Shown piece by piece: positions 1-64,000 of a stretch of DNA of 64,000 bases (within the stretch, counting starts at the first letter, position 1; each line of letters opens with the position of its first letter). Position numbers and translations under genes: made by a program. The DNA is taken from NCBI GenBank assembly GCA_012960155.1, contig DUBU01000039.1:247281-311280 (forward strand). The letters are read 5' to 3'. The notes under the pieces are model-generated. The model searched no databases. It had not been told where the DNA came from and was given only the letters and a program-made list of their open reading frames with translations. This DNA is from Micavibrio sp. (GTDB lineage: Bacteria > Pseudomonadota > Alphaproteobacteria > Micavibrionales > Micavibrionaceae).

Positions 1-218
1 CCCGCCATAGAAAACGGATCAGGAAAATTCTTAGCAAGCGTCGGGGATAAGAATGCCTCTACCTGCTCGTCAGTAACACCACGGATATTCAAAAGACGTG
101 CAATCATGTCAGGCAAATCATATTTTTGCGCAAGACGAACAGATTCCTGCTCATCCGCACTGGCAACAACCCAACGCGCCTGCATTAGTGACTTTTGAAT
201 ATCAAGCTTATCACTCAT
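1..218 (-). CDS. recJ: RecJ single-stranded-DNA exonuclease, N-terminal fragment (cut by window edge)
   Basis: Only the first 72 codons are inside the window. The translation contains the RecJ N-terminal pattern: a Trp near residue 16, then LPDMIARLLNIRG, then a FLSPTL element followed by PDPF. RecJ is a 5'-3' single-strand exonuclease of mismatch repair and RecF-pathway recombination. The ATG lies inside the 3' end of glpX (ATGAGTGA, 8-base overlap), so the two are translationally coupled. The hom-glpX-recJ order is common in Alphaproteobacteria, which supports the call. The catalytic DHH motif lies outside the window and cannot be checked. Confidence 0.85.
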   Translation of the reverse strand, partial: MSDKLDIQKSLMQARWVVASADEQESVRLAQKYDLPDMIARLLNIRGVTDEQVEAFLSPTLAKNFPDPFSMA

Positions 219-1248
219 CGAGAGGCTTAAACCCTGTCTTGCGGCTAAAGTTATGCTCGGCCGTAATATGACGAATAGTTCCTGACTTGGAACGCATAAC
301 AATGGAGTGCGTAGTAGCACGCCCAGGCTTACGATCTACACCACGAAGCATTGTACCATCTGTAACACCGGTGGCAGCGAACATGACATTGTCAGACTTG
401 GCTAGATCATTGGTCTTATAGATTTTCTTAAAATCAGTGATACCCCAACGTTCTGCACGAGCAATCTCATCATCATTACGGAACACCAAACGCCCTAGCA
501 TATGACCGCCTGTACATTGCAATGCTGCTGCAGCCAAAACGCCTTCAGGCGCGCCCCCTGTACCAACATACATATCAATATTACTATTTGGATCAGCCGC
601 AGAAATTACCGCACTCACATCACCGTCTTGAATAAGATTAATACGCGCACCTGCACGGCGCACACCATCAATCAGCTCCTGATGACGCGGACGATCAAGA
701 ATACAAACTAGAACATCTTCAATGCTCGCACCTTTCGCCTTAGCAATCTTCTTCACTACTTCTTCTATAGGAGCATCCAAGTCCAGAATATCAGCAGGAA
801 TATCGGGCCCAACAGCAATTTTGTCCATGTAGGTATCAGGCGCATTCAGGAAACCGCCCTTATCCGTCATAGCGATTACAGCCAGCGCATTCTGCCCGCC
901 CTTTGCAGTAATCGTAGTACCTTCAAGCGGATCAAGCGCAATATCAATCGCAGGACCACCTGCCCCAACTTCTTCGCCAATGAACAGCATCGGAGCTTCA
1001 TCGCGCTCACCCTCACCAATAACGACCGTACCTGTGATTTGCAGGCTATTAAGAGCTTCGCGCATCGCATCTACCGCTACACGATCCGCAGCTTTTTCAT
1101 TACCACGCCCGACTTCTTTAGATGCAGCCAAAGCTGCCGCCTCGGTTACACGCACAGCCTCTAAGGCTAAGTTACGATCCATAGAAAAAGTTTCGTTTTG
1201 AGGAATGATATGGGTGTATTCGTTCTGCATTTTTTTATCCGCTGTCAT
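211..1248 (-). CDS. glpX: Class II fructose-1,6-bisphosphatase (GlpX)
   Basis: The 345-aa product hydrolyses fructose-1,6-bisphosphate to fructose-6-phosphate in gluconeogenesis, in the cytoplasm. Visible motifs of the lithium-sensitive phosphatase fold are GEGERDEAP at residues 78-86 and DPLEGTT at 106-112, which carry the metal-binding acidic residues. The frame is open further upstream to 1344, but the ATG at 1248 is preceded by CGGAG at good spacing and gives normal family length, so it is chosen. The gene lies between hom upstream and recJ downstream and overlaps the recJ start. Glycolysis is represented elsewhere in the window by gpmA. Confidence 0.95.
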   Translation of the reverse strand: MTADKKMQNEYTHIIPQNETFSMDRNLALEAVRVTEAAALAASKEVGRGNEKAADRVAVDAMREALNSLQITGTVVIGEGERDEAPMLFIGEEVGAGGPAIDIALDPLEGTTITAKGGQNALAVIAMTDKGGFLNAPDTYMDKIAVGPDIPADILDLDAPIEEVVKKIAKAKGASIEDVLVCILDRPRHQELIDGVRRAGARINLIQDGDVSAVISAADPNSNIDMYVGTGGAPEGVLAAAALQCTGGHMLGRLVFRNDDEIARAERWGITDFKKIYKTNDLAKSDNVMFAATGVTDGTMLRGVDRKPGRATTHSIVMRSKSGTIRHITAEHNFSRKTGFKPLDE

Positions 1249-1346
1249 GGTAAAAACTCCGTATGAATATAGAGCAATACTAGAGTGCGGAAAGCAACGC
1301 ATCAACCCAATTTGACTTTTCATACACTTTCGACGATATTGCACTT

Positions 1347-1622
1347 ATGGGAAAAATAGTGAAGCTGAACAGGGTGTATGAAAAAAATGCACCTAAACTG
1401 CAAAGATGGGCGAATGATGGCCTCGCTTTCGCAGTACTAATCTCTGAAAAAGGGCGTGATGACATTACGCCTTTGTTCAAAACGTTCAAGGCAGCCAGCG
1501 AATTTTCCACTCAACTAAGAGGCAAAGGCATCAACAATGCCGTTGCCGAGACTATCGAGACCCCACGCGGTCCTAGTTACAGATTGAGTGTGACCTCACA
1601 GGTTGCCCGTCAACACGTCTAA
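1347..1622 (+). CDS. Small hypothetical protein, 91 aa
   Basis: I do not recognise this protein. It is basic, predicted soluble, without signal peptide or membrane segment, and has mixed composition with no low-complexity run, as expected for a real small protein. It is divergent from glpX (98 bp between the start codons) and ends 6 bp before the hom stop codon on the other strand. No clear Shine-Dalgarno sequence precedes the ATG; a GTG six codons in is an alternative start. Reality of the gene rests on an open frame filling an otherwise empty gap between two well-called genes. Confidence 0.5.
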   Translation: MGKIVKLNRVYEKNAPKLQRWANDGLAFAVLISEKGRDDITPLFKTFKAASEFSTQLRGKGINNAVAETIETPRGPSYRLSVTSQVARQHV

Positions 1623-1628
1623 GCCGTA

Positions 1629-2918
1629 TCAAAAATCTTCGATACGCATCATAGAAGGCTTTTCCAAAACGCGCTCAAGATTGGCAAAGCCTTCTAAAGC
1701 TTCCTCAACTTGCTTTTGTTGAACTTCATGAGTCGTCATAACAATAGAGACAGGGTTGTTTGGATCACGGCCTTGTTGCAGCATCGCTTCAATAGATACA
1801 TCACAGTCACGTAAAGTTGCAGACACATCAGCAAGAACACCAGGCTTATCCATCACACGAAGGTGCAGATAGAACTGGCTCTCTACTTTGCCGCGCCTCC
1901 CCCAATTAGCCTCTTTAAGATCCGAGTAAGGCACACCAAATACAGGCAACTTGGTACCACGTGCTAAATCAATGATGTCGGCAACAACTGCAGACGCTGT
2001 AGGACCCTCACCCGCACCACGGCCAACCAGCAAGCCTGTATCAACAAAGTCACCCTCGATATAAACGGCATTAAAAACACCATCAACAGCGCCCATAGTG
2101 CTTTTGCGCGGCACCATACAAGGTTCAACCGATTGAACAATTGCATTACCTTCTTTGCGCGCCATACCCAGTAGTTTGATACGATACCCAAGCTGACGCG
2201 CAAATTCGATATCCACGGAGGTAACATTAGTAATACCTTTTACGGCAAGCTTCTTGAAATCAGGCTTCACACCAAACGCTAGAGCAGTCAGCAAGCATAG
2301 CTTATGTGCGGCATCTGTGCCCTCAATGTCAAAGGCAGGGTCAGCTTCGGCATACCCAAGCTTCTGCGCGTCTGCCAATACGGATTTAAAATCACGCCCG
2401 GACTTGCGCATCTCGGTCAGAATGTAATTACAGGTTCCATTTAAGATACCGTATACGGCGCCAATATCGTTCGCGGCATATCCCTCACGGATAGCCTTGA
2501 TAACAGGAATACCACCAGCAACAGCAGCCTCATACATAAGACCTGCATTGTTACCCTCTGCCACCTTAGCCAACTCATAGCCATGATGCGCTAGCAATGC
2601 CTTATTAGCTGTAACAAAATCCAAGCCTTTAGCTAACGAAGACTCGGCAAGGGTTTTAGCTACACCGCCTTCACCACCAATCATCTCAACGATACAATCA
2701 ACATCCTCATTAACGAGTGTGGACGCATCCTCAACCCAAGTCACATCAGAGAAATCAAAGCCACGATTACGAGATTTATCGCGCGCCGACACAGCAACAA
2801 CTTCAATCGGCCGCCCAGCTTTACGTGCAATCGCCTCAGCATGAGCCTTCAGAATTTTCGCAACACCAACACCAACGGTGCCTAGCCCCGCCAAAGCTAT
2901 TCTGTACGGTTGTGACAT
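1629..2918 (-). CDS. hom: Homoserine dehydrogenase
   Basis: The 429-aa enzyme reduces aspartate-semialdehyde to homoserine, the branch point to threonine and methionine. Order of parts: an N-terminal Rossmann segment with GLGTVGVG at residues 11-18, a catalytic domain carrying NGTCNYILTEM, and a C-terminal ACT domain from about residue 350 (VMDKPGVLADVS), which in this family mediates feedback by threonine. The ATG has an upstream TTAGGA. It probably heads a hom-glpX-recJ unit, although the small plus-strand gene lies between hom and glpX. The MetY-type enzyme at 8.2 kb uses a product of this branch. Confidence 0.96.
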   Translation of the reverse strand: MSQPYRIALAGLGTVGVGVAKILKAHAEAIARKAGRPIEVVAVSARDKSRNRGFDFSDVTWVEDASTLVNEDVDCIVEMIGGEGGVAKTLAESSLAKGLDFVTANKALLAHHGYELAKVAEGNNAGLMYEAAVAGGIPVIKAIREGYAANDIGAVYGILNGTCNYILTEMRKSGRDFKSVLADAQKLGYAEADPAFDIEGTDAAHKLCLLTALAFGVKPDFKKLAVKGITNVTSVDIEFARQLGYRIKLLGMARKEGNAIVQSVEPCMVPRKSTMGAVDGVFNAVYIEGDFVDTGLLVGRGAGEGPTASAVVADIIDLARGTKLPVFGVPYSDLKEANWGRRGKVESQFYLHLRVMDKPGVLADVSATLRDCDVSIEAMLQQGRDPNNPVSIVMTTHEVQQKQVEEALEGFANLERVLEKPSMMRIEDF

Positions 2919-2942
2919 TAAATTAATCCTAATTATGAGTTA

Positions 2943-3923
2943 TTAGTAACGCGCAAAATCCGGAATGGGTGCTTCCGGCGCAGCCAATTCAGACGGCGGA
3001 ACGACAACAGGTGCTGGTGCATAAACTGGTGCGGAAGCAACAGGCATCGGCGCTCTGGACGTTGTCTCTACAATTTCCACACGGCGATTAGCAGCTTCCT
3101 GGCTAAAGCCAGGCACAAAGGCCGATGGCTGTGTATCACCATAAGCCTTAGTTACAATTCTATCAGCAGGAACACCCTGTTTAATCAGGGATTCAGAAAC
3201 CTCATAAGCACGATCCATGGACATCTTTAAGTTGATAATCCGCTGCTTAACAGGATCATCAACTTCGGTTGTTGTGCTAGCGTGCCCCTCAACATTTAAT
3301 GGACCTGTCGTTGTACCGGCTACATGACGAATAACGTCATTACCTGCGTTATTGACGCGTGAAGAACCATGCCCAAAGTAAATGCGGGAACGCTCACCTC
3401 CTGAATAAGAAACTGGCGCAGGAGAAGCCGGCACTGGCTGTAACGGTGTTGGTGCAAATGAGCTATCAACCTCAACACGGTCAGGACGATACGAACTGTC
3501 AATCTCAACAGGCGCATCAAGCGGTGATTGCAAAGGACCGCCAAAAGGAGAATTCATAGGGTTTGTATGCGCAGAAGGTGGCATCAAAGAAGGAGCAGGA
3601 GCAGCCGCGACAACCTCAGCACCATAAGACGGCATATCCCCAATTGGATAAACTGTTACATTCGGATCATTGGCAATAACGCCGCCATCAAAACCGCCGC
3701 TCATAGTTTGAGCCGCAGGCTGGTCAAAGCCATATACCTGCACACTACCATTAGACATTTCGCGGGTAATCTCACCGTATGACATACCAATATCTGCACC
3801 GGAGCCATCTGAGTGAACAGTTGTCTCGCCCTTTTTTGCCGAATTAAAAGTTTCCAGTGACTCACACGCGGAAACTGAAAGGCATACAGCAGCAACCAGA
3901 AAAGCTTTGTAAGTAGTATGCAC
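2943..3923 (-). CDS. OmpA-family lipoprotein
   Basis: The 326-aa product starts at a GTG preceded by AGAGGAATAACC; a longer ATG start at 3989 has no such site and would bury the signal peptide. The N-terminus is a lipoprotein signal ending in the lipobox SVSAC, with Cys20 as the predicted lipidated residue. A Pro/Ala-rich linker follows (about 60-170), then an OmpA-like peptidoglycan-binding domain (about 175-300) with NLKMSMDRAYEV and the C-terminal NRRVEIVE signature. It probably tethers the outer membrane to peptidoglycan. It is divergent from phaC. It is not a clear Pal: the long Pro-rich linker and Pro-rich tail are unlike Pal. Confidence 0.85.
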   Translation of the reverse strand: MHTTYKAFLVAAVCLSVSACESLETFNSAKKGETTVHSDGSGADIGMSYGEITREMSNGSVQVYGFDQPAAQTMSGGFDGGVIANDPNVTVYPIGDMPSYGAEVVAAAPAPSLMPPSAHTNPMNSPFGGPLQSPLDAPVEIDSSYRPDRVEVDSSFAPTPLQPVPASPAPVSYSGGERSRIYFGHGSSRVNNAGNDVIRHVAGTTTGPLNVEGHASTTTEVDDPVKQRIINLKMSMDRAYEVSESLIKQGVPADRIVTKAYGDTQPSAFVPGFSQEAANRRVEIVETTSRAPMPVASAPVYAPAPVVVPPSELAAPEAPIPDFARY

Positions 3924-4066
3924 GGTTATTCCTCTTTGATATCTATAACAAACCATCGCTATCGTGGCTGAAATAAAACCATAATTCAAGCTCTAAACCC
4001 TATACGCGCCTTGATTTATTGATTATATTTCTTGCAGATACGGCACCTATGAAAGGACGTACCCAC

Positions 4067-5890
4067 ATGAAGACAGCAGCGAAAGCAAACCCCATGGGCA
4101 AGGAACAAGAAGAACAGATGTTTCCAGATCCGGTTGCACTCTCCAAAGTATTGATGGATGTTGCTGAGCGCGCATCCCCTATCATTCAGGATATGCTGTC
4201 TAAAACAGAATTTGATCCAAGCGACTTCGTCATCGATCCCATGAACTTCCGCGTAGCCTACGTTGAGTTCATGAACCACCTATGGGACAACCCACGCCGT
4301 GTAGCCGAACTGCAAGTCGAGTTAATGAGCGACTGGATGCACCTATGGCAAGAAAGCGCTAAGAAGTTTATGGGCGAGCAAAGCGAAACACTCTACGCTC
4401 CTCGCAAAGACGATCGCCGCTTCAAATCACCCCTGTGGGATCAATCCCCGGCTTTTGATTTCATCAAGCAGTCATATCTACTGACAAGCCACTGGATTGA
4501 AAAAGTTGTTGGCCAGACAGAAGGCCTAGATGACGAAACGCGCAGCAAACTGAACTTCATGACGAAGCAATACCTAAGCGCCGTATCCCCTACAAACTTC
4601 CTATTCACGAACCCCGAGGTCTTGCAAGAAACGCTCGACAGCAAAGGCGAAAATCTTATACGCGGGCTCGAGAACCTTCTGGAAGATATAGAGCGCGGCC
4701 ATGGGCAGCTAAAAATCAGCACCACAGATTATAACGCGTTTGAATTAGGCCGAAACATCGCCACAACCAAAGGCAAAGTCGTCTACCAAAATGACCTGAT
4801 GCAGCTGATACAGTATGAAGCCGTGACAGAAAAAGTTTTCAAGCGGCCTCTTCTGATTATTCCGCCATGGATCAACAAATTCTACATTCTGGATCTGCAA
4901 GAAGAAAACTCCTTCATTAAATGGCTTACCGAGCAAGGTCATACAGTCTTTGTTGTCTCATGGGTGAACCCGAACAAGGAGCTCGCCAAAAAACGCTTTG
5001 AAGATTACATGGAAGAAGGCATTTTTGATGCCATTACGCAAATCCAGAAAGCTACAGGTGAACCTGACGTTAATCTAATTGCATACTGTCTTGGTGGAAC
5101 GCTAACGGCTGTTACGCTTGGCTGGTTAGCCGCCAAGAAAAAATCGGATATTATTGCGTCCACAACATTCCTGACAACACTGATCGACTTTGAAAAAGCA
5201 GGCGACATGAAATTATTCATGGATGACGCCCAGATCAGTATGCTGGATAGACAGATGGCTGAGCGTGGCTTTCTTAATGGAAACCATATGCGCCAGACAT
5301 TTTCACTACTGCGCGCCAACGATATGATCTGGTCATTCGTTGTGAACAATTACCTGATGGGTAAAGAACCATTCCCGTTTGATCTGCTTTACTGGAATGA
5401 CGACGCCACCAATATGCCTGCCGCCATGCACAGCTTCTACTTACGCAAATGCTATCGTGACAATCTGCTGAAAGAAGTGGGCGGCGTCACTATGAACGGC
5501 GTTGACATCGACATGACCAAGGTCAAAACACCATGCTTCTTCCTATCAACCATGGAAGACCACATTGCACCATGGAAAGCCACTTACGCAGCCACACAGC
5601 TTTTTAGCGGCGAAACAACCTTTACACTGGCAGCCTCCGGCCACGTGGCTGGCGTTGTAAACCCGCCCCATAAAAACAAATACGGTTACTGGACAAACAG
5701 CAAAAATCCGACCGATCCGGACGAATGGTTCTCAAACGCCAAAAGTCATGACGGCTCCTGGTGGCCGCAATGGCAAAAATGGATTGGGAAATATGCGGGG
5801 GATAAAGTCGCTGCCCGTAAAATCGGCGGCGGCAAACTAAAACCAATAGAGGACGCCCCCGGTAGCTACGTAAAAATGAAGGCTGACTAA
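4067..5890 (+). CDS. phaC: Class I poly(3-hydroxyalkanoate) synthase PhaC
   Basis: The 607-aa protein polymerises 3-hydroxyacyl-CoA into storage polyester on the granule surface. The PhaC N-domain is followed by an alpha/beta-hydrolase domain with the catalytic triad Cys341 (in AYCLGG), Asp498 (in MEDHIAPW) and His526 (in SGHVAG). The lipase-like box has Ala instead of the first Gly of GxCxG. The ATG at 4067 is chosen because AAAGGA lies 9 bases upstream; an ATG at 4049 is possible. No phaA, phaB or phasin gene is adjacent. The stop codon overlaps that of the next, opposite-strand gene by 4 bases. Confidence 0.96.
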   Translation: MKTAAKANPMGKEQEEQMFPDPVALSKVLMDVAERASPIIQDMLSKTEFDPSDFVIDPMNFRVAYVEFMNHLWDNPRRVAELQVELMSDWMHLWQESAKKFMGEQSETLYAPRKDDRRFKSPLWDQSPAFDFIKQSYLLTSHWIEKVVGQTEGLDDETRSKLNFMTKQYLSAVSPTNFLFTNPEVLQETLDSKGENLIRGLENLLEDIERGHGQLKISTTDYNAFELGRNIATTKGKVVYQNDLMQLIQYEAVTEKVFKRPLLIIPPWINKFYILDLQEENSFIKWLTEQGHTVFVVSWVNPNKELAKKRFEDYMEEGIFDAITQIQKATGEPDVNLIAYCLGGTLTAVTLGWLAAKKKSDIIASTTFLTTLIDFEKAGDMKLFMDDAQISMLDRQMAERGFLNGNHMRQTFSLLRANDMIWSFVVNNYLMGKEPFPFDLLYWNDDATNMPAAMHSFYLRKCYRDNLLKEVGGVTMNGVDIDMTKVKTPCFFLSTMEDHIAPWKATYAATQLFSGETTFTLAASGHVAGVVNPPHKNKYGYWTNSKNPTDPDEWFSNAKSHDGSWWPQWQKWIGKYAGDKVAARKIGGGKLKPIEDAPGSYVKMKAD

Positions 5891-6414
5891 GACGGCCTAT
5901 AGGCCTTCAACACCTCGTGAACCTTCGCAAGCCATTTTGCATCAACCAGTGAATTATGCTCTTTATCGCTATCAACTTGAGGCAAAACGTCAGGGCGCCC
6001 CAAAGTCATCCAGGTCTCAGTAAGGTTCCGCGGGAAGTTAATAATATTTTTGGGCAATTGCATAAAATTACCCTCACTCATCAAATCAGAGAATAATACC
6101 CAGTCTTGCGGAATGTGCCAAAAATGAATGAAGGCTTTCTCGTCAGGCTCATTGCCAATGAAATCCAAAATCTCTTTGCGGATTTGTGCTCGTGTCTTGC
6201 GTCCACTCTCTGGCATATCCAAACGTGGCAGAACCGTATCTTTGACAAACTCATTCTCCCTGGCGGCCTCCAAGTTAAACTCGTTAGAAACGGCATAGTA
6301 TGTGCGGCCCGCTTCATCAACCAAACCAACACTAATCAAGTCATAAACGACATGGCCATTTTCGAAATCGATGACACGCTGATTAAATTCCAGATCCAGA
6401 TAATAATTTCTCAT
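5887..6414 (-). CDS. DEDDh-type 3'-5' exoribonuclease, Rv2179c-like
   Basis: The 175-aa product begins MRNYYLDLEF, giving the first two acidic residues Asp7 and Glu9 of an RNase-T-like DEDDh active site. The last motif is HNSLVDAKWL with His153 and Asp158. This layout and length fit the Rv2179c-like family (DUF5051), short exoribonucleases. The start is set by GGGAGG just upstream; a further ATG at 6435 is less likely. It is convergent with phaC with overlapping stops and downstream of no obvious partner. The RNA substrate in this organism is unknown. Confidence 0.8.
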   Translation of the reverse strand: MRNYYLDLEFNQRVIDFENGHVVYDLISVGLVDEAGRTYYAVSNEFNLEAARENEFVKDTVLPRLDMPESGRKTRAQIRKEILDFIGNEPDEKAFIHFWHIPQDWVLFSDLMSEGNFMQLPKNIINFPRNLTETWMTLGRPDVLPQVDSDKEHNSLVDAKWLAKVHEVLKAYRPS

Positions 6415-6463
6415 AATTGCCTCCCTGACTAACAACTATGAAAAATACACTATAAAATCAAGG

Positions 6464-6976
6464 TTAAAGATATTCCTTAGCAAGCTTCACGTAGTTTTTA
6501 GAAGACCATTCCATATGCTTGTAATCTTCGTCTGTCAGGCGGCGCATAAACTTGGCTGGACTACCTGCCCATAACTCTCCTGATGGCACTGTTTTACCAG
6601 CCGTAACAAGCGCGCCAGCAGCAACCATCGCATATTCCTGCACAACAGCCCCATCCATAACGCAAGCCTTCATACCGACAAACGCGTTATTTTCGATAGT
6701 ACACGCATGTAGTAGCGCCATATGCCCGACGGTAACGTCATCACCGACAATAGTGGCATGACCAAATGAGGACTCATGAATGACGGTGCCATCCTGAATA
6801 TTACTACGCTCACCAATAATAATGTCATTCACATCACCGCGCAGCGTACAACCAAACCATACACTACTATCCGCCCCTACTGATACACGCCCAATAACCG
6901 TAGCAGTAGGCGCAACAAAAGCAGCCTCGTCAATACGGGGAATAATGTCTTTATATGGAAGGATCAATGCGCTCAT
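6464..6976 (-). CDS. Gamma-carbonic-anhydrase-like hexapeptide-repeat protein
   Basis: The 170-aa product is a left-handed beta-helix protein of the gamma-CA/YrdA family. Hexapeptide repeats run from VAPTATVIGRV to about residue 140. The three expected zinc-ligand histidines are visible (one in VIHESSFGH, two in VGHMALLH). Real carbonic anhydrase activity is not assured for this subfamily. The start codon has no Shine-Dalgarno sequence and lies 14-21 bases after the U-tract of the S9 terminator, so it is either translated from a leaderless transcript or reached by read-through. A longer reading frame to 7066 would overlap the 3' end of rpsI and is rejected. Confidence 0.88.
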   Translation of the reverse strand: MSALILPYKDIIPRIDEAAFVAPTATVIGRVSVGADSSVWFGCTLRGDVNDIIIGERSNIQDGTVIHESSFGHATIVGDDVTVGHMALLHACTIENNAFVGMKACVMDGAVVQEYAMVAAGALVTAGKTVPSGELWAGSPAKFMRRLTDEDYKHMEWSSKNYVKLAKEYL

Positions 6977-6989
6977 AAAAAGATCATAT

Positions 6990-7017
6990 AAAAAAAACGC
7001 CCTGATATACAGGGCGC
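6990..7017 (-). terminator. Intrinsic terminator of rplM-rpsI
   Basis: On the minus strand, a perfect 7-bp stem CGCCCTG / CAGGGCG with loop TATAT is followed directly by eight T. It lies 34 bp past the rpsI stop codon and immediately before the next gene on the same strand. Confidence 0.9.
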
Positions 7018-7050
7018 TTTTGAAACTTGATAACAACAATCGGTATACGA

Positions 7051-7593
7051 TTAACGCTTTGCCCACTGCTTGGAACGACGAGCTTTGTGCTTACCGATTT
7101 TCTTACGCTCAACTGTACGTGAGTCACGTGTCAGCATACCGGCTTTCTTCAGTGCTGGACGAAGTTCTGGTTCGAAATTCTCCAACGCACGTGAAATACC
7201 GTGACGAACCGCACCGGCCTGACCTGACAGACCACCACCTTTAACTGTACACATTACGTCGAACTGGCCAACGCGATCTGCAATCAGGAAAGGCTGGTTA
7301 AGAACCAGACGCTGTGTCTGACGAGCAAAGTAAATTGTCTGGTCACGGCCATTAACAACAACTTTACCTGAACCAGGCTTGATCCAAACACGAGCAACAG
7401 CGTCTTTACGACGACCAGTTGCATAAGCACGACCTAATTCGTCGACTTTCTTAACACGTGTTTCAGGCTGGTTCTCAGTTTTATCTTCTGATTTCTCTGC
7501 TTTGGCTTCAGTTTTACCTTCTGCCTTAACTGCAGCACCCAGATCTTTCAGATCTGTGATTGCTTCGTCTTTTGTTTCTTTTTTATCAGCCAT
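7051..7593 (-). CDS. rpsI: 30S ribosomal protein S9 with long charged N-terminal extension
   Basis: The 180-aa protein has a typical S9 core from [14 protein letters not shown] (about residue 58) to the basic tail ending SKQWAKR that reaches the decoding site. The first ~50 residues are rich in Lys, Glu and Ala, with no hydrophobic core, and are longer than the ~25-residue extension usual in Alphaproteobacteria. It follows rplM by 5 bp in the standard L13-S9 operon and is followed by an intrinsic terminator. Confidence 0.97.
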
Positions 7594-7598
7594 CTGTC

Positions 7599-8057
7599 TT
7601 ACCTTTTATTCTTAGGGTTCATCGCAGCAACATCCAGAACCTCTGGTTTCTGTGCTTCGTGACCATGTTCAGTACCGGCGTATACGCGCATGTTTTTGAA
7701 AATGCGACGACCCAAAGGACCTTTAGGCAGCATACGCTCAACAGCTTTCTCAACAACGCGCTCTGGGTGCTTACCTTCAAGGATTTCACCTTTAGTGCGT
7801 TGCTTGATACCACCCGGGTAACCTGTGTGCCAGTAGAAGATATCCTGGTCTTTTTTCTTACCTGTAATACGCACTTTTTCTGCGTTGATTACGATAACAT
7901 TATCGCCACAGTCGACATGAGGTGTAAATGAAGGCTTGTGCTTACCACGCAGACGCAGAGCAATAACACTTGCCAGACGACCAAGGGTAACACCCTCTGC
8001 ATCTACAATAACCCATTTCTTTTCGACTTCTTTTGGCTTTGCAGCATAAGTTTTCAT
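7599..8057 (-). CDS. rplM: 50S ribosomal protein L13
   Basis: The 152-aa protein starts [15 protein letters not shown] and carries the L13 signature WHTGYPGG and the segment [18 protein letters not shown]. It is an early-assembly protein of the large subunit. It is first in the rplM-rpsI operon. Its 5' leader contains a stem-loop (8078-8094) that could hold a feedback or stability function. Confidence 0.97.
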
Positions 8058-8077
8058 TGCAATCCACTCTCTCTCAC

Positions 8078-8094
8078 GGCCTAATACGTAGGCC
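8078..8094 (-). promoter_or_regulatory. Stem-loop in the rplM leader
   Basis: Perfect inverted repeat GGCCTA - 5-base loop - TAGGCC located 21-37 bases upstream of the rplM start codon. It is short of a T-tract, so it is not a terminator; an r-protein leader structure is possible but unproven. Confidence 0.4.
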
Positions 8095-8110
8095 TCGGTT
8101 TAGTCGTTTA

Positions 8111-8128
8111 ATACGTTCTTTTACGTAT
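8111..8128. repeat. Inverted repeat ATACGT-N6-ACGTAT between rplM and metY
   Basis: Perfect 6-bp palindromic half sites with a 6-bp spacer, in the divergent intergenic region. A further ATACGTA occurs at 8085-8091. The spacing would suit a dimeric repressor or activator of either flanking gene. No regulator is identifiable. Confidence 0.4.
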
Positions 8129-8216
8129 GGCGTGTTTTATGAAGAAATCCGCGGCGTCTGTCAACAAAAAAAACGGACAGGCAATCCAAAAAAAGATATA
8201 TAAAACAGGGTCATAC

Positions 8217-9602
8217 ATGAACGGTAAAATAATACCACTCGAAAAATCATCACAAAATTCACAGGGGCAGAGCAATCAAATGTCAAACAATAGTAACGTT
8301 ATCAATAACATGCGCTTTGAAACCAAAACGGTACACGCAGCCTGCACACCAGACGAAAGCACTGGCGCTTGCGATACACCTATTCATCAGGCTGCCGCCT
8401 TTAAGTTTAAAAACACACAACAAGCCGCAAATATTTTCAGTCTTAAAGAAAAAGGTTTCTTATACTCACGCGTAACAAACCCTACTGTAGGCGCGCTGGA
8501 AGAAAAATTGACAATACTAGAAGGTGGCGTTGGCGCAACTTGTACGGCCTCTGGCCTAGCTGCCAATATGCTGATCTTCTCTGCGCTAATGAGCCCGGGC
8601 AGCAACTTCGTGTCCTCTTGCAAAATCTATGGCGGCACGACAAGCCAGTTCCGCGACACATTTAAAAGAGGCTTTGGCTGGGATTGTCGTTTTGTTGATC
8701 CTACTAATGTAGACAATTTCAAAGCTGCAATCGACGAGAATACAAAAGTCCTGTTCGCGGAGAGCATATCGAACCCAGAAGGTGTCGTACTCGATATTGA
8801 AAAAGTTGCCCGCATTGCCGAAGACGCAGGCATCCCGCTAATCGTCGACAACACTATCGCAACACCTTATCTATGTCGCCCGTTTGAATTCGGTGCTGAT
8901 TTGGTCACACACTCAACAACAAAATACCTGAGCGGCCACGGCCAAGCCATGGGTGGTGCAGTTGTTGATGGCGGCAAATTCGACTGGATGAAATACGCAG
9001 ACAAGTACCCTGCCCTTGGCAAGGAAGACCCTTCATACCATGAAACAACATTTGCACAGACTTTCGCAGATTGCCCAATGGCAATGCACAACCATGCTGT
9101 AGGCCTGCGCGATCTGGGCATGAACCAACAGCCAATGAACGCATACCTAACAATGATGGGCATGCAGACATTGTCACTGCGTATGGATCGTCACTGCCAG
9201 AACGCTATAAAGGCTGCTGAATATCTGGAAAACCACCCTGCTGTAGCGTGGGTTAATCATGCAGGTCTACCGAGCAACAAATACAATGAACTGGCCAAGA
9301 AATATATTCTTAACGGCTGGGGCAGCTCCCTATTCACCTTCGGACTTAAAGGCGGATACGATGCGGCTGTAAAAGTAGTTGAAGGCGTAAACGTCTTTAC
9401 ACACCTAGCCAATATCGGCGATACACGCAGCCTGATGATCCACCCTGCTTCCACAACTCACTCGGAGTTGCATGAAGATCAAAAGATCAAAGCAGGCGCA
9501 CTGCCAGAAGCCATCCGTGTTTCCATCGGTATCGAGCATATTGATGATATCCTTGCCGATCTGGAACAAGCACTGGCAAAAACAGAAGTTCTAGCCGCTT
9601 AA
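8217..9602 (+). CDS. metY: O-acetylhomoserine sulfhydrylase-type Cys/Met metabolism PLP enzyme (MetY-like)
   Basis: The product (461 aa from this start) is a fold-type I PLP enzyme of the Cys/Met-metabolism family. Schiff-base Lys236 lies in THSTTKYLSGHG, and a large C-terminal part with GMQTLSLRMDRHC and GDTRSLMIHPASTTH is typical of MetY (homocysteine from O-acetylhomoserine and sulfide). Related gamma-lyases cannot be fully excluded. Start choice: ATG 8217 has AGGG at 6-base spacing; ATG 8280 gives 440 aa, nearer family length, with a weaker site. The extra N-terminal residues are Ser/Asn/Gln-rich. No SAM riboswitch is visible upstream. Confidence 0.88.
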   Translation: MNGKIIPLEKSSQNSQGQSNQMSNNSNVINNMRFETKTVHAACTPDESTGACDTPIHQAAAFKFKNTQQAANIFSLKEKGFLYSRVTNPTVGALEEKLTILEGGVGATCTASGLAANMLIFSALMSPGSNFVSSCKIYGGTTSQFRDTFKRGFGWDCRFVDPTNVDNFKAAIDENTKVLFAESISNPEGVVLDIEKVARIAEDAGIPLIVDNTIATPYLCRPFEFGADLVTHSTTKYLSGHGQAMGGAVVDGGKFDWMKYADKYPALGKEDPSYHETTFAQTFADCPMAMHNHAVGLRDLGMNQQPMNAYLTMMGMQTLSLRMDRHCQNAIKAAEYLENHPAVAWVNHAGLPSNKYNELAKKYILNGWGSSLFTFGLKGGYDAAVKVVEGVNVFTHLANIGDTRSLMIHPASTTHSELHEDQKIKAGALPEAIRVSIGIEHIDDILADLEQALAKTEVLAA

Positions 9603-9683
9603 CTAGGCTAGGTAATCTGTAAAAAGTGCTTGGCATAATATGTTTTGCAGTGCTAACGTCATTGCAAAATAAAGGGAGACATT

Positions 9684-10895
9684 ATGGGTATTGGCATCAA
9701 AACATCGACGTTGTCGGCGCTTGCCGTTGCATTCACAGTTGCTACGGCAGCAGGCGCACAAGCACATGATCATTTCGAATACGCACAAACAGACCTAAGC
9801 CGAATTCAAGAACGTTTTGAGCAATTAGAGCGCGAAAGTCGTTTGGATTTAGTACCACAAGAGCGCGAGGGTTTTCTGGATGGCGACCGTCAGGCAACAC
9901 GTGCTCAAGAAAGACTCTTCCAACAGATTACCGGACTACTAGGCCAGCAAGGCGCACGCTTGGACTTAATGCGCGACCAGATCATCGAGTCTATGAGCAT
10001 CCAATACCCCGACAGACCCGTCGAAGAAATCCGTGCAGAAGCGCGTAACTGGATCCGCGACTATATGCTCGCACAAACAGCAGAAACGCAAACTGACACA
10101 AACAAGGTAACCTTGCCATCACAATTCGCGCACAATGTACGCGGCTGCACGCAAGACGGCCTAATCTATCAAATGAGCTATAACATTGCGCTCGACTTTA
10201 ATGCCCTTGGCAGCTTTGGCAATGATGACATGGCAGAGGAAGATGTCAGCCTATTTGAGCTTAAAGTGCTGGAAACAAACCGCCACTTTAGCGGCATTAC
10301 AGGCACTGGCGACTACATGGACGCGCTCCGTGAAATGAACAACTCACTAAATTACAGCATGCAGCGTTTGACAGGCGGCCTGATAGACAGCCTGCCATCT
10401 GAAGAAATCAACGGTGAAACGTACGCCGCCCTGATGCAGAGTATTATCAACAGCACAGAAGATGGCATTGCTGCTAACTTCAATGGTGTCGATATTGATG
10501 TCATTGTAGCAGACGCAAGACAACTTCCTGGCGAGTGTGGCGCGGCCTTCCGCCCCGAACAAGAAGATCAAGCAGACGCAGGACCAGCTGCGGCGGATAA
10601 CAGCACCCCACTAAGACAAGCGGCAACAGGCTATACACGTGGCTCAATGCAATCAGCATTGGCACAGAATGTTATTACGCCGGCTTACCCAAGTGCCAAC
10701 GGCCCTGCGGGTAGCAATCTGCCTGCCAGACCAATAAGCCCGACACCACCAAGCGCATATGCAGGCACAACATCTGACGATGTAGCAAGCACTTTGGGTA
10801 TACAAAACGATACAACCGCACCTCTTCACGAAGACGGAAATACAGCGCCAATACCACCAGCAGGTGGCATCAGCGGTCCGTTCCTGATACCTTAA
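9684..10895 (+). CDS. Exported protein of unknown function, 403 aa
   Basis: I do not recognise this family. A Sec signal peptide covers residues 1-27 with cleavage predicted after AQA. The mature N-terminal third is charged and helix-forming (many Glu, Arg, Gln), possibly coiled coil. The middle has two cysteines (RGCTQDG and PGECGAAF) that could form one disulfide. The last ~130 residues are Pro/Ala/Ser/Thr-rich and probably disordered. AAAGGGAGA precedes the ATG. It ends in a 4-base stop overlap with gpmA on the other strand. A periplasmic location is inferred. Confidence 0.75.
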   Translation: MGIGIKTSTLSALAVAFTVATAAGAQAHDHFEYAQTDLSRIQERFEQLERESRLDLVPQEREGFLDGDRQATRAQERLFQQITGLLGQQGARLDLMRDQIIESMSIQYPDRPVEEIRAEARNWIRDYMLAQTAETQTDTNKVTLPSQFAHNVRGCTQDGLIYQMSYNIALDFNALGSFGNDDMAEEDVSLFELKVLETNRHFSGITGTGDYMDALREMNNSLNYSMQRLTGGLIDSLPSEEINGETYAALMQSIINSTEDGIAANFNGVDIDVIVADARQLPGECGAAFRPEQEDQADAGPAAADNSTPLRQAATGYTRGSMQSALAQNVITPAYPSANGPAGSNLPARPISPTPPSAYAGTTSDDVASTLGIQNDTTAPLHEDGNTAPIPPAGGISGPFLIP

Positions 10896-11515
10896 TCGTT
10901 TAGGAAATATGACTTCAGAATTTTGCCGTCTACCATTTCGAAGACTAACGGAACGCCTGTCGGCATCTCAGCCTCATTAATATTATCAGGCGTACGCTCA
11001 CCCAGAATAATCAGCATAGCGCGCAATGAGTTGCCATGCGCGGCAATCAGAATGTTCTTACCATCATCGACCAATGGCTTGATCGTAGAGTCGTAATAAG
11101 GACGAACACGGTTTTCGACGACATCCTGCAAACATTCGCCGCCAGGCGGGCGCGTATCATATGAGCGGCGCCAGATGTGAACTTGCTCTTCACCATATTT
11201 CTCACGCATATCGTCTTTATTTAAACCTGTAAGGTCACCGTAATCACGTTCACGTAAATCATCGTGCTTGATCATCTTGGGAATAAGATACTCCTGACCA
11301 GCAGCATCCATGGCAAGCTGTGCGGTCTCATACGCACGCTTCAAGGTACTTGTAAAAATCTGATCAAACTCGATATTCGCCAGAGAAATACGCTGTCCTG
11401 CTTTCATAGCCTCATCAATACCGTTTGGGCTAAGGTCTACATCCTTAAAACCAGTGAACTTATTTTCAAGATTCCACTGACTCTCACCATGGCGAAGTAA
11501 AACGAGATAATTCAT
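10892..11515 (-). CDS. gpmA: 2,3-bisphosphoglycerate-dependent phosphoglycerate mutase
   Basis: The 207-aa enzyme interconverts 3- and 2-phosphoglycerate. The phosphohistidine motif LRHGESQWN gives catalytic His9; the second His is in AAHGNSLRAM. Substrate-binding ERDYGDLTG and RRSYDTRPP are present, which marks the true mutase rather than a generic phosphatase. ATG 11515 is preceded by TTTGGAGAAAG. Length is a little short of the E. coli protein (about 250 aa), as in other alphaproteobacterial forms. Confidence 0.95.
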   Translation of the reverse strand: MNYLVLLRHGESQWNLENKFTGFKDVDLSPNGIDEAMKAGQRISLANIEFDQIFTSTLKRAYETAQLAMDAAGQEYLIPKMIKHDDLRERDYGDLTGLNKDDMREKYGEEQVHIWRRSYDTRPPGGECLQDVVENRVRPYYDSTIKPLVDDGKNILIAAHGNSLRAMLIILGERTPDNINEAEMPTGVPLVFEMVDGKILKSYFLND

Positions 11516-11666
11516 GAACAACTTTCTCCAAATTTTGTATCTTATAACGATGGCCCATGATGCCAGATTCACAGCATTTTAAAAGGCCAAAAACCAATAT
11601 TTTCCTTTGACTTTAGCGGGTAAAAGTGCCATTAAACAACCGACTGTCAAGGATTGTATAGGTCTA

Positions 11667-11727
11667 CGGTTGACTGTTGACGGCGGTTCCCCACACACAT
11701 ATTCGAGCCGCTGTCTGCTGTCCACCG
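11667..11727 (+). promoter_or_regulatory. pnp: Long imperfect stem-loop in the pnp upstream region
   Basis: Two 20-base arms (11667-11686 and 11708-11727) pair at about 16 positions, including eight consecutive pairs next to a 21-base loop. It sits in the 306-bp gap between gpmA (minus) and pnp (plus), 95 bp before the pnp start. In enterobacteria the pnp leader forms a long stem cut by RNase III and PNPase for autoregulation; the same role here is inference. Apart from this and a poor promoter-like TTGACT near 11607 I see nothing else in the gap, and no rpsO. Confidence 0.5.
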
Positions 11728-11821
11728 AAAGCCATAAATTGCAGTCCTTTTCAGTCATATGACAGACATATGCTTGGCAATGATGACCACGCATATAAAT
11801 ATATTAGAAAGGACTAAACTT

Positions 11822-13978
11822 ATGTTTAACATCTACCGCAAAGAATGTGACTTTGCAGGCCAGACACTTGTACTCGAAACTGGTAAAGTTGCCCGACAGG
11901 CTGACGGCTGTGTTATCGCCAAACTCGGCGGCACAGAAGTGCTTTGTGCTGTAACAGGCGCAAAATCTGTGAGAGAAGGCCAAGACTTCTTCCCACTTTC
12001 AGTACACTACCAAGAAAAAACATATGCTGCCGGTAAAATCCCTGGTGGCTTCTTCAAGCGCGAAGCTAAACCTTCCGATAAAGAAACACTGACATCACGT
12101 CTGATTGACCGTCCGATCCGCCCACTATTCCCGAAAGGCTTCCTGAACGAAGTACAGGTTGTGGCAACAGTGATCGCGCACGACATGGAAAACGACCCGG
12201 ATATGGTAGCAATGATCGGCTGTTCAGCTGCTCTGACAATCTCTGGTATCCCATTCATGGGCCCAATCGGCGGCGCACGCGTTGGCCGTGTTGATGGTAA
12301 GCTGGTTCTTTGCCCGACAATCCAACAGATGAAAGAAAGCGATCTTGATCTGGTTGTTGCCGGTACACAAGAAGGCGTTCTGATGGTTGAATCAGAAGCA
12401 AGCGAGCTGGACGAGAAAACGATGCTCGAAGCCGTAATGTTCGGTCACAAAGGCTTCCAGCCAGTAATCGACACAATCATCGATCTTGCTGAAATGTGTG
12501 CAAAAGATCCTTGGGATGTTCCTGAAACACCTGAAGCCATCACGAAAATGGCCGACGCGATGAAAAAGAAATTCGCTAAGGACGTTACAAAAGCATACGG
12601 CATCAAAGACAAGCTAGAGCGTCAAAACGCTGTTGGCGAAGTTCGCAAAGCTGCTATCGAGGAATTCCTTGATGAAGAAAACGGCATCAACGAAAGCGTC
12701 ATCACATCCAAGTTCAAAGGTCTGGAATCAGACGTTGTTCGTGGTGACATCCTGAAAACAGGCAAGCGTATTGATGATCGTGACACGAAGACAGTTCGTC
12801 CGATCGTTGCCGAAGTCGGCATTTTGCCACGCGCACACGGTTCTGCCCTGTTCACACGCGGCGAAACACAGGCTCTGGTTGTTACAACACTGGGTACAGG
12901 CCAGGACGAGCAGATCATTGACGCTCTGGAAGGTGAATACCGCGAACGCTTCCTGCTGCACTACAACTTCCCTCCATACTCTGTTGGTGAAGCTGGCCGC
13001 ATGGGCCCTCCGGGTCGCCGCGAAGTTGGTCACGGTAAACTGGCATGGCGTGCCATTAACCCGATGCTGCCAAGTGCAGAAGACTTCCCGTACACAATCC
13101 GTACAGTGTCAGAGATTACTGAATCAAACGGTTCATCTTCAATGGCAACTGTTTGTGGTACATCATTGTCCATGATGGACGCAGGTGTTCCTCTGTCCAA
13201 AGCCGTTGCAGGTATTGCAATGGGTCTGATTAAAGAAGGCGAAGACTTCGCCGTTCTGTCAGACATTCTGGGTGACGAAGACCACCTTGGTGATATGGAC
13301 TTCAAAGTGGCTGGTACAAAAGACGGTATCACTTCACTGCAGATGGACATCAAGATCACTTCTATTACAGAAGAAATCATGAAGATCGCTCTGGAACAGG
13401 CTAAAGACGGCCGTATCCACATTCTGGGCGAAATGGCCAAAGCACTGAACGAAGCCCGTGACGGTACAAGCGAATTCGCACCTCAAATCGTAACGATGAA
13501 AATCCCTGCGGACAAAATCCGCGAGGTTATCGGTACAGGTGGTAAAGTAATCCGCGAGATCACAGAAACAACTGGCGCAAAAATCGATATCGATGATGAC
13601 GGTACAATTAAGGTTGCCGCTGTTAACCAAGCATCTATCGACCAAGCTGTTGACTGGATCAAAGGCATCACTGACGAGCCAGAAGTTGGCAAAGTTTACA
13701 CTGGTAAAGTTGTAAAATGCGTAGACTTCGGAGCCTTCGTGAACTTCATGGGTTCAAAAGACGGTCTGGTTCACATCTCTGAACTGGCTGACCACCGTGT
13801 TGCCAAAACAACTGACGTCATCAACGAAGGTGACGAAGTTAAAGTTCTGTGCATCGGCATGGATGACCGCGGTAAGGTTAAGCTGTCTATGAAGCGTGTT
13901 GATCAGGAAACTGGTGAAGAAATCGCTCAGGAAGAAAAGCCTAAGAAAAAAGACGACAAGAAAGAAGCCAACGGCTAA
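11822..13978 (+). CDS. pnp: Polyribonucleotide nucleotidyltransferase (PNPase)
   Basis: The 718-aa phosphorolytic 3'-5' exoribonuclease has the standard domain order: RNase PH 1 (to ~145), helical linker, RNase PH 2 (~310-545), KH (~555-615) and S1 (~620-690). The KH loop reads IGTGGK instead of the usual IGPGGK. The charged lysine-rich tail ends the protein. ATG 11822 has AGAAAGGAC upstream; the frame is open to 11759 but without a site. The usual upstream neighbour rpsO is absent. An intrinsic terminator follows. Confidence 0.98.
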
Positions 13979-14003
13979 GTCGTTCTTACGATAAACAAGA
14001 TTG

Positions 14004-14037
14004 AAAGAGCATACATTCCGTGTATGCTCTTTTTTTA
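14004..14037 (+). terminator. Intrinsic terminator of pnp
   Basis: AAAGAGCATACA - TTCCG - TGTATGCTCTTT: a perfect 12-bp stem followed by a T run, 25 bp past the pnp stop. Confidence 0.95.
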
Positions 14038-14050
14038 AGGGAGATTACAT

Positions 14051-14578
14051 ATGGCTGCACAGAACGAAGAGAATATAGAAAACGAACGCAAGTTCGTACT
14101 AACACCAACATTTAGCGCAAGTGCCCTATCCGCCAGCTGGGAAGAAATTCCAATTCGACAGGGCTACATCCATGCGCCGCGGCTACGCCAGGAAGGAAGC
14201 AAGTTTCTATTCACTTTCAAACATATGGCCCAAGACGGCAAACTGGTAGAAATCGAAAAGCCAATTAGCAAAATCGACTTTGATCGCCTCTGGCCAGATT
14301 GCACCAATCTGGTCGTAAAAGACCGCTATCAAAAAGAGTATGGTGATGAAACTTGGATGGTAGACTTCCTGAAAGACGAGAATAGCAATACCTATTTCGT
14401 TATGGCTGAATGTGAAATGCCCGAAGGCCGCGAAACACCTAATTCTATGCCTGACGAGATTAAAGACGATATAATCTACATCGTGGAAAAGGACGACGTC
14501 CGCTTTACAAATAAGAAGCTCTCAGACAAACAGCACGCAAGGGCCATGCTACAATGGATCGCCACACAGCCTAAATAG
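14051..14578 (+). CDS. CYTH-domain protein (triphosphate tunnel metalloenzyme fold)
   Basis: The 175-aa product carries the diagnostic ExExK motif near the N-terminus (ENERKFVL), followed by the alternating basic and acidic strands of the CYTH tunnel (for example FTFKH, VEIEKP, WMVDFLKD, MAECEMP). Bacterial members commonly hydrolyse inorganic triphosphate or related substrates; which applies here is unknown. GGGAG precedes the ATG. It lies directly after the pnp terminator and before a Sel1-repeat gene. Confidence 0.8.
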   Translation: MAAQNEENIENERKFVLTPTFSASALSASWEEIPIRQGYIHAPRLRQEGSKFLFTFKHMAQDGKLVEIEKPISKIDFDRLWPDCTNLVVKDRYQKEYGDETWMVDFLKDENSNTYFVMAECEMPEGRETPNSMPDEIKDDIIYIVEKDDVRFTNKKLSDKQHARAMLQWIATQPK

Positions 14579-14624
14579 TTGGCCCAAAAGTGGTTTTTAA
14601 GACTTTTCATGCTATATTTGTTAT

Positions 14625-15095
14625 ATGGCAAGAAAAACACTACACCCCCTAAGACAGAAATTCAGGAAATTTCTGTACTGCTTACTGGCAGTAAGTTTTT
14701 TATTTGCCGGATCAATGGCTTACTTGCGTAAGAACTATCATTTGGTACGTGACAATCCGCAATTTAGGGAAGTAATATTCAAAGCCCACATAACTCAAAT
14801 GTCTATCGCGTCTTATTTTCAAACAGATGAAGAACAGCTAAATGCCGCTATAAAGATGGCAAATAGCAGCCTTTTCTCACAAAGCTATTGGGTAAGTGGC
14901 AATAAAAAAATCAAACAGCTAACAGATGAAGGCTACGCACCAGCGCAAGTTGTCTATGCCGATATGCTTATTCACCACAATAATTCGGTTGCGGCCAGAG
15001 CACGCGCACATCAATATTATCAACTCGCGGCTGCCCAAAATTATCAACCTGCCATTGATAAACTTTCCATTTTACAATTGGCAAATACGCGTTAG
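14625..15095 (+). CDS. Membrane-anchored Sel1-like repeat protein
   Basis: The 156-aa product has a basic N-terminus and one membrane segment (about residues 16-33, FLYCLLAVSFLFAGSMAYL), and the rest is probably periplasmic. The C-terminal part has a recognisable Sel1 helix pair: GYAPAQVVYADMLIHH followed by AHQYYQLAAAQNYQPAI. Sel1 repeats mediate protein contacts. It lies 9 bp before the glycerophosphodiesterase gene, so the two are likely cotranscribed. Specific function unknown. Confidence 0.65.
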   Translation: MARKTLHPLRQKFRKFLYCLLAVSFLFAGSMAYLRKNYHLVRDNPQFREVIFKAHITQMSIASYFQTDEEQLNAAIKMANSSLFSQSYWVSGNKKIKQLTDEGYAPAQVVYADMLIHHNNSVAARARAHQYYQLAAAQNYQPAIDKLSILQLANTR

Positions 15096-15104
15096 ACTGC
15101 GCGC

Positions 15105-15860
15105 ATGATAAAGCTTCCTAAAATTATTGGTCACCGTGGCGCTTGCGGCTACGCTCCTGAAAACACGATCGAGTCTATTCGCACCGCTGCTGAACTCGGC
15201 GCGAAATGGGTTGAACTGGATGTAAAACTCACCAAGGACCTGGTTCCTGTGATTTTCCATGACGACACATTGGAACGTACAACAAACGGCTCAGGCAATA
15301 TGGCCGACATCACATATGAAGACTTACGCCAACTGGAAACAGGTAGCTGGTATGCCGACAGCTTCATAGGCATCAACGTCCCTACTCTTGAAGAAGTATG
15401 CGAAGTTCTTATCGAAATGAACTTGGGCCTAAACCTTGAAATCAAGCCATGCCCCGGACGCGAAATTGAAACGGCAGAAGTAGCTCTCGATCACCTGTCA
15501 CGCATCTGGGATGATCATGACAAATTGCTGATCTCCAGCTTCTCCCATGTATCACTCGAGGCAGCTGCTGAAATTGCAAATGACTGGAAACGCGGCCTAC
15601 TGCTATATGGTGAGGGCCCCGATGAGTGGCAGCCTAACTGGAAAGAACTCTGCGATTATCTAGACTGCGCCACCGTGCATCTAAACCACGAAATGGCTAC
15701 ACGCGAGATCATCGAAGAAATCAGTGACTACGACAAACCATCGCTTGTCTACACCGTAAACGACCCGCAAATGGCGCGTGTATTACAAAGCTGGGGCGTA
15801 GATACTCTATTCACAGACATTCCAGACGTCATCGAAGAAAACCTTCTGACTGTGCATTAG
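15105..15860 (+). CDS. Glycerophosphodiester phosphodiesterase
   Basis: The 251-aa enzyme releases glycerol-3-phosphate from deacylated phospholipids. GDPD-family motifs are present: [15 protein letters not shown] near the start, ELDVKLTKD and [11 protein letters not shown] with the metal and acid/base residues, and LNLEIKP further on. There is no signal peptide, which suggests a cytoplasmic UgpQ-like form. It follows the Sel1-repeat gene closely; a weak ribosome-binding site precedes the ATG. Confidence 0.93.
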
Positions 15861-15882
15861 TCAAAATCATTATAATCCGCTG

Positions 15883-15911
15883 TTGCCCCTTGTGCACTGC
15901 CGCTTTATAGT
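15883..15911 (+). promoter_or_regulatory. Sigma-70-type promoter for ppiD-trpE
   Basis: TTGCCC (15883-15888), 17-bp spacer, TATAGT (15906-15911), 30 bp before the ppiD start codon. Spacing is ideal and both hexamers are near consensus. Confidence 0.65.
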
Positions 15912-15941
15912 AAATCCGATTTTTAACAATTGGGGTTATCC

Positions 15942-17852
15942 ATGCTTAATGCAATGCGCGAAGGTGCTAAATCCGGCATCATTAAATTCATCCTTTTCGG
16001 CTTTCTGGTAATGGCTGTTTTCGGACTTGTCCTGACTGATGTCGGCGGCTTTTTCCGCGGCGGCGTGACCAAAACAAGCGTTGCTAAAATTGAAGGCCAT
16101 GAGATTCCTGTCGTTGCATTTGATCGCACCTTACGCCGTGTTTTGGCACAACAAAATATAGATGCTGCCTCTGCTTATCAAATGGGCCTGGTCACACAGG
16201 TCTTGCGCTCCGAAATAACAAACTACGTCATGCAAAAGGCTGCCTATGACTTAGGCTTACAGATCAGCGAAGATACAATAGCCGATAACATAGCACGCCT
16301 GGTTGAGCCATACGTGACAGAAGGCATGACACCTCAACAAGCATTTGAAGGCATTCTGCGCTCTCAAGGCATGACAGAACGTGAATTCGTACGTACATTC
16401 CGCGCCGAAATGGCAAACACTATGCTACGTAACACTTTCCAGATTGGTGCGAACAACCCATCTGATAAAGAAGCACTAGAGATTTACCAGTACAATATGG
16501 AAGAACGTACAGTTGAGTATGTTTACGTACCGCACAGCGCGATGACAAACATACCGGCCGCAACAGACGAAGTCCTACTGCCATTCTACCAAGCTGGCAA
16601 AGAACGTTATGCAATTCCTGAAACACGCAGCTTCACTTTGGCTGTTCTTGATCCTAAGAAGTTACAGGAAGCCATCACTGTGACCGAAGAAGAAGTCCGC
16701 CGTGAATATGATCGTGACAAGGATACATACAAACTGCCTGAGCAGCGCGAGCTAGCCCAAGCGATCTTTAATGAACAAGCAGTGGCCGCCGATGTTGCTG
16801 CACGCACTAAAGACGGTCAGTCATTGGAAGAAGCTGTTGTAAGCGTAACAGGCGATAACGGTGCCTATATGGGCATTCAGAAATTCGAAAAAACAGGCCT
16901 CACTGAAGAAATCGCAGAGCCTGTATTCGAAGCAGACATCGGCTTTGTATCCGAGCCAATTGAGACGGCTCTAGGGTGGCACGTAGTAAGCCTTAAAGGC
17001 ATCAGCGAAAGCCGTATGCAGACTTTTGATGAGGTTAAAAAAGGTCTACGTGAAGAATTACTTGCGAACAAATCCACAGATAATCTGTTCGACATGGCCA
17101 ATCAAATCGATGATCAGCTTGCAGGTGGCACACCACTCGAAGAGATTGCAGAGACAACATCTCTGACACTCGAGACATACAAAGACCTACGTGCAGACGG
17201 TTCTAAATTGGATGCAACAGAAGGTTTCCCAGGTTACGAGAATGATAGTGCCTACCTTCTAGAAGCAGTATTTGAACTCGAAGAAGGTGAAACAGCGCCG
17301 GTTGTAGAACTCGCAGATGGCCGTTTTGCAACTCTACGCGTCGACAGCATCACAGAGAAGACATATAAGCCCTTCGAAGAGATCAAAGACGACCTTAAAA
17401 CTGTCTGGAACCAGGACCAGCGTGAAGTCGAAAATAGACTGCAAGCAATTGAAGCCGTACAGGGCATCAACAAAGGCGAAACAACACTCGCCGACTTTGC
17501 CAAGAAGAACGGTCGTAGCATCCAGACAGCCAGCATTAATCGTAAAGACGACCCGTCAGCACCCCTAACTGTAAACAGCAAGAATATCTTACTGAACATT
17601 GAAAATGGCGGCTATACTTTGGCACCGGCAGAAGACGGATATATCGTTGCGAAAATTGCAGACATCAAGCTACCAAATGTAGAAGATGCAAAAACAGCAG
17701 CACTGGACACAATCAAGCAACAGCAGTCAAACAACCTGCGTCAGGAAATCTTCCAGATGTACATGGCATCATTAGAAAAAAAATATGATGTTAAGGTAAA
17801 CGAGCGCCTGCTTGAGCAAACCTACGGCCCAGGCGCCGAAGCGTCTTACTAA
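15942..17852 (+). CDS. ppiD: Periplasmic folding chaperone / peptidyl-prolyl isomerase PpiD-like
   Basis: The 636-aa protein has an N-terminal membrane anchor (about residues 12-33), a SurA-N-like chaperone region (about 45-200), one parvulin-type domain (about 245-350, with GAYMGIQKFEKT and ALGWHVVSLKG), and a C-terminal chaperone-like part. It probably assists outer-membrane protein folding with BamA and Skp, whose genes lie at 33-36 kb. ATG 15942 is chosen over an in-frame TTG at 15930. trpE starts 15 bp after its stop, so the two are cotranscribed, as often seen in Alphaproteobacteria. Confidence 0.92.
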   Translation: MLNAMREGAKSGIIKFILFGFLVMAVFGLVLTDVGGFFRGGVTKTSVAKIEGHEIPVVAFDRTLRRVLAQQNIDAASAYQMGLVTQVLRSEITNYVMQKAAYDLGLQISEDTIADNIARLVEPYVTEGMTPQQAFEGILRSQGMTEREFVRTFRAEMANTMLRNTFQIGANNPSDKEALEIYQYNMEERTVEYVYVPHSAMTNIPAATDEVLLPFYQAGKERYAIPETRSFTLAVLDPKKLQEAITVTEEEVRREYDRDKDTYKLPEQRELAQAIFNEQAVAADVAARTKDGQSLEEAVVSVTGDNGAYMGIQKFEKTGLTEEIAEPVFEADIGFVSEPIETALGWHVVSLKGISESRMQTFDEVKKGLREELLANKSTDNLFDMANQIDDQLAGGTPLEEIAETTSLTLETYKDLRADGSKLDATEGFPGYENDSAYLLEAVFELEEGETAPVVELADGRFATLRVDSITEKTYKPFEEIKDDLKTVWNQDQREVENRLQAIEAVQGINKGETTLADFAKKNGRSIQTASINRKDDPSAPLTVNSKNILLNIENGGYTLAPAEDGYIVAKIADIKLPNVEDAKTAALDTIKQQQSNNLRQEIFQMYMASLEKKYDVKVNERLLEQTYGPGAEASY

Positions 17853-17867
17853 AGCGAGACAGCCATC

Positions 17868-19364
17868 ATGATGCCGCAGCCCCCTGATTTCGAAACATTT
17901 CAGGAAGCCTATGAGCAAGGCAAAAGCCAGCTCATCTGGCAATGGCTGCCTGCCGATTTGGAAACACCGGTAAGTGCATATATGAAGTTATGTGGCAATG
18001 AAGCCTATAGCTTACTGCTAGAATCCATCGAAGGCGGCAAAACACTTGGCCGCTATTCCGCAATAGGTTTCGCCCCAGACCTGCTATGGAAGTGTAAAGA
18101 CAAACAAGCGTCCATAAATGCAAGCGGAGCATGGGAAACACAAGCAGATGCCCTAACATCACTGCACGGCACTATGGAAGCGAGTAAGATAGATATTGTG
18201 CCAAGCGGCCTGCCACCTATGTCTTCATCAGGACTATTCGGCATGATTGGCTACGACATGGTACGGCTAATCGAAGACATACCTAATGATAATCCGGATA
18301 TGCTGGATATACCTGACGCCCTGATGATGCGTCCCACAATTATGGTGATCTTCGATAATGTAAAGCAGATTATGTGTGTGGCGACGCCAGTGCGCCCTAA
18401 TGACGACGAGGATGCACAAGCAGCCTATAGCTCAGCAAAAATACGTCTAGGTAATATCACCAAGCAGCTGGCTGACAATATCCCGCAACCTTATCAAGCT
18501 AAAGAAAGTGAACCTACAGAAGCAAAAGCTCTTACATCTCAGGCTGAATACGAAGATACAGTACGCAAAGCCAAAGAATACATCACTGCAGGCGATATTT
18601 TTCAGGTTGTCCCGTCCGTACGCTTTGAGATGGATTTCAACCTCGAACCGTTTGAGTTTTACCGCTCACTAAGACGCCTAAATCCATCGCCATTTCTATT
18701 CCACCTCAAGCTCGGCGAATTTGCCCTTACTGGCTCCAGCCCAGAAATCCTGGTAAGAGTGCGCGACGAAACTGTGACGATCAGGCCCATTGCAGGAACA
18801 CGCAAGCGCGGCAAAGATGATACAGAGGACAATGCGCTGGCAAAAGAACTTCTAAACGACGCCAAAGAATGCGCAGAACACTTAATGTTGCTGGACCTTG
18901 GCCGTAACGATGTCGGCCGCGTCAGCGAAATTGGGAGCATCAACGTCACTGAAAAATTTATTATCGAGAAATATTCACACGTAATGCATATAGTCTCCAA
19001 CGTCCAAGGAAAACTACGCAAGGACTTGAAGCCTTTAGACGCCCTATTCTCAGGCTTTCCGGCAGGAACAGTCTCAGGCGCGCCAAAAATCCGCGCTATG
19101 CAAATCATTGATGAGTTAGAACCATATAAGCGCAGTTTCTACGCAGGTTGTATCGGCTACTTTGATGGCCATGGTGATGTTGACAGCTGCATCGCCCTAC
19201 GCACAGCCATGCACAAAGACGGAAAATTATATATTCAGGCAGGGGCAGGTGTTGTGGCAGACAGTGACCCAACTGCCGAGTATCAGGAGTGCTGTAATAA
19301 GGCTAAAGCCCTGATTGAGGCTGCGCGGCTTGCGCAGTCAGGTCAGATTTCAACTGACGCTTAA
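17868..19364 (+). CDS. trpE: Anthranilate synthase component I
   Basis: The 498-aa subunit makes anthranilate from chorismate with ammonia from TrpG. It has the N-terminal feedback region with LLLES, and the chorismate-binding core with DIFQVVPS, PIAGTRKRG, LLDLGRNDVGR and SGFPAGTVSGAPKIRAM. It is downstream of ppiD by 15 bp. Its last 62 bp are also coding on the other strand for the deacetylase-like gene, and trpG follows only after that gene, so trpE and trpG are not one simple transcript. Confidence 0.97.
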   Translation: MMPQPPDFETFQEAYEQGKSQLIWQWLPADLETPVSAYMKLCGNEAYSLLLESIEGGKTLGRYSAIGFAPDLLWKCKDKQASINASGAWETQADALTSLHGTMEASKIDIVPSGLPPMSSSGLFGMIGYDMVRLIEDIPNDNPDMLDIPDALMMRPTIMVIFDNVKQIMCVATPVRPNDDEDAQAAYSSAKIRLGNITKQLADNIPQPYQAKESEPTEAKALTSQAEYEDTVRKAKEYITAGDIFQVVPSVRFEMDFNLEPFEFYRSLRRLNPSPFLFHLKLGEFALTGSSPEILVRVRDETVTIRPIAGTRKRGKDDTEDNALAKELLNDAKECAEHLMLLDLGRNDVGRVSEIGSINVTEKFIIEKYSHVMHIVSNVQGKLRKDLKPLDALFSGFPAGTVSGAPKIRAMQIIDELEPYKRSFYAGCIGYFDGHGDVDSCIALRTAMHKDGKLYIQAGAGVVADSDPTAEYQECCNKAKALIEAARLAQSGQISTDA

Positions 19365-20397
19365 CACTGTAACTAACAGGCACAAGCGCAATTTTCTTTT
19401 CTGGCAAGGTCTTCAGCCACTCACGAAGCACTGTTACAGTCGCCGCTTTGGGGTGACCAATCGCAATAGCATGGCCATACTTCTTGGATTCTGCTTCTAA
19501 CGTTTCAAGACTTTTTCTGACCCCTTCTTCACTCGGGTCATGATCCAAGAATACATCACGAACAGCATAAGGAACGCCATATTTCTTAGCAGTATCACTT
19601 GCCACAGAACCTGAAATAGTACGTGAATCTAGAAATAGTAAGCCTTCCTTCTTAAGGCGTAACATTAACTGATTCATACTCTTTTGATCTTGGGTCAACT
19701 TGCTACCCATATGATTATTAATGCCCGCATAACCATCCATAGATGCAAAAGCCTTATTCAACATGTTTGTAAATTCTTCAGAAGACTGCCCGGTCTTTAA
19801 AGCAATCGAACCCACATCAAGATCAGCATTCATAGGCTCCATAGGCATATGGATGATAACTTCATGACCGGCCTGTTTAGCTTTAATCGCCATCTCATCA
19901 ATATGAGAACTATAAGGCAAAAGCGCCATAGTCATCGGCGGCTCAAGATCAATGGCTTCATAAGAATATTTTTTATTCTCACCGAGATCGTCAATAACGA
20001 TAGCCACACTTGTCCAGCCGTCAGGAACACTCGCTGCAACGCTATAACGTTGCCATCTTTGCTGCACTGAAAGTGTACCCACTATCTCAGGATTTTCTAA
20101 AACTTCGGAAGAAGCACTTTCCGGGATTTCAACTTTCTCCAAATATTCGCGCAAGTTTCCCGAAGGATAGTGAGACTCAAAAGGACTATCATCTTTGATT
20201 GAAAGTTTTGGCTCGTTATAAAAGGCCACCTTCTGTGAGGATTCCTCAGTATACGCAGTCTCCTGCACGGGAATCGTAACTGACTGCACAGGCTCCAGCT
20301 GCTCATTTGACTGACTACGGTGGTAGAAAACCAAACCAACAATTACTGCAAGAATAAGAAATCGTATTGAGCCGAGACTTAAAAGACGCTTTAACAT
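19303..20397 (-). CDS. Divergent polysaccharide deacetylase family protein (YibQ-like)
   Basis: The 364-aa protein has an N-terminal membrane segment (about 9-26) and a low-complexity spacer, then the domain of the divergent polysaccharide deacetylase family from WTSVAIVIDDLGEN (about 128) through HMPMEPMN, NNHMGSKLT and HAIAIGHP. In Alphaproteobacteria such proteins are often near envelope or peptidase genes; substrate unknown. It lies between trpE and trpG on the opposite strand and overlaps the trpE 3' end by 62 bp; the overlapping C-terminal ~20 residues are past the conserved domain. Confidence 0.85.
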   Translation of the reverse strand: MLKRLLSLGSIRFLILAVIVGLVFYHRSQSNEQLEPVQSVTIPVQETAYTEESSQKVAFYNEPKLSIKDDSPFESHYPSGNLREYLEKVEIPESASSEVLENPEIVGTLSVQQRWQRYSVAASVPDGWTSVAIVIDDLGENKKYSYEAIDLEPPMTMALLPYSSHIDEMAIKAKQAGHEVIIHMPMEPMNADLDVGSIALKTGQSSEEFTNMLNKAFASMDGYAGINNHMGSKLTQDQKSMNQLMLRLKKEGLLFLDSRTISGSVASDTAKKYGVPYAVRDVFLDHDPSEEGVRKSLETLEAESKKYGHAIAIGHPKAATVTVLREWLKTLPEKKIALVPVSYSVKRQLKSDLTAQAAQPQSGL

Positions 20398-20472
20398 AGT
20401 TTAAGCCTAAGTGAGTCCGTGCTCTACGTAAATATCCTTGCATTAATCATCCCCATTCATCATAACAATCTA

Positions 20473-21042
20473 ATGATTACGTTGATCGACAATTATGACA
20501 GTTTTACCTACAACCTCGTCCAATATTTTGGGGATTTGGGTGTAGAAACAAACGTGATCCGCAACGATCACAAAACAGCACAAGAAGTTATAGAAAGTGC
20601 GCCAAAGGCCCTTGTACTCTCACCAGGCCCCTGCACCCCCAGTGAAGCTGGAATTTGCCTAGAGCTAATAAACTTAGCAGCCAATGCTGACATACCCCTA
20701 TTAGGCGTGTGCCTTGGCCACCAAGCAATCGGACAAGCTTTCGGCGGCAACGTCATAAAAGCGCCAACGCCTGTACATGGCAAAACAGACAATCTAAGCC
20801 ACATGGATAAAAGTGTATTCAGAACACTCCCGCAGGGTCTAACTGTAACACGCTACCACTCACTCATCATTGAACGTGACACATTACCGTCGGAGCTTGA
20901 AGTTACTGCCGAAACAAGAGACGGCCTAATTATGGGCGTAGCACATAAAACAAAGCCTATACATGGTGTACAATTCCATCCTGAAAGCATTGCGACAGAA
21001 TGCGGACACGATATGCTGAAAAACTTTATAGACCTGATCTAA
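20473..21042 (+). CDS. trpG: Anthranilate synthase component II (glutamine amidotransferase)
   Basis: The 189-aa class I amidotransferase starts MITLIDNYDSFTYNLVQY. The nucleophile is in GVCLGHQAIGQAFGG, and the His/Glu pair is in VQFHPESI. It supplies ammonia to TrpE and may also serve PabB. The frame is open from a GTG at 20419, but ATG 20473 fits the family exactly. It heads trpG-trpD-trpC. A 75-bp divergent gap separates it from the deacetylase-like gene, which must contain its promoter. Confidence 0.96.
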   Translation: MITLIDNYDSFTYNLVQYFGDLGVETNVIRNDHKTAQEVIESAPKALVLSPGPCTPSEAGICLELINLAANADIPLLGVCLGHQAIGQAFGGNVIKAPTPVHGKTDNLSHMDKSVFRTLPQGLTVTRYHSLIIERDTLPSELEVTAETRDGLIMGVAHKTKPIHGVQFHPESIATECGHDMLKNFIDLI

Positions 21043-21045
21043 ACC

Positions 21046-22065
21046 ATGACATTGCAAGACTACCTAGATAAAAGCCAAACACCTCTATGCGAATCAGACA
21101 TGATTACCGCCATGACAGCCATAATGGATGGCACTGAAAGCACAGAAGACATCGCTCAGTTCCTAACAACACTATCTAAGCGCGGCGAAACAGCAGAGGA
21201 AATATCAGGTGCTGCTCGCGTATTACGTAGCAAAGTTGACCCCATAAACGCACCGCAAAATTCTTTGGACTGTTGCGGCACAGGCGGCGACGGGATAAGC
21301 ACCTACAATATATCTACCGCAGTCGCCTTAGTGGCAGCGTCATGCGGCGTGCCAATGGCAAAACATGGCAACCGCTCAGCCAGTTCTAAATCTGGTGCCG
21401 CTGATGTCTTGGAAGCACTAGGCGTAAACCTTGATATTTCCAAAGAAAATCTAGAAGACGCTTTAGAAAAATACAATTTTTGTTTCTTGATGGCACCACA
21501 ACATCACAAAGCCATGAAACACGTAGCCCCGATTAGAAAGTCACTGGGATTTCGTACCATCTTTAACTTACTTGGCCCTTTGGCTAACCCAGCCAAAACA
21601 AAATATCAACTAATTGGGGTCTATGATGAAAAATGGCTCATCCCTATGGCAGAGGCGCTTGATAATTTAGGTACCGAGCGCGCATGGTTAGTACACGGCC
21701 ATGACGGCATGGATGAGATCACCATGACTGACAAAACAAGCCTCGTGGTACTAAATAACGGCAAAATATCAGAGCATACGCTGAGCCCGCAAAGTTTTGG
21801 CCTCCCTAACTGTAAACTTGAAGACCTTAAGGGCGGCGAAGCTGAAGAGAATGCAGAAGCGCTAAAAGCATTACTGAGCGGCAAGGAAAATGCCTATAGA
21901 AATATCGTGCTTGCAAACACAGCGGCCGTACTTGCGATTCATAATGACAAAGATGTAACCCATTTACCTGTTCTCGCTCAAACCGCCGCAAACGCCATAG
22001 ACAGTGGCTTAGCATTACAAACCTTGCAAAACTATATAGCCTTCACAAACGAGGTAACGACATGA
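21046..22065 (+). CDS. trpD: Anthranilate phosphoribosyltransferase
   Basis: The 339-aa enzyme joins anthranilate to PRPP. The PRPP-binding CGTGGDG and the KHGNRSASSKSG anthranilate/phosphate loop are intact. It starts 3 bp after trpG and overlaps trpC by 4 bases (ATGA). Confidence 0.97.
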   Translation: MTLQDYLDKSQTPLCESDMITAMTAIMDGTESTEDIAQFLTTLSKRGETAEEISGAARVLRSKVDPINAPQNSLDCCGTGGDGISTYNISTAVALVAASCGVPMAKHGNRSASSKSGAADVLEALGVNLDISKENLEDALEKYNFCFLMAPQHHKAMKHVAPIRKSLGFRTIFNLLGPLANPAKTKYQLIGVYDEKWLIPMAEALDNLGTERAWLVHGHDGMDEITMTDKTSLVVLNNGKISEHTLSPQSFGLPNCKLEDLKGGEAEENAEALKALLSGKENAYRNIVLANTAAVLAIHNDKDVTHLPVLAQTAANAIDSGLALQTLQNYIAFTNEVTT

Positions 22066-22853
22066 GTGTCCTGAATGAAATATGCACCAAAAAACAGGAT
22101 CATGTAGAGGCATGTAAGTCACAAAGACCACTAACCGAAGTCATAACTGAGTCAAAAAATAACAAGACTCAACAAAGGTTTAGAAAACGTATCTTAGATA
22201 AAGCTTCAAGTAACAAAGTGGCCCTCATTGCTGAGGTCAAAAAAGCATCACCGAGCCACGGACTAATACGCGAAGACTTTGATCCCGTAAAAATAGCGCG
22301 CATATACTCGGAATCAGGTGCCGCCTGCCTGTCAGTATTAACAGACGTGCCCTACTTCCAAGGTCACGATACTTACCTGCAAGAAATTAGACAAGCTACT
22401 GACCTGCCTCTGCTACGCAAAGACTTTATGATAGACCCTTACCAAATATACGAATCTCGAATACTTGGTGCAGACTGCATACTGTTGATAATGGCCGCGC
22501 TGAGTGATACACAAGCGGAAGAAATGTCTGGTATTGCTAGCGAATTAGGCATGGATACATTATGCGAAGTACACGACGAAGAAGAACTGCAGCGCGCCAT
22601 CGATCTGAAGTTCAACATGATAGGTATAAATAACAGAAATCTAAAAACACTAGATGTATCCTTAGAGCGCGGGCTAGCAATGGCCAAAGACCTGCCACCT
22701 GATGTAACACGCATCGCCGAAAGCGGCATCCATAAACACGAGCATATTACCATGTACCAAAGCGCCGGTTTTCATGGATTCTTAGTTGGCGAAAGCCTCA
22801 TGCGCCAACCTGATATTGCCACAGCGACAAAAACGCTACTCGGCAACACTTGA
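22062..22853 (+). CDS. trpC: Indole-3-glycerol-phosphate synthase
   Basis: The 263-aa TIM-barrel enzyme closes the indole ring. The catalytic and substrate elements AEVKKASPSHG, LRKDFMIDPYQIYESR, INNRNLKT and IAESGIH are present. Translation is coupled to trpD through ATGA. Its stop codon TGA is part of the lexA promoter -35 hexamer. The next genes in many Alphaproteobacteria, moaC and moeA, are absent here. Confidence 0.97.
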   Translation: MSVLNEICTKKQDHVEACKSQRPLTEVITESKNNKTQQRFRKRILDKASSNKVALIAEVKKASPSHGLIREDFDPVKIARIYSESGAACLSVLTDVPYFQGHDTYLQEIRQATDLPLLRKDFMIDPYQIYESRILGADCILLIMAALSDTQAEEMSGIASELGMDTLCEVHDEEELQRAIDLKFNMIGINNRNLKTLDVSLERGLAMAKDLPPDVTRIAESGIHKHEHITMYQSAGFHGFLVGESLMRQPDIATATKTLLGNT

Positions 22854-22878
22854 CACAAAAAGAGAACTAAAGTAGAAC
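22850..22878 (+). promoter_or_regulatory. lexA: lexA promoter
   Basis: Perfect -35 TTGACA at 22850-22855, 17-bp spacer, -10 TAGAAC at 22873-22878. The -35 includes the trpC stop codon. Confidence 0.75.
22864..22878 (+). promoter_or_regulatory. LexA operator (alphaproteobacterial SOS box)
   Basis: GAAC-TAAAGTA-GAAC, an exact match to the alphaproteobacterial direct-repeat LexA box GTTC-N7-GTTC read on the other strand. It covers the -10 hexamer and part of the spacer of the lexA promoter, which would give classical autorepression. Confidence 0.85.
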
Positions 22879-22980
22879 AAAAGGTGTATAGAGTCGCTTT
22901 TACACTTTAAAACCAATGTTCTACGCGATTCACATTTATAATCATAAACCCGTACGGGTAGACACTAGCAAGGGATTACA

Positions 22981-23670
22981 ATGCTTACCAAGAAACAGCG
23001 CGAATTGTTGATCTTCATCCACGAGCGTATGTCACAAGGTGATATCGCTCCCTCATTTGAAGAGATGAAAGAAGCACTCGGTCTAAAATCAAAATCAGGT
23101 ATTCATCGCCTTATCAGCGCCCTAGTGGAGCGTGGCTACCTAGAGCGCCTGCCACATCGCGCGCGTGCTCTTGAAGTTAGAAAGCTTCCCGAAGGCTACC
23201 AAGCCCATTCCGAAGACCAGACACGCGTATCTCAGCAACATGAAGAAATGCAATCACTCATAGAGAATAATAGCATGATCACAAACATGCCTTCTATACC
23301 ACTCTACGGACGTATTGCCGCCGGCACACCAATTGAAGCCATTCGTGACGAAGGACAAACTGTCGACATTCCACCACATATGTTGGGTCACGGAGAGCAT
23401 TACGCACTAGAAGTAGATGGCGACTCGATGATCAAAGCTGGCATTAATGACCACGACATAGTGGTAATAAAGCGAACAGAAACAGCCCATGATGGGCAAA
23501 TAATTGTCGCACTTGTCGATGACAGTGAAGTGACACTGAAAACATTGAAACGTCAGAATGGGAAGGTCATTCTAGTGCCTGAGAACGATGACTACGAAGA
23601 GCGCGTACTCGACCCTGAGCGCGTCAAAATTCAAGGCATTCTGGCAAGCTTATATCGCAGCTACCACTAG
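22981..23670 (+). CDS. lexA: LexA repressor / SOS regulator
   Basis: The 229-aa protein has an N-terminal winged helix-turn-helix (residues 1-65) and a C-terminal S24 peptidase domain. The self-cleavage site is Ala114-Gly115 in RIAAGTP, with the Ser149 (GDSM) / Lys187 (TLKT) dyad. The linker is long, as in other Alphaproteobacteria. The gene has its own promoter with a LexA box. It is convergent with comEC with only 5 bp between stop codons. Confidence 0.97.
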   Translation: MLTKKQRELLIFIHERMSQGDIAPSFEEMKEALGLKSKSGIHRLISALVERGYLERLPHRARALEVRKLPEGYQAHSEDQTRVSQQHEEMQSLIENNSMITNMPSIPLYGRIAAGTPIEAIRDEGQTVDIPPHMLGHGEHYALEVDGDSMIKAGINDHDIVVIKRTETAHDGQIIVALVDDSEVTLKTLKRQNGKVILVPENDDYEERVLDPERVKIQGILASLYRSYH

Positions 23671-23675
23671 TTTAA

Positions 23676-25820
23676 TTATCTATGATTTGTAACCGTCCAT
23701 GGGCGGTTACCTCTGATATCTTCAACTGTCGTAACATGCAAGCCGCGAATTAAATGCGTTCCATGGCCACGGACATCAAATAAATCTAATGATAAAGGCG
23801 CACTACACTTACCCTTTATTGGCTCCATAGACAGCACAATATCCACCGCCTCACATTCACTCGCTATAGCTGATCCATGTATAATAATCGAAACCATGAG
23901 ACCATCAGACAATTCCATGCGGCAAGCGAACTCATCACAAACCGTATCTTCAAGAGCTCTTATATTCTTTACATCCTCCTCATCAATACCAAAATGACGC
24001 ATCCATATATCTTGCGCAAAGCGGTCACTTCGGCGAGATGTAACATACATATAGCCACGATCATACGGCGCATATGCAACAGTTTTGCTACTCGAAGAAA
24101 AAATCATTAAATCAGTATCTTGGATCGAGATGATACATATAGGCACCATCAATAAAGGTGCAAGACATAGACATTTAAGTTTCGATCGCAGCACAACCAA
24201 AAGCAGGCCACTTGCAACACACAACAAAAACACAGGCTGTGGCAACGCCGCGGGGGTCCATGTTGATGCCTGCATATTGGCAACATCCTCGGCAATAGCA
24301 ATAATCCAGTTGATACCTTGCGAGGCCACTGACAACGGTAAAGCTTCTACCCCCATGGGCATAAAGACGTAGCCCAAGACACTAAAGGGCATAACAATAA
24401 AAGTCATTATTGGTACAGCAAGAAAATTAGATATCAGGCTGTAATTTGCAAATTGCTGGAAGTGATAGACAGAAAACAGACCTGTGGCAAACCCAGCAAT
24501 GACAGAGGTCATACTAATGCCAATAAAATACAGTAACAATCGTCTAAACCAGCCTGCTTGGCTATACAGGCCAGACCATCTTTTTCGGATAATCTCGTAG
24601 AAAAATATTAGCGCTGTCACCGCTGCAAAAGACATTTGAAAACTAGCGCCTAATAAAGCATCAGGCAACAAAAGCAATATGCCAAAAGCTGATAAGGCAA
24701 CCAAACGCAAAGAGAACGGATTGCGGTCAATCATGATAGCAAATAGTACGATACCCGTCATAAGCATGGCACGTATCGTAGGCACGGTACTACCGACAAC
24801 AAGCATATAGAAAAATGCCGCCACCAACGCTGCAATGGCAGCATACTTCTTAATAGGATGCCTTAATGCCAACGGGGGGAATAAGGCAAGGCAGCCGCGC
24901 ACCACAAAGAAAATAATAGCCGACACCATACCGACATGCAGCCCGGAAATAGCAAGCATATGCGCAAGCCCTGAATCCCTCATGGCCTCCCAATGCTGTT
25001 CAGCGATCCCGGAGCGTTTACCTGTCATAAGAGCCGTTAAAAAAGAAGATGCAGGCTGCTCACTTGATACAGCTATACGAGAAGCAATATTATTGCGGAT
25101 CTCTTCAATGTATAACTCTGCCCCTACTTGGCTACTTTCAAGAACCTGCGGTGCTTCAAATGTAAAACCAAAAGCGCCTAATTGACTAAAATACGCGTAA
25201 CGTTGAAAATCAAAAGCACCAGGTAAAACAGGAGGGGACGGTGGATTTAAACCAGACAACACCTGCACCTTGTCACCAGCCTTATAAACACCATCCTGAC
25301 GTACAGACAGCCTTATACGTGCAGGCGTCTCGGCAGCCGAAAGTTTTTCTATCTCTAAATGATCTAAGACAAGCCGCTGACCTTTTGCCCCTTCAAGGTC
25401 TGCAACACTGACAATACGACCCACCACATCAACTGGCGATAGTTCATCACTCAGTATAGGTGCAGCAAGCATCACAGTGCGCGTATGCGCAGCAAAGAAT
25501 CCCATCACAATAAGTAGGAATGCCGTCAAAGCGTACCACCCTAGCATTTTACTAACGGAAGCCTGCCTAAACGGCCAAAACAGCAGCCAGCAAGATAAGA
25601 CCATCATAAAAACTACACAAGACAAGCTATACAAAGGTTCAAAGCGTAAGGAAAAATAGAGACCAATACCTATTCCCAATAGGATAGGAAGCCATAAAAT
25701 CAGGTTCTCACGTTGTAAAAGAATTTGTGAATGCAAGAAGTCAACAGCACGCGCATAACGTGACTCATCCTTGATAAACGCATGCGCGTCATATGTGTAG
25801 GCTATATCGCTCAACGCCAC
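23676..25820 (-). CDS. comEC: ComEC/Rec2-family DNA-uptake channel protein
   Basis: The 714-aa integral membrane protein has an N-terminal DUF4131-like region (about 30-200) and the competence core, including MLAISGLHVGMVSAI, VGSTVPTIRAMLMTGIVL and LLLPDALLGASFQMSFAAV. The C-terminal part lacks the HxHxDH metallo-beta-lactamase motif of Bacillus ComEC and ends with GNRPW, as in the shorter alphaproteobacterial form. It is predicted to pass single-stranded DNA across the inner membrane; competence itself is not shown. Convergent with lexA, divergent from gltX. Confidence 0.92.
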   Translation of the reverse strand: MALSDIAYTYDAHAFIKDESRYARAVDFLHSQILLQRENLILWLPILLGIGIGLYFSLRFEPLYSLSCVVFMMVLSCWLLFWPFRQASVSKMLGWYALTAFLLIVMGFFAAHTRTVMLAAPILSDELSPVDVVGRIVSVADLEGAKGQRLVLDHLEIEKLSAAETPARIRLSVRQDGVYKAGDKVQVLSGLNPPSPPVLPGAFDFQRYAYFSQLGAFGFTFEAPQVLESSQVGAELYIEEIRNNIASRIAVSSEQPASSFLTALMTGKRSGIAEQHWEAMRDSGLAHMLAISGLHVGMVSAIIFFVVRGCLALFPPLALRHPIKKYAAIAALVAAFFYMLVVGSTVPTIRAMLMTGIVLFAIMIDRNPFSLRLVALSAFGILLLLPDALLGASFQMSFAAVTALIFFYEIIRKRWSGLYSQAGWFRRLLLYFIGISMTSVIAGFATGLFSVYHFQQFANYSLISNFLAVPIMTFIVMPFSVLGYVFMPMGVEALPLSVASQGINWIIAIAEDVANMQASTWTPAALPQPVFLLCVASGLLLVVLRSKLKCLCLAPLLMVPICIISIQDTDLMIFSSSSKTVAYAPYDRGYMYVTSRRSDRFAQDIWMRHFGIDEEDVKNIRALEDTVCDEFACRMELSDGLMVSIIIHGSAIASECEAVDIVLSMEPIKGKCSAPLSLDLFDVRGHGTHLIRGLHVTTVEDIRGNRPWTVTNHR

Positions 25821-25909
25821 GAAACTAATGCACCCTGTTCAAACTTGTGATATTCCGTTATAGAAATAAGCAGTTTAACGGTCAAATAGATATTAGGATC
25901 GAGTATAGA

Positions 25910-27352
25910 ATGACTATCGTAACAAGATTTCCGCCATCCCCTACAGGTTTCATGCATATTGGTAACGCCCGCACAGCCATTTATAACTGGCTCTACGCGC
26001 GCCACAACAATGGTAAGTTTCTGGTGCGTATCGAGGACACCGATCGCGCGCGTCATTCAGAAGAAGCCGTAGAGGCTATTCTCAACGGTCTAAAATGGCT
26101 CGATCTGGACTTTGATGGTGACGTTGTTTCCCAGTTTTCACAAAAAGACCGCCACATCAAAGTAGCTAATGAAATGGTTACTAAAGGACAGGCCTACTAC
26201 TGCTACTGCACACCTGAAGAGCTGGAAGAAATGCGCGAAGAAGCTAAAAAAGCAGGTCGCCCGACATTTTACGACCGCCGTTGGCGCGACCGTGACGCAT
26301 CTGAAGCCCCAGAGGGCATCAAACCTGTTGTGCGCATCAAAGCACCATTAGACGGCGAAACAGTGATTCATGACGAAGTTCAAGGTGATGTAACCGTTCA
26401 AAACGAACAGCTTGATGACTTCATTATCCTACGTAGCGATGGTACACCAACATATATGTTATCCGTTGTTTGCGACGATCATGATATGGGCGTGACCCAC
26501 GTCATGCGCGGCGATGACCACCTAAACAACACATTCCGCCAAAAAATCATTTTCGATGCTATGGGCTGGGACCTCCCGGTGTTCGCACACCTACCAATGA
26601 TCTTAGGCGAAGACGGCTCCAAACTTTCAAAACGCCACGGCGCTGTCAGCTTGGAAGATTTTATGGCACGCGGTTATCTTCCTGACGCAGTTTTGAACTA
26701 CCTCCTGCGCCTGGGCTGGTCTCATGGTGATGATGAAATCATTTCCCGTGAACAAGCGATTGAATGGTTCACAATGAAAAATATTGTGAAATCTGCTGCC
26801 AAATTCGATTTTGTAAAACTAGAGAATCTAAACGGACATTACATCGGCGAAGCTGATAACGAAAAACTACTGGAACTAATGACGCCCTTTATGAAAGAGC
26901 GTCACGAGATCGCTTTAGGGTCAGACACCACAGCACAAAGACGTATCCTAGCGGCTATGGATGAATTAAAGTCTCGTGCAAAAACATTACTACAACTTGC
27001 TGATGAATCAGCTTTTTTTGCAAAGAAAATACCGTATGAATTTGACGAAAAGGCAGATGATATTCTGTCGCAAGACAACGGTGAAATCATATCGCTCCTC
27101 CTCGACAAGGTCATTAACGCGTCAGAACTAACAAACGATTCAGTACAGGCCCTATGCAAAGAAGTTGCCGAGTCTCATAAGGAAGGCAAGCTAGGTAAAG
27201 TAGCCATGCCTTTGCGGGCTGCATTAACGGGAACAACTGTCTCACCTTCAGTTTTCCACGCTGCAGAGATACTAGGCAAGGAAGAAACAAAGGCTCGCCT
27301 AGAATACGCACTAACCAAGTTCAGTAAAGAAAACAGCGCTATGTCAGCCTAG
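25910..27352 (+). CDS. gltX: Glutamyl-tRNA synthetase
   Basis: The 480-aa class I synthetase has the HIGH-type motif in PPSPTGFMHIGNART (His16-Asn19) and the KMSKS-type motif SKLSKRHG. The Glu/AMP region RIEDTDRAR follows. The frame extends to 25847, but ATG 25910 matches the family and has AGGA upstream. Located between comEC and gltA as in many Alphaproteobacteria, where a second gltX copy elsewhere is common. Confidence 0.97.
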   Translation: MTIVTRFPPSPTGFMHIGNARTAIYNWLYARHNNGKFLVRIEDTDRARHSEEAVEAILNGLKWLDLDFDGDVVSQFSQKDRHIKVANEMVTKGQAYYCYCTPEELEEMREEAKKAGRPTFYDRRWRDRDASEAPEGIKPVVRIKAPLDGETVIHDEVQGDVTVQNEQLDDFIILRSDGTPTYMLSVVCDDHDMGVTHVMRGDDHLNNTFRQKIIFDAMGWDLPVFAHLPMILGEDGSKLSKRHGAVSLEDFMARGYLPDAVLNYLLRLGWSHGDDEIISREQAIEWFTMKNIVKSAAKFDFVKLENLNGHYIGEADNEKLLELMTPFMKERHEIALGSDTTAQRRILAAMDELKSRAKTLLQLADESAFFAKKIPYEFDEKADDILSQDNGEIISLLLDKVINASELTNDSVQALCKEVAESHKEGKLGKVAMPLRAALTGTTVSPSVFHAAEILGKEETKARLEYALTKFSKENSAMSA

Positions 27353-27357
27353 GCCAA

Positions 27358-27386
27358 TTGATATCTCTGCTGTGCTGCACTATTAT
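27358..27386 (+). promoter_or_regulatory. gltA: Sigma-70-type promoter for gltA
   Basis: TTGATA (27358-27363), exactly 17 bp, TATTAT (27381-27386), 37 bp before the gltA start codon. It begins right after the gltX stop codon. Confidence 0.7.
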
Positions 27387-27423
27387 CATTGCAACGATTC
27401 AAACCTAGAAAGGCTAATCCGCA

Positions 27424-28734
27424 ATGTCTGATGATGCTACAGCAGAGAAAACATTTACACTGACCAATGATCAAACCGGCGAGAGCGTAAAGCTACCGGT
27501 GCAAGAAGGCACAATTGGCCCGCCAACAATTGATATCAGAACACTTTACGCCCAAACAGGCCACTTCACATTGGACCCTAGCTTTTCAGCTACAGGTAGT
27601 TGTAAATCACGTCTGACATATATTGATGGTGATGAAGGCATTCTTATGCACCGCGGCTACTCGATTGAGGAGCTCACATCACAAAGCTCGTTCATCGAAG
27701 TCTGCTACCTGCTCCTATACGGTGACCTGCCGAGCAAAGAAGAGTTGGCGGAGTTTACTGACCACATCACTTACCATACAATGGTACATGAGCAGATACA
27801 CTACTTCTTCCGTGGTTTCCGTCGTGACGCCCACCCGATGGCCATTATGTGTGGTGTTGTCGGCGCACTGTCTGCTTTCTATCACGACTCACTGGATATC
27901 TGGGATCCTCAGCAGCGCATTATCTCCGCGCACCGCTTGATCGCAAAAATGCCGACACTGGCAGCCATGACTTACAAATACTCCATAGGTCAGCCGTTCA
28001 TGTATCCACGTAATGACCTTAGCTATGCAGAGAACTTCCTGTATATGTGCTTTGGCGTTCCGGCTGAGCCATTTAAGGTGAACCCTATTCACGCACGTGC
28101 TATGGACAAAATTTTCATCCTGCACGCTGACCACGAACAAAATGCATCAACATCAACAGTACGTCTTGCAGGTTCATCGCAAGCAAACCCGTTTGCATGC
28201 ATCGCATCAGGTATAGCATCGCTTTGGGGGCCTGCTCATGGCGGCGCTAACCAGGCCGTTCTGGAAATGCTTGATGAAATCGGCCACAAGGATCGTATTC
28301 CTGAGTTTATCGCACGTGCCAAAGACAAGGATGATCCATTCCGTCTGATGGGCTTTGGGCACCGCGTTTACAAAAACCGTGACCCTCGTGCGACAGTATT
28401 AAAAGAATCAGCAGATGAAGTGCTAAACGATTTAGGCGTTAATGATCCGACATTGGAACTGGCAATGGAGCTGGAACGCATCGCACTTGAAGATCCTTAC
28501 TTCATTGAACGCAAACTATTCCCGAATGTTGACTTCTATTCAGGTATCATTCTTCGCGCAATGGGCTTTCCGACCAGCATGTTTACTGTACTGTTTGCAC
28601 TAGCACGCACAGTTGGCTGGATTTCACAGTGGAAAGAAATGATCGAGGAGCCATCATTGCGTATTGGTCGCCCACGTCAGCTATACACAGGCCCAGAAGC
28701 GCGCCCTTACGTACCCATGGATAAAAGAAAGTAA
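27424..28734 (+). CDS. gltA: Citrate synthase
   Basis: The 436-aa type II citrate synthase condenses oxaloacetate and acetyl-CoA. Active-site regions are seen in [29 protein letters not shown] and [14 protein letters not shown] (His, His and Asp of the family). The N-terminal ~45 residues form the usual beta domain of Gram-negative enzymes. Preceded by AGAAAGG and its own promoter. Convergent with lpxB with 11 bp between stops. Confidence 0.98.
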
Positions 28735-28745
28735 TATAAAGCAGC

Positions 28746-29900
28746 CTAGGCTGCCATAACTTCAGACGCAATAAAGTCAGCCGCCTTCATGTTTTGCCGA
28801 TCACTGGCTAACATCTCTCTAATCTGAGAAAAGGCGGCTTTCTGCTGTGTACTGTCCTGCATAACTTGCTTGAAAGCAGCGGCAATAGGTTCGGCTTTAC
28901 AGTTCTCCTGAATAAACTCAGGCACAACTTCTTTGCCCTGAAGAATATTCACAAGATGAGCATAATTAGTCGTGATCTTCGAACGAACAAGCCTATAAGT
29001 CAGAAAATTAACCTTATAGCCAATCAAATGAGGAACATCGGCAATACCAAGCTCCAGCCCTACAGTGCCGGAGGCCGCAACAGCACCATCCATAGCATCA
29101 AAACAAGACCATTTAAGCTTTTGATCATCGATTATATGTATTCGCGCCTTGAACCCTTGCAGCAAATAACGTGTTTCACGCGATAGATGCGGCAAGGTCA
29201 GTGCAATAATATTTAAGCCACGCTGCTCCTCTTCTGCGTATTTTGCCAAAGCTTCACGTAAAATAGGGCCCACACGGTTAAGTTCAGACATGCGGCTACC
29301 AGGCAAAAAGCCAATGATTTTGTGGCCCTGAGGAATTTTAAGATCTGCCCTAATATCGTGTGCCTTATGACCATCCTGCCACTTTGCAACAGCCGGGTGC
29401 CCAATAAAGCAGGCCTTCATACCCTCATTTTCAAAATAGGCCGGCTCCATAGGAAACAAGCATAGAATAGCATCATATAACGACGCCACTTTAGCTGCAC
29501 GCTCTGGACGCCAAGCCCAAACAGTTGGCGCAACATAATGCACCATTTTCGGCAAGTCACCACCTTGGTCTTTAAGGGCTTTAGCCACGCGAAAACAAAA
29601 ATCAGGGGAATCTATTGTAATAAGAAGATCTGGCTTTTCACGGCGCACAAGCTCTGTAGCTTGTTTAATGCGGCGCAAAATAAGCGGCAAACGTGGCACA
29701 ACTTCCAAAACACCCATAACCGAAAGATCCCGCATAGGGAATATAGATACCAACCCCTGCTCCGCCATGGCATCGCCACCAACACCACAAAACTCGACAT
29801 CACCAAATTTCTGCTGCAAATCCTGCATCAAGGATGCACCAAGTGCATCACCTGACACTTCACCGGCAATCAAACATATTTTCATTTTTCGGGAACTCAT
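28746..29900 (-). CDS. lpxB: Lipid-A-disaccharide synthase
   Basis: The 384-aa GT-B enzyme joins UDP-2,3-diacylglucosamine to lipid X. Recognisable features: CLIAGEVSGDALGASLM at the start, FCGVGGDAMAEQG, YVAPTVWAWRPERA, LPGSRMSELNR, and VAASGTVGLELG. Start overlaps the lpxI stop (ATGA). It is the last gene of the long minus-strand envelope run. Confidence 0.97.
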   Translation of the reverse strand: MSSRKMKICLIAGEVSGDALGASLMQDLQQKFGDVEFCGVGGDAMAEQGLVSIFPMRDLSVMGVLEVVPRLPLILRRIKQATELVRREKPDLLITIDSPDFCFRVAKALKDQGGDLPKMVHYVAPTVWAWRPERAAKVASLYDAILCLFPMEPAYFENEGMKACFIGHPAVAKWQDGHKAHDIRADLKIPQGHKIIGFLPGSRMSELNRVGPILREALAKYAEEEQRGLNIIALTLPHLSRETRYLLQGFKARIHIIDDQKLKWSCFDAMDGAVAASGTVGLELGIADVPHLIGYKVNFLTYRLVRSKITTNYAHLVNILQGKEVVPEFIQENCKAEPIAAAFKQVMQDSTQQKAAFSQIREMLASDRQNMKAADFIASEVMAA

Positions 29901-30766
29901 GACTTCGGCTTATAATTATCAATATCAACGCCAACAACAAACATCTTATTTCGGTTAGCATACTCCGCAACTTCCTGCGGATTTATCAGAATACTGCGAT
30001 TGGCATGAATAACAAGACCATTAAGACCTGCCTTCTGGCACATCCGTAATGTTCTGATACCAACGGTCGGCAAATCAAGATCCTGATCCTGCTGTGGCTT
30101 ACATGTTTTAACAAGTACACCGCCGCGCCCTTTACGCTTATAACCTCCACAGCGACTAATCAGCGCATCCGTACCTTCAGCAGCCTCAACACCAAGAACA
30201 AGGCCCTCCTGCACGATAACGGACTGCCCCACATCGAGACCGCCTAGCGCCTGTGAGACTTCAATTCCACGATCAATATCTTGCCAGTCACCTTTCTTGG
30301 GACGAACACGACTATAATCACCTTCCATAGCTAGTAGATCAGGTACATAATCCTGAATACCACGAATAACAAAGCCTTCATCCTCCAGCTCTCGCCGCAA
30401 CGCAGACAAAAGGCTATCATCGCCCATGGCTCTTAAGCCAAGCTTAGTGAAAAATCGGAAAGTACGCATATCAGGGCGCAGTTCAGGCAAACTAGGACGT
30501 CGAATAGAGCCGATAATTACAAGATCCTCAATACCATGCGCTTTTAATGTATTAAGAATACGACCAGCAGCACCAAGACGCGTGATCATATAATCACTAC
30601 CTGGCAATATTGTCGGGTCAGTCTGACCTTCGAAAGCTACAATAAAATAAGGCTGGCCATTTTCGCGGCAGGCATTCACAAGCCTGTATGGCAGTTCACC
30701 ACCACCGGCAATAATGCCCAGTTTTTTCTGAGAGTTTACTAAGCTGCTTTTCTTGGAGGCTGGCAT
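29897..30766 (-). CDS. lpxI: UDP-2,3-diacylglucosamine pyrophosphatase LpxI
   Basis: The 289-aa DUF1009 protein hydrolyses UDP-2,3-diacylglucosamine to lipid X and UMP, the step done by the unrelated LpxH in gammaproteobacteria. It starts with the LpxI signature LGIIAGGGELPYRL and continues with VIIGSIRRPSL and the C-terminal half containing RCGGYKRKGRGGVLVK. It begins 28 bases inside lpxA and overlaps lpxB by 4, so lpxA-lpxI-lpxB are coupled. Confidence 0.95.
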   Translation of the reverse strand: MPASKKSSLVNSQKKLGIIAGGGELPYRLVNACRENGQPYFIVAFEGQTDPTILPGSDYMITRLGAAGRILNTLKAHGIEDLVIIGSIRRPSLPELRPDMRTFRFFTKLGLRAMGDDSLLSALRRELEDEGFVIRGIQDYVPDLLAMEGDYSRVRPKKGDWQDIDRGIEVSQALGGLDVGQSVIVQEGLVLGVEAAEGTDALISRCGGYKRKGRGGVLVKTCKPQQDQDLDLPTVGIRTLRMCQKAGLNGLVIHANRSILINPQEVAEYANRNKMFVVGVDIDNYKPKS

Positions 30767-31539
30767 AATGGGAACCTTGTCTTTGCTTTTGCAAAGTCTA
30801 TCATATCCATCACATGATCTTCAGCAGCAAATTGCTCAGCCACCATGTTCAAGCGCTCTTCCATCGTACCTTCATAGGCAAACAGACTGTTAAACGCTCT
30901 TTGCAGAGTCTTGATCTGATCCTTGGAAAACCCGCGGCGCTCCAGCCCGATAAGGTTTAGCCCCGCTAAATGCGCACGCTCACCTTTTACACGGCCGTAA
31001 GGGATAACATCATTCTCAACACCAGACATACCGCCAATAACAGCATGAGAGCCAATACGCACAAATTGATGCACAGCTGCTAAACCGCCAATAACCGCAA
31101 AGTCACCAACTTCAACATGACCACCGAGCGTTGCATTATTAGCAAGAATAACATTATTGCCTATAATGCAATCATGAGCCACATGTGAAGCGATCATAAA
31201 CAAGCAATTATCACCAACGACAGTCTTCATACCACCGTGTTCTGTACCGGGGTTCATAGTGACGTGTTCACGAATCTTGTTGTTCTTACCAATCGTCAGT
31301 GTCGCAGGCTCACCTTTATATTTCAGGTCTTGGCACTGCTTACCGATAGAAGCAAACGGGAAAATTTCCGTACCTTCACCAACAGTAGTAATGCCATCCA
31401 TTACAACATGGGAATGCAATTTAACATTGTCTTCTAAAACAACGTTAGGACCAACGACGCAGAATGGTCCAATCTCAACATTGTTGCCAATTTTCGCGCC
31501 GTCTTCGATAACGGCCATCGCATGAATTTTTTGTGTCAC
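30739..31539 (-). CDS. lpxA: UDP-N-acetylglucosamine O-acyltransferase
   Basis: The 266-aa left-handed beta-helix enzyme performs the first acylation of lipid A. Hexapeptide repeats run from about residue 5 to 185; the catalytic His region is in MIASHVAHDCIIGNN, and NPGTEHGG is typical of LpxA. A helical C-terminal part follows (LNLIGLERRGFSKDQI). Located 101 bp after fabZ, with lpxI overlapping its end. Confidence 0.97.
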   Translation of the reverse strand: MTQKIHAMAVIEDGAKIGNNVEIGPFCVVGPNVVLEDNVKLHSHVVMDGITTVGEGTEIFPFASIGKQCQDLKYKGEPATLTIGKNNKIREHVTMNPGTEHGGMKTVVGDNCLFMIASHVAHDCIIGNNVILANNATLGGHVEVGDFAVIGGLAAVHQFVRIGSHAVIGGMSGVENDVIPYGRVKGERAHLAGLNLIGLERRGFSKDQIKTLQRAFNSLFAYEGTMEERLNMVAEQFAAEDHVMDMIDFAKAKTRFPLCQPPRKAA

Positions 31540-31640
31540 GTGAATAACTCTTACAGATGAATACTAGAGTAAAAATATAGAGATTATAAGGGTTACAGAC
31601 AAATCACGCTTTATTACGTTTGATTACAAACAAACGATGC

Positions 31641-32102
31641 TTACTTGTCCTGATCCTCAACGATCATCGCGGCAAAAGTGGCTTCGGCACATAGCGTATC
31701 ACCCACAAAAGCCTCACCCTTAAATTTCCAGACTGTTTTACGGCTTTGCACCTTAGTCACACGAATATGCATTGTATCACCAGGAACAACAGGCTTACGG
31801 AAACGGGCTTCGTCGATTGTCATGAAATACACAAGATTACCTGCACTCTTGTTTTCCAGAGTATCAACCACAACGATTGCAGCAGTCTGTGCCATCGCTT
31901 CGATAATCAAAACACCAGGCATAACGGGAATCTGCGGAAAATGACCCATGAACTGAGGTTCGTTCATAGTAACATTCTTCAAGCCAACAGCGCTTTCGCC
32001 CGGTACGTGCTCGATAATACGATCAACAAGCAGGAAAGGATAACGATGCGGGATCATTTCCTTGATCTGATTGATATCGAATATGGTTTCTGTATTACTC
32101 AT
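31641..32102 (-). CDS. fabZ: 3-hydroxyacyl-ACP dehydratase FabZ
   Basis: The 153-aa hot-dog-fold dehydratase has the signature [14 protein letters not shown] and [20 protein letters not shown] with the catalytic His and Glu. It competes with LpxA and LpxD for 3-hydroxyacyl-ACP, so its placement between them balances lipid A and fatty-acid synthesis. 16 bp after lpxD. Confidence 0.97.
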
Positions 32103-32118
32103 GACTCAAATTCGTAAG

Positions 32119-33135
32119 CTAATTTTTCTTTTTAATCAAGCCCTTCATAGCAGCAATTTGACGCATAAACTGTCGCGCCGGCATTGCTGGGCTACCAATA
32201 TACTCTTCACCAGCAGGAACATCACGCATAACACCTGACTGAGCGCCAATACGCGCGCCCATACCTACATTCAAATGACCCGCTATACCTGCCTGCCCTG
32301 CTATCACAGAATAATCACCAATGACAGAGCTACCGGAAATACCTACCTGTGAAATAATAATACAGGAGCGGCCGATTTTAACATTGTGTCCAATCTGCAC
32401 AAGGTTATCGATCCATGTGCCATCACCGATTTCAGTATCTGGGCCGGCGCCACGATCAATCGTCGTATTAGAACCGATTTCAACACCGTTACCTATGATA
32501 ACGCGCCCTAGCTGAGGCACCTTCACAAAACCAGCCGGATCAGGCGCAAACCCGAAACCATCCTGACCAATACAGCATCCAGGGTATATATTCACGTGAT
32601 CGCCAACGATACAGTGTGAAAGTACAGCATTCGCGCCTACGCGGCTGCCTTGACCAATCTCGACATTACGACCAATAACAGCACCACTATCAACAAAACT
32701 GCCGGCGCCTAATTTTACACCATCTTGAAGAACTGCGCCCGCAGCAATGACACAGCCCTCACCAATATCACAATCTGTGCCTATTATAGCTTTCTCCGAT
32801 ACAGAGCCTTCTATAGTTGCAGGGTAAAAAGCTTGCGCAATATGCGCATAGGCTTTGTAAGGCTTTGGTGTCATAAGAAGCACGGTAGCTGACGGTGCAA
32901 TATCCTTATGCTCAGGGGCTACAATACACGCAGCCGCTTTCGTCTGCGTAAACATATCTTTATATTTAATATTATCTAGAAAACTAATATGGCTTTCACC
33001 CGCTTTATCAAGCGCAGCAACATCGGAAATTATCATCCCTGCTTTTGAAGGATCAGAAATCTCTGCCTGAACTAGGTCGGCAAGCTGCTGAATCGTAAAG
33101 GGCTCGCTGCGGCTGAAAAATTTACTATCTGCCAT
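32119..33135 (-). CDS. lpxD: UDP-3-O-acylglucosamine N-acyltransferase
   Basis: The 338-aa enzyme adds the second acyl chain in lipid A synthesis. The N-terminal uridine-binding region (about 1-100, with ISDVAALDKAGESHISFLDN) is followed by hexapeptide repeats and then GFGFAPDPAGFVKVPQLG and the IGHNVKIG segment with the catalytic His. The C-terminal helix is present. It follows the Skp-like gene by 30 bp. Confidence 0.97.
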   Translation of the reverse strand: MADSKFFSRSEPFTIQQLADLVQAEISDPSKAGMIISDVAALDKAGESHISFLDNIKYKDMFTQTKAAACIVAPEHKDIAPSATVLLMTPKPYKAYAHIAQAFYPATIEGSVSEKAIIGTDCDIGEGCVIAAGAVLQDGVKLGAGSFVDSGAVIGRNVEIGQGSRVGANAVLSHCIVGDHVNIYPGCCIGQDGFGFAPDPAGFVKVPQLGRVIIGNGVEIGSNTTIDRGAGPDTEIGDGTWIDNLVQIGHNVKIGRSCIIISQVGISGSSVIGDYSVIAGQAGIAGHLNVGMGARIGAQSGVMRDVPAGEEYIGSPAMPARQFMRQIAAMKGLIKKKN

Positions 33136-33165
33136 AACGAGCCCCTTACTAAAATCCTGTAGAGT

Positions 33166-33723
33166 TTACTGACTGATTGTCAGCTTAACTTCTTTAACCT
33201 GCTTATCCAAAGCCTTAAGAACGTCACCTGTAATGTCCATCTCTTCTTGAGCAAGAATTACATTCTGACGGCTAAGAACCATGTCATAACCTTTTTCTTC
33301 GGCAATCTCTGCAGTAATACGCGTAACTTCAACACGAAGTTCGCTAACAGCTTTTTGAGCTGCAACCTCTAAAGAACGCTGTCTTTTTTGAACCAGCTTT
33401 TGTGTTTCAATAACTTCGCTCTCGAATTCCTGACGGCTTTTCGCAAATTCTTCAGCACTCATTTCAGAACGCTTATCAACCAGAGACTTTTCTTTCTCGA
33501 CAAGCTCACGCTCATGCTTTGAAAATTCATCTTGAAAAGATTTACGCTTATCTTCCAACTGCTTCTGGATACTCTTAGCAGCTTTTGAATCAGCCATTAG
33601 GCTCTGAAAATTCAGAACTGCAAACTTTGTTTCAGCATGTGCCAAAGAAGGCGCCATTACAGTAAACAAGGCTGCAAATACCATAGCGCAAACGAACGCG
33701 CGACTACGTTTTGTGGCGAACAT
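33166..33723 (-). CDS. skp: OmpH/Skp-family periplasmic chaperone
   Basis: The 185-aa product has a Sec signal peptide (about 1-30, ending ALAHA-like at SLAHAE) and a long charged helical hairpin (about 50-140) typical of Skp tentacles. It binds unfolded outer-membrane proteins on their way to BamA, encoded immediately upstream. Ends with VKLTISQ. Confidence 0.92.
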   Translation of the reverse strand: MFATKRSRAFVCAMVFAALFTVMAPSLAHAETKFAVLNFQSLMADSKAAKSIQKQLEDKRKSFQDEFSKHERELVEKEKSLVDKRSEMSAEEFAKSRQEFESEVIETQKLVQKRQRSLEVAAQKAVSELRVEVTRITAEIAEEKGYDMVLSRQNVILAQEEMDITGDVLKALDKQVKEVKLTISQ

Positions 33724-33773
33724 AATTATGCCTTTCTATTTTGTAAAATACTTACGGAAGTCTTTCTAGCAGA

Positions 33774-36059
33774 TTAGAAGCGTGTACCAAAGCTAAATCT
33801 GAACGACTCAGTCTCGTCATATGATTCCTCTACGTAAGGCAGAGCGTAATCAACACGCACCGGACCCAGAGGAGAACGCCATGACAAACCAACACCTGCC
33901 GCCGCACGAAGGCTGTTACCTTCGGCAATATCAGGATCAGAAGGATCATCGATTTCCCAAAGTGAACCAAAGTCAGTAAATGTATGACCTTTGATGCCAA
34001 GTTCTTCAGGAAGACCTACCGGGAATGAAAGCTCCGCAGAACCACGGTAGAAGTAGTTACCACCAAGAGCATCAGTAGTAGTTACGTCACGAGGGCCAAC
34101 ACCTGCAGATTCAAAACCACGAAGTGTCGGACCACCCAAGAAGAAACGCTCGTTAATCTGAACATCAGAATCGCCAATACTTGTAACGGCACCAACTTCA
34201 CCCAGAACATTCAGGTTCAGCCAATCTGTAATTGGATGGTAGTAAGTAGAACCAAGCTTCGTTGAAAAGTAAGTAGCATCACCGCCAGCACCAGCTGCTT
34301 CAGTGTCAAACCAGCTCATCAGACCTTCTGTCGGCCAAAGAACGGAATCACGGTCATCATATACAAGACGTTGACCAAAGGCAGATGTATCACGGTCACC
34401 TTCCTGATCACGAATGAAACGGGAAGCATCAGCCTGTACATCTGTAATCTCGTTGCGTTCATAGCGATATCTAAGAGTTTGACGCCACTTTTCTGATAAC
34501 GGGAAACCTAAGCGTAAACCACCACCAGAACGACGTTGATCATATGAACTCTCATCCTGCAAATCACGAGTAATATGGAACAGGTCGATACCCGCAGACA
34601 AATCACGATCCAGGAAGTATGGCTCCGTAAAACCCAAGTTAAATTCTGTACGCTCACCCGCAATCGTAGCACTCAGAAGCAAGTCCTGACCTTTACCCAG
34701 CAAGTTACGCTCACGAATACTGAAATCGGCTAGAGGACCATCAGCAGTAGAGAAACCAGCACCAACTGAAAGTTCGCCAGTAGATTGCTCAACAACCTCA
34801 ACATCTAGAACTGTCTTATCAGGGTCGCTGCCTTGCATTGGCGTAATAGTAGCTGTCTCAAAGTAGCCCATATCTTTAATAGCCTGCTCTGATTCAGCTA
34901 GCTTAGAACGATTGAATGGGTCGCCTTCTACAAGCTCCAGCTCGCGGCGAATAACCTTATCCAAAGTACGAACGTTACCATTAATGTCGATACGCTCAAC
35001 AAACACACGTGGTGTTTCATTAATAGTGAATGTTATATCCACCGTACGTTCTTCGCGATTACGCTGAATATCAGGCTTAACACTTACGAAAGCATACTGC
35101 ATATCCCCAAGGGCATCAGTAAAAGCATCAATAGTAGATGTAACCTCGTCAGCATCATACCACTCACCAGAGTTGAACGTGATGTATTGCTTCAAAACTT
35201 CAGCATCAAAATAACGCAGCTGTGAATCAATATGGATATTACGCACACGGTAACGTTGCCCTTCTTCCAATGTAAATGTCAGGAAGAAATTATCTTTATC
35301 TTGTGAAAGCTCAGCAGTGGCTGAAATAAGACGGAAGTCTGCATAACCCTGTGACAGGTAGAAACGACGTAGCAATTCCTGATCATATGCCAAGCGATCA
35401 GGATCATAACGATCATCAGAATTCATAAAGCGGTACCAGCGTGCTTCTTTAGTACTGATCTCTGTACGAAGCTTGTCATCATCAAAACGCTTGTTACCAA
35501 CAAAGCGAATGCTTTCAACATCCGTAATCGGGCCTTCGTCAATCTCGAAAACAAGATTTACACGGTTCTGATCAAGCTTGATTACCTTAGGCTCAATACT
35601 CGCAGAGAATTTACCGTTACGCTGATACACTTGATACAGACGGTTTACATCACTCTGCACTTTGGTACGTGTAAATACCTGACGTGGACGCAGCTGAATT
35701 TCAGCCATAAGCTGATCATCATCAAGCTTATCATTACCTTCAAAAGCAATCTGACTAATAACAGGGTTCTCAACAACATTGACTTCAAGTGTAGAGCCAC
35801 GCTGACGCAAAGTCACATCGGCAAAAAGACCTGTCGCAAAAAGACTTTTAAGAGCACGGTTCAAGGTAGTCTGATCCATCGGATCACCTGCCTGAACATC
35901 CAGATATGTAAGTACGGTTGCTGGCTCAATACGCTGCACACCTAAAATCTGGATTTCACGAATACGCTCCTGTGCTTGTGCAACACCTGTGCACAGCAAA
36001 GTGACAAGCAGCGTTAAAGCTACTATTACAGCCAAATGGCTCTTTTTATTAGCATTCAT
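33774..36059 (-). CDS. bamA: Outer-membrane protein assembly factor BamA
   Basis: The 761-aa protein has a signal peptide (1-29), five POTRA domains (about 30-430; for example IREIQILGVQRIEP and VESIRFVGNKRFDD) and a 16-strand Omp85 barrel with the L6 motif region RGFESAGVGPRDV. The C-terminus ends in Phe (FSFGTRF), the beta-signal. It lies between rseP and skp, the standard order in Proteobacteria. Confidence 0.98.
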   Translation of the reverse strand: MNANKKSHLAVIVALTLLVTLLCTGVAQAQERIREIQILGVQRIEPATVLTYLDVQAGDPMDQTTLNRALKSLFATGLFADVTLRQRGSTLEVNVVENPVISQIAFEGNDKLDDDQLMAEIQLRPRQVFTRTKVQSDVNRLYQVYQRNGKFSASIEPKVIKLDQNRVNLVFEIDEGPITDVESIRFVGNKRFDDDKLRTEISTKEARWYRFMNSDDRYDPDRLAYDQELLRRFYLSQGYADFRLISATAELSQDKDNFFLTFTLEEGQRYRVRNIHIDSQLRYFDAEVLKQYITFNSGEWYDADEVTSTIDAFTDALGDMQYAFVSVKPDIQRNREERTVDITFTINETPRVFVERIDINGNVRTLDKVIRRELELVEGDPFNRSKLAESEQAIKDMGYFETATITPMQGSDPDKTVLDVEVVEQSTGELSVGAGFSTADGPLADFSIRERNLLGKGQDLLLSATIAGERTEFNLGFTEPYFLDRDLSAGIDLFHITRDLQDESSYDQRRSGGGLRLGFPLSEKWRQTLRYRYERNEITDVQADASRFIRDQEGDRDTSAFGQRLVYDDRDSVLWPTEGLMSWFDTEAAGAGGDATYFSTKLGSTYYHPITDWLNLNVLGEVGAVTSIGDSDVQINERFFLGGPTLRGFESAGVGPRDVTTTDALGGNYFYRGSAELSFPVGLPEELGIKGHTFTDFGSLWEIDDPSDPDIAEGNSLRAAAGVGLSWRSPLGPVRVDYALPYVEESYDETESFRFSFGTRF

Positions 36060-36122
36060 ACTTATATGCTCGACTTGTTTTTCTGCAGAACTGCAAAAGG
36101 TTGTACATAAATCTGTGTATAA

Positions 36123-37508
36123 TTACAAGATTAACTGTAAAAGATCATTTAGATTAGCAAATAACATGATTCCCACCAATAGCGCTAGCCCTAAACGAAA
36201 CGCGTATTCCTGTATTTGCTCTGAAATCGGATTACCTTTTATCGCTTCAACGGCATAAAACATAAGGTGACCGCCATCTAGCATAGGAATTGGGAACAAG
36301 TTGATCAAACCAAGGTTAATTGACAGCAATGCCATAAATGTCAGCAAAGCCAAAACACCTGACTGTGCCATATCACCAGCAATTGCACCGATACGAATAA
36401 TACCACCAAGCTCCTGCGCACTACGAACACCAGTAATCATCTGGCCAAGTGCCACCAAAGTGCTCTGTGTAATCGTAATAGTTTCGTCAACAGCAAATAC
36501 AAGCGCACTAAATGGCGTATGCTTCATATAGATTTCTTCGTTACGATCATTCAAATTCAGCAGGCCAAATGTCGGGCTTTCAGGATCACTAAGGCCTTCG
36601 TTAAACTCAGGAAGAGCCTTAACATGAAGAACATCCACTGACTTGCCACGATCCAAATCAATCGTTATGACCTGCCCAAGTTTAGATTGAATAGCTGCAC
36701 GAACATCATCAACACTATCATAGGCTACACCGTCAACAGACTTAATGTATTCAATCTGCAGAGCACTACCTGGACTAATCAAGCCCAGAAGTCCGCGGGA
36801 GCTCTTAAACCCAAAACGATCCTCAGACTCTTCTTTCTCTGGAGTCGCTTCAATCTCGATGACCTCACCATTACGGCGAATTGTATACGTGCGCTCTGTA
36901 TCAAGGCCAACCATTACCTCACGACGTATTTCTTCAAAACGGCGGATCTTCTTACCACCAATAGCAATAATTTCATCATGCGGCTGAAAACCAGCACGCT
37001 CAGCGGCAGACCCACCCATAACGGCAGATGCAACAGGAGGCGTAATAGGCTGACCGTAGTACATGAAAATACCAGTCATAATCAGGATTGCGAAAATAAA
37101 ATTGATCGCAGGGCCTGCAAAAACAACAGCTGCACGCTGACGAACAGGCTTTGCAAAGAATGCCTGCTCACGCTCTTCAGCTGTCATTTCACGGACTTCT
37201 TCACCGTCTGCAACGGAATCACTGTGACCTGCACTAGCCGGATCAAGGTCGCCAAACATTTTGACGTAACCACCAAGTGGTACTAAACAGAACTTCCAAC
37301 GTGTACCGTTCTTATCAGTACGACCGAACAGCTCTTTACCAAAACCAATAGAAAAACTCTCGACACCTACACCGCACATGCGTGCCACAATGTAATGCCC
37401 CCACTCGTGAACAAACACAAGAATACTCAAAACAAGGATGAAAGCCCCCCCATAAAGCCAAACATTCTCAGCAATCAGGGAAAACCAGTCGAAAATTGAG
37501 CTACTCAT
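36123..37508 (-). CDS. rseP: Site-2 intramembrane metalloprotease RseP
   Basis: The 461-aa membrane protease has the zinc motif HEWGH (His34, Glu35, His38) in the first helix and the third ligand in LDGGHLMFY near the C-terminus. Two PDZ regions lie in between (around ERAGFQPHDEI and VDGVAYDSVDDV). It probably cleaves anti-sigma factors or signal-peptide remnants. ATGA overlap with dxr. Confidence 0.95.
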   Translation of the reverse strand: MSSSIFDWFSLIAENVWLYGGAFILVLSILVFVHEWGHYIVARMCGVGVESFSIGFGKELFGRTDKNGTRWKFCLVPLGGYVKMFGDLDPASAGHSDSVADGEEVREMTAEEREQAFFAKPVRQRAAVVFAGPAINFIFAILIMTGIFMYYGQPITPPVASAVMGGSAAERAGFQPHDEIIAIGGKKIRRFEEIRREVMVGLDTERTYTIRRNGEVIEIEATPEKEESEDRFGFKSSRGLLGLISPGSALQIEYIKSVDGVAYDSVDDVRAAIQSKLGQVITIDLDRGKSVDVLHVKALPEFNEGLSDPESPTFGLLNLNDRNEEIYMKHTPFSALVFAVDETITITQSTLVALGQMITGVRSAQELGGIIRIGAIAGDMAQSGVLALLTFMALLSINLGLINLFPIPMLDGGHLMFYAVEAIKGNPISEQIQEYAFRLGLALLVGIMLFANLNDLLQLIL

Positions 37509-38695
37509 GAAGCATAAACCTTTTTGGAATTTTGGCGAATATTGTCTATATAGGCCGAAGTGAACGTTCGTACAGTGTTATCCATATTTACGACATCCGC
37601 AAGAGTCTTAATTGAAAATTTTTCGCAGTTTTCCAACACATATGCATTAACTCGAAGAATATCATTAAAGCCAATGCGCTCCTCCAGAAATGCCTGAACA
37701 GCTATCTCGTTTGCCGCATTAAAAACACCGCAACGCTCCTGCCCCGCATCAAGGCAATCATAAGCCATCTGCAATGCTCTAAAGCGTTGCAAATCTGCCG
37801 GATAGAACTCCATACTAATGCGCTCGTTAAGAGATAACTTCTGACCCGATGTAGGCATACGTGATGGCCATCCAAGACAATATGCAATAGGAGTGCGCAT
37901 ATCCGGCGCCCCCATTTGCGAGAGGATGGAGCCATCGCAATACTCGACCATCGAATGAATCAATGATTGCGGATGGATAACAACATCAATCTGATTAGCA
38001 GGCACATCAAAAAGGTAATGCGCCTCAATAACCTCAAGCGCTTTATTCATTAGCGTCGCGCTATCTACTGAGATCTTGGCACCCATAGACCAATTCGGAT
38101 GAGCCACAGCCTGCGCAGGGGTAATATCCTCTAGTTCATCTTCCAGTCGCTCACGAAAAGGCCCGCCAGAAGCCGTCAGGATTATACGCTCGATTGTTTT
38201 CTTTTGTTGATCATCAAACACCTGAAAAACGGCGTTATGCTCGCTATCAACAGGAAGAATTTTAGCGCCCGATGCATTCGCTGCCTCCATAAGATGCGTG
38301 CCTGCGGCGACCAAAGGCTCTTTATTAGCAATCGCAACGCAGCAGCCCTGCTCCACTGATTTCATCAAAGGCGGCAGCCCCGCCATACCGACGATAGCCG
38401 CCATAACAACATCACAAGGAACAGTAGCCGCCTCAATAAGTGCAGCAGCGCCAGCCGAAACGTGAATGCCCGTACCTAACAAAACATTCTGCAAAGCCTT
38501 GTAATGCTCTTCCTGACCAATAACCGCATATTTTGCACCAAGCTTAACCGCAAGCTCTGCAAGTGCATCAACATTGCTGTTAGCTGTTACAACCTGAACA
38601 TCGAACGATTTACGGTTATGCAGAACAACATCCGCCGTCGCTTGCCCTACAGATCCCGTAGCGCCAAAAATAGAAATACGTCTTACATCTGACAT
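37505..38695 (-). CDS. dxr: 1-deoxy-D-xylulose-5-phosphate reductoisomerase
   Basis: The 396-aa enzyme makes 2-C-methyl-D-erythritol 4-phosphate from DXP in the MEP isoprenoid pathway. NADPH-binding GATGSVGQ at residues 10-17, metal/substrate region PVDSEHNAVFQ, and ASGGPFRE are intact. Its product line leads to undecaprenyl diphosphate made by the adjacent uppS. Start overlaps cdsA by 13 bases. Confidence 0.97.
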   Translation of the reverse strand: MSDVRRISIFGATGSVGQATADVVLHNRKSFDVQVVTANSNVDALAELAVKLGAKYAVIGQEEHYKALQNVLLGTGIHVSAGAAALIEAATVPCDVVMAAIVGMAGLPPLMKSVEQGCCVAIANKEPLVAAGTHLMEAANASGAKILPVDSEHNAVFQVFDDQQKKTIERIILTASGGPFRERLEDELEDITPAQAVAHPNWSMGAKISVDSATLMNKALEVIEAHYLFDVPANQIDVVIHPQSLIHSMVEYCDGSILSQMGAPDMRTPIAYCLGWPSRMPTSGQKLSLNERISMEFYPADLQRFRALQMAYDCLDAGQERCGVFNAANEIAVQAFLEERIGFNDILRVNAYVLENCEKFSIKTLADVVNMDNTVRTFTSAYIDNIRQNSKKVYAS

Positions 38696-39369
38696 ATAAA
38701 GACACCGATAAAAAACACTGGAGACACAAGAAGCAAAGCATCAATGCGATCAAGAATACCGCCATGACCGGGAATTAAGCTGCCCGTATCCTTAACACCG
38801 ACACGACGCTTGTAATATGACACAAGCAAATCACCGCCCTGCCCGACAACGCCGAGTATACATCCACCAAAAAACATCGTGACATAAGCTGTAAGTGTAA
38901 AAACCTGTTCATCAAACTGGGCACTATATAGAGCAGCAATAATCATAAGCATCGCACCTGAAAAGCTCATAGCCCCGAAAAGGCCTTCCCATGTTTTATT
39001 AGGGCTAAGTTTAGGAGCCATGCGACGACGGCCAAACTTCTTGCCGACAATATATGCTCCTGTATCACTAGCCCACACTGACATAATGACGCCAATCGCA
39101 AGCCACCCACCATGCTCAAAATACAAGCGCAGTCCGCAGAAAGCACCAAAACAAATTGTCAGATAAAAAACGGCAAAAGCCATATGATTTATTTTATTTT
39201 GCAGTCGCTTTGCCATCATGACCCATTCATACACAGAAAGGATATAAGCAATACCAACCATAACGGCGAAAGCCCAACCACCAACCATAATCGCAAGTAG
39301 AATTAACGGCGCAAGAAGTAGCGCTGATATAAAGCGTTTTTTGAACTTATCAGTAACCGCAAACGCCAA
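38683..39369 (-). CDS. cdsA: Phosphatidate cytidylyltransferase
   Basis: The 228-aa integral membrane enzyme makes CDP-diacylglycerol, precursor of all bacterial phospholipids. At least six hydrophobic segments are visible. The family signature appears as SLIPGHGGILDRIDALL close to the C-terminus, preceded by SDTGAYIVGKKFGRR. It is somewhat shorter than the E. coli protein, as usual in Alphaproteobacteria. 9 bp after uppS. Confidence 0.95.
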   Translation of the reverse strand: MAFAVTDKFKKRFISALLLAPLILLAIMVGGWAFAVMVGIAYILSVYEWVMMAKRLQNKINHMAFAVFYLTICFGAFCGLRLYFEHGGWLAIGVIMSVWASDTGAYIVGKKFGRRRMAPKLSPNKTWEGLFGAMSFSGAMLMIIAALYSAQFDEQVFTLTAYVTMFFGGCILGVVGQGGDLLVSYYKRRVGVKDTGSLIPGHGGILDRIDALLLVSPVFFIGVFICQM

Positions 39370-39378
39370 CGCTCATCC

Positions 39379-40116
39379 TTAATGCTCGCTATGAGCTGTT
39401 TTGATCGCACCAAAACGACGATCGCGTTGCGCATATTCTTTAAGAGCAAACTCTAAGTCATCCTTGGAAAAATCAGGCCAAAGCGTATCCATAAAAATGA
39501 ACTCCGCGTAAGAACACTGCCATAGCATAAAGTTACTAATGCGCTGCTCCCCACTGGTACGAATAAGAATATCAGGATCAGGCATGCCTGCTGTCATCAA
39601 AAACGAAGGCATATACTCTTCGGCAGACTCCACACTTGGCTCAATACCCTTCGCAACACAGTCTTTAGCCCAAGCTGAAGCAGCATGAAGTAGTTCATGG
39701 CGCCCGCCGTAATTGAGCGCAATAGTAACGGTAATTGCAGTATTATCTTTTGTCAGGCTTTCTGCGTTTTTAATAAGCTCACGAATATCGTCAGAAAGTG
39801 CTTCACGATCGCCTATAACCTGCAAACGAATGTTATTACGGTGCAATTCCGCTGTTTCCGAACGAAGATACATACGCAGCAAACGCATTAGCTCACCCAC
39901 CTCATCAGCGGGACGACTCCAGTTCTCAGACGAAAATCCAAACAACGTAACATATTCAATGCCGAGCTCAGCAGCAGCACGTACAGAACGCTTAACTGCC
40001 TCTACCCCTTGACGGTGCCCCATAGTGCGCGTAAGCCCACGGGCCTGCGCCCAACGGCCGTTACCATCCATAATAATCGCAATATGCTTTGGAGAATTGT
40101 CTTTCATACGCTGCAT
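39379..40116 (-). CDS. uppS: Undecaprenyl diphosphate synthase
   Basis: The 245-aa cis-prenyltransferase makes the lipid carrier for peptidoglycan and O-antigen. Motifs: HIAIIMDGNGRWAQARG (catalytic Asp), GHRQGVEAVK, FGFSSENW and the C-terminal RTSGEQRISNFMLWQ. No strong ribosome-binding site precedes either ATG (40116 or 40107), so the start is uncertain by three codons. 10 bp after frr. Confidence 0.97.
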   Translation of the reverse strand: MQRMKDNSPKHIAIIMDGNGRWAQARGLTRTMGHRQGVEAVKRSVRAAAELGIEYVTLFGFSSENWSRPADEVGELMRLLRMYLRSETAELHRNNIRLQVIGDREALSDDIRELIKNAESLTKDNTAITVTIALNYGGRHELLHAASAWAKDCVAKGIEPSVESAEEYMPSFLMTAGMPDPDILIRTSGEQRISNFMLWQCSYAEFIFMDTLWPDFSKDDLEFALKEYAQRDRRFGAIKTAHSEH

Positions 40117-40126
40117 TAACTATGAC

Positions 40127-40672
40127 TTATACAGTCATGATATCCTTCTGCTTTTCATCCAGCAGCTTATCAATCTGAACAATCACGTAATCAGTAAGCT
40201 TCTGGACTTCACCTTCCATGCGCTTCTGTTCGTCTTCAGGCATATCAGCTTTCTTGATGCTGTCCATGCCATCACGGCGAACGTTACGAACAGAGATTCG
40301 CGCGTCCTCAGCATATTTACCTGCAACTTTGGTTAAATCATGGCGACGTTCTTCGTTAAGCTCAGGAACTGGCACACGGATTGTAGAACCTTCAGGTTGA
40401 GGGTTCAGACCCAACCCTGAATCACGAATAGCTTTCTCAACCGCTTTGACAGAACCTGCATCCCAAACTTGAACTGTGAGCATACGTGGTTCAGGCACGT
40501 TAACAGTACCAACCTGGTTCAAAGGCATCTTCGCGCCATAAACATCAACCACAACAGGATCTAGCATGGCTGCAGACGCACGACCTGTGCGCAAACCAGC
40601 ATATTCTTCTTTCAAATTTTCAAAAGCACCTTGCATACGGCGTTTGATATCGGCCAAATCGACTTCAGACAT
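40127..40672 (-). CDS. frr: Ribosome recycling factor
   Basis: The 181-aa protein splits post-termination ribosomes with EF-G. It has the RRF pattern: helical ends and the middle segment [16 protein letters not shown], then [13 protein letters not shown] and NVRRDGMD. Follows pyrH by 29 bp in the tsf-pyrH-frr order. Confidence 0.98.
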
Positions 40673-40701
40673 TGTCTTACCTCACATATTTTAAATTTAA
40701 A

Positions 40702-41427
40702 TTATTTATCAGTAACAATAGTGAAATTACCTTCACCACGCATTGCTTGGGCAAAGTTACCCTTCTCTTTAATAGAGAACACAAGAATAGGAATATCGTT
40801 TTCGCGCGCCAAAGAAATCGCTGTCGCATCCATTACCTTCAGATCCTTCGTAAGGACGTCCATGTAATTCAGTGTCTCATAACGCTCAGCGGATGGGTCT
40901 TTAGCAGGGTCAGCAGTATAAACACCATCAACCTTCGTACCTTTAACAAGCGCATCACATCCCATTTCAGTCGCACGGAGCGCTGCAGGCGTATCAGTTG
41001 TAAAGAACGGGTTACCGGAACCAGCAGCAAAAATCACAACACGGCCTTTTTCCATGTGACGCAGAGCACGACGGCGCACATATGGTTCACACACGGCCTG
41101 CATCGGAATAGCAGATTGGACACGCGTCTCAACTTCAATCTTCTCAAGAGCTGACTGCAGTGCAAGTGCGTTCATAACTGTGCCAAGCATACCGATATAG
41201 TCAGCAGTGACACGCTCCATGCCATTTGCCGCACCTGAAACACCGCGGAAAATATTACCTGCACCAACAACGATACAGACCTGGATGCCCATATCTACAG
41301 CTTCTTTTATATCTCCGGCCAAGCGGTCAAGTGTAACAGGGTCAATACCAAATTCTCTATCACCCATCAGGACTTCGCCTGACATTTTCAACAATACACG
41401 TTTGAATTTTGGGGTTACATCAGACAT
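40702..41427 (-). CDS. pyrH: UMP kinase
   Basis: The 241-aa hexameric kinase phosphorylates UMP to UDP. Amino-acid-kinase features: [14 protein letters not shown], the glycine loop [10 protein letters not shown], the segment [14 protein letters not shown], and [15 protein letters not shown]. The start is uncertain: the ATG at 41427 fits the family, but no clear site precedes it; the frame continues to a GTG at 41466 with a weak GAGTGG upstream. Confidence 0.95.
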
Positions 41428-41510
41428 CGGCGCCACATCGTCTTTCTTGAGTTCACTGGATTGCACGGGACCACTCTTTCTTATCAGTGTGTTATAGGGG
41501 TACTATAAAT

Positions 41511-41539
41511 ACAGCCGCACTGCAAAGCAACGCGGCTGT
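41511..41539 (-). terminator. Hairpin between tsf and pyrH (attenuator or weak terminator)
   Basis: On the minus strand a 13-bp stem (two G-U pairs) closes over a TTT loop; the sequence after it is ATTTATA rather than a clean T run. Read on the plus strand two positions mismatch, so the structure favours minus-strand RNA. It may reduce transcription from rpsB-tsf into pyrH-frr. Confidence 0.55.
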
Positions 41540-41568
41540 GTTCTTTATTAAGAGGTTTTAAAAGTGAC

Positions 41569-42486
41569 TTACGCGTTAGCTACTTTAGCCACTTCTGCCG
41601 CAAAATCCTCTTCCTCTTTCTCGATACCTTCGCCAAGCTGAACACGGGCAAAGCCTGTCAACTTAACAGGTGCACCAACATCAGCGGCTGCTTTTTCAAG
41701 AAGATCTGAGATTCTAGTTTCATTGTCGATTACAAAGACTTGCTCTAGCAAGCAAATCTCGCCGTAGAACTTACGCATACGACCTTCAACCATTTTCTCG
41801 GCAATCTCTTGAGGCTTGCCTTCTTCTTTGGCTTGCTCGATCAGAACTGTGCGCTCACGCTCAATAGCAGAAGCGTCAACAGAGTCACGATCTAAGTACT
41901 GAGGGAATGCAGCAGCAACGTGCATCGCAATCTGTTTACCCAGAGTTTGCAGCTTAGCTACATCGCCTTCGCTCTCCAAAGCCACCAGAACACCGATCTT
42001 ACCGAGGTTACCAGCAAGAGAGTTGTGCATGTAACCAACCACAGCACCGCTTGAAACACTCAGTGACTCAACGCGACGAATTGTCATGTGTTCACCGATT
42101 GTAGCAATCAGATCAGTCAGAGTATCTGAAACAGACTTGCCATTGCCGTAATCAGCAGATTTCAACGCTTCCAGCTCATCATTAGCCAAGGCCAGATCAG
42201 ATACTTTAGTTACAAAGTCCTGGAACTTTTCGTTACGAGCAACGAAGTCTGTTTCTGAGTTGATTTCTACAACAGCACCTTTAGTACCATCGATAGCAAA
42301 ACCAACAAGACCTTCTGCAGCTGTACGGCTAGATTTCTTCTCAGCTTTAGCCATACCTTTTTGACGCAGCAGATCAACAGCGGCATCCATGTCACCGTTT
42401 ACTTCTTCCAAAGCCTTTTTAGCATCCATCATGCCTGCGCCAGTTTTTTCACGAAGCGCTTTTACATCAGCGGCTGTAATACTCAT
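41569..42486 (-). CDS. tsf: Elongation factor Ts
   Basis: The 305-aa nucleotide-exchange factor for EF-Tu starts with the UBA-like domain VKALREKTGAGMMDAKKAL and continues with the TDFVARN motif and the dimerisation core. It is 29 bp after rpsB in the standard operon. Confidence 0.98.
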   Translation of the reverse strand: MSITAADVKALREKTGAGMMDAKKALEEVNGDMDAAVDLLRQKGMAKAEKKSSRTAAEGLVGFAIDGTKGAVVEINSETDFVARNEKFQDFVTKVSDLALANDELEALKSADYGNGKSVSDTLTDLIATIGEHMTIRRVESLSVSSGAVVGYMHNSLAGNLGKIGVLVALESEGDVAKLQTLGKQIAMHVAAAFPQYLDRDSVDASAIERERTVLIEQAKEEGKPQEIAEKMVEGRMRKFYGEICLLEQVFVIDNETRISDLLEKAAADVGAPVKLTGFARVQLGEGIEKEEEDFAAEVAKVANA

Positions 42487-42515
42487 GATATTTTCCTTCT
42501 GTATGTAGTTTAAAA

Positions 42516-43334
42516 TTAAGCTTGAGCTGCTTTTTTAGGAGACTCTTCTGCAGAGGCTTCAGCTTCGTCTTTAGCTTTGGCTTTTTTTGCAGGAATGTCT
42601 TCTTTAACTTCCTTAGCAGCACCGGCATCGACGCCAGACTTTTTAAGTTCAGCAGCCAGACCATCAACGATAGCTTCCGCAACCAGATCACAGTAAAGTT
42701 CGATCGCGCGGAACGCATCGTCGTTACCAGGGATCGGGAAATCAATGCCCTTAGGGTCGCTGTTTGTATCGATAACAGCAAATACAGGAATGCCCAGCTT
42801 ATTAGCTTCGGCAACAGCAATGTCTTCCATGTTTGTATCAATGATGAAGAAGGCATCAGGAACGCCACCCATATCTTTAATACCACCGATAGACAGCTGT
42901 AGCTTTTCCATTTCACGGCTCAGCATCAGCAATTCTTTTTTAGTGTACTGTGAAGTGTCGCCACCCATCAGCTCTTCCAGCTCACGCAGACGGTTGATAG
43001 ACTTTGTCACTGTGTTCCAGTTAGTCATCATACCACCGAGCCAGCGGTGATTAACGTAGTACTGACCTGTACGCTCAGCAGTTTCTTTGATTTTCTCTTG
43101 AGCTGCACGCTTTGTACCAACGAACAGAACGCGGCCACCATTCGCCACGATATCGCGAATGCCTTTAAGAGCGCGGTCAAACATTGGTGCAGTTTGTTGC
43201 AAGTCGATAATGTGAACGCCGTTACGTACACCGAAGATGTATTGTTTCATCTTTGGGTTCCAGCGACGTGTGTGGTGTCCGAAATGTACACCTGCTTCTA
43301 GCAGGTCACGCATTGTGACTGTTGGCATAGTCAT
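42516..43334 (-). CDS. rpsB: 30S ribosomal protein S2
   Basis: The 272-aa protein has the S2 signatures [19 protein letters not shown] and [19 protein letters not shown]. The last ~35 residues form an Ala/Lys/Glu-rich tail, longer than in E. coli. The first ATG is chosen because AAAGGAG lies 8 bases upstream; a second ATG two codons on is possible. First gene of the rpsB-tsf operon with its own promoter. Confidence 0.98.
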
Positions 43335-43402
43335 GATTATGTCTCCTTTATCCGGTTATGCCTCTGCGAAAATGTGATCCTTAACAATAAAGAACACCGG
43401 AT

Positions 43403-43417
43403 GGCAGGATATCTGCC
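43403..43417 (-). promoter_or_regulatory. Stem-loop in the rpsB leader
   Basis: GGCAG - ATATC - CTGCC on the minus strand, about 70 bases before the rpsB start codon. It could be an S2 feedback site; the sequence alone does not decide. Confidence 0.35.
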
Positions 43418-43461
43418 GTTTTTCGCATGTGTTATTACGTCCTTATTGAACGTGCGCGCAA

Positions 43462-43488
43462 ATTATAGTGATTTCGCGGGTTTTGCAA
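43462..43488 (-). promoter_or_regulatory. rpsB: rpsB promoter
   Basis: Perfect minus-strand -10 TATAAT (43462-43467). The best upstream hexamer is TTGCAA (43483-43488), at a short 15-bp spacing; CTTGCA one base further gives 16 bp. A G/C-rich GCGCGC stretch just after the -10 resembles a stringent discriminator. Confidence 0.6.
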
Positions 43489-43517
43489 GCTTTTATTTAG
43501 GCCAAAACCGCAGAAAA

Positions 43518-46500
43518 TCAAACTTCTTTGATCTCGGCGACTCCCTCGCTACGCAACAGCGCATTGCGCGCTTCGGCAGAGAAACGATAACGGCCATCAA
43601 GTTCGATAGAGGCCATACGGTTTTCATTGATCGGTACGTTCACAAAAATACGTGACCGCCCCTGACCTTCTTGTTGAAGAAGCTGCTGTAACTGACTGAT
43701 TGGTTTATCATTAACCAGATAGATATGAACTTCTTCAATGCGCCCGACCAGTGCCGCATCCAGTGGCCTGATACTCTGGCAGGTATAGCGGATTTGCTCT
43801 TCCTTGCTTTCGGCAATCACCTTCAGCAAAAACGACTCACCCTCGTTCAAGATGTCACGCGCTGCCGCCAGTCCCTCCGAGAACATCATAACCTCATAGA
43901 CACCCGAGGAATCCGATAGCTGTAAGAACGCATATTTATTGCCGCTCTTGGGTGAAACGCGAATTTGCTTCTTGATCAGAACGCCCGCCATATCAAGCAG
44001 CGCACTGGATTTATGCATCAACTCGCCCTCAACCGCGGACATAGGGACAATACCCAAACGCTCCAGCTGCTCTGCCTTGGTATCCAGCGGGTGCGCGGAT
44101 ATATAAAAGCCAATCGCATCAAATTCACGGCGCAAACGCTCCAGCGGGTCCCACTCCCGAATATCGGGGAACGCAGGCATAGCAGAGCCAGCCCCGCTCT
44201 CACCGCCAAATAACGACACCTGCCCGCTCGCCTTTTCTTCAGCCAAAGACTGAATATAGCGCAAATAGGCCTCGGCACCTTCCTGCAAACACGAACGCAC
44301 AGGCACAAGACTGTCAAACACCCCTGCACTAACCAGCTTCTCATACTGACGCTTATTCATGACACCTTGCGGCATACGATTTGCCAAATCTTCCATATTG
44401 GCAAACTTACCATTGGCATTACGCTCAGCCACAAGCTCTTTCATAGCCTGCTCGCCCACACCCTTTAAAGCCGCAAGCGCATAACGCACAGCACCATCCT
44501 GCACACGAAACTCTGGCAATGACTCGTTGATATCGGGTGGCAGCAAATCAAGCCCCATAGCATCAAGCTCTTGCTTGAATACACTCAGCTTTTCCGTGTT
44601 ACCCGCATCAAGCGTCATGGACGCCGCCATAAACTCGACAGGATACTGCGCCTTCAGCCACGCAGTCTGATACGCAATTAACGCATATGCCGCCGCGTGC
44701 GATTTGTTAAAACCGTAGCCCGCGAACTTCGCAATCTGGTCAAAGATGTGGTTGGCTTGCTTTTCTGGAACATTATTATGTTCCTTTGCGCCCTTAACGA
44801 ACATCTCTCGCTGAGAGTCCATCTCTTCCTTGATCTTCTTACCCATAGCGCGGCGAAGCAAATCCGCACCGCCGAGCGTATAGCCAGAAAGTGCCTGCGC
44901 AGCCTGCATGACCTGCTCCTGATAGATCATAATGCCGTAGGTCTCTTCCAGATAAGGCTGCAAGAGCGGGTGCATATAGTCAGGCTCTTCGCGCCCCATC
45001 TTACGATCAATATAGATCGGAATATTATCCATCGGACCCGGACGGTACAGAGAAACCAAGGCGATGATATCCTCGAAGCAGTCAGGCTTCATCTTGCGCA
45101 TCGCATCGCGCATACCCGCACTTTCAAGCTGGAACACACCAACAGTCTTACCTTCGGCGAGCAGCTTAAACGTATCAGGATCATCCAGCGGGATTTGCAG
45201 GATATCAATATCCTTACCATGCTGCTGCTTGATATGGATAAGCGCTTTCTGGATAACGGTAAGGGTCTTCAGACCCAAAAAGTCGAACTTCACGAGGCCA
45301 GCTTGTTCAACATATTTCATGTTGAACTGCGTCACAGGCATGTCAGAACGCGGATCACGATAGAGCGGCACAAGCTCGTGCAATGGTCTATCGCCGATAA
45401 CAACACCCGCAGCGTGCGTAGAGGCGTGGCGGAACAAGCCTTCCAACTGTAGCGCCAGATCAATCAGCTTCTGGGAAGTCTCTTCCTTGTCCTTTTCAGC
45501 CCGCAAATCAGGGTCCTGCATCAACGCTTCTTCAAGCGTCACAGGGTTCGCGGGGTTATTCGGAATCATTTTGGAAATACGATCAACCTGACCGTAAGGC
45601 ATCTGCAACACACGCCCCACATCACGGACAACAGCACGTGCCTGCAACTTACCAAAGGTAATGATCTGCGCCACTTTGTCATGACCGTACTTATCCTGTA
45701 CGTATTTAATCACCTCTTCACGGCGTTCCTGACAAAAGTCCACATCGAAGTCAGGCATGGACACACGTTCCGGATTCAAGAAACGTTCGAACAGAAGGTT
45801 AAAACGCAGCGGATCCAAGTCGGTAATCTTTAGCGACCACGCCACCACAGAACCCGCACCCGACCCACGACCCGGGCCGACAGGAATATCATGCTCTTTC
45901 GACCATTTAATAAAGTCAGAAACGATCAAAAAGTAACCGGGGAACCCCATCCCCTCGATAACATTCAATTCAAAATCAAGACGATCAAAATAAGGTTTGG
46001 CGACTTCGTCCTTCTTGGCCTGATCCCAGTCCTCTTCAAACACGAAGTTCTCAAGACGCCACTGCAGACCCTCTTTTGATTGAGCGCGCAGCTCTTCAAC
46101 CTCGGTACGGCCACCTTCCGTGTCAAACGGCGGCAAGATCGGGTTAATTGATTTCAGAAGGAAAGAACAGCGCTGCGCAATGACAAGCGTATTATCACAA
46201 GCCTCAGGAATATCCTTGAACAGTTCCCGCATTTCCATGGCAGATTTGAAGTAATGCTCTGCAGTTACCTTGCGACGATCATCTTCCGTAACGTAACGGC
46301 CGCCAGCAATACACAACAGCGCATCATGAGCCTCATGCATTTTCTTAGTCGGGAAATAACAATCGTTGGTCGCAACTATCGGCACATCATGCTTATAAGC
46401 AAGGTCGAGCATTGCTGTTTCAATGCGGTCTTCTTCCTGCCAACCATGGCGCTGCAGTTCAAGATAAAGGCGATCGCCAAAAATCTTCTTTAGCCGCTTA

Positions 46501-46952
46501 AGAACAGCCTCCGCTTCCTTTTGCTGATTATGAAGCAAATACTGCCCTACAGGCCCTGCAAGACCACCGGTAAGACAAATCAATCCATCAGAGCATGCTT
46601 CCAACTGCTCCCAATTAACATGCGCACCATCCTGCGGATCAGTTTCAAGGAAGGCTTCACTAACAAGCTGGCTAAGGTTTTTATAGCCGCGCTCTGTTTG
46701 CGCTATAAAAACAAGCTGATGACCTTCTAAGCCAAGTTGTAATTGAGAACCGATAATCGGCTGTATGCCTGTACCCGCTGCTGCCTGCGCAAATTCCAAT
46801 GCACCAAACAGGTTATTCGTATCAGTCACTGCAACTGCAGGCATGTTGCCTTTAATGCAGAGCTTTACCAACTCCTTTGGACGCAAAGCACCCTCCGCCA
46901 ATGAATAGGCAGAATGCAAATGCAAATGAATGAAGGCGTCTTTCTTTTTCAT
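43518..46952 (-). CDS. dnaE: DNA polymerase III alpha subunit
   Basis: The 1144-aa replicative polymerase has an N-terminal PHP domain (FIHLHLHSAYSLAEG), then palm/fingers with catalytic acidic residues in SMPDFDVDFCQERR and GPGRGSGAGSVVAWS, a helix-hairpin-helix and beta-clamp region, and a C-terminal OB fold (DMAGVLIKKQIRVS). ATG 46952 is chosen over an in-frame GTG at 46979. Located between the lolC-lolD group and rpsB as in several Alphaproteobacteria. Confidence 0.97.
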   Translation of the reverse strand: MKKKDAFIHLHLHSAYSLAEGALRPKELVKLCIKGNMPAVAVTDTNNLFGALEFAQAAAGTGIQPIIGSQLQLGLEGHQLVFIAQTERGYKNLSQLVSEAFLETDPQDGAHVNWEQLEACSDGLICLTGGLAGPVGQYLLHNQQKEAEAVLKRLKKIFGDRLYLELQRHGWQEEDRIETAMLDLAYKHDVPIVATNDCYFPTKKMHEAHDALLCIAGGRYVTEDDRRKVTAEHYFKSAMEMRELFKDIPEACDNTLVIAQRCSFLLKSINPILPPFDTEGGRTEVEELRAQSKEGLQWRLENFVFEEDWDQAKKDEVAKPYFDRLDFELNVIEGMGFPGYFLIVSDFIKWSKEHDIPVGPGRGSGAGSVVAWSLKITDLDPLRFNLLFERFLNPERVSMPDFDVDFCQERREEVIKYVQDKYGHDKVAQIITFGKLQARAVVRDVGRVLQMPYGQVDRISKMIPNNPANPVTLEEALMQDPDLRAEKDKEETSQKLIDLALQLEGLFRHASTHAAGVVIGDRPLHELVPLYRDPRSDMPVTQFNMKYVEQAGLVKFDFLGLKTLTVIQKALIHIKQQHGKDIDILQIPLDDPDTFKLLAEGKTVGVFQLESAGMRDAMRKMKPDCFEDIIALVSLYRPGPMDNIPIYIDRKMGREEPDYMHPLLQPYLEETYGIMIYQEQVMQAAQALSGYTLGGADLLRRAMGKKIKEEMDSQREMFVKGAKEHNNVPEKQANHIFDQIAKFAGYGFNKSHAAAYALIAYQTAWLKAQYPVEFMAASMTLDAGNTEKLSVFKQELDAMGLDLLPPDINESLPEFRVQDGAVRYALAALKGVGEQAMKELVAERNANGKFANMEDLANRMPQGVMNKRQYEKLVSAGVFDSLVPVRSCLQEGAEAYLRYIQSLAEEKASGQVSLFGGESGAGSAMPAFPDIREWDPLERLRREFDAIGFYISAHPLDTKAEQLERLGIVPMSAVEGELMHKSSALLDMAGVLIKKQIRVSPKSGNKYAFLQLSDSSGVYEVMMFSEGLAAARDILNEGESFLLKVIAESKEEQIRYTCQSIRPLDAALVGRIEEVHIYLVNDKPISQLQQLLQQEGQGRSRIFVNVPINENRMASIELDGRYRFSAEARNALLRSEGVAEIKEV

Positions 46953-47096
46953 GAATAACCGATCATATGGTGGGAGCACCCCGCTCGCAACTACGAAACC
47001 GAATTATCCCTAAGAATTAAGCCATAAAAACAACATATCAGTCCGTTGAAAATACTTTTCGTGAAACAATATAAACACGAGAAAGGATTCACTCCG

Positions 47097-47471
47097 ATGA
47101 TCGAATTTTTAAGAAAACTTCTAGGCGGTCTATTCAGACAACCAACACCTGAAATCAAAAGACCACCTGCCGTTGTTGAGACTACAATCGGTACAAACGG
47201 CCCTTTAAAAAGGCCTGTGCTTATTGCTCACGAAGATACGCGTATTACTATGGTTCTCGATTATAACTTCGAGGATGTGCTGGCTTGGGCAGAATATGAC
47301 TGCGAAGCTAACAAATTCAGCCTCGTGCAAAAGGGTGGTGCCGTGGCTGACTTATATGATGTTGTAGCAAACGATGACAAAGAAAAATTTCGGAACTTTA
47401 ACCGTCTATTCATCGTTACAAGCTTTAATGATATAAGAATAATGCACAATCTAAGTTTAATCGTAAGATAA
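47097..47471 (+). CDS. Small unknown protein, 124 aa
   Basis: Not recognised. ATG 47097 is preceded by GAAAGGA; the frame is open to 47046. The first ~15 residues (MIEFLRKLLGGLFRQP) could form an amphipathic, membrane-surface helix, followed by a Pro-rich stretch and then an alternating beta-rich part (residues ~50-124) ending MHNLSLIVR. There is no signal peptide and no membrane-spanning helix. It is divergent from dnaE and 24 bp upstream of a second small unknown gene, probably its operon partner. Confidence 0.65.
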   Translation: MIEFLRKLLGGLFRQPTPEIKRPPAVVETTIGTNGPLKRPVLIAHEDTRITMVLDYNFEDVLAWAEYDCEANKFSLVQKGGAVADLYDVVANDDKEKFRNFNRLFIVTSFNDIRIMHNLSLIVR

Positions 47472-47495
47472 GCTTAAAACGAAACGGTAATAGAT

Positions 47496-47804
47496 ATGAC
47501 TGTAATTTATGCTGCAGATAAAGATTCTCTGGCACTTCTGCCAGAACTACTTTGCGCCCTCAAGGTTGACGAAAGCAAACTACCTTCAGACGGCAAGTAT
47601 AAGGAATTCAAAGCAAACACTGCAATGCTCGTATCAGACGAAGCAGAATTTCAGGTTCGCATCGGAAACGCCGCTGCAAAAACGGTGTCCCTAGCAGAAT
47701 ACAAAGGGCAACCACTAAGCAAGGCATGCGTGAGCGCACTAACCGAGAAGGACATTGAAGTCCCTACCCTTAAAAGCACTCCGACAGATAAACCTAAGCT
47801 TTAG
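47496..47804 (+). CDS. Small unknown protein, 102 aa
   Basis: Not recognised. Acidic-to-neutral soluble protein with one Cys near residue 20 and one near 80, no signal peptide or membrane segment, and a C-terminal Lys/Pro/Thr tail. A weak GGTAATAG precedes the ATG. It follows the 124-aa gene by 24 bp and shares a 4-base stop-codon overlap (TTAG) with lolD on the other strand. Confidence 0.65.
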   Translation: MTVIYAADKDSLALLPELLCALKVDESKLPSDGKYKEFKANTAMLVSDEAEFQVRIGNAAAKTVSLAEYKGQPLSKACVSALTEKDIEVPTLKSTPTDKPKL

Positions 47805-48481
47805 ACCTCGGAAACTTTACCATTTTTCAGAAATAGGATGCGGTCCATACGGGCGGCCAAGTCCATATTGTGCGTAGCAATTAACGCCCCAATACCTGTA
47901 CCTCGCACCAAATCCACCAGCATTTCGAACACCTCTTCTGAAGTATCCGGGTCAAGATTACCCGTCGGCTCATCGGTCAACAGTAATTTAGGTCTGTTTG
48001 CCAATGCACGCGCGATAGCAACACGCTGCTGCTCGCCACCCGAAAGGCGCGCTGGTCTATGCGACACACGGTGACCAAGCCCCAGAGTTTCAAGGAGTTG
48101 TTTACCAAATTCATTGGCATCAGATTTACTGCGCCCTTTGATCATCTGCGGCAAAACCACATTTTCAAGTGCCGAAAATTCAGGCTGTAAATAATGGAAC
48201 TGGTACACAAATCCAATAAAATCGCGGCGGAGTTTAGTGCGCTCCAGATCATTTAGTTTTCCCGCCTCATGACCATCTACAAAAATCTCGCCTTTTGTAG
48301 GCTTATCCAGCAAGCCAATAAGGTGCAACAAAGTTGACTTACCGGCGCCACTAGGCCCGACTAGCGCCACCATTTCACCTTCGGCGATCTGCATATTCAA
48401 ATCTTTAAATATCTCGATTGTCTCACCGCCCTGCGAGAAAGAGCGCCCAAGATTTTTAACATCAAGCAATACCTTACTCAT
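47801..48481 (-). CDS. lolD: Lipoprotein-releasing ABC transporter ATPase LolD
   Basis: The 226-aa ATPase has Walker A GPSGAGKST, signature LSGGEQQRVAIARAL, Walker B LLLTDEPTGNLD and the switch His in IATHNMD. With LolC/E it extracts lipoproteins from the inner membrane; a likely client is the OmpA-like lipoprotein at 3 kb. Start overlaps lolC by 8 bases (ATGAGTAA region), so it is translationally coupled. Confidence 0.96.
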   Translation of the reverse strand: MSKVLLDVKNLGRSFSQGGETIEIFKDLNMQIAEGEMVALVGPSGAGKSTLLHLIGLLDKPTKGEIFVDGHEAGKLNDLERTKLRRDFIGFVYQFHYLQPEFSALENVVLPQMIKGRSKSDANEFGKQLLETLGLGHRVSHRPARLSGGEQQRVAIARALANRPKLLLTDEPTGNLDPDTSEEVFEMLVDLVRGTGIGALIATHNMDLAARMDRILFLKNGKVSEV

Positions 48482-49718
48482 AACGCAGCGCCTCCACAGG
48501 ATCCAAGCGAGCAGCACGCCAAGCAGGATAAAGTGTTGCCAGAATTGAAAGAGCAAAAGCCATAGCTACAACGGTCACTACCTCAGTCCAGTCAATTTCC
48601 GCTGGTAGCTGCGACAAGAAATAAATCTCATCCGCAAATAATTCAGCCCCTGTCATGCCTTCAATAAACTTGCGGATACTCTCGATATTCAAGGCAAACG
48701 CTATACCGAGCACGGCACCGACAACAGTCCCTGCAAAACCGATACTAGCCCCAGTCAGAATAAAGATTTTCATCATACTTTTGCGGGTCGCGCCCATAGT
48801 ACGCATGATCGCGATATCATGCCCCTTATCCTTAACCAGCATAATCATAGAGCTGATAATATTAAACGCGGCCACCAAAATAATAAGGGTTAAAATCAGG
48901 AACATAACATTGCGCTCAACCTGCAGAGCGTTAAAGAAACTCTTGTTGTTTTCGGTCCAGTCATGGACATAAATGCCCTCTTCCTGGAAAAGTAACTCTA
49001 TCTTGTTAGCAATCTTTTTAACGTCATTACTATCATTGAGAAAGAGTTCTAGTGACTTAGCACCGACTGGCAAGCTCAGAAAACGCTGCGCCGTTTCAAG
49101 TGGCATAAAAACAAACCCGGCATTGTATTCATACATACCAACATCAAAAATGGCCGCCACTTCATAGGCACGTGAACGAGGCATAGTACCAAAAGGACTA
49201 GCCTTACCTTTAGGCGCCACCAAAGTCAGATTATCACCGACAGTAATATTATTACGGCGCGCTAACTCGGACCCCACAGCAATACGATTACCTTCAAAAG
49301 CAGCTGGGTCGCCAAGCACAATTGAGTTAGACAAAATTGGCTTATCACGAAAATCTGAAGACGTCATACCACGTATAGCAACACCACTGGCATTGCCGTT
49401 ATGCGTCATAAGCGCCTGCCCCTCAATCAAAGGAGACGCGAACTGCACGCCATCAATCTCTTGAATACGAAGGCGCATCATCTCATAATCCTCGATCATC
49501 TGAGCCTGTGTGTATACGTTCAGATGACCATTGATGCCCAGAATACGACCGATAAGCTCCTGACGGAACCCGTTCATAACAGACATGACAATAATGAGCG
49601 TCGCAACACCCAGCATAATGCCGGTGAATGAAAACCCTGCGATAACAGAAACAAAGCCCTCGGCCTTACGGGCCCTCAGGTATCGGCCTGCTACCATTCT
49701 TTCAAAAGGTGAAAACAT
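48474..49718 (-). CDS. lolC: Lipoprotein-releasing system permease LolC/LolE
   Basis: The 414-aa permease has an N-terminal membrane helix (about 20-50), a large periplasmic MacB-like domain, and three C-terminal helices with IAIMRTMGATRKSMMKIF, the FtsX-domain coupling region. Alphaproteobacteria usually carry a single LolC/E hybrid permease (LolF), which this likely is. AGAGGA lies 5 bases before the ATG and is complementary to an upstream TCCTCT. Confidence 0.95.
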   Translation of the reverse strand: MFSPFERMVAGRYLRARKAEGFVSVIAGFSFTGIMLGVATLIIVMSVMNGFRQELIGRILGINGHLNVYTQAQMIEDYEMMRLRIQEIDGVQFASPLIEGQALMTHNGNASGVAIRGMTSSDFRDKPILSNSIVLGDPAAFEGNRIAVGSELARRNNITVGDNLTLVAPKGKASPFGTMPRSRAYEVAAIFDVGMYEYNAGFVFMPLETAQRFLSLPVGAKSLELFLNDSNDVKKIANKIELLFQEEGIYVHDWTENNKSFFNALQVERNVMFLILTLIILVAAFNIISSMIMLVKDKGHDIAIMRTMGATRKSMMKIFILTGASIGFAGTVVGAVLGIAFALNIESIRKFIEGMTGAELFADEIYFLSQLPAEIDWTEVVTVVAMAFALSILATLYPAWRAARLDPVEALRYE

Positions 49719-49723
49719 TAAAT

Positions 49724-49744
49724 TCCTCTGATTTATAAAGAGGA
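49724..49744 (-). promoter_or_regulatory. Possible ribosome-binding-site-masking hairpin of lolC
   Basis: The lolC Shine-Dalgarno AGAGGA pairs perfectly with TCCTCT located 9 bases upstream on the same transcript. If formed it would hide the site. If transcription starts from the promoter-like TTGCTT-N16-TAAATA just upstream, the 5' arm would not be transcribed. Confidence 0.35.
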
Positions 49745-49780
49745 TATTTAATCATCCCTTGCCGAAAAGCAACCATAGAT

Positions 49781-49816
49781 AAAAGAAAAACCCCAACTGT
49801 CAGACGACAATTGAGG
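49781..49816 (-). terminator. Intrinsic terminator, distal of a tandem pair after proS
   Basis: Minus strand: 11-bp stem (two G-U pairs), 4-base loop, then TTTTTCTTTT. It lies 63 bp upstream of the lolC start and shields lolC from proS read-through. Confidence 0.85.
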
Positions 49817-49869
49817 CTTTTCAAGAAGAACTCTTACTCAGTAGCTAAACTCTTAAACAGTAATACTCT

Positions 49870-49910
49870 AAAAAAGACGGGGAAGTAAATTGCAAGGAAC
49901 TTACTCCCCG
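49870..49910 (-). terminator. Intrinsic terminator, proximal of a tandem pair after proS
   Basis: Minus strand: CGGGGAGTAA pairs with TTACTTCCCCG (one bulge), loop of 12, followed by TCTTTTTT. About 100 bp after the proS stop. Confidence 0.88.
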
Positions 49911-49942
49911 CCCGTAGTAATACGCTACAATATTAGTATATC

Positions 49943-49996
49943 AATATATACCACACACTCATAAGGTGCATGGGCATATAACCCTTGGTATATATT
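49943..49996 (-). repeat. 10-bp inverted repeat in the proS 3' untranslated region
   Basis: AATATATACC (49943-49952) and GGTATATATT (49987-49996) are perfect inverted repeats around a 34-base middle that holds a smaller GGG/CCC hairpin. Together with the downstream terminator it would make a structured proS 3' UTR of about 140 bases. The gap between proS and lolC contains nothing else that I can identify. Confidence 0.45.
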
Positions 49997-50012
49997 AGAA
50001 TAAGCTACTGAA

Positions 50013-51500
50013 TTAGTAAGATTTACCTACAATTACCTTAGTGCCATCGTCTGAAAACGGCATACAGCGTGGTGTCAGCGAAAATTCACTCGCCAAATTC
50101 TCAAACTCTGAATCTTCCAAAAGGGTAGTATCCATTTTAACAAACCCAACTTGACCTGAAGCAAAGAACTCCTTCACCTCCGCTAAATTTGCAACATTTT
50201 GGATATTATTGTTCTGGAACGTTTGGGCCTTCTCGAACAAGCCTTTTTGAATGTCATCCAAGATAGACTGCGCGTTTTGAACAAACTCCTCGACACTGCA
50301 AACGGTCTTAGACTCACGCCCCACATCACGACGCGTATGAACAACATTGCCTGCTTCGATATCACGCATGCCTGCTTCAACACGCAATGGAACACCCTTC
50401 TTAATGGCATCCCACATCTTGTTGGCACTACGTTCATCACTACGATCAAGAGACACGCGGATGCCTTTGGCTTTAAGCTCAGCAGCAATCTTGTCACAGA
50501 ACTCGAGAACCTGCGCTTTATCCTCATCCTTCATAATAGGCAAAATTACCACCTGATGCGGCGCAATTTTAGGAGGCAAGATAACACCATCATCATCAGA
50601 ATGGGTCATAATCAAACCACCAACTGAGCGCGTTGAAAGTCCCCAGGATGTAGTATAGGCACTATGCACATTGCCGTCTTCACCCTGATAGTTAATCTCG
50701 AAAGACTTGGCAAAGTTATTCCCCAAATCATGCGATGTACAAGCTTGCAAAGCCTTACCATCCTGCATCATAGATTCGTATGTATAAGTGTGGATAGCAC
50801 CGGGGAAGCGCTCGTCAACGGTCTTCTCACCGTCAATACCAGGCATAGCCAACCACTCGACATAAAGACGTTTGTAAATTTCCAGCATCTTGCGGGCATC
50901 TTCATTCGCCTCTTCAGGTGTAGCAAAAGCATTATGCCCTTCCTGCCACAAGAACTCCGATGTACGCAGGAACATACGTGTACGCATTTCCCAACGCATA
51001 ATGTTACACCACTGGTTTAGCTTCAATGGAAGATCGCGGTAGGACTGCACCCATTTGGACATAGAGTGTCCAATAATAGTTTCAGAAGTAGGACGAATAA
51101 TAAATGGCTCTTCCAGCTTTGCACTTTCAGCAGGAACCAGACCGCCTTCAGGCCCTTTTTCCAAACGGTGGTGAGTAACCACAGCACATTCTTTGGCAAA
51201 GCCTTCGACATGCTCAGCCTCACGACTAATAAACTCGAGAGGAATTAACAGTGGGAAATAAGCATTCTGGACGCCCGCTTCTTTAATCATATCATCAAGC
51301 GCACGCTGAATATTTTCCCAGAGTGCAAAGCCATAAGGCTTAATCACCATACAGCCGCGCACAGGCGAATTCTCAGCAAAATCAGCCGCTTTAATTACAT
51401 TTTGGTACCACTGCGGAAAATCCTCATCACGCGTTGGTGTAATTGCTGTTTTAGCTTTCTTCTGCTGGTTTTGATTTTTCATCTGTGCCTGCGCTGTCAT
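50013..51500 (-). CDS. proS: Prolyl-tRNA synthetase, archaeal/eukaryotic type (ProS type 3)
   Basis: The 495-aa class II synthetase follows the Thermus/archaeal/eukaryotic ProRS pattern: QWYQNVIKAADFAENSPVRG, KPYGFALWENIQ, RPTSETIIGHSMSKW, RWEMRTRMFLRTSEFLWQEG and TTSWGLSTRSVGGLIMTH. The insertion-editing domain of bacterial type 1 enzymes is absent. The C-terminal extension ends in the conserved Tyr (VGKSY), but the zinc-binding cysteines normal to this type are missing. The gene sits where Alphaproteobacteria usually carry a different, bacterial-type proS (DUF1467-proS-lolC-lolD). First residues are Gln/Lys-rich. Confidence 0.95.
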   Translation of the reverse strand: MTAQAQMKNQNQQKKAKTAITPTRDEDFPQWYQNVIKAADFAENSPVRGCMVIKPYGFALWENIQRALDDMIKEAGVQNAYFPLLIPLEFISREAEHVEGFAKECAVVTHHRLEKGPEGGLVPAESAKLEEPFIIRPTSETIIGHSMSKWVQSYRDLPLKLNQWCNIMRWEMRTRMFLRTSEFLWQEGHNAFATPEEANEDARKMLEIYKRLYVEWLAMPGIDGEKTVDERFPGAIHTYTYESMMQDGKALQACTSHDLGNNFAKSFEINYQGEDGNVHSAYTTSWGLSTRSVGGLIMTHSDDDGVILPPKIAPHQVVILPIMKDEDKAQVLEFCDKIAAELKAKGIRVSLDRSDERSANKMWDAIKKGVPLRVEAGMRDIEAGNVVHTRRDVGRESKTVCSVEEFVQNAQSILDDIQKGLFEKAQTFQNNNIQNVANLAEVKEFFASGQVGFVKMDTTLLEDSEFENLASEFSLTPRCMPFSDDGTKVIVGKSY

Positions 51501-51521
51501 TTTAAATTAGTCCTGATAGGT

Positions 51522-52043
51522 TTATTGTATCCAAATAATATCGTCTTCGCCTTCAACTACCCCGGGCTTAGCTTCCGGGTCTAAAGTCTGCGGTTGTTCT
51601 TCAGCCTTGGGCTGAATTACAGGCTTCTGCTCGGGAAGACCTTCAATGGATGCTTCTTCTATGTTGAAAGGCTTTTTGCCACAGTACTCGTAAGCCTGCG
51701 CAGAGATATCTTCACCGTTATAAACAACACGGCTATCTTTATGAACTTCAATCATACCGAAATTAGCCATCATCTCCGTACCTTCGGGAATAACCGTGCC
51801 CAAACCCAGATTCTGCACAATATCAATATCGACGGGCACTTTTATAACATCAACCGAGTTGCCGGCTTGCGCTTTAATATCCGCTGACACTACGGGCTTA
51901 CCGTTAACATCTACGCCGGGAACATAATTTGCACCTGTAAAGTGCTCTTGCACGGGTAAAAAAGTACAAAGCGCCTGATTTTCCGAAGCCTGAGCAGAAA
52001 TAGGTAATATAAGTAACGCAGTAAATAATATAAGCTTTTTCAT
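51522..52043 (-). CDS. Exported protein of unknown function, 173 aa
   Basis: Not recognised. Sec signal peptide (about 1-20, LILFTALLILPISAQA). The mature part has two cysteines (QALCTFL and YEYCGKK) that may pair, a beta-rich centre (for example DSVDVIKVPVDIDIVQNLGLG is split over two strands), and a Pro/Glu-rich acidic tail ending DDIIWIQ. ATG 52043 has AAGGA upstream. It lies between DUF1467 and proS on the same strand and is probably cotranscribed. Confidence 0.75.
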   Translation of the reverse strand: MKKLILFTALLILPISAQASENQALCTFLPVQEHFTGANYVPGVDVNGKPVVSADIKAQAGNSVDVIKVPVDIDIVQNLGLGTVIPEGTEMMANFGMIEVHKDSRVVYNGEDISAQAYEYCGKKPFNIEEASIEGLPEQKPVIQPKAEEQPQTLDPEAKPGVVEGEDDIIWIQ

Positions 52044-52056
52044 TGTGACCATCCTT

Positions 52057-52323
52057 CTATGATCTGTCTGCCGCAATCATGGCATCCGCTGTCGCGTAGA
52101 AATCAAAATACCCTGCTTGCACCAGAAAATACACAACGAGCCAAATAATAGCAGCGATAAGGCTGGTAATCAAAAACTTTAGCTTCAGCAAAGGCTTAGC
52201 CGGAGCACTCACAACACTACCTTCCTGTGTATTCTCATCTGGCTTTACTTTGTATGGCAGCACCATAAATAGTACCACCCACCAGATTGTCAGATACACA
52301 GCTATAGATGTCAGGACACTCAT
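52057..52323 (-). CDS. DUF1467 family membrane protein
   Basis: The 88-aa protein has two membrane segments (about 8-24, IWWVVLFMVLPY, and 50-70). The WWVVLF-LP start and position between rnj and proS are typical of DUF1467, a small alphaproteobacterial family of unknown role. It follows rnj by 1 bp. Confidence 0.85.
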   Translation of the reverse strand: MSVLTSIAVYLTIWWVVLFMVLPYKVKPDENTQEGSVVSAPAKPLLKLKFLITSLIAAIIWLVVYFLVQAGYFDFYATADAMIAADRS

Positions 52324-52324
52324 T

Positions 52325-54004
52325 CTAAACTCTCATTACATGAACCGTAGTTTTTGGTTTTAGGCTCAGAACCATATTAACGTAACGTCTGATACCTATG
52401 CGCAGTTCCTCTTGCACCATATGATCATTCTGACGGTCTTCACGCAGCATATCTGAAAGAATATCGGCAATCTCGTTTTCCAGATCTTCGATCAGCGTAG
52501 CCTCTTCCTTGTCATCCGCATCAATCAATCCCAAAAGATCAACTTGAGGATCAGCAAGCAGGTCACCACGATCATCCAGCGCAACACTAGCGTGAATAAC
52601 ACCAGTATATTGCAGCTTACGACGCTCACGGATGGCAGCATGATCCGCAGAAATAACCTTACCCATATCTACGGCATATAAGCCCGTTTCGACATGATCT
52701 ATAATCGCGGGCTTACCACTTAGGCGCACGACAGAACCGTTGGTCGGAACCAGAACATTCTTAATTTGGCACTTACGCGCAAGACGCGCCTGTGCCTCTA
52801 GCTGCATACGCTCACCATGAACAGGAACAACAATCTGCGGCTTAACCCAGCCGAACATATCAACGACCTCATCCATGTATGGGTGACCCGATACGTGAAT
52901 AGTATGATCAGTACTGTCAGGATCTATAACCTGCACGCCTGCGGCAATCAGATCGTTTTTGACCGTATTGATGTCTTTCTCGTTACCTGGAATTTCACGA
53001 GCGGAAAACACAACAGTATCACCGCGCCCCAAATCCACACCGCGGAAATCACCACGGGCAATACGAGCAAGGGCAGCTCGCGCCTCCCCCTGAGAACCCG
53101 TGACAACATAAACCTGCTGGTCAACGGCAAGGCGATCCATATCTTCTTCTTGAACAAAACCGGGAACGTCATGCATAAAACCGCAATCACGTGCCGCGCC
53201 CATCATATTATGCATGGAGCGACCAATCACACAGACACTGCGGCCACATGCTTCTGCAGCACGCACAATACTAATGATACGGGAAATGTTAGAGGAGAAT
53301 GTTGTAACCGCTATACGCCCCTTACATTCTTTAAAGACTGCCTCCAGCCCCTTCTCTACTTCAGCCTCGGAGCCTGCACGCCCCGGCACAGCACTATTGG
53401 TAGAATCGCCGATATAGGCCAGTACACCTTTTTTACCGAGCGCCTTAAATGCCTTTTCATCACTAACCGCGCCGAGCACAGGTGTAGGGTCAAGATTCCA
53501 GTCCCCACTATGCAGAACGACCCCCTGATCCGTTTCAATCGATAGCGATACGGCTTGCGGAATAGAGTGCGCTACATGAATAAACCCGAGCTTAAACTCA
53601 CCAAGTTTAACCTCATCACCGGGCTTAATTACTATGATTTCAGCGCTCTTACAGTCTTTAGCTTCTTCAAATTTACGGCGCAAAACCGCCGCAGTAAATT
53701 CAGAACAATAAATAGGACATTGTAAACGTGGCCACAAATACGGTACAGCACCGATGTGGTCTTCATGGGCATGCGTAATCACAAGACCTTCGAGCTTATC
53801 AAGCTTATCATCCAAATACGCGACATCAGGGAGCAACAGATCAATACCAGGGAAACGATGGTCAGCAAAACCAAGCCCTAAATCTACGGCAAGATAAGTG
53901 TCCTTATAGGCATAAACATTAAGGTTCACACCAAATTGTTCGCTGCCCCCAAGGGGAATGAAGCATAATTCGTTTGGATCAAGTTTTTCTTTTGAAGAGC
54001 TCAT
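52325..54004 (-). CDS. rnj: Ribonuclease J
   Basis: The 559-aa metallo-beta-lactamase/beta-CASP nuclease acts in RNA maturation and decay. The HAHEDH motif (His78-His83) is in VITHAHEDHIGAVPYL; further metal ligands are in LHSGDWNLDP and HVSGHPYMDE. It complements PNPase in this window. Start: ATG 54004 or an overlapping GTG at 54013 (GTGA with coaX); no strong site decides. Confidence 0.95.
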   Translation of the reverse strand: MSSSKEKLDPNELCFIPLGGSEQFGVNLNVYAYKDTYLAVDLGLGFADHRFPGIDLLLPDVAYLDDKLDKLEGLVITHAHEDHIGAVPYLWPRLQCPIYCSEFTAAVLRRKFEEAKDCKSAEIIVIKPGDEVKLGEFKLGFIHVAHSIPQAVSLSIETDQGVVLHSGDWNLDPTPVLGAVSDEKAFKALGKKGVLAYIGDSTNSAVPGRAGSEAEVEKGLEAVFKECKGRIAVTTFSSNISRIISIVRAAEACGRSVCVIGRSMHNMMGAARDCGFMHDVPGFVQEEDMDRLAVDQQVYVVTGSQGEARAALARIARGDFRGVDLGRGDTVVFSAREIPGNEKDINTVKNDLIAAGVQVIDPDSTDHTIHVSGHPYMDEVVDMFGWVKPQIVVPVHGERMQLEAQARLARKCQIKNVLVPTNGSVVRLSGKPAIIDHVETGLYAVDMGKVISADHAAIRERRKLQYTGVIHASVALDDRGDLLADPQVDLLGLIDADDKEEATLIEDLENEIADILSDMLREDRQNDHMVQEELRIGIRRYVNMVLSLKPKTTVHVMRV

Positions 54005-54009
54005 AAATA

Positions 54010-54786
54010 TCACGCAGCCATTTGTTTTTTGCTGCTTTGATAAATGTGCAAAAGTCCGCGTAATGTCAAATCTTTATCGATATGATCTATATAAGGTACG
54101 GTTTCAGAAAACATAGAGGCAAGCCCTCCCGTAGCAATCACCGTTGGTTTTACGCCCATTTCCTCGGTAATGCGTGCCAGCATGCCCTCAATCATTGAAA
54201 CATAGCCCCAATACACGCCGGATTGCATTGCACTAACTGTATCATTACCGATAACACGATCAGTTTGCTGAATACCGATCTTTGGTAACTTCGCCGCTGC
54301 ACGGTGCAAAGCCTCCATAGACAGGTTCACACCAGGCGCGATAACGCCGCCCAGATAATTGCCCTCACCATCAATCACATCGAACGTCGTAGCCGTACCA
54401 AAATCAATGACAACCGCGGGCACGTCATAGCTATGCAATACTGAAATAGCATTGACTAAACGGTCCGCACCAATTTCAGCAGGTTTGGATAGTTTAATGC
54501 TAAGCGGTACAGTCTCATGCGACACCATAAACGGGTCACAATTGAAACTATCACGACATAGTTGAACCAAATGAAAATTCGCATCAGGTACAACAGACGA
54601 GACAATAGCATCTGTAATCTGCGAGAAATCCAGACCTTCTTTTGAAAACAGCTGAAACAGCCAGGCTGCATACTCATCTGATGTGCGCCCGCTATTTGTC
54701 TGGCAGCGCCATAGACAACGCAGTTCATCGCCCTGATATACTGCGACAACGACATTTGTGTTTCCTGCATCGATTGCTAACAACAT
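54010..54786 (-). CDS. coaX: Type III pantothenate kinase
   Basis: The 258-aa kinase performs the first step of CoA synthesis. ASKHA-fold features: LLAIDAGNTNVVVAVY (phosphate-1 loop), GADRLVNA, VVIDFGTATTFDVI and GGVIAPGVN. Starts 1 bp after birA and overlaps the rnj start region. Confidence 0.96.
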   Translation of the reverse strand: MLLAIDAGNTNVVVAVYQGDELRCLWRCQTNSGRTSDEYAAWLFQLFSKEGLDFSQITDAIVSSVVPDANFHLVQLCRDSFNCDPFMVSHETVPLSIKLSKPAEIGADRLVNAISVLHSYDVPAVVIDFGTATTFDVIDGEGNYLGGVIAPGVNLSMEALHRAAAKLPKIGIQQTDRVIGNDTVSAMQSGVYWGYVSMIEGMLARITEEMGVKPTVIATGGLASMFSETVPYIDHIDKDLTLRGLLHIYQSSKKQMAA

Positions 54787-54787
54787 G

Positions 54788-55516
54788 TTATGAGAAATAA
54801 ACCTCTCCGGCGTTTATGTCAAGAATCTCGCCGTCATCCTGCTTTAGAAGCAACGCCCCCTCTAGAGACAATCCTTCAAAAACACCAGACTTTTCGCCTT
54901 TAGCAAGACGCGCCTTTATACGCTCACCAAGTCCGTGCGCCTGCGAAAGCCACAATTCCCTTATCTCTGCAAAACCCTTGTCCTGCCAAAGATCATAATA
55001 ATAAGAGAGCTTCTCTAACACCTTGTCGCGAAACGGATGAATAGCAACTTGGATTTCCCAGCTAACCTGACTAAGTCCAACGCCCTGATCAGGCGGGTTC
55101 ATAATGTTTACGCCCATTCCGAGCGCATAACCATCAGCTTCTTTCTCAATCAGAATACCGGATACTTTCTTGCCGTCGATCAAAATGTCATTCGGCCATT
55201 TAAGGGTTTTTGTATGCTGCTTAGTATCAACAACCTCATCCATAGCAGCAGACAATGCAACAGCCGCAACAAACGACATCTGCCCTGCTTGCTTCACGTC
55301 GCATTTAGGGCGTAGCAAGATAGACATATACAGATTACCCATGGGAGAAAACCAGGTATTACCATGACGCCCACGTCCGGATCGCTGTTCTAGGCATTGA
55401 ACAACAATACCCTCTTCCAGCCCCTCTTCAACAAGCTCTTTGACGTAGTCTTGCGTAGACGGTAAAGATGCGTAGGTATGAACCTTCCAATCAACCACAA
55501 TAAAGTTCCTAATCAA
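54788..55516 (-). CDS. birA: Biotin--[acetyl-CoA-carboxylase] ligase
   Basis: The 242-aa ligase lacks an N-terminal DNA-binding domain, so it is catalytic only. The biotinyl-AMP loop is GRGRHGNTWFSP, followed by KWPNDILIDGKKVSGIL. The start is inside the nuoN 3' end (ATGA overlap), as in many Alphaproteobacteria. Confidence 0.95.
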   Translation of the reverse strand: MIRNFIVVDWKVHTYASLPSTQDYVKELVEEGLEEGIVVQCLEQRSGRGRHGNTWFSPMGNLYMSILLRPKCDVKQAGQMSFVAAVALSAAMDEVVDTKQHTKTLKWPNDILIDGKKVSGILIEKEADGYALGMGVNIMNPPDQGVGLSQVSWEIQVAIHPFRDKVLEKLSYYYDLWQDKGFAEIRELWLSQAHGLGERIKARLAKGEKSGVFEGLSLEGALLLKQDDGEILDINAGEVYFS

Positions 55517-56964
55517 CCTGTAAAGAGCGCAGCAGCAGCACTCATACTGGTCGCAATCAACGCATCAGGCTTCAGAATAAACAAAGTGATAAACAGAACG
55601 CTCAGTAAAAGCACAGCACGCTTAGAAAAAGCAATTTGCTGATCGAACGGATCAACAGCTTCATCGAAATACATGACCTTGATGATTCGCAAGTAATAGA
55701 AGGCAGCGACAACAGACGCCAGCACGCCCAAAACAGCCAAATTAAACATACCCGCGGAAACAGCCGCATTGAAGATTAGAAGCTTCCCGAAGAAGCCAGC
55801 CATCGGTGGAATACCTGCCATAGAAAACAGCAATATCGCCAGCGCAGCCGCCAATAATGGACTATTAGTTGAAAGACCTGACAAGTCTTCAATATCTTCT
55901 GCCCCGATACCATTACGACGCATCATCAAAATGACGCTAAACACACCTGCCGTCATAATCATATAAATGATCATATACAGCACAACAGCACCGACACCAA
56001 CCTGTGTACCCGCAGCAACACCAATTAACGCATAACCCATATTACCAATAGAACTATAGGCCATCAGGCGTTTGATGTTTTTCTGTGCAAGCCCGGCAAA
56101 ACTGCTAACAATCAACGACGCAGCAGCCATAAACCAAATAATCTGCTGCCAGTCCGCACTAATGGACATGAACGGCCCGTAAAGTACACGCACTAGAATA
56201 GCCATCGCAGCCAATTTAGGCACGATTGCAAAAAACGCTGTTACAGATGTCGGCGCACCTTCATAAACATCAGGTGTCCACATGTGGAACGGTACAGCAG
56301 AAACCTTAAATGCCATACTCACCAAAACAAACACCAAGCCCACAATAAGGCCAGTATCCGCCACAGGGTTATTCGCCAATGTCTGACCAATTACATCAAA
56401 ATCAATAGAACCTGTGTAACCGTAAATCATAGAGGTACCGAACAGCAGCATACCCGACGCCAAAGCGCCTAGAATAAAGTATTTGATACCCGCCTCGGCT
56501 GCACGGTTCTGGTCGCGCCTGAATGCAGCCAACACATAGAGCGCCAAAGATTGAAGCTCCAAACCCATATAAAGCACCAGCATGTTATTCGCAGAAATCA
56601 TGATCATCATACCAAGACCGGCAAAAAGCATCAGCACAGGATATTCAAAACGTGCGATCTGTACTTGGTATAGAAAACGCACAGAGATCATGACGGATGT
56701 AATCAAACCGACCAATACAAAGAGCTTCATAAAGCCTGTAAAACGGTCGAGCACGAACATCCCGTTAAATGTCTCAATACGATCCCAATCTAGGCCAAGC
56801 AGCAGAAGCGCTGCCACAGCAAAGCTAACTGCAACAGACCAGCTGATTGTACGTGTACCGCCATTGCCAAGAAATACACCAACAACCAACAGACCCAAAC
56901 CAGAAAGAGCCATAAATATCTCCGGCAGTGCCGGCATCAAATAGGCAAGACTTAGACTACTCAT
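55513..56964 (-). CDS. nuoN: NADH-quinone oxidoreductase subunit N
   Basis: The 483-aa antiporter-like subunit of complex I has about 14 membrane helices. Characteristic parts: [20 protein letters not shown] (key Glu) and [17 protein letters not shown], with lysines in the central helices. ATG 56964 has AAGGAG at ideal spacing; the longer frame is rejected. Overlaps nuoM by 8 bases. Confidence 0.97.
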
Positions 56965-58504
56965 CGATACTCTCCTTACCGGCTGCGGGCTCCAATAAGG
57001 CCGCATCATCTACTGCGCCCTTGGAAAGGCCGCTTTCATATTGTGCAATCAACTTATCAACTGATGGGCCGATTTTATCCATGACAAAGCCAGGTGAAAC
57101 ACCAAGCCAGATCACCATAAAAATCAAGGGTACAAACATACCGAACTCACGGGCATCCAGATCTTTCATCTTCAATGCATCTTTATTCTCACCTGCACCA
57201 AAAACCACGCGCTTATACAGGACAAGCATATAAGCCGCACCGAGTACAACGCCCGACGTCGCGACAAAGGCAACAGTCGTATCAACGCGGAATGCACCCA
57301 GCAGTGTCAGGAACTCGCCAACAAAACCACTTGTGCCTGGAAGTCCCACTGAGCCTAACATCAGGATCATAAAGACAACGGCATATTTCGGCATATTCTT
57401 GACGATACCGCCGTAACGGGAAATCTCACGCGTATGCAGACGGTCATAAACAACACCAACAGCAAGGAACAAAGCGCCTGAAATAATACCGTGGCTGATC
57501 ATCTGAAAGATACCACCTTCGATACCTTGTGTTGTTGCCGTGAAAATACCGAGCGTCACAAAGCCCATATGAGCTACAGATGAATAAGCAATAAGCTTCT
57601 TCATATCATCCTGCACAAGAGCAACAAGTGAAGTATAAACAATAGCAATGACAGAGAGCCAGTAGACCATATCAGCATAATACGCACTTGCTTCCGGCAT
57701 CATCGGCAATGAGAAACGCAGGAAGCCGTAACCGCCCATTTTCAGAAGCACGCCAGCAAGAATAATAGAACCGGCAGTCGGCGCCTCCACGTGGGCATCT
57801 GGCAACCATGTATGCACAGGCCACATAGGCATCTTAACAGCAAAGCTGGCAAAGAACGCTAGCCACAACCACATCTGAAGATCGCCAGTTACAGGGTTTT
57901 CCATCAGCGTCGGAATATCCGTTGTCCCTGTCTGGAAGTATAGCGTCAGCAACGCAATCAGCATCAAAACTGATCCTAACAATGTATAAAGGAAGAACTT
58001 ATACGCTGAATAAACGCGCCGCGCCCCGCCCCACACACCGATGATAATAAACATCGGTATCAGAACGGCTTCGAAAAACACGTAGAACAGCACTGCATCC
58101 AGCGCACTGAACGTACCGATCATCAAAGTTTCCAGCACTAGAAACGCGATCATATATTCTTTAACGCGCTTCTTAACAGACTTCCAACTCGCCAGAATAC
58201 AGATGGGCGTCAGAAAGGCTGACAAAACAACAAAGAACAGCGAGATACCATCAACACCCATGTGGTAGCTAATATTCAGTGACGGAAACCACTCATAACG
58301 CTCTACAAATTGGAAGTCAGCAGAGCTGCCATCAAATCGGCCCAAGAGATACACAGACAAAGCAAATGTAAAAATCGAGGTATAGAACGCCGTAAACTTG
58401 GAATTCTGGGCAACCGTAGCCTCGTCACCTCTTATCATAAAGATAAAGATGGCGCCGATCAGCGGCAACGCAGTCATCAAGGAAAGTATAGGAAAGTCGA
58501 TCAT
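56957..58504 (-). CDS. nuoM: NADH-quinone oxidoreductase subunit M
   Basis: The 515-aa proton-pumping subunit carries the antiporter signatures [39 protein letters not shown] (key Glu) and [20 protein letters not shown]. 15 bp after nuoL. Confidence 0.98.
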
Positions 58505-58519
58505 ACTGTTTAAGTCCCC

Positions 58520-60547
58520 TTAATACCCGCCAAGCGTGATGCGGTACATCAGCCAGGTCACCAGAGCAAATAGCCCGATAATCATAATAAATGCGTATTG
58601 GAACAAGAAGCCGCTTTGGAATTTGCTGAACACACCCCCCATACGCATAGACAAAGAAGAAATACCGTCAGGACCAAAACCGTCAATCGTCTTACGGTCA
58701 CCTCTTACAGAGAAGAAACGGCCTAAAGACCAAGCTTTGGTTACAAAGATGCGATCATAAAGCTCATCAAAGTACCACTTGTTAAAAAATAGACGGTGAA
58801 GCGGTGCAAACGCAGCAGCTATCTTAACAGCAAGACCTTCACGCCATAAATAAACTACATAGGCGAAGAAGATACCAACCAGACCCACAACAATAGGAAG
58901 CTTCTTAACCCAGAATGGAACACTATGTGCCGCTTCAACAGTATCGTTTTCAGGCAGAACCTTAATCGCTTCACCCCAGAAATGCTCTTTGTCCCACTTA
59001 AAGGTATCCACTGGCTCTTCTTCAACATGGCTATCACCCAGAGCAGTCACCTCATGATGAACCTCTGTGTCATGATGCGCAGAGCCAACAAACCCGCCAT
59101 AGAAAACATAACCTGCAAATAAAGCACCCGTCGCCAGAACAACAAGCGGCGAAATCATAACAGATGGAGATTCATGCAAGTGATCCATAACCTTCTTGGA
59201 CGCACGCGGCTTACCATGGAAAGTCATCAGGATAAGGCGCCAGCTGTAGAACGCCGTCATGAGCGCCGCCGCAATACCCATCCAGAATGCAAACATCCCT
59301 ACTTTACTATCCGCGGCAAACGCTGCTTCAAGAATAATATCCTTAGAGAAATAACCCGCGAAAAACGGCATACCCGCAAGCGCCAGAGAGCCAATCCACA
59401 TCATCACATATGTGTAAGGGATTTCTTTCCAGATGCTCCCCATCTTACGCATATCCTGCTCATCGGACATCGCATGAATAACAGAACCCGCGCCTAAGAA
59501 AAGAAGTGCTTTAAAGAAAGCGTGTGTCATAAGGTGGAAGATGGCAGCGCCATAGGCTGAAACACCAATGGCAAAGAACATATAGCCAAGCTGGCTCATT
59601 GTTGAATACGCAATCACGCGCTTAATATCAAACTGTGTCAGACCGATTGTCGCGGCCACGAAGGCTGTGCAAGCACCAACAACAGTCACCACTTCCAAGG
59701 CAAACGGCGCATATTCAAACACTGGCGAGAAACGCGCCAGCAAGAACACACCAGCCGTCACCATTGTAGCGGCATGGCTCAACGCAGATACAGGTGTAGG
59801 ACCTTCCATCGCATCGGGAAGCCATGTATGCAAACCAAGCTGTGCTGATTTACCTACTGCACCCATAAACAGAAGCAATGAAATCGTTGTCAGCGCATGT
59901 AGCTCAAAACCAAGGAAATCAAATGTCAGCGCAGACATCTCTTCGGCCTGCTCAAAAATCGCATCAAACTGAACAGTGCCAAATACAACGAAGGTCGCCA
60001 TGATACCAAGCGCCAAACCGAAATCACCAACACGGTTAACGATAAACGCTTTAACAGCAGCCTTATTAGCACTGTCCTTATGATTCCAGAAACCAATAAG
60101 CAGATAAGACGCCAAACCAACCCCTTCCCAGCCAAAAAACAACTGAACAAGGTTATCTGAGGTAACCAGCATCAACATCGCAAAGGTAAACAGGCTCAGA
60201 TAAGCCATAAAACGACCCTTAGCCTTATCATGCGACATATAGCCAATCGAATACACATGAACACAGGCTGAAACAATATTGATCACGCAAAGCATAACAG
60301 CCGTAAGCTGATCAAAACGCAGCGCCCAGTTGACCTGAAAATCGCCTGAACTCATCCATGTTGCCAAGGTAATAACTCTTGTATCACCGTCAAAGACAAC
60401 ATCCATGAACATAACAACGGAGAAGAACGCCGCTATAATAACGCCCGCACAAGTTACGAATTGTGCGCCGGCGTCACCAATCTGCTTGCCGAACAAACCT
60501 GCCGTTAAAAATGCCAAAAGCGGAGCAAAAACAATAATGAGTTCCAT
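58520..60547 (-). CDS. nuoL: NADH-quinone oxidoreductase subunit L
   Basis: The 675-aa subunit has the antiporter core (FGWEGVGLASYLLIGFW, LGLHTWLPDAMEGPTPVSAL) and the long C-terminal lateral helix region with a His/Glu-rich loop. 3 bp after nuoK. Confidence 0.98.
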   Translation of the reverse strand: MELIIVFAPLLAFLTAGLFGKQIGDAGAQFVTCAGVIIAAFFSVVMFMDVVFDGDTRVITLATWMSSGDFQVNWALRFDQLTAVMLCVINIVSACVHVYSIGYMSHDKAKGRFMAYLSLFTFAMLMLVTSDNLVQLFFGWEGVGLASYLLIGFWNHKDSANKAAVKAFIVNRVGDFGLALGIMATFVVFGTVQFDAIFEQAEEMSALTFDFLGFELHALTTISLLLFMGAVGKSAQLGLHTWLPDAMEGPTPVSALSHAATMVTAGVFLLARFSPVFEYAPFALEVVTVVGACTAFVAATIGLTQFDIKRVIAYSTMSQLGYMFFAIGVSAYGAAIFHLMTHAFFKALLFLGAGSVIHAMSDEQDMRKMGSIWKEIPYTYVMMWIGSLALAGMPFFAGYFSKDIILEAAFAADSKVGMFAFWMGIAAALMTAFYSWRLILMTFHGKPRASKKVMDHLHESPSVMISPLVVLATGALFAGYVFYGGFVGSAHHDTEVHHEVTALGDSHVEEEPVDTFKWDKEHFWGEAIKVLPENDTVEAAHSVPFWVKKLPIVVGLVGIFFAYVVYLWREGLAVKIAAAFAPLHRLFFNKWYFDELYDRIFVTKAWSLGRFFSVRGDRKTIDGFGPDGISSLSMRMGGVFSKFQSGFLFQYAFIMIIGLFALVTWLMYRITLGGY

Positions 60548-60550
60548 AAC

Positions 60551-60862
60551 TTACCCCTTTAGCTCCGAAATATCCTCTACAGCAATCGACCCACGATTAC
60601 GGAAGAACACAACCAGAATTGCCAAACCAATAGCCGCCTCAGCAGCAGCAACAGTTAGAATGAACATGGCAAAAACCTGCCCTGTCATATCATGTAGAAA
60701 TGACGAGAATGCTACAAAGTTGATGTTCACAGACAAAAGCATCAATTCAATCGACATCAAAATAATGATTACGTTCTTACGGTTCAGGAAAATACCGAAC
60801 ACACCGATCGTAAACAACAATCCGGCCAATACCAGATAGTGTGACAAACCGACTTCTAACAT
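60551..60862 (-). CDS. nuoK: NADH-quinone oxidoreductase subunit K
   Basis: The 103-aa three-helix subunit has both conserved Glu residues ([11 protein letters not shown] and [11 protein letters not shown]). Its ATG shares one base with the nuoJ stop (TAATG). Confidence 0.97.
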
Positions 60863-61473
60863 TACGCCCCCGATCCTGAAGAAACCTTGCGCACTTCCAT
60901 AGCGTCCTCACGCTTACGCGCAAACTGCTCGGCAACACGCTGCTTGTATACACCTGAACGTTGGCGGTGCGTCAGAACAATCGCGCCGATCATTGCCACT
61001 AGCAGGATCAAGCCCGCAAGCTGGAACGGCAGGAAGTACTTAGTGTAAACAAGCTGACCCAATGCCTCTGTATTCGTAAGCTCACTATCTGCTGCAATCG
61101 GCGCAGATACCTGGCCCATTGCTTCAGGGGCAAATTGCCACGCACCAAACAATGTAAAAAATTCGAGAAGTAGAACAGCGCCAATAACAAGTCCCATCGG
61201 CACATACTGCATCGCGCCCTTACGAAGATCCGAAAAGCTGATATCCAGCATCATGACAACGAACAAGAACAGAACGGCAACAGCGCCGACATAAACAATC
61301 ACCAAAATCATAGCAATGAACTCGGCGCCCAATAGTACAAAAAGCCCGGCTGCGTTAAAGAAGCCGAGGATCAAAAAAAGTACGGAATGCACCGGGTTAC
61401 GCGCCGTGATAACCATCAAGGCACTTAAAACAAGTATGGATGCAAACAAATAAAAGGCGAGCGAAGTGATCAT
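60862..61473 (-). CDS. nuoJ: NADH-quinone oxidoreductase subunit J
   Basis: The 203-aa five-helix subunit has the pi-bulge helix region [20 protein letters not shown]. It starts the downstream part of the nuo cluster, cut off from nuoI by a 735-bp insertion with a plus-strand gene, so it needs a promoter in 61474-61640. A weak TTGAAG-N17-TAGAAA is visible there on the minus strand. Confidence 0.95.
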
Positions 61474-61640
61474 TGCCTGAGACTCAGTAGTTATAACTAA
61501 GACTTTTCTAGTATTTTAGACGCCCCACTTCAAGCGCCCTTTACACAAAATCCACTTTAAATGTTGATTTTTTCCTGTAATCGGGAAAAGATGACTCTGT
61601 CTTGAATATCAATTCATTAAATCAATAAAGGATAAATTAA

Positions 61641-62135
61641 GTGCGTGGGTTATTTACACTGCTGGCAGCAGCAATTTTTGTTTTTTCCGCATCACCAGCA
61701 AAAGCAGGTGAAGGCGATCTTTTAAGTCTCGGCGTTGGCTACTACGATATCAATGATAACGAAGATGCCGCCGACTTCCGTTTGGAATACCGTTGGGACA
61801 ATCAACTGATTTGGGTTATTGAACCTTGGGTAGGTCTGGAAGCTACGTCAGACGGCGCCTTTTACGGTGTTGGTGGCTTATTAGCAGACATTCAGATCGG
61901 CGATCACTTCCTGATCACACCAAGCTTTGGAGCGGGTCTATACACTGACGGTGACGGTAAAGACTTAGGCAACACTGTTGAGTTCCGCTCACAGCTGGAA
62001 CTGGGTTACTTGTTTGACAATAACCACCGTATCGGTATCGCAGGTGGCCACATTTCAAACGCTGGCCTAGGCGACCGTAATCCGGGAACAGAAATCCTGA
62101 ACGTTTATTACCACATCCCTGTTGGCAGCTGGTAA
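61641..62135 (+). CDS. PagL-like lipid A 3-O-deacylase
   Basis: The 164-aa product has a signal peptide (1-22) and an eight-strand barrel-like pattern of alternating residues, ending GSW. The catalytic triad spacing of PagL is reproduced exactly: His137, Ser139 and Glu151 in HISNAGLGDRNPGTE (His to Glu 14 residues). PagL removes the 3-O acyl chain of lipid A in the outer membrane. Starts at GTG with AAAGGA upstream. It lies on the plus strand inside the minus-strand nuo cluster. Confidence 0.85.
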   Translation: MRGLFTLLAAAIFVFSASPAKAGEGDLLSLGVGYYDINDNEDAADFRLEYRWDNQLIWVIEPWVGLEATSDGAFYGVGGLLADIQIGDHFLITPSFGAGLYTDGDGKDLGNTVEFRSQLELGYLFDNNHRIGIAGGHISNAGLGDRNPGTEILNVYYHIPVGSW

Positions 62136-62158
62136 GACACAACATAAATACAAAAAAC

Positions 62159-62187
62159 AAAGCCTCCAAACGGAGGCTTTTTTTATT
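62159..62187. terminator. Bidirectional intrinsic terminator between pagL-like gene and nuoI
   Basis: AAAGCCTCC - AAAC - GGAGGCTTT: 9-bp perfect stem. On the plus strand it is followed by TTTTATT; on the minus strand by GTTTTTTG. It can end both the pagL-like transcript and the nuoH-nuoI transcript. Confidence 0.9.
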
Positions 62188-62208
62188 GTAAAAAATCACT
62201 AAACCGAG

Positions 62209-62688
62209 TTAGCGATATGGCGCTTCTGCTGCAAGATTAGCAGCAATTTGGGCTTCCCAACGATCGCCATTAGCCAAAAGCTTATCTTTGTTATAGTAAA
62301 GCTCTTCACGTGTCTCTGTAGCAAACTCGAAATTAGGCCCCTCGACAATTGCATCAACAGGACAAGCTTCCGCGCATAGCCCGCAGTAAATACATTTCGT
62401 CATGTCGATGTCATAACGAGATGTACGGCGGCTACCATCTTCACGAGGCTCTGCTTCAATTGTAATTGCCAAAGCAGGACAAATAGCTTCACAGAGTTTA
62501 CAAGCAATACAACGTTCTTCCCCGTTCGGGTAACGGCGCAAGGCGTGCTCACCGCGAAAACGAGGACTAATTGGACCCTTCTCGTAAGGATAGTTAATGG
62601 TCACCTTAGGCTTAAACATATACTTGAACGTCAGAGCCATGCCCTTGACGATTTCGGGTAACAAAAAACTACGCGCTAAACTATCCAT
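62209..62688 (-). CDS. nuoI: NADH-quinone oxidoreductase subunit I
   Basis: The 159-aa ferredoxin-like subunit carries two [4Fe-4S] motifs, [12 protein letters not shown] and [12 protein letters not shown], for the N6a and N6b clusters. It follows an unknown 165-aa gene by 3 bp and is followed by a bidirectional terminator. Confidence 0.98.
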
Positions 62689-62691
62689 GAT

Positions 62692-63189
62692 CTAATCCAG
62701 ACTAGGTGGTGTTGGCTTATCAAACTTATAATGCAGGGCTGTGTGAGCCTCAGGACGACGCTGCCCTAAACGGGTAACACGGCGCTCGAGTTTATAGCTA
62801 TCATCAATAAATTCAATACCGACATGGTAATGATTTTCAAAGCTATACCCTTGCAAGACACTATCTCTAAAGAAGGATGCAACTTCACTGTCTTGGTGCA
62901 TCGGGAGAATTATTCGATTAACGCTATGATCACGCGCGGCCAAGGTCATGGCCGCCATAATAGAATGTGCATTCTTAGTAACTTTCTGATCACGATGCGG
63001 GGATGAAAGCTGGCGACAAATACGCATGGCGTATTCATTGAACATTGATGCAAATTGAGGCGACTCCATAGCACCCTCGCCTGCACGACTAAAGATCTCT
63101 GAAAGTCTCATCAGATCTAGCGTGCGTGTCCCCTCGTTGTCCTCGGAGATTAGTAGAAATTTTTCGTCTATAGCTTCACTCATTCCCAT
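62692..63189 (-). CDS. Unknown protein encoded between nuoH and nuoI, 165 aa
   Basis: Not recognised. Soluble, no signal peptide or membrane segment, no cysteine pair typical of an iron-sulfur site (a single Cys near residue 58). The centre is helical (FSRAGEGAMESP to MAAMTLAARDHS) and the end is His/Arg-rich (FENHYHVGIEF, RRVTRLGQRRPE). It starts 6 bp after nuoH and ends 3 bp before nuoI, so it is firmly part of the nuo operon. Alternative ATG two codons inside. A role in complex I assembly is only suggested by position. Confidence 0.8.
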   Translation of the reverse strand: MGMSEAIDEKFLLISEDNEGTRTLDLMRLSEIFSRAGEGAMESPQFASMFNEYAMRICRQLSSPHRDQKVTKNAHSIMAAMTLAARDHSVNRIILPMHQDSEVASFFRDSVLQGYSFENHYHVGIEFIDDSYKLERRVTRLGQRRPEAHTALHYKFDKPTPPSLD

Positions 63190-63195
63190 ATCGCT

Positions 63196-64000
63196 TTACT
63201 GCGGTAGCGCATCGAACGCGATTAACATCCCTGATACCACAAAGACCCATAACAGTGTCAGTGGTAAAAACACCTTCCAACCGAGGCGCATTAATTGGTC
63301 ATAACGATAGCGCGGGAAGGTTGCCCTTGTCCACAAAAAGAAGAAAAGAACACCAGCCGTCTTCAGCGCAAACCAAATAAACCCAGGTACAAAGGCCAAT
63401 ACCTCAATACCGAATGGTGGCAACCAGCCACCTAAAAATAGCACGGTGCACATCGCACTCATCAGAATCATATTCGCGTATTCACCCAAGAAAAACAGCG
63501 CAAATGTCATAGCGGAATACTCCACCATGAAACCACCTGACAACTCAGACTCACCTTCTGGCAAGTCGAACGGTGCGCGGTTTGTCTCTGCAAGAATTGA
63601 GACTAGAAATACCACCAACATTGGCAGCAGCATGATTTGCACCCAAACAGGGCGAGGCGTTACAACAATATCCGTAAGGTTCAGCGACCCCACACAAAGA
63701 AGTACGCAAACAATAACTAAACCCATGGATACTTCGTATGAGACCATTTGCGACGCTGAACGCAATCCGCCGAGGAATGCATAGCGTGAATTAGAAGCCC
63801 AACCTGCCATCAAAACACCGTAAACCCCCATAGAAGAAACGGCGAACAAGAACAAGATACCAACATTAATATTGGCTATCACCATCTGTGCATCTACAGG
63901 AATTACAGCCCAAGCTAGAAGAGCCAACATAAACAGCATCATCGGTGCTAGAATAAAGACAGGCGCATTAGCTTGCGAAGGAATAATCGTTTCCTTGGAA
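63196..64000 (-). CDS. nuoH: NADH-quinone oxidoreductase subunit H (5' end outside window)
   Basis: The last ~268 codons are present, running off the window. Conserved complex I quinone-site features: EIPS-like PSQANAPVF at the edge, [52 protein letters not shown], and [13 protein letters not shown]. An internal ATG at 63942 is not the start because the homologous frame continues upstream. Confidence 0.97.

Follow-up and report, generated by a model that had tools for sequence, protein, structure and literature searches.

Accounts of the nuo operon usually treat it as a single co-transcribed unit, and its I/J boundary has all peripheral-arm subunits together with NuoA and NuoH on one side and the membrane-arm subunits NuoJ–N on the other. 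Micavibrio, in which the locus described here is found, is a predator bacterium. The lipid A deacylase PagL is already known, as are antiparallel genes inside operons and same-strand inserts between nuoI and nuoJ in other Alphaproteobacteria. It has been reported that the men genes of S. aureus, menE-menC-MW1733-ytkD-MW1731, form a noncontiguous operon with overlapping transcripts (PMC7154746). The main text of the paper on the Micavibrio ARL-13 genome and its RNA-seq (PMC3189940) makes no mention of lipid A, deacylase or NADH, and a text search of PubMed Central returned no paper linking PagL to Micavibrio relatives.

The present locus lies in a window of 64,000 nucleotides, the whole stretch of DNA that was analysed, from a Micavibrio sp. 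assembly of 2.58 Mb in 39 contigs. The last gene of the upstream half of the operon, nuoI, occupies positions 62209–62688 on the minus strand (NCBIfam NF004539, 8.5e-94); the first gene of the downstream half (J–N), nuoJ, is found at 60862–61473 on the same strand (NCBIfam NF005164, 4.4e-84; Pfam PF00499) and is directly followed by nuoK at 60551–60862, also on the minus strand (Pfam PF00420, 8.7e-32). The identities of NuoI and NuoJ rest on NCBIfam equivalogs. Between them, pagL stands antiparallel on the plus strand, so that coordinates and profiles agree with an earlier note on this DNA, which had described a plus-strand gene inserted at this point; an opposite-strand gene within an operon is also one feature of a noncontiguous operon. 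The spacer between the divergent starts of pagL and nuoJ measures 167 bp here, with a median of 208 bp. An assembly artefact was considered and is ruled out by dozens of independent assemblies, including the closed single-contig genomes G046, G047 and G055. The neighbouring nuoH–nuoI junction, another that is normally close (median gap 45 bp in 123 genomes), contains in this genome a same-strand ORF of 165 aa at window positions 62692–63189 (minus strand), for which there was no match in Pfam, NCBIfam or PHROGs and whose position is not occupied by a homologue in the order's other genomes. Many relatives (e.g., L142, L144, L156 and L160) likewise have this junction widened, at most to about 1.3 kb, and for this reason the nuoH–nuoI–nuoJ stretch looks like an insertion hot spot.

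The pagL-like gene (61641–62135, plus strand) encodes 164 aa from a GTG start, preceded by a Shine-Dalgarno-like AAAGGA at 61627–61632 on the same strand. Its product matches PagL in Pfam (PF09411, 1.1e-16, 61.6 bits against a curated cut-off of 23), and its sole sequence match in the PDB is PagL itself (2ERV, 8.5e-6), in an alignment that spans the H-x-S-(11)-E segment. The catalytic triad is H137, S139 and E151 in the C-terminal strands, and its spacing, which the earlier note had called exact, is indeed H-x-S-(11)-E and aligns with 2ERV. The AlphaFold model of the homologue (46 sequences) has a mean pLDDT of 91 and eight main strands, and 2ERV is ranked first by Foldseek (E 3e-7); a signal peptide at about residues 1–22 is predicted by inspection. 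Given the Pfam assignment, the 2ERV match, the fold of the model with its Foldseek result, the conserved triad and the presence in the genome of LpxC from the lipid A pathway, we regard the product, on grounds of homology, as a putative lipid A 3-O-deacylase, and in this the earlier reading of a PagL-like deacylase is supported. Lipid A in Micavibrio relatives is accordingly predicted to be 3-O-deacylated.

The comparison covered 142 genomes of a group referred to here as the Micavibrio order, with families f1, f5 and f7 affected and families f2 and f6 as sister or outgroup. A PagL match was obtained in 56 of the 142 genomes; one of these, in G122, is weak and lies elsewhere in the genome, and it was set aside, leaving 55 genomes with a clear PagL. 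Site and orientation are shared by 54 of the 55: pagL is antiparallel and adjoins nuoJ in 51 and adjoins nuoI on broken contigs in 3, while the remaining one could not be placed relative to nuo. The genomes with pagL at the nuo site span 30 genera, and in G062 PagL is at the same site within a junction gap of 790 bp. Outside the order, PagL was near nuoJ in none of about 109 PagL-bearing genomes from other alphaproteobacterial orders (29 loci; positions compared in 80 genomes). With one exception, linked nuoI–nuoJ junctions in f2 and f6 have gaps of 9–42 bp, and no PagL is present at the site; the exceptional f6 genome has a same-strand ORF between the two genes. The statement that nuoI and nuoJ are normally a few bases apart thus holds for f2 and f6 with this one exception, but not for Alphaproteobacteria at large, where 31 of 78 sampled junctions were shorter than 60 bp and 11 reached at least 300 bp without pagL.

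Members of the order that lack pagL mostly retain an opened nuoI–nuoJ junction of 47–1500 bp, at times with other genes in it (e.g., L081, L082, L087, L107–L110, L116, L117, L152 and L153). By eye, these genes look like pseudouridine synthases and a PstB-like ATPase, and a shared family in six pagL-less genomes resembles CheZ. In two pagL-less genomes, nuoI and nuoJ are on one contig and far apart, 1.18 Mb in G021 (L053/L054) and 59 kb in G067 (L105/L106). Rhodobacterales-type genomes have a same-strand ORF of about 135–145 aa, apparently one family, between nuoI and nuoJ, seen at L296, L303, L306, L311, L312, L317, L323 and L324.

The history of the insertion can be followed on gene trees. 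The NuoHIJK tree separates f1, f5 and f7 from f2 and f6. PagL presence requires 19 changes on this tree, a count which alone cannot separate gain from loss; because site and orientation are shared, we interpret it as a single gain followed by about 18 losses. Most PagLs of other orders form a separate, well-supported clade in the PagL tree. When the PagLs of the order were constrained to one clade, the likelihood (AU p 0.77) was above that of the free search, and a single origin is therefore not rejected by these sequences. Distances in the PagL and nuo trees are correlated (Mantel r 0.53, p ≤ 0.001, none of 999 permutations being as high). By the trees and the shared position, this is an old insertion, largely vertically inherited and repeatedly lost.

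Motifs in the spacer between pagL and nuoJ were derived from conserved k-mers and aligned spacers. The nuoJ-ward promoter-like motif is CTTGAAGTGGGGCGTCTAAAATACTAGAA in this genome (CTTGA-N18-CTAGAA; 61506–61534, minus strand), with its 5' end 61 bp upstream of the nuoJ start, and was identified by conservation. It was counted in a strict form, CTTG[CA]-N18-[ACT]TA[GA]AA, and in a relaxed form, CTTG[CA]-N18-NTA. The strict form is present in 77 of 103 f1/f5/f7 genomes (29 of 39 genera), all with a spacing of 18, and no other spacing between 8 and 28 occurred in more than 8 of the 103; the relaxed form lies 55–100 bp upstream of nuoJ in 92 of 103 against about 0.5 expected from mononucleotide shuffles, the genomes being related and hence not independent. 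Strict-form controls gave 1/122 upstream of nuoK, 0/129 upstream of nuoI and 4/121 upstream of nuoH, and the reverse strand of the same nuoJ-upstream regions has no motif at that spacing. The CTTGC form upstream of nuoJ is found in 0 of 20 f2/f6 genomes and in 1 of 74 other Alphaproteobacteria. Sorted by junction, the relaxed motif occurs in 78 of 82 gaps of at least 60 bp, in none of the four re-tightened junctions (below 60 bp), and in 14 of 17 loci whose nuoI is outside the fetched stretch, most of them at contig ends; since it accompanies wide gaps, is absent from re-tightened ones and is retained after pagL loss, the element goes with the opened junction and not with pagL itself.

The geometry of the element is CTTGCG, a 17-nt spacer and YTARAA, with a T-rich stretch further upstream; two conserved boxes at a fixed spacing near 17, oriented to nuoJ, are the features of a sigma-70-class promoter. 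Scoring of the pagL–nuoJ spacer with an E. coli-type sigma-70 model gave nothing above shuffles. Two simple origins of the motif were discarded: it is not a copy of a nuoA promoter, no such motif being found upstream of nuoA in genomes where nuoA is readable, and it is not a common promoter of these genomes, as its enrichment across whole genomes does not exceed that of a reversed control. On geometry and conservation, we infer that the element acts as a promoter, and the earlier expectation that nuoJ–N would need a new one gains support from this fixed, clade-wide arrangement. In the other direction, a pagL-ward promoter-like motif, TTGATTTTTTCCTGTAATCGGGAAAAGAT (TTGATT, 17-nt spacer, AAAGAT; 61564–61592, plus strand), is likewise marked by conservation: TTGATTT is present in 31 of 43 carrier spacers against 1.3 expected on the same shuffles of related genomes, often with a second, AT-rich hexamer 16–17 nt after it, where the spacing peaks. 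None of 29 PagL genes from other orders has the TTGATTTT motif upstream, so TTGATTT belongs to the pagL–nuo locus of this order.

At the other end of pagL, a bidirectional intrinsic terminator with a 9-bp stem and a T-run on both strands lies between the convergent stops of pagL and nuoI (62159–62180, both strands), well beyond chance and as the earlier note had proposed; Rfam matches there were below cut-off and treated as chance. Terminators were counted by a strict definition, after a permissive finder that fired equally inside the nuoJ coding sequence and at the junction had been dropped. Strict terminators occur after nuoI in 4 of 43 carriers and after pagL in 7 of 43, with 0.03 of each expected over all 43 junctions. 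In 12 of the 43 carriers, the stops of pagL and nuoI fall within 20 bp of one another, at distances of 0–16 bp, and none of these 12 has a strict terminator on either strand. The claim that transcription stops after nuoI is thus at best true of this genome with its strong terminator; with a nuoI-side terminator in 4 of 43 it is no rule for the clade, and nuoI transcripts may read through in most relatives.

These observations bear on several readings of the locus. That pagL was recently acquired horizontally, as an accessory gene of this genome, is hardly credible. PagL is absent from 86 of the 142 genomes, one congener among them, as a late arrival would have it; the site and orientation are nevertheless identical across the 30 genera, the PagL tree tracks the nuo tree, and pagL-less relatives mostly retain both the opened junction and the nuoJ motif. 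A recent insertion would be limited to one or few genomes with an empty site in close relatives, which is not the distribution found. Comparison of the junctions in related genomes therefore replaces the earlier description of a clean accessory insertion with a single ancient, clade-wide event. Similarly, a PagL-fold barrel devoid of deacylase activity is very unlikely: eight-stranded outer-membrane barrels are common, yet of 53 PagLs of the order all have the His and Ser of the triad, 49 the Glu and 52 the Asn adjoining the Ser. Instead of a core promoter, the nuoJ element could be a site bound by a regulator of complex I, or an element of the nuoJ leader, since it is neither enriched genome-wide nor seen before nuoA; its sigma-70-class geometry at 55–100 nt from the start codon and the lack of any Rfam family above cut-off at the element speak against this, and it is considered distinctly improbable.

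The alternative that deserves most attention is that nuoA–N is read as one long mRNA across pagL, with antisense overlap and mutual regulation of pagL and complex I, the nuoJ promoter being an internal booster. The anatomy of the 12 carriers with nearly touching stops and no strict terminator is excludon-like, and the arrangement has been retained in 30 genera. Against it stand the strong terminator between nuoI and pagL in this genome, the conserved promoter-like element of nuoJ, which is kept where pagL is gone, and the frequency of pagL loss, which speaks against a needed regulatory link; such a continuous transcript is accordingly thought unlikely, although not far-fetched. A broader form, in which pagL–nuo is an ancient clade-wide regulatory device whose overlapping convergent transcripts and back-to-back promoters couple the remodelling of lipid A in the outer membrane to the output of complex I, for instance as cells switch between a free-swimming and a prey-attached phase, is a speculative and rather improbable proposal.

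We consider it likely, instead, that an ancient pagL insertion split nuo into nuoA–I and nuoJ–N, with pagL expressed independently between them. According to this two-unit model, in the ancestor shared by f1, f5 and f7 pagL would have entered the nuoI–nuoJ junction in reverse, dividing the complex I operon into the units that now flank it. Two back-to-back promoters would operate in the divergent spacer, a TTGATTTT-type one for pagL and CTTGC-N18-NTA for nuoJ–N, the elements being recognised by conservation and their promoter function putative. In this genome, the bidirectional terminator would end both the pagL and the nuoA–I transcripts. PagL, by its fold an eight-stranded outer-membrane barrel, presumably removes the 3-linked acyl chain from the cell's own lipid A with its H-S-E triad. 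Once nuoJ–N had become autonomous, lineages would have been free to lose pagL or to gain other genes beside it, and in a few of them the nuo halves could move far apart; the pattern is observed, and autonomy is its presumed cause. It counts against this model that PagL is missing from more than half of the order's genomes, so that the split does not depend on pagL to persist.

In a whole bacterial clade, complex I thus appears to be produced from two transcription units that part at I/J. The steps can be placed in order on the tree, from tight outgroups through one insertion, gain of the promoter-like element and repeated loss of the insert, to the later moving apart of the halves and a small number of junctions that have become tight again and lack the element; because of this order, the clade may serve as a natural experiment on how a cut central operon survives and whether subunit stoichiometry needs one mRNA.

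Compared with known systems, the locus combines familiar parts in a different arrangement. Like the men operon of S. aureus (PMC7154746), it has one opposite-strand gene inside an operon of an electron-transport pathway, and the convergent stops are close in many carriers; unlike it, a conserved promoter-like element stands before the downstream half, and in this genome there is a terminator as well. The Rhodobacterales inserts open the same nuo junction with a lineage-specific gene, but their gene is compact and runs on the same strand, so that no split of the operon has to follow, and its protein is unrelated to PagL. The f2/f6 operons have the same gene order H-I-J-K, with a tight junction (one exception), no PagL at the site and no nuoJ motif. 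PagL of Pseudomonas aeruginosa (2ERV) shares the fold, the triad spacing, the C-terminal strand sequence and the signal peptide; identity over the fold alignment is about 21%, and here the gene sits within nuo and its activity and substrate position are putative. What is new here is a complex I operon split clade-wide by an antiparallel gene, together with a matching conserved promoter-like element.
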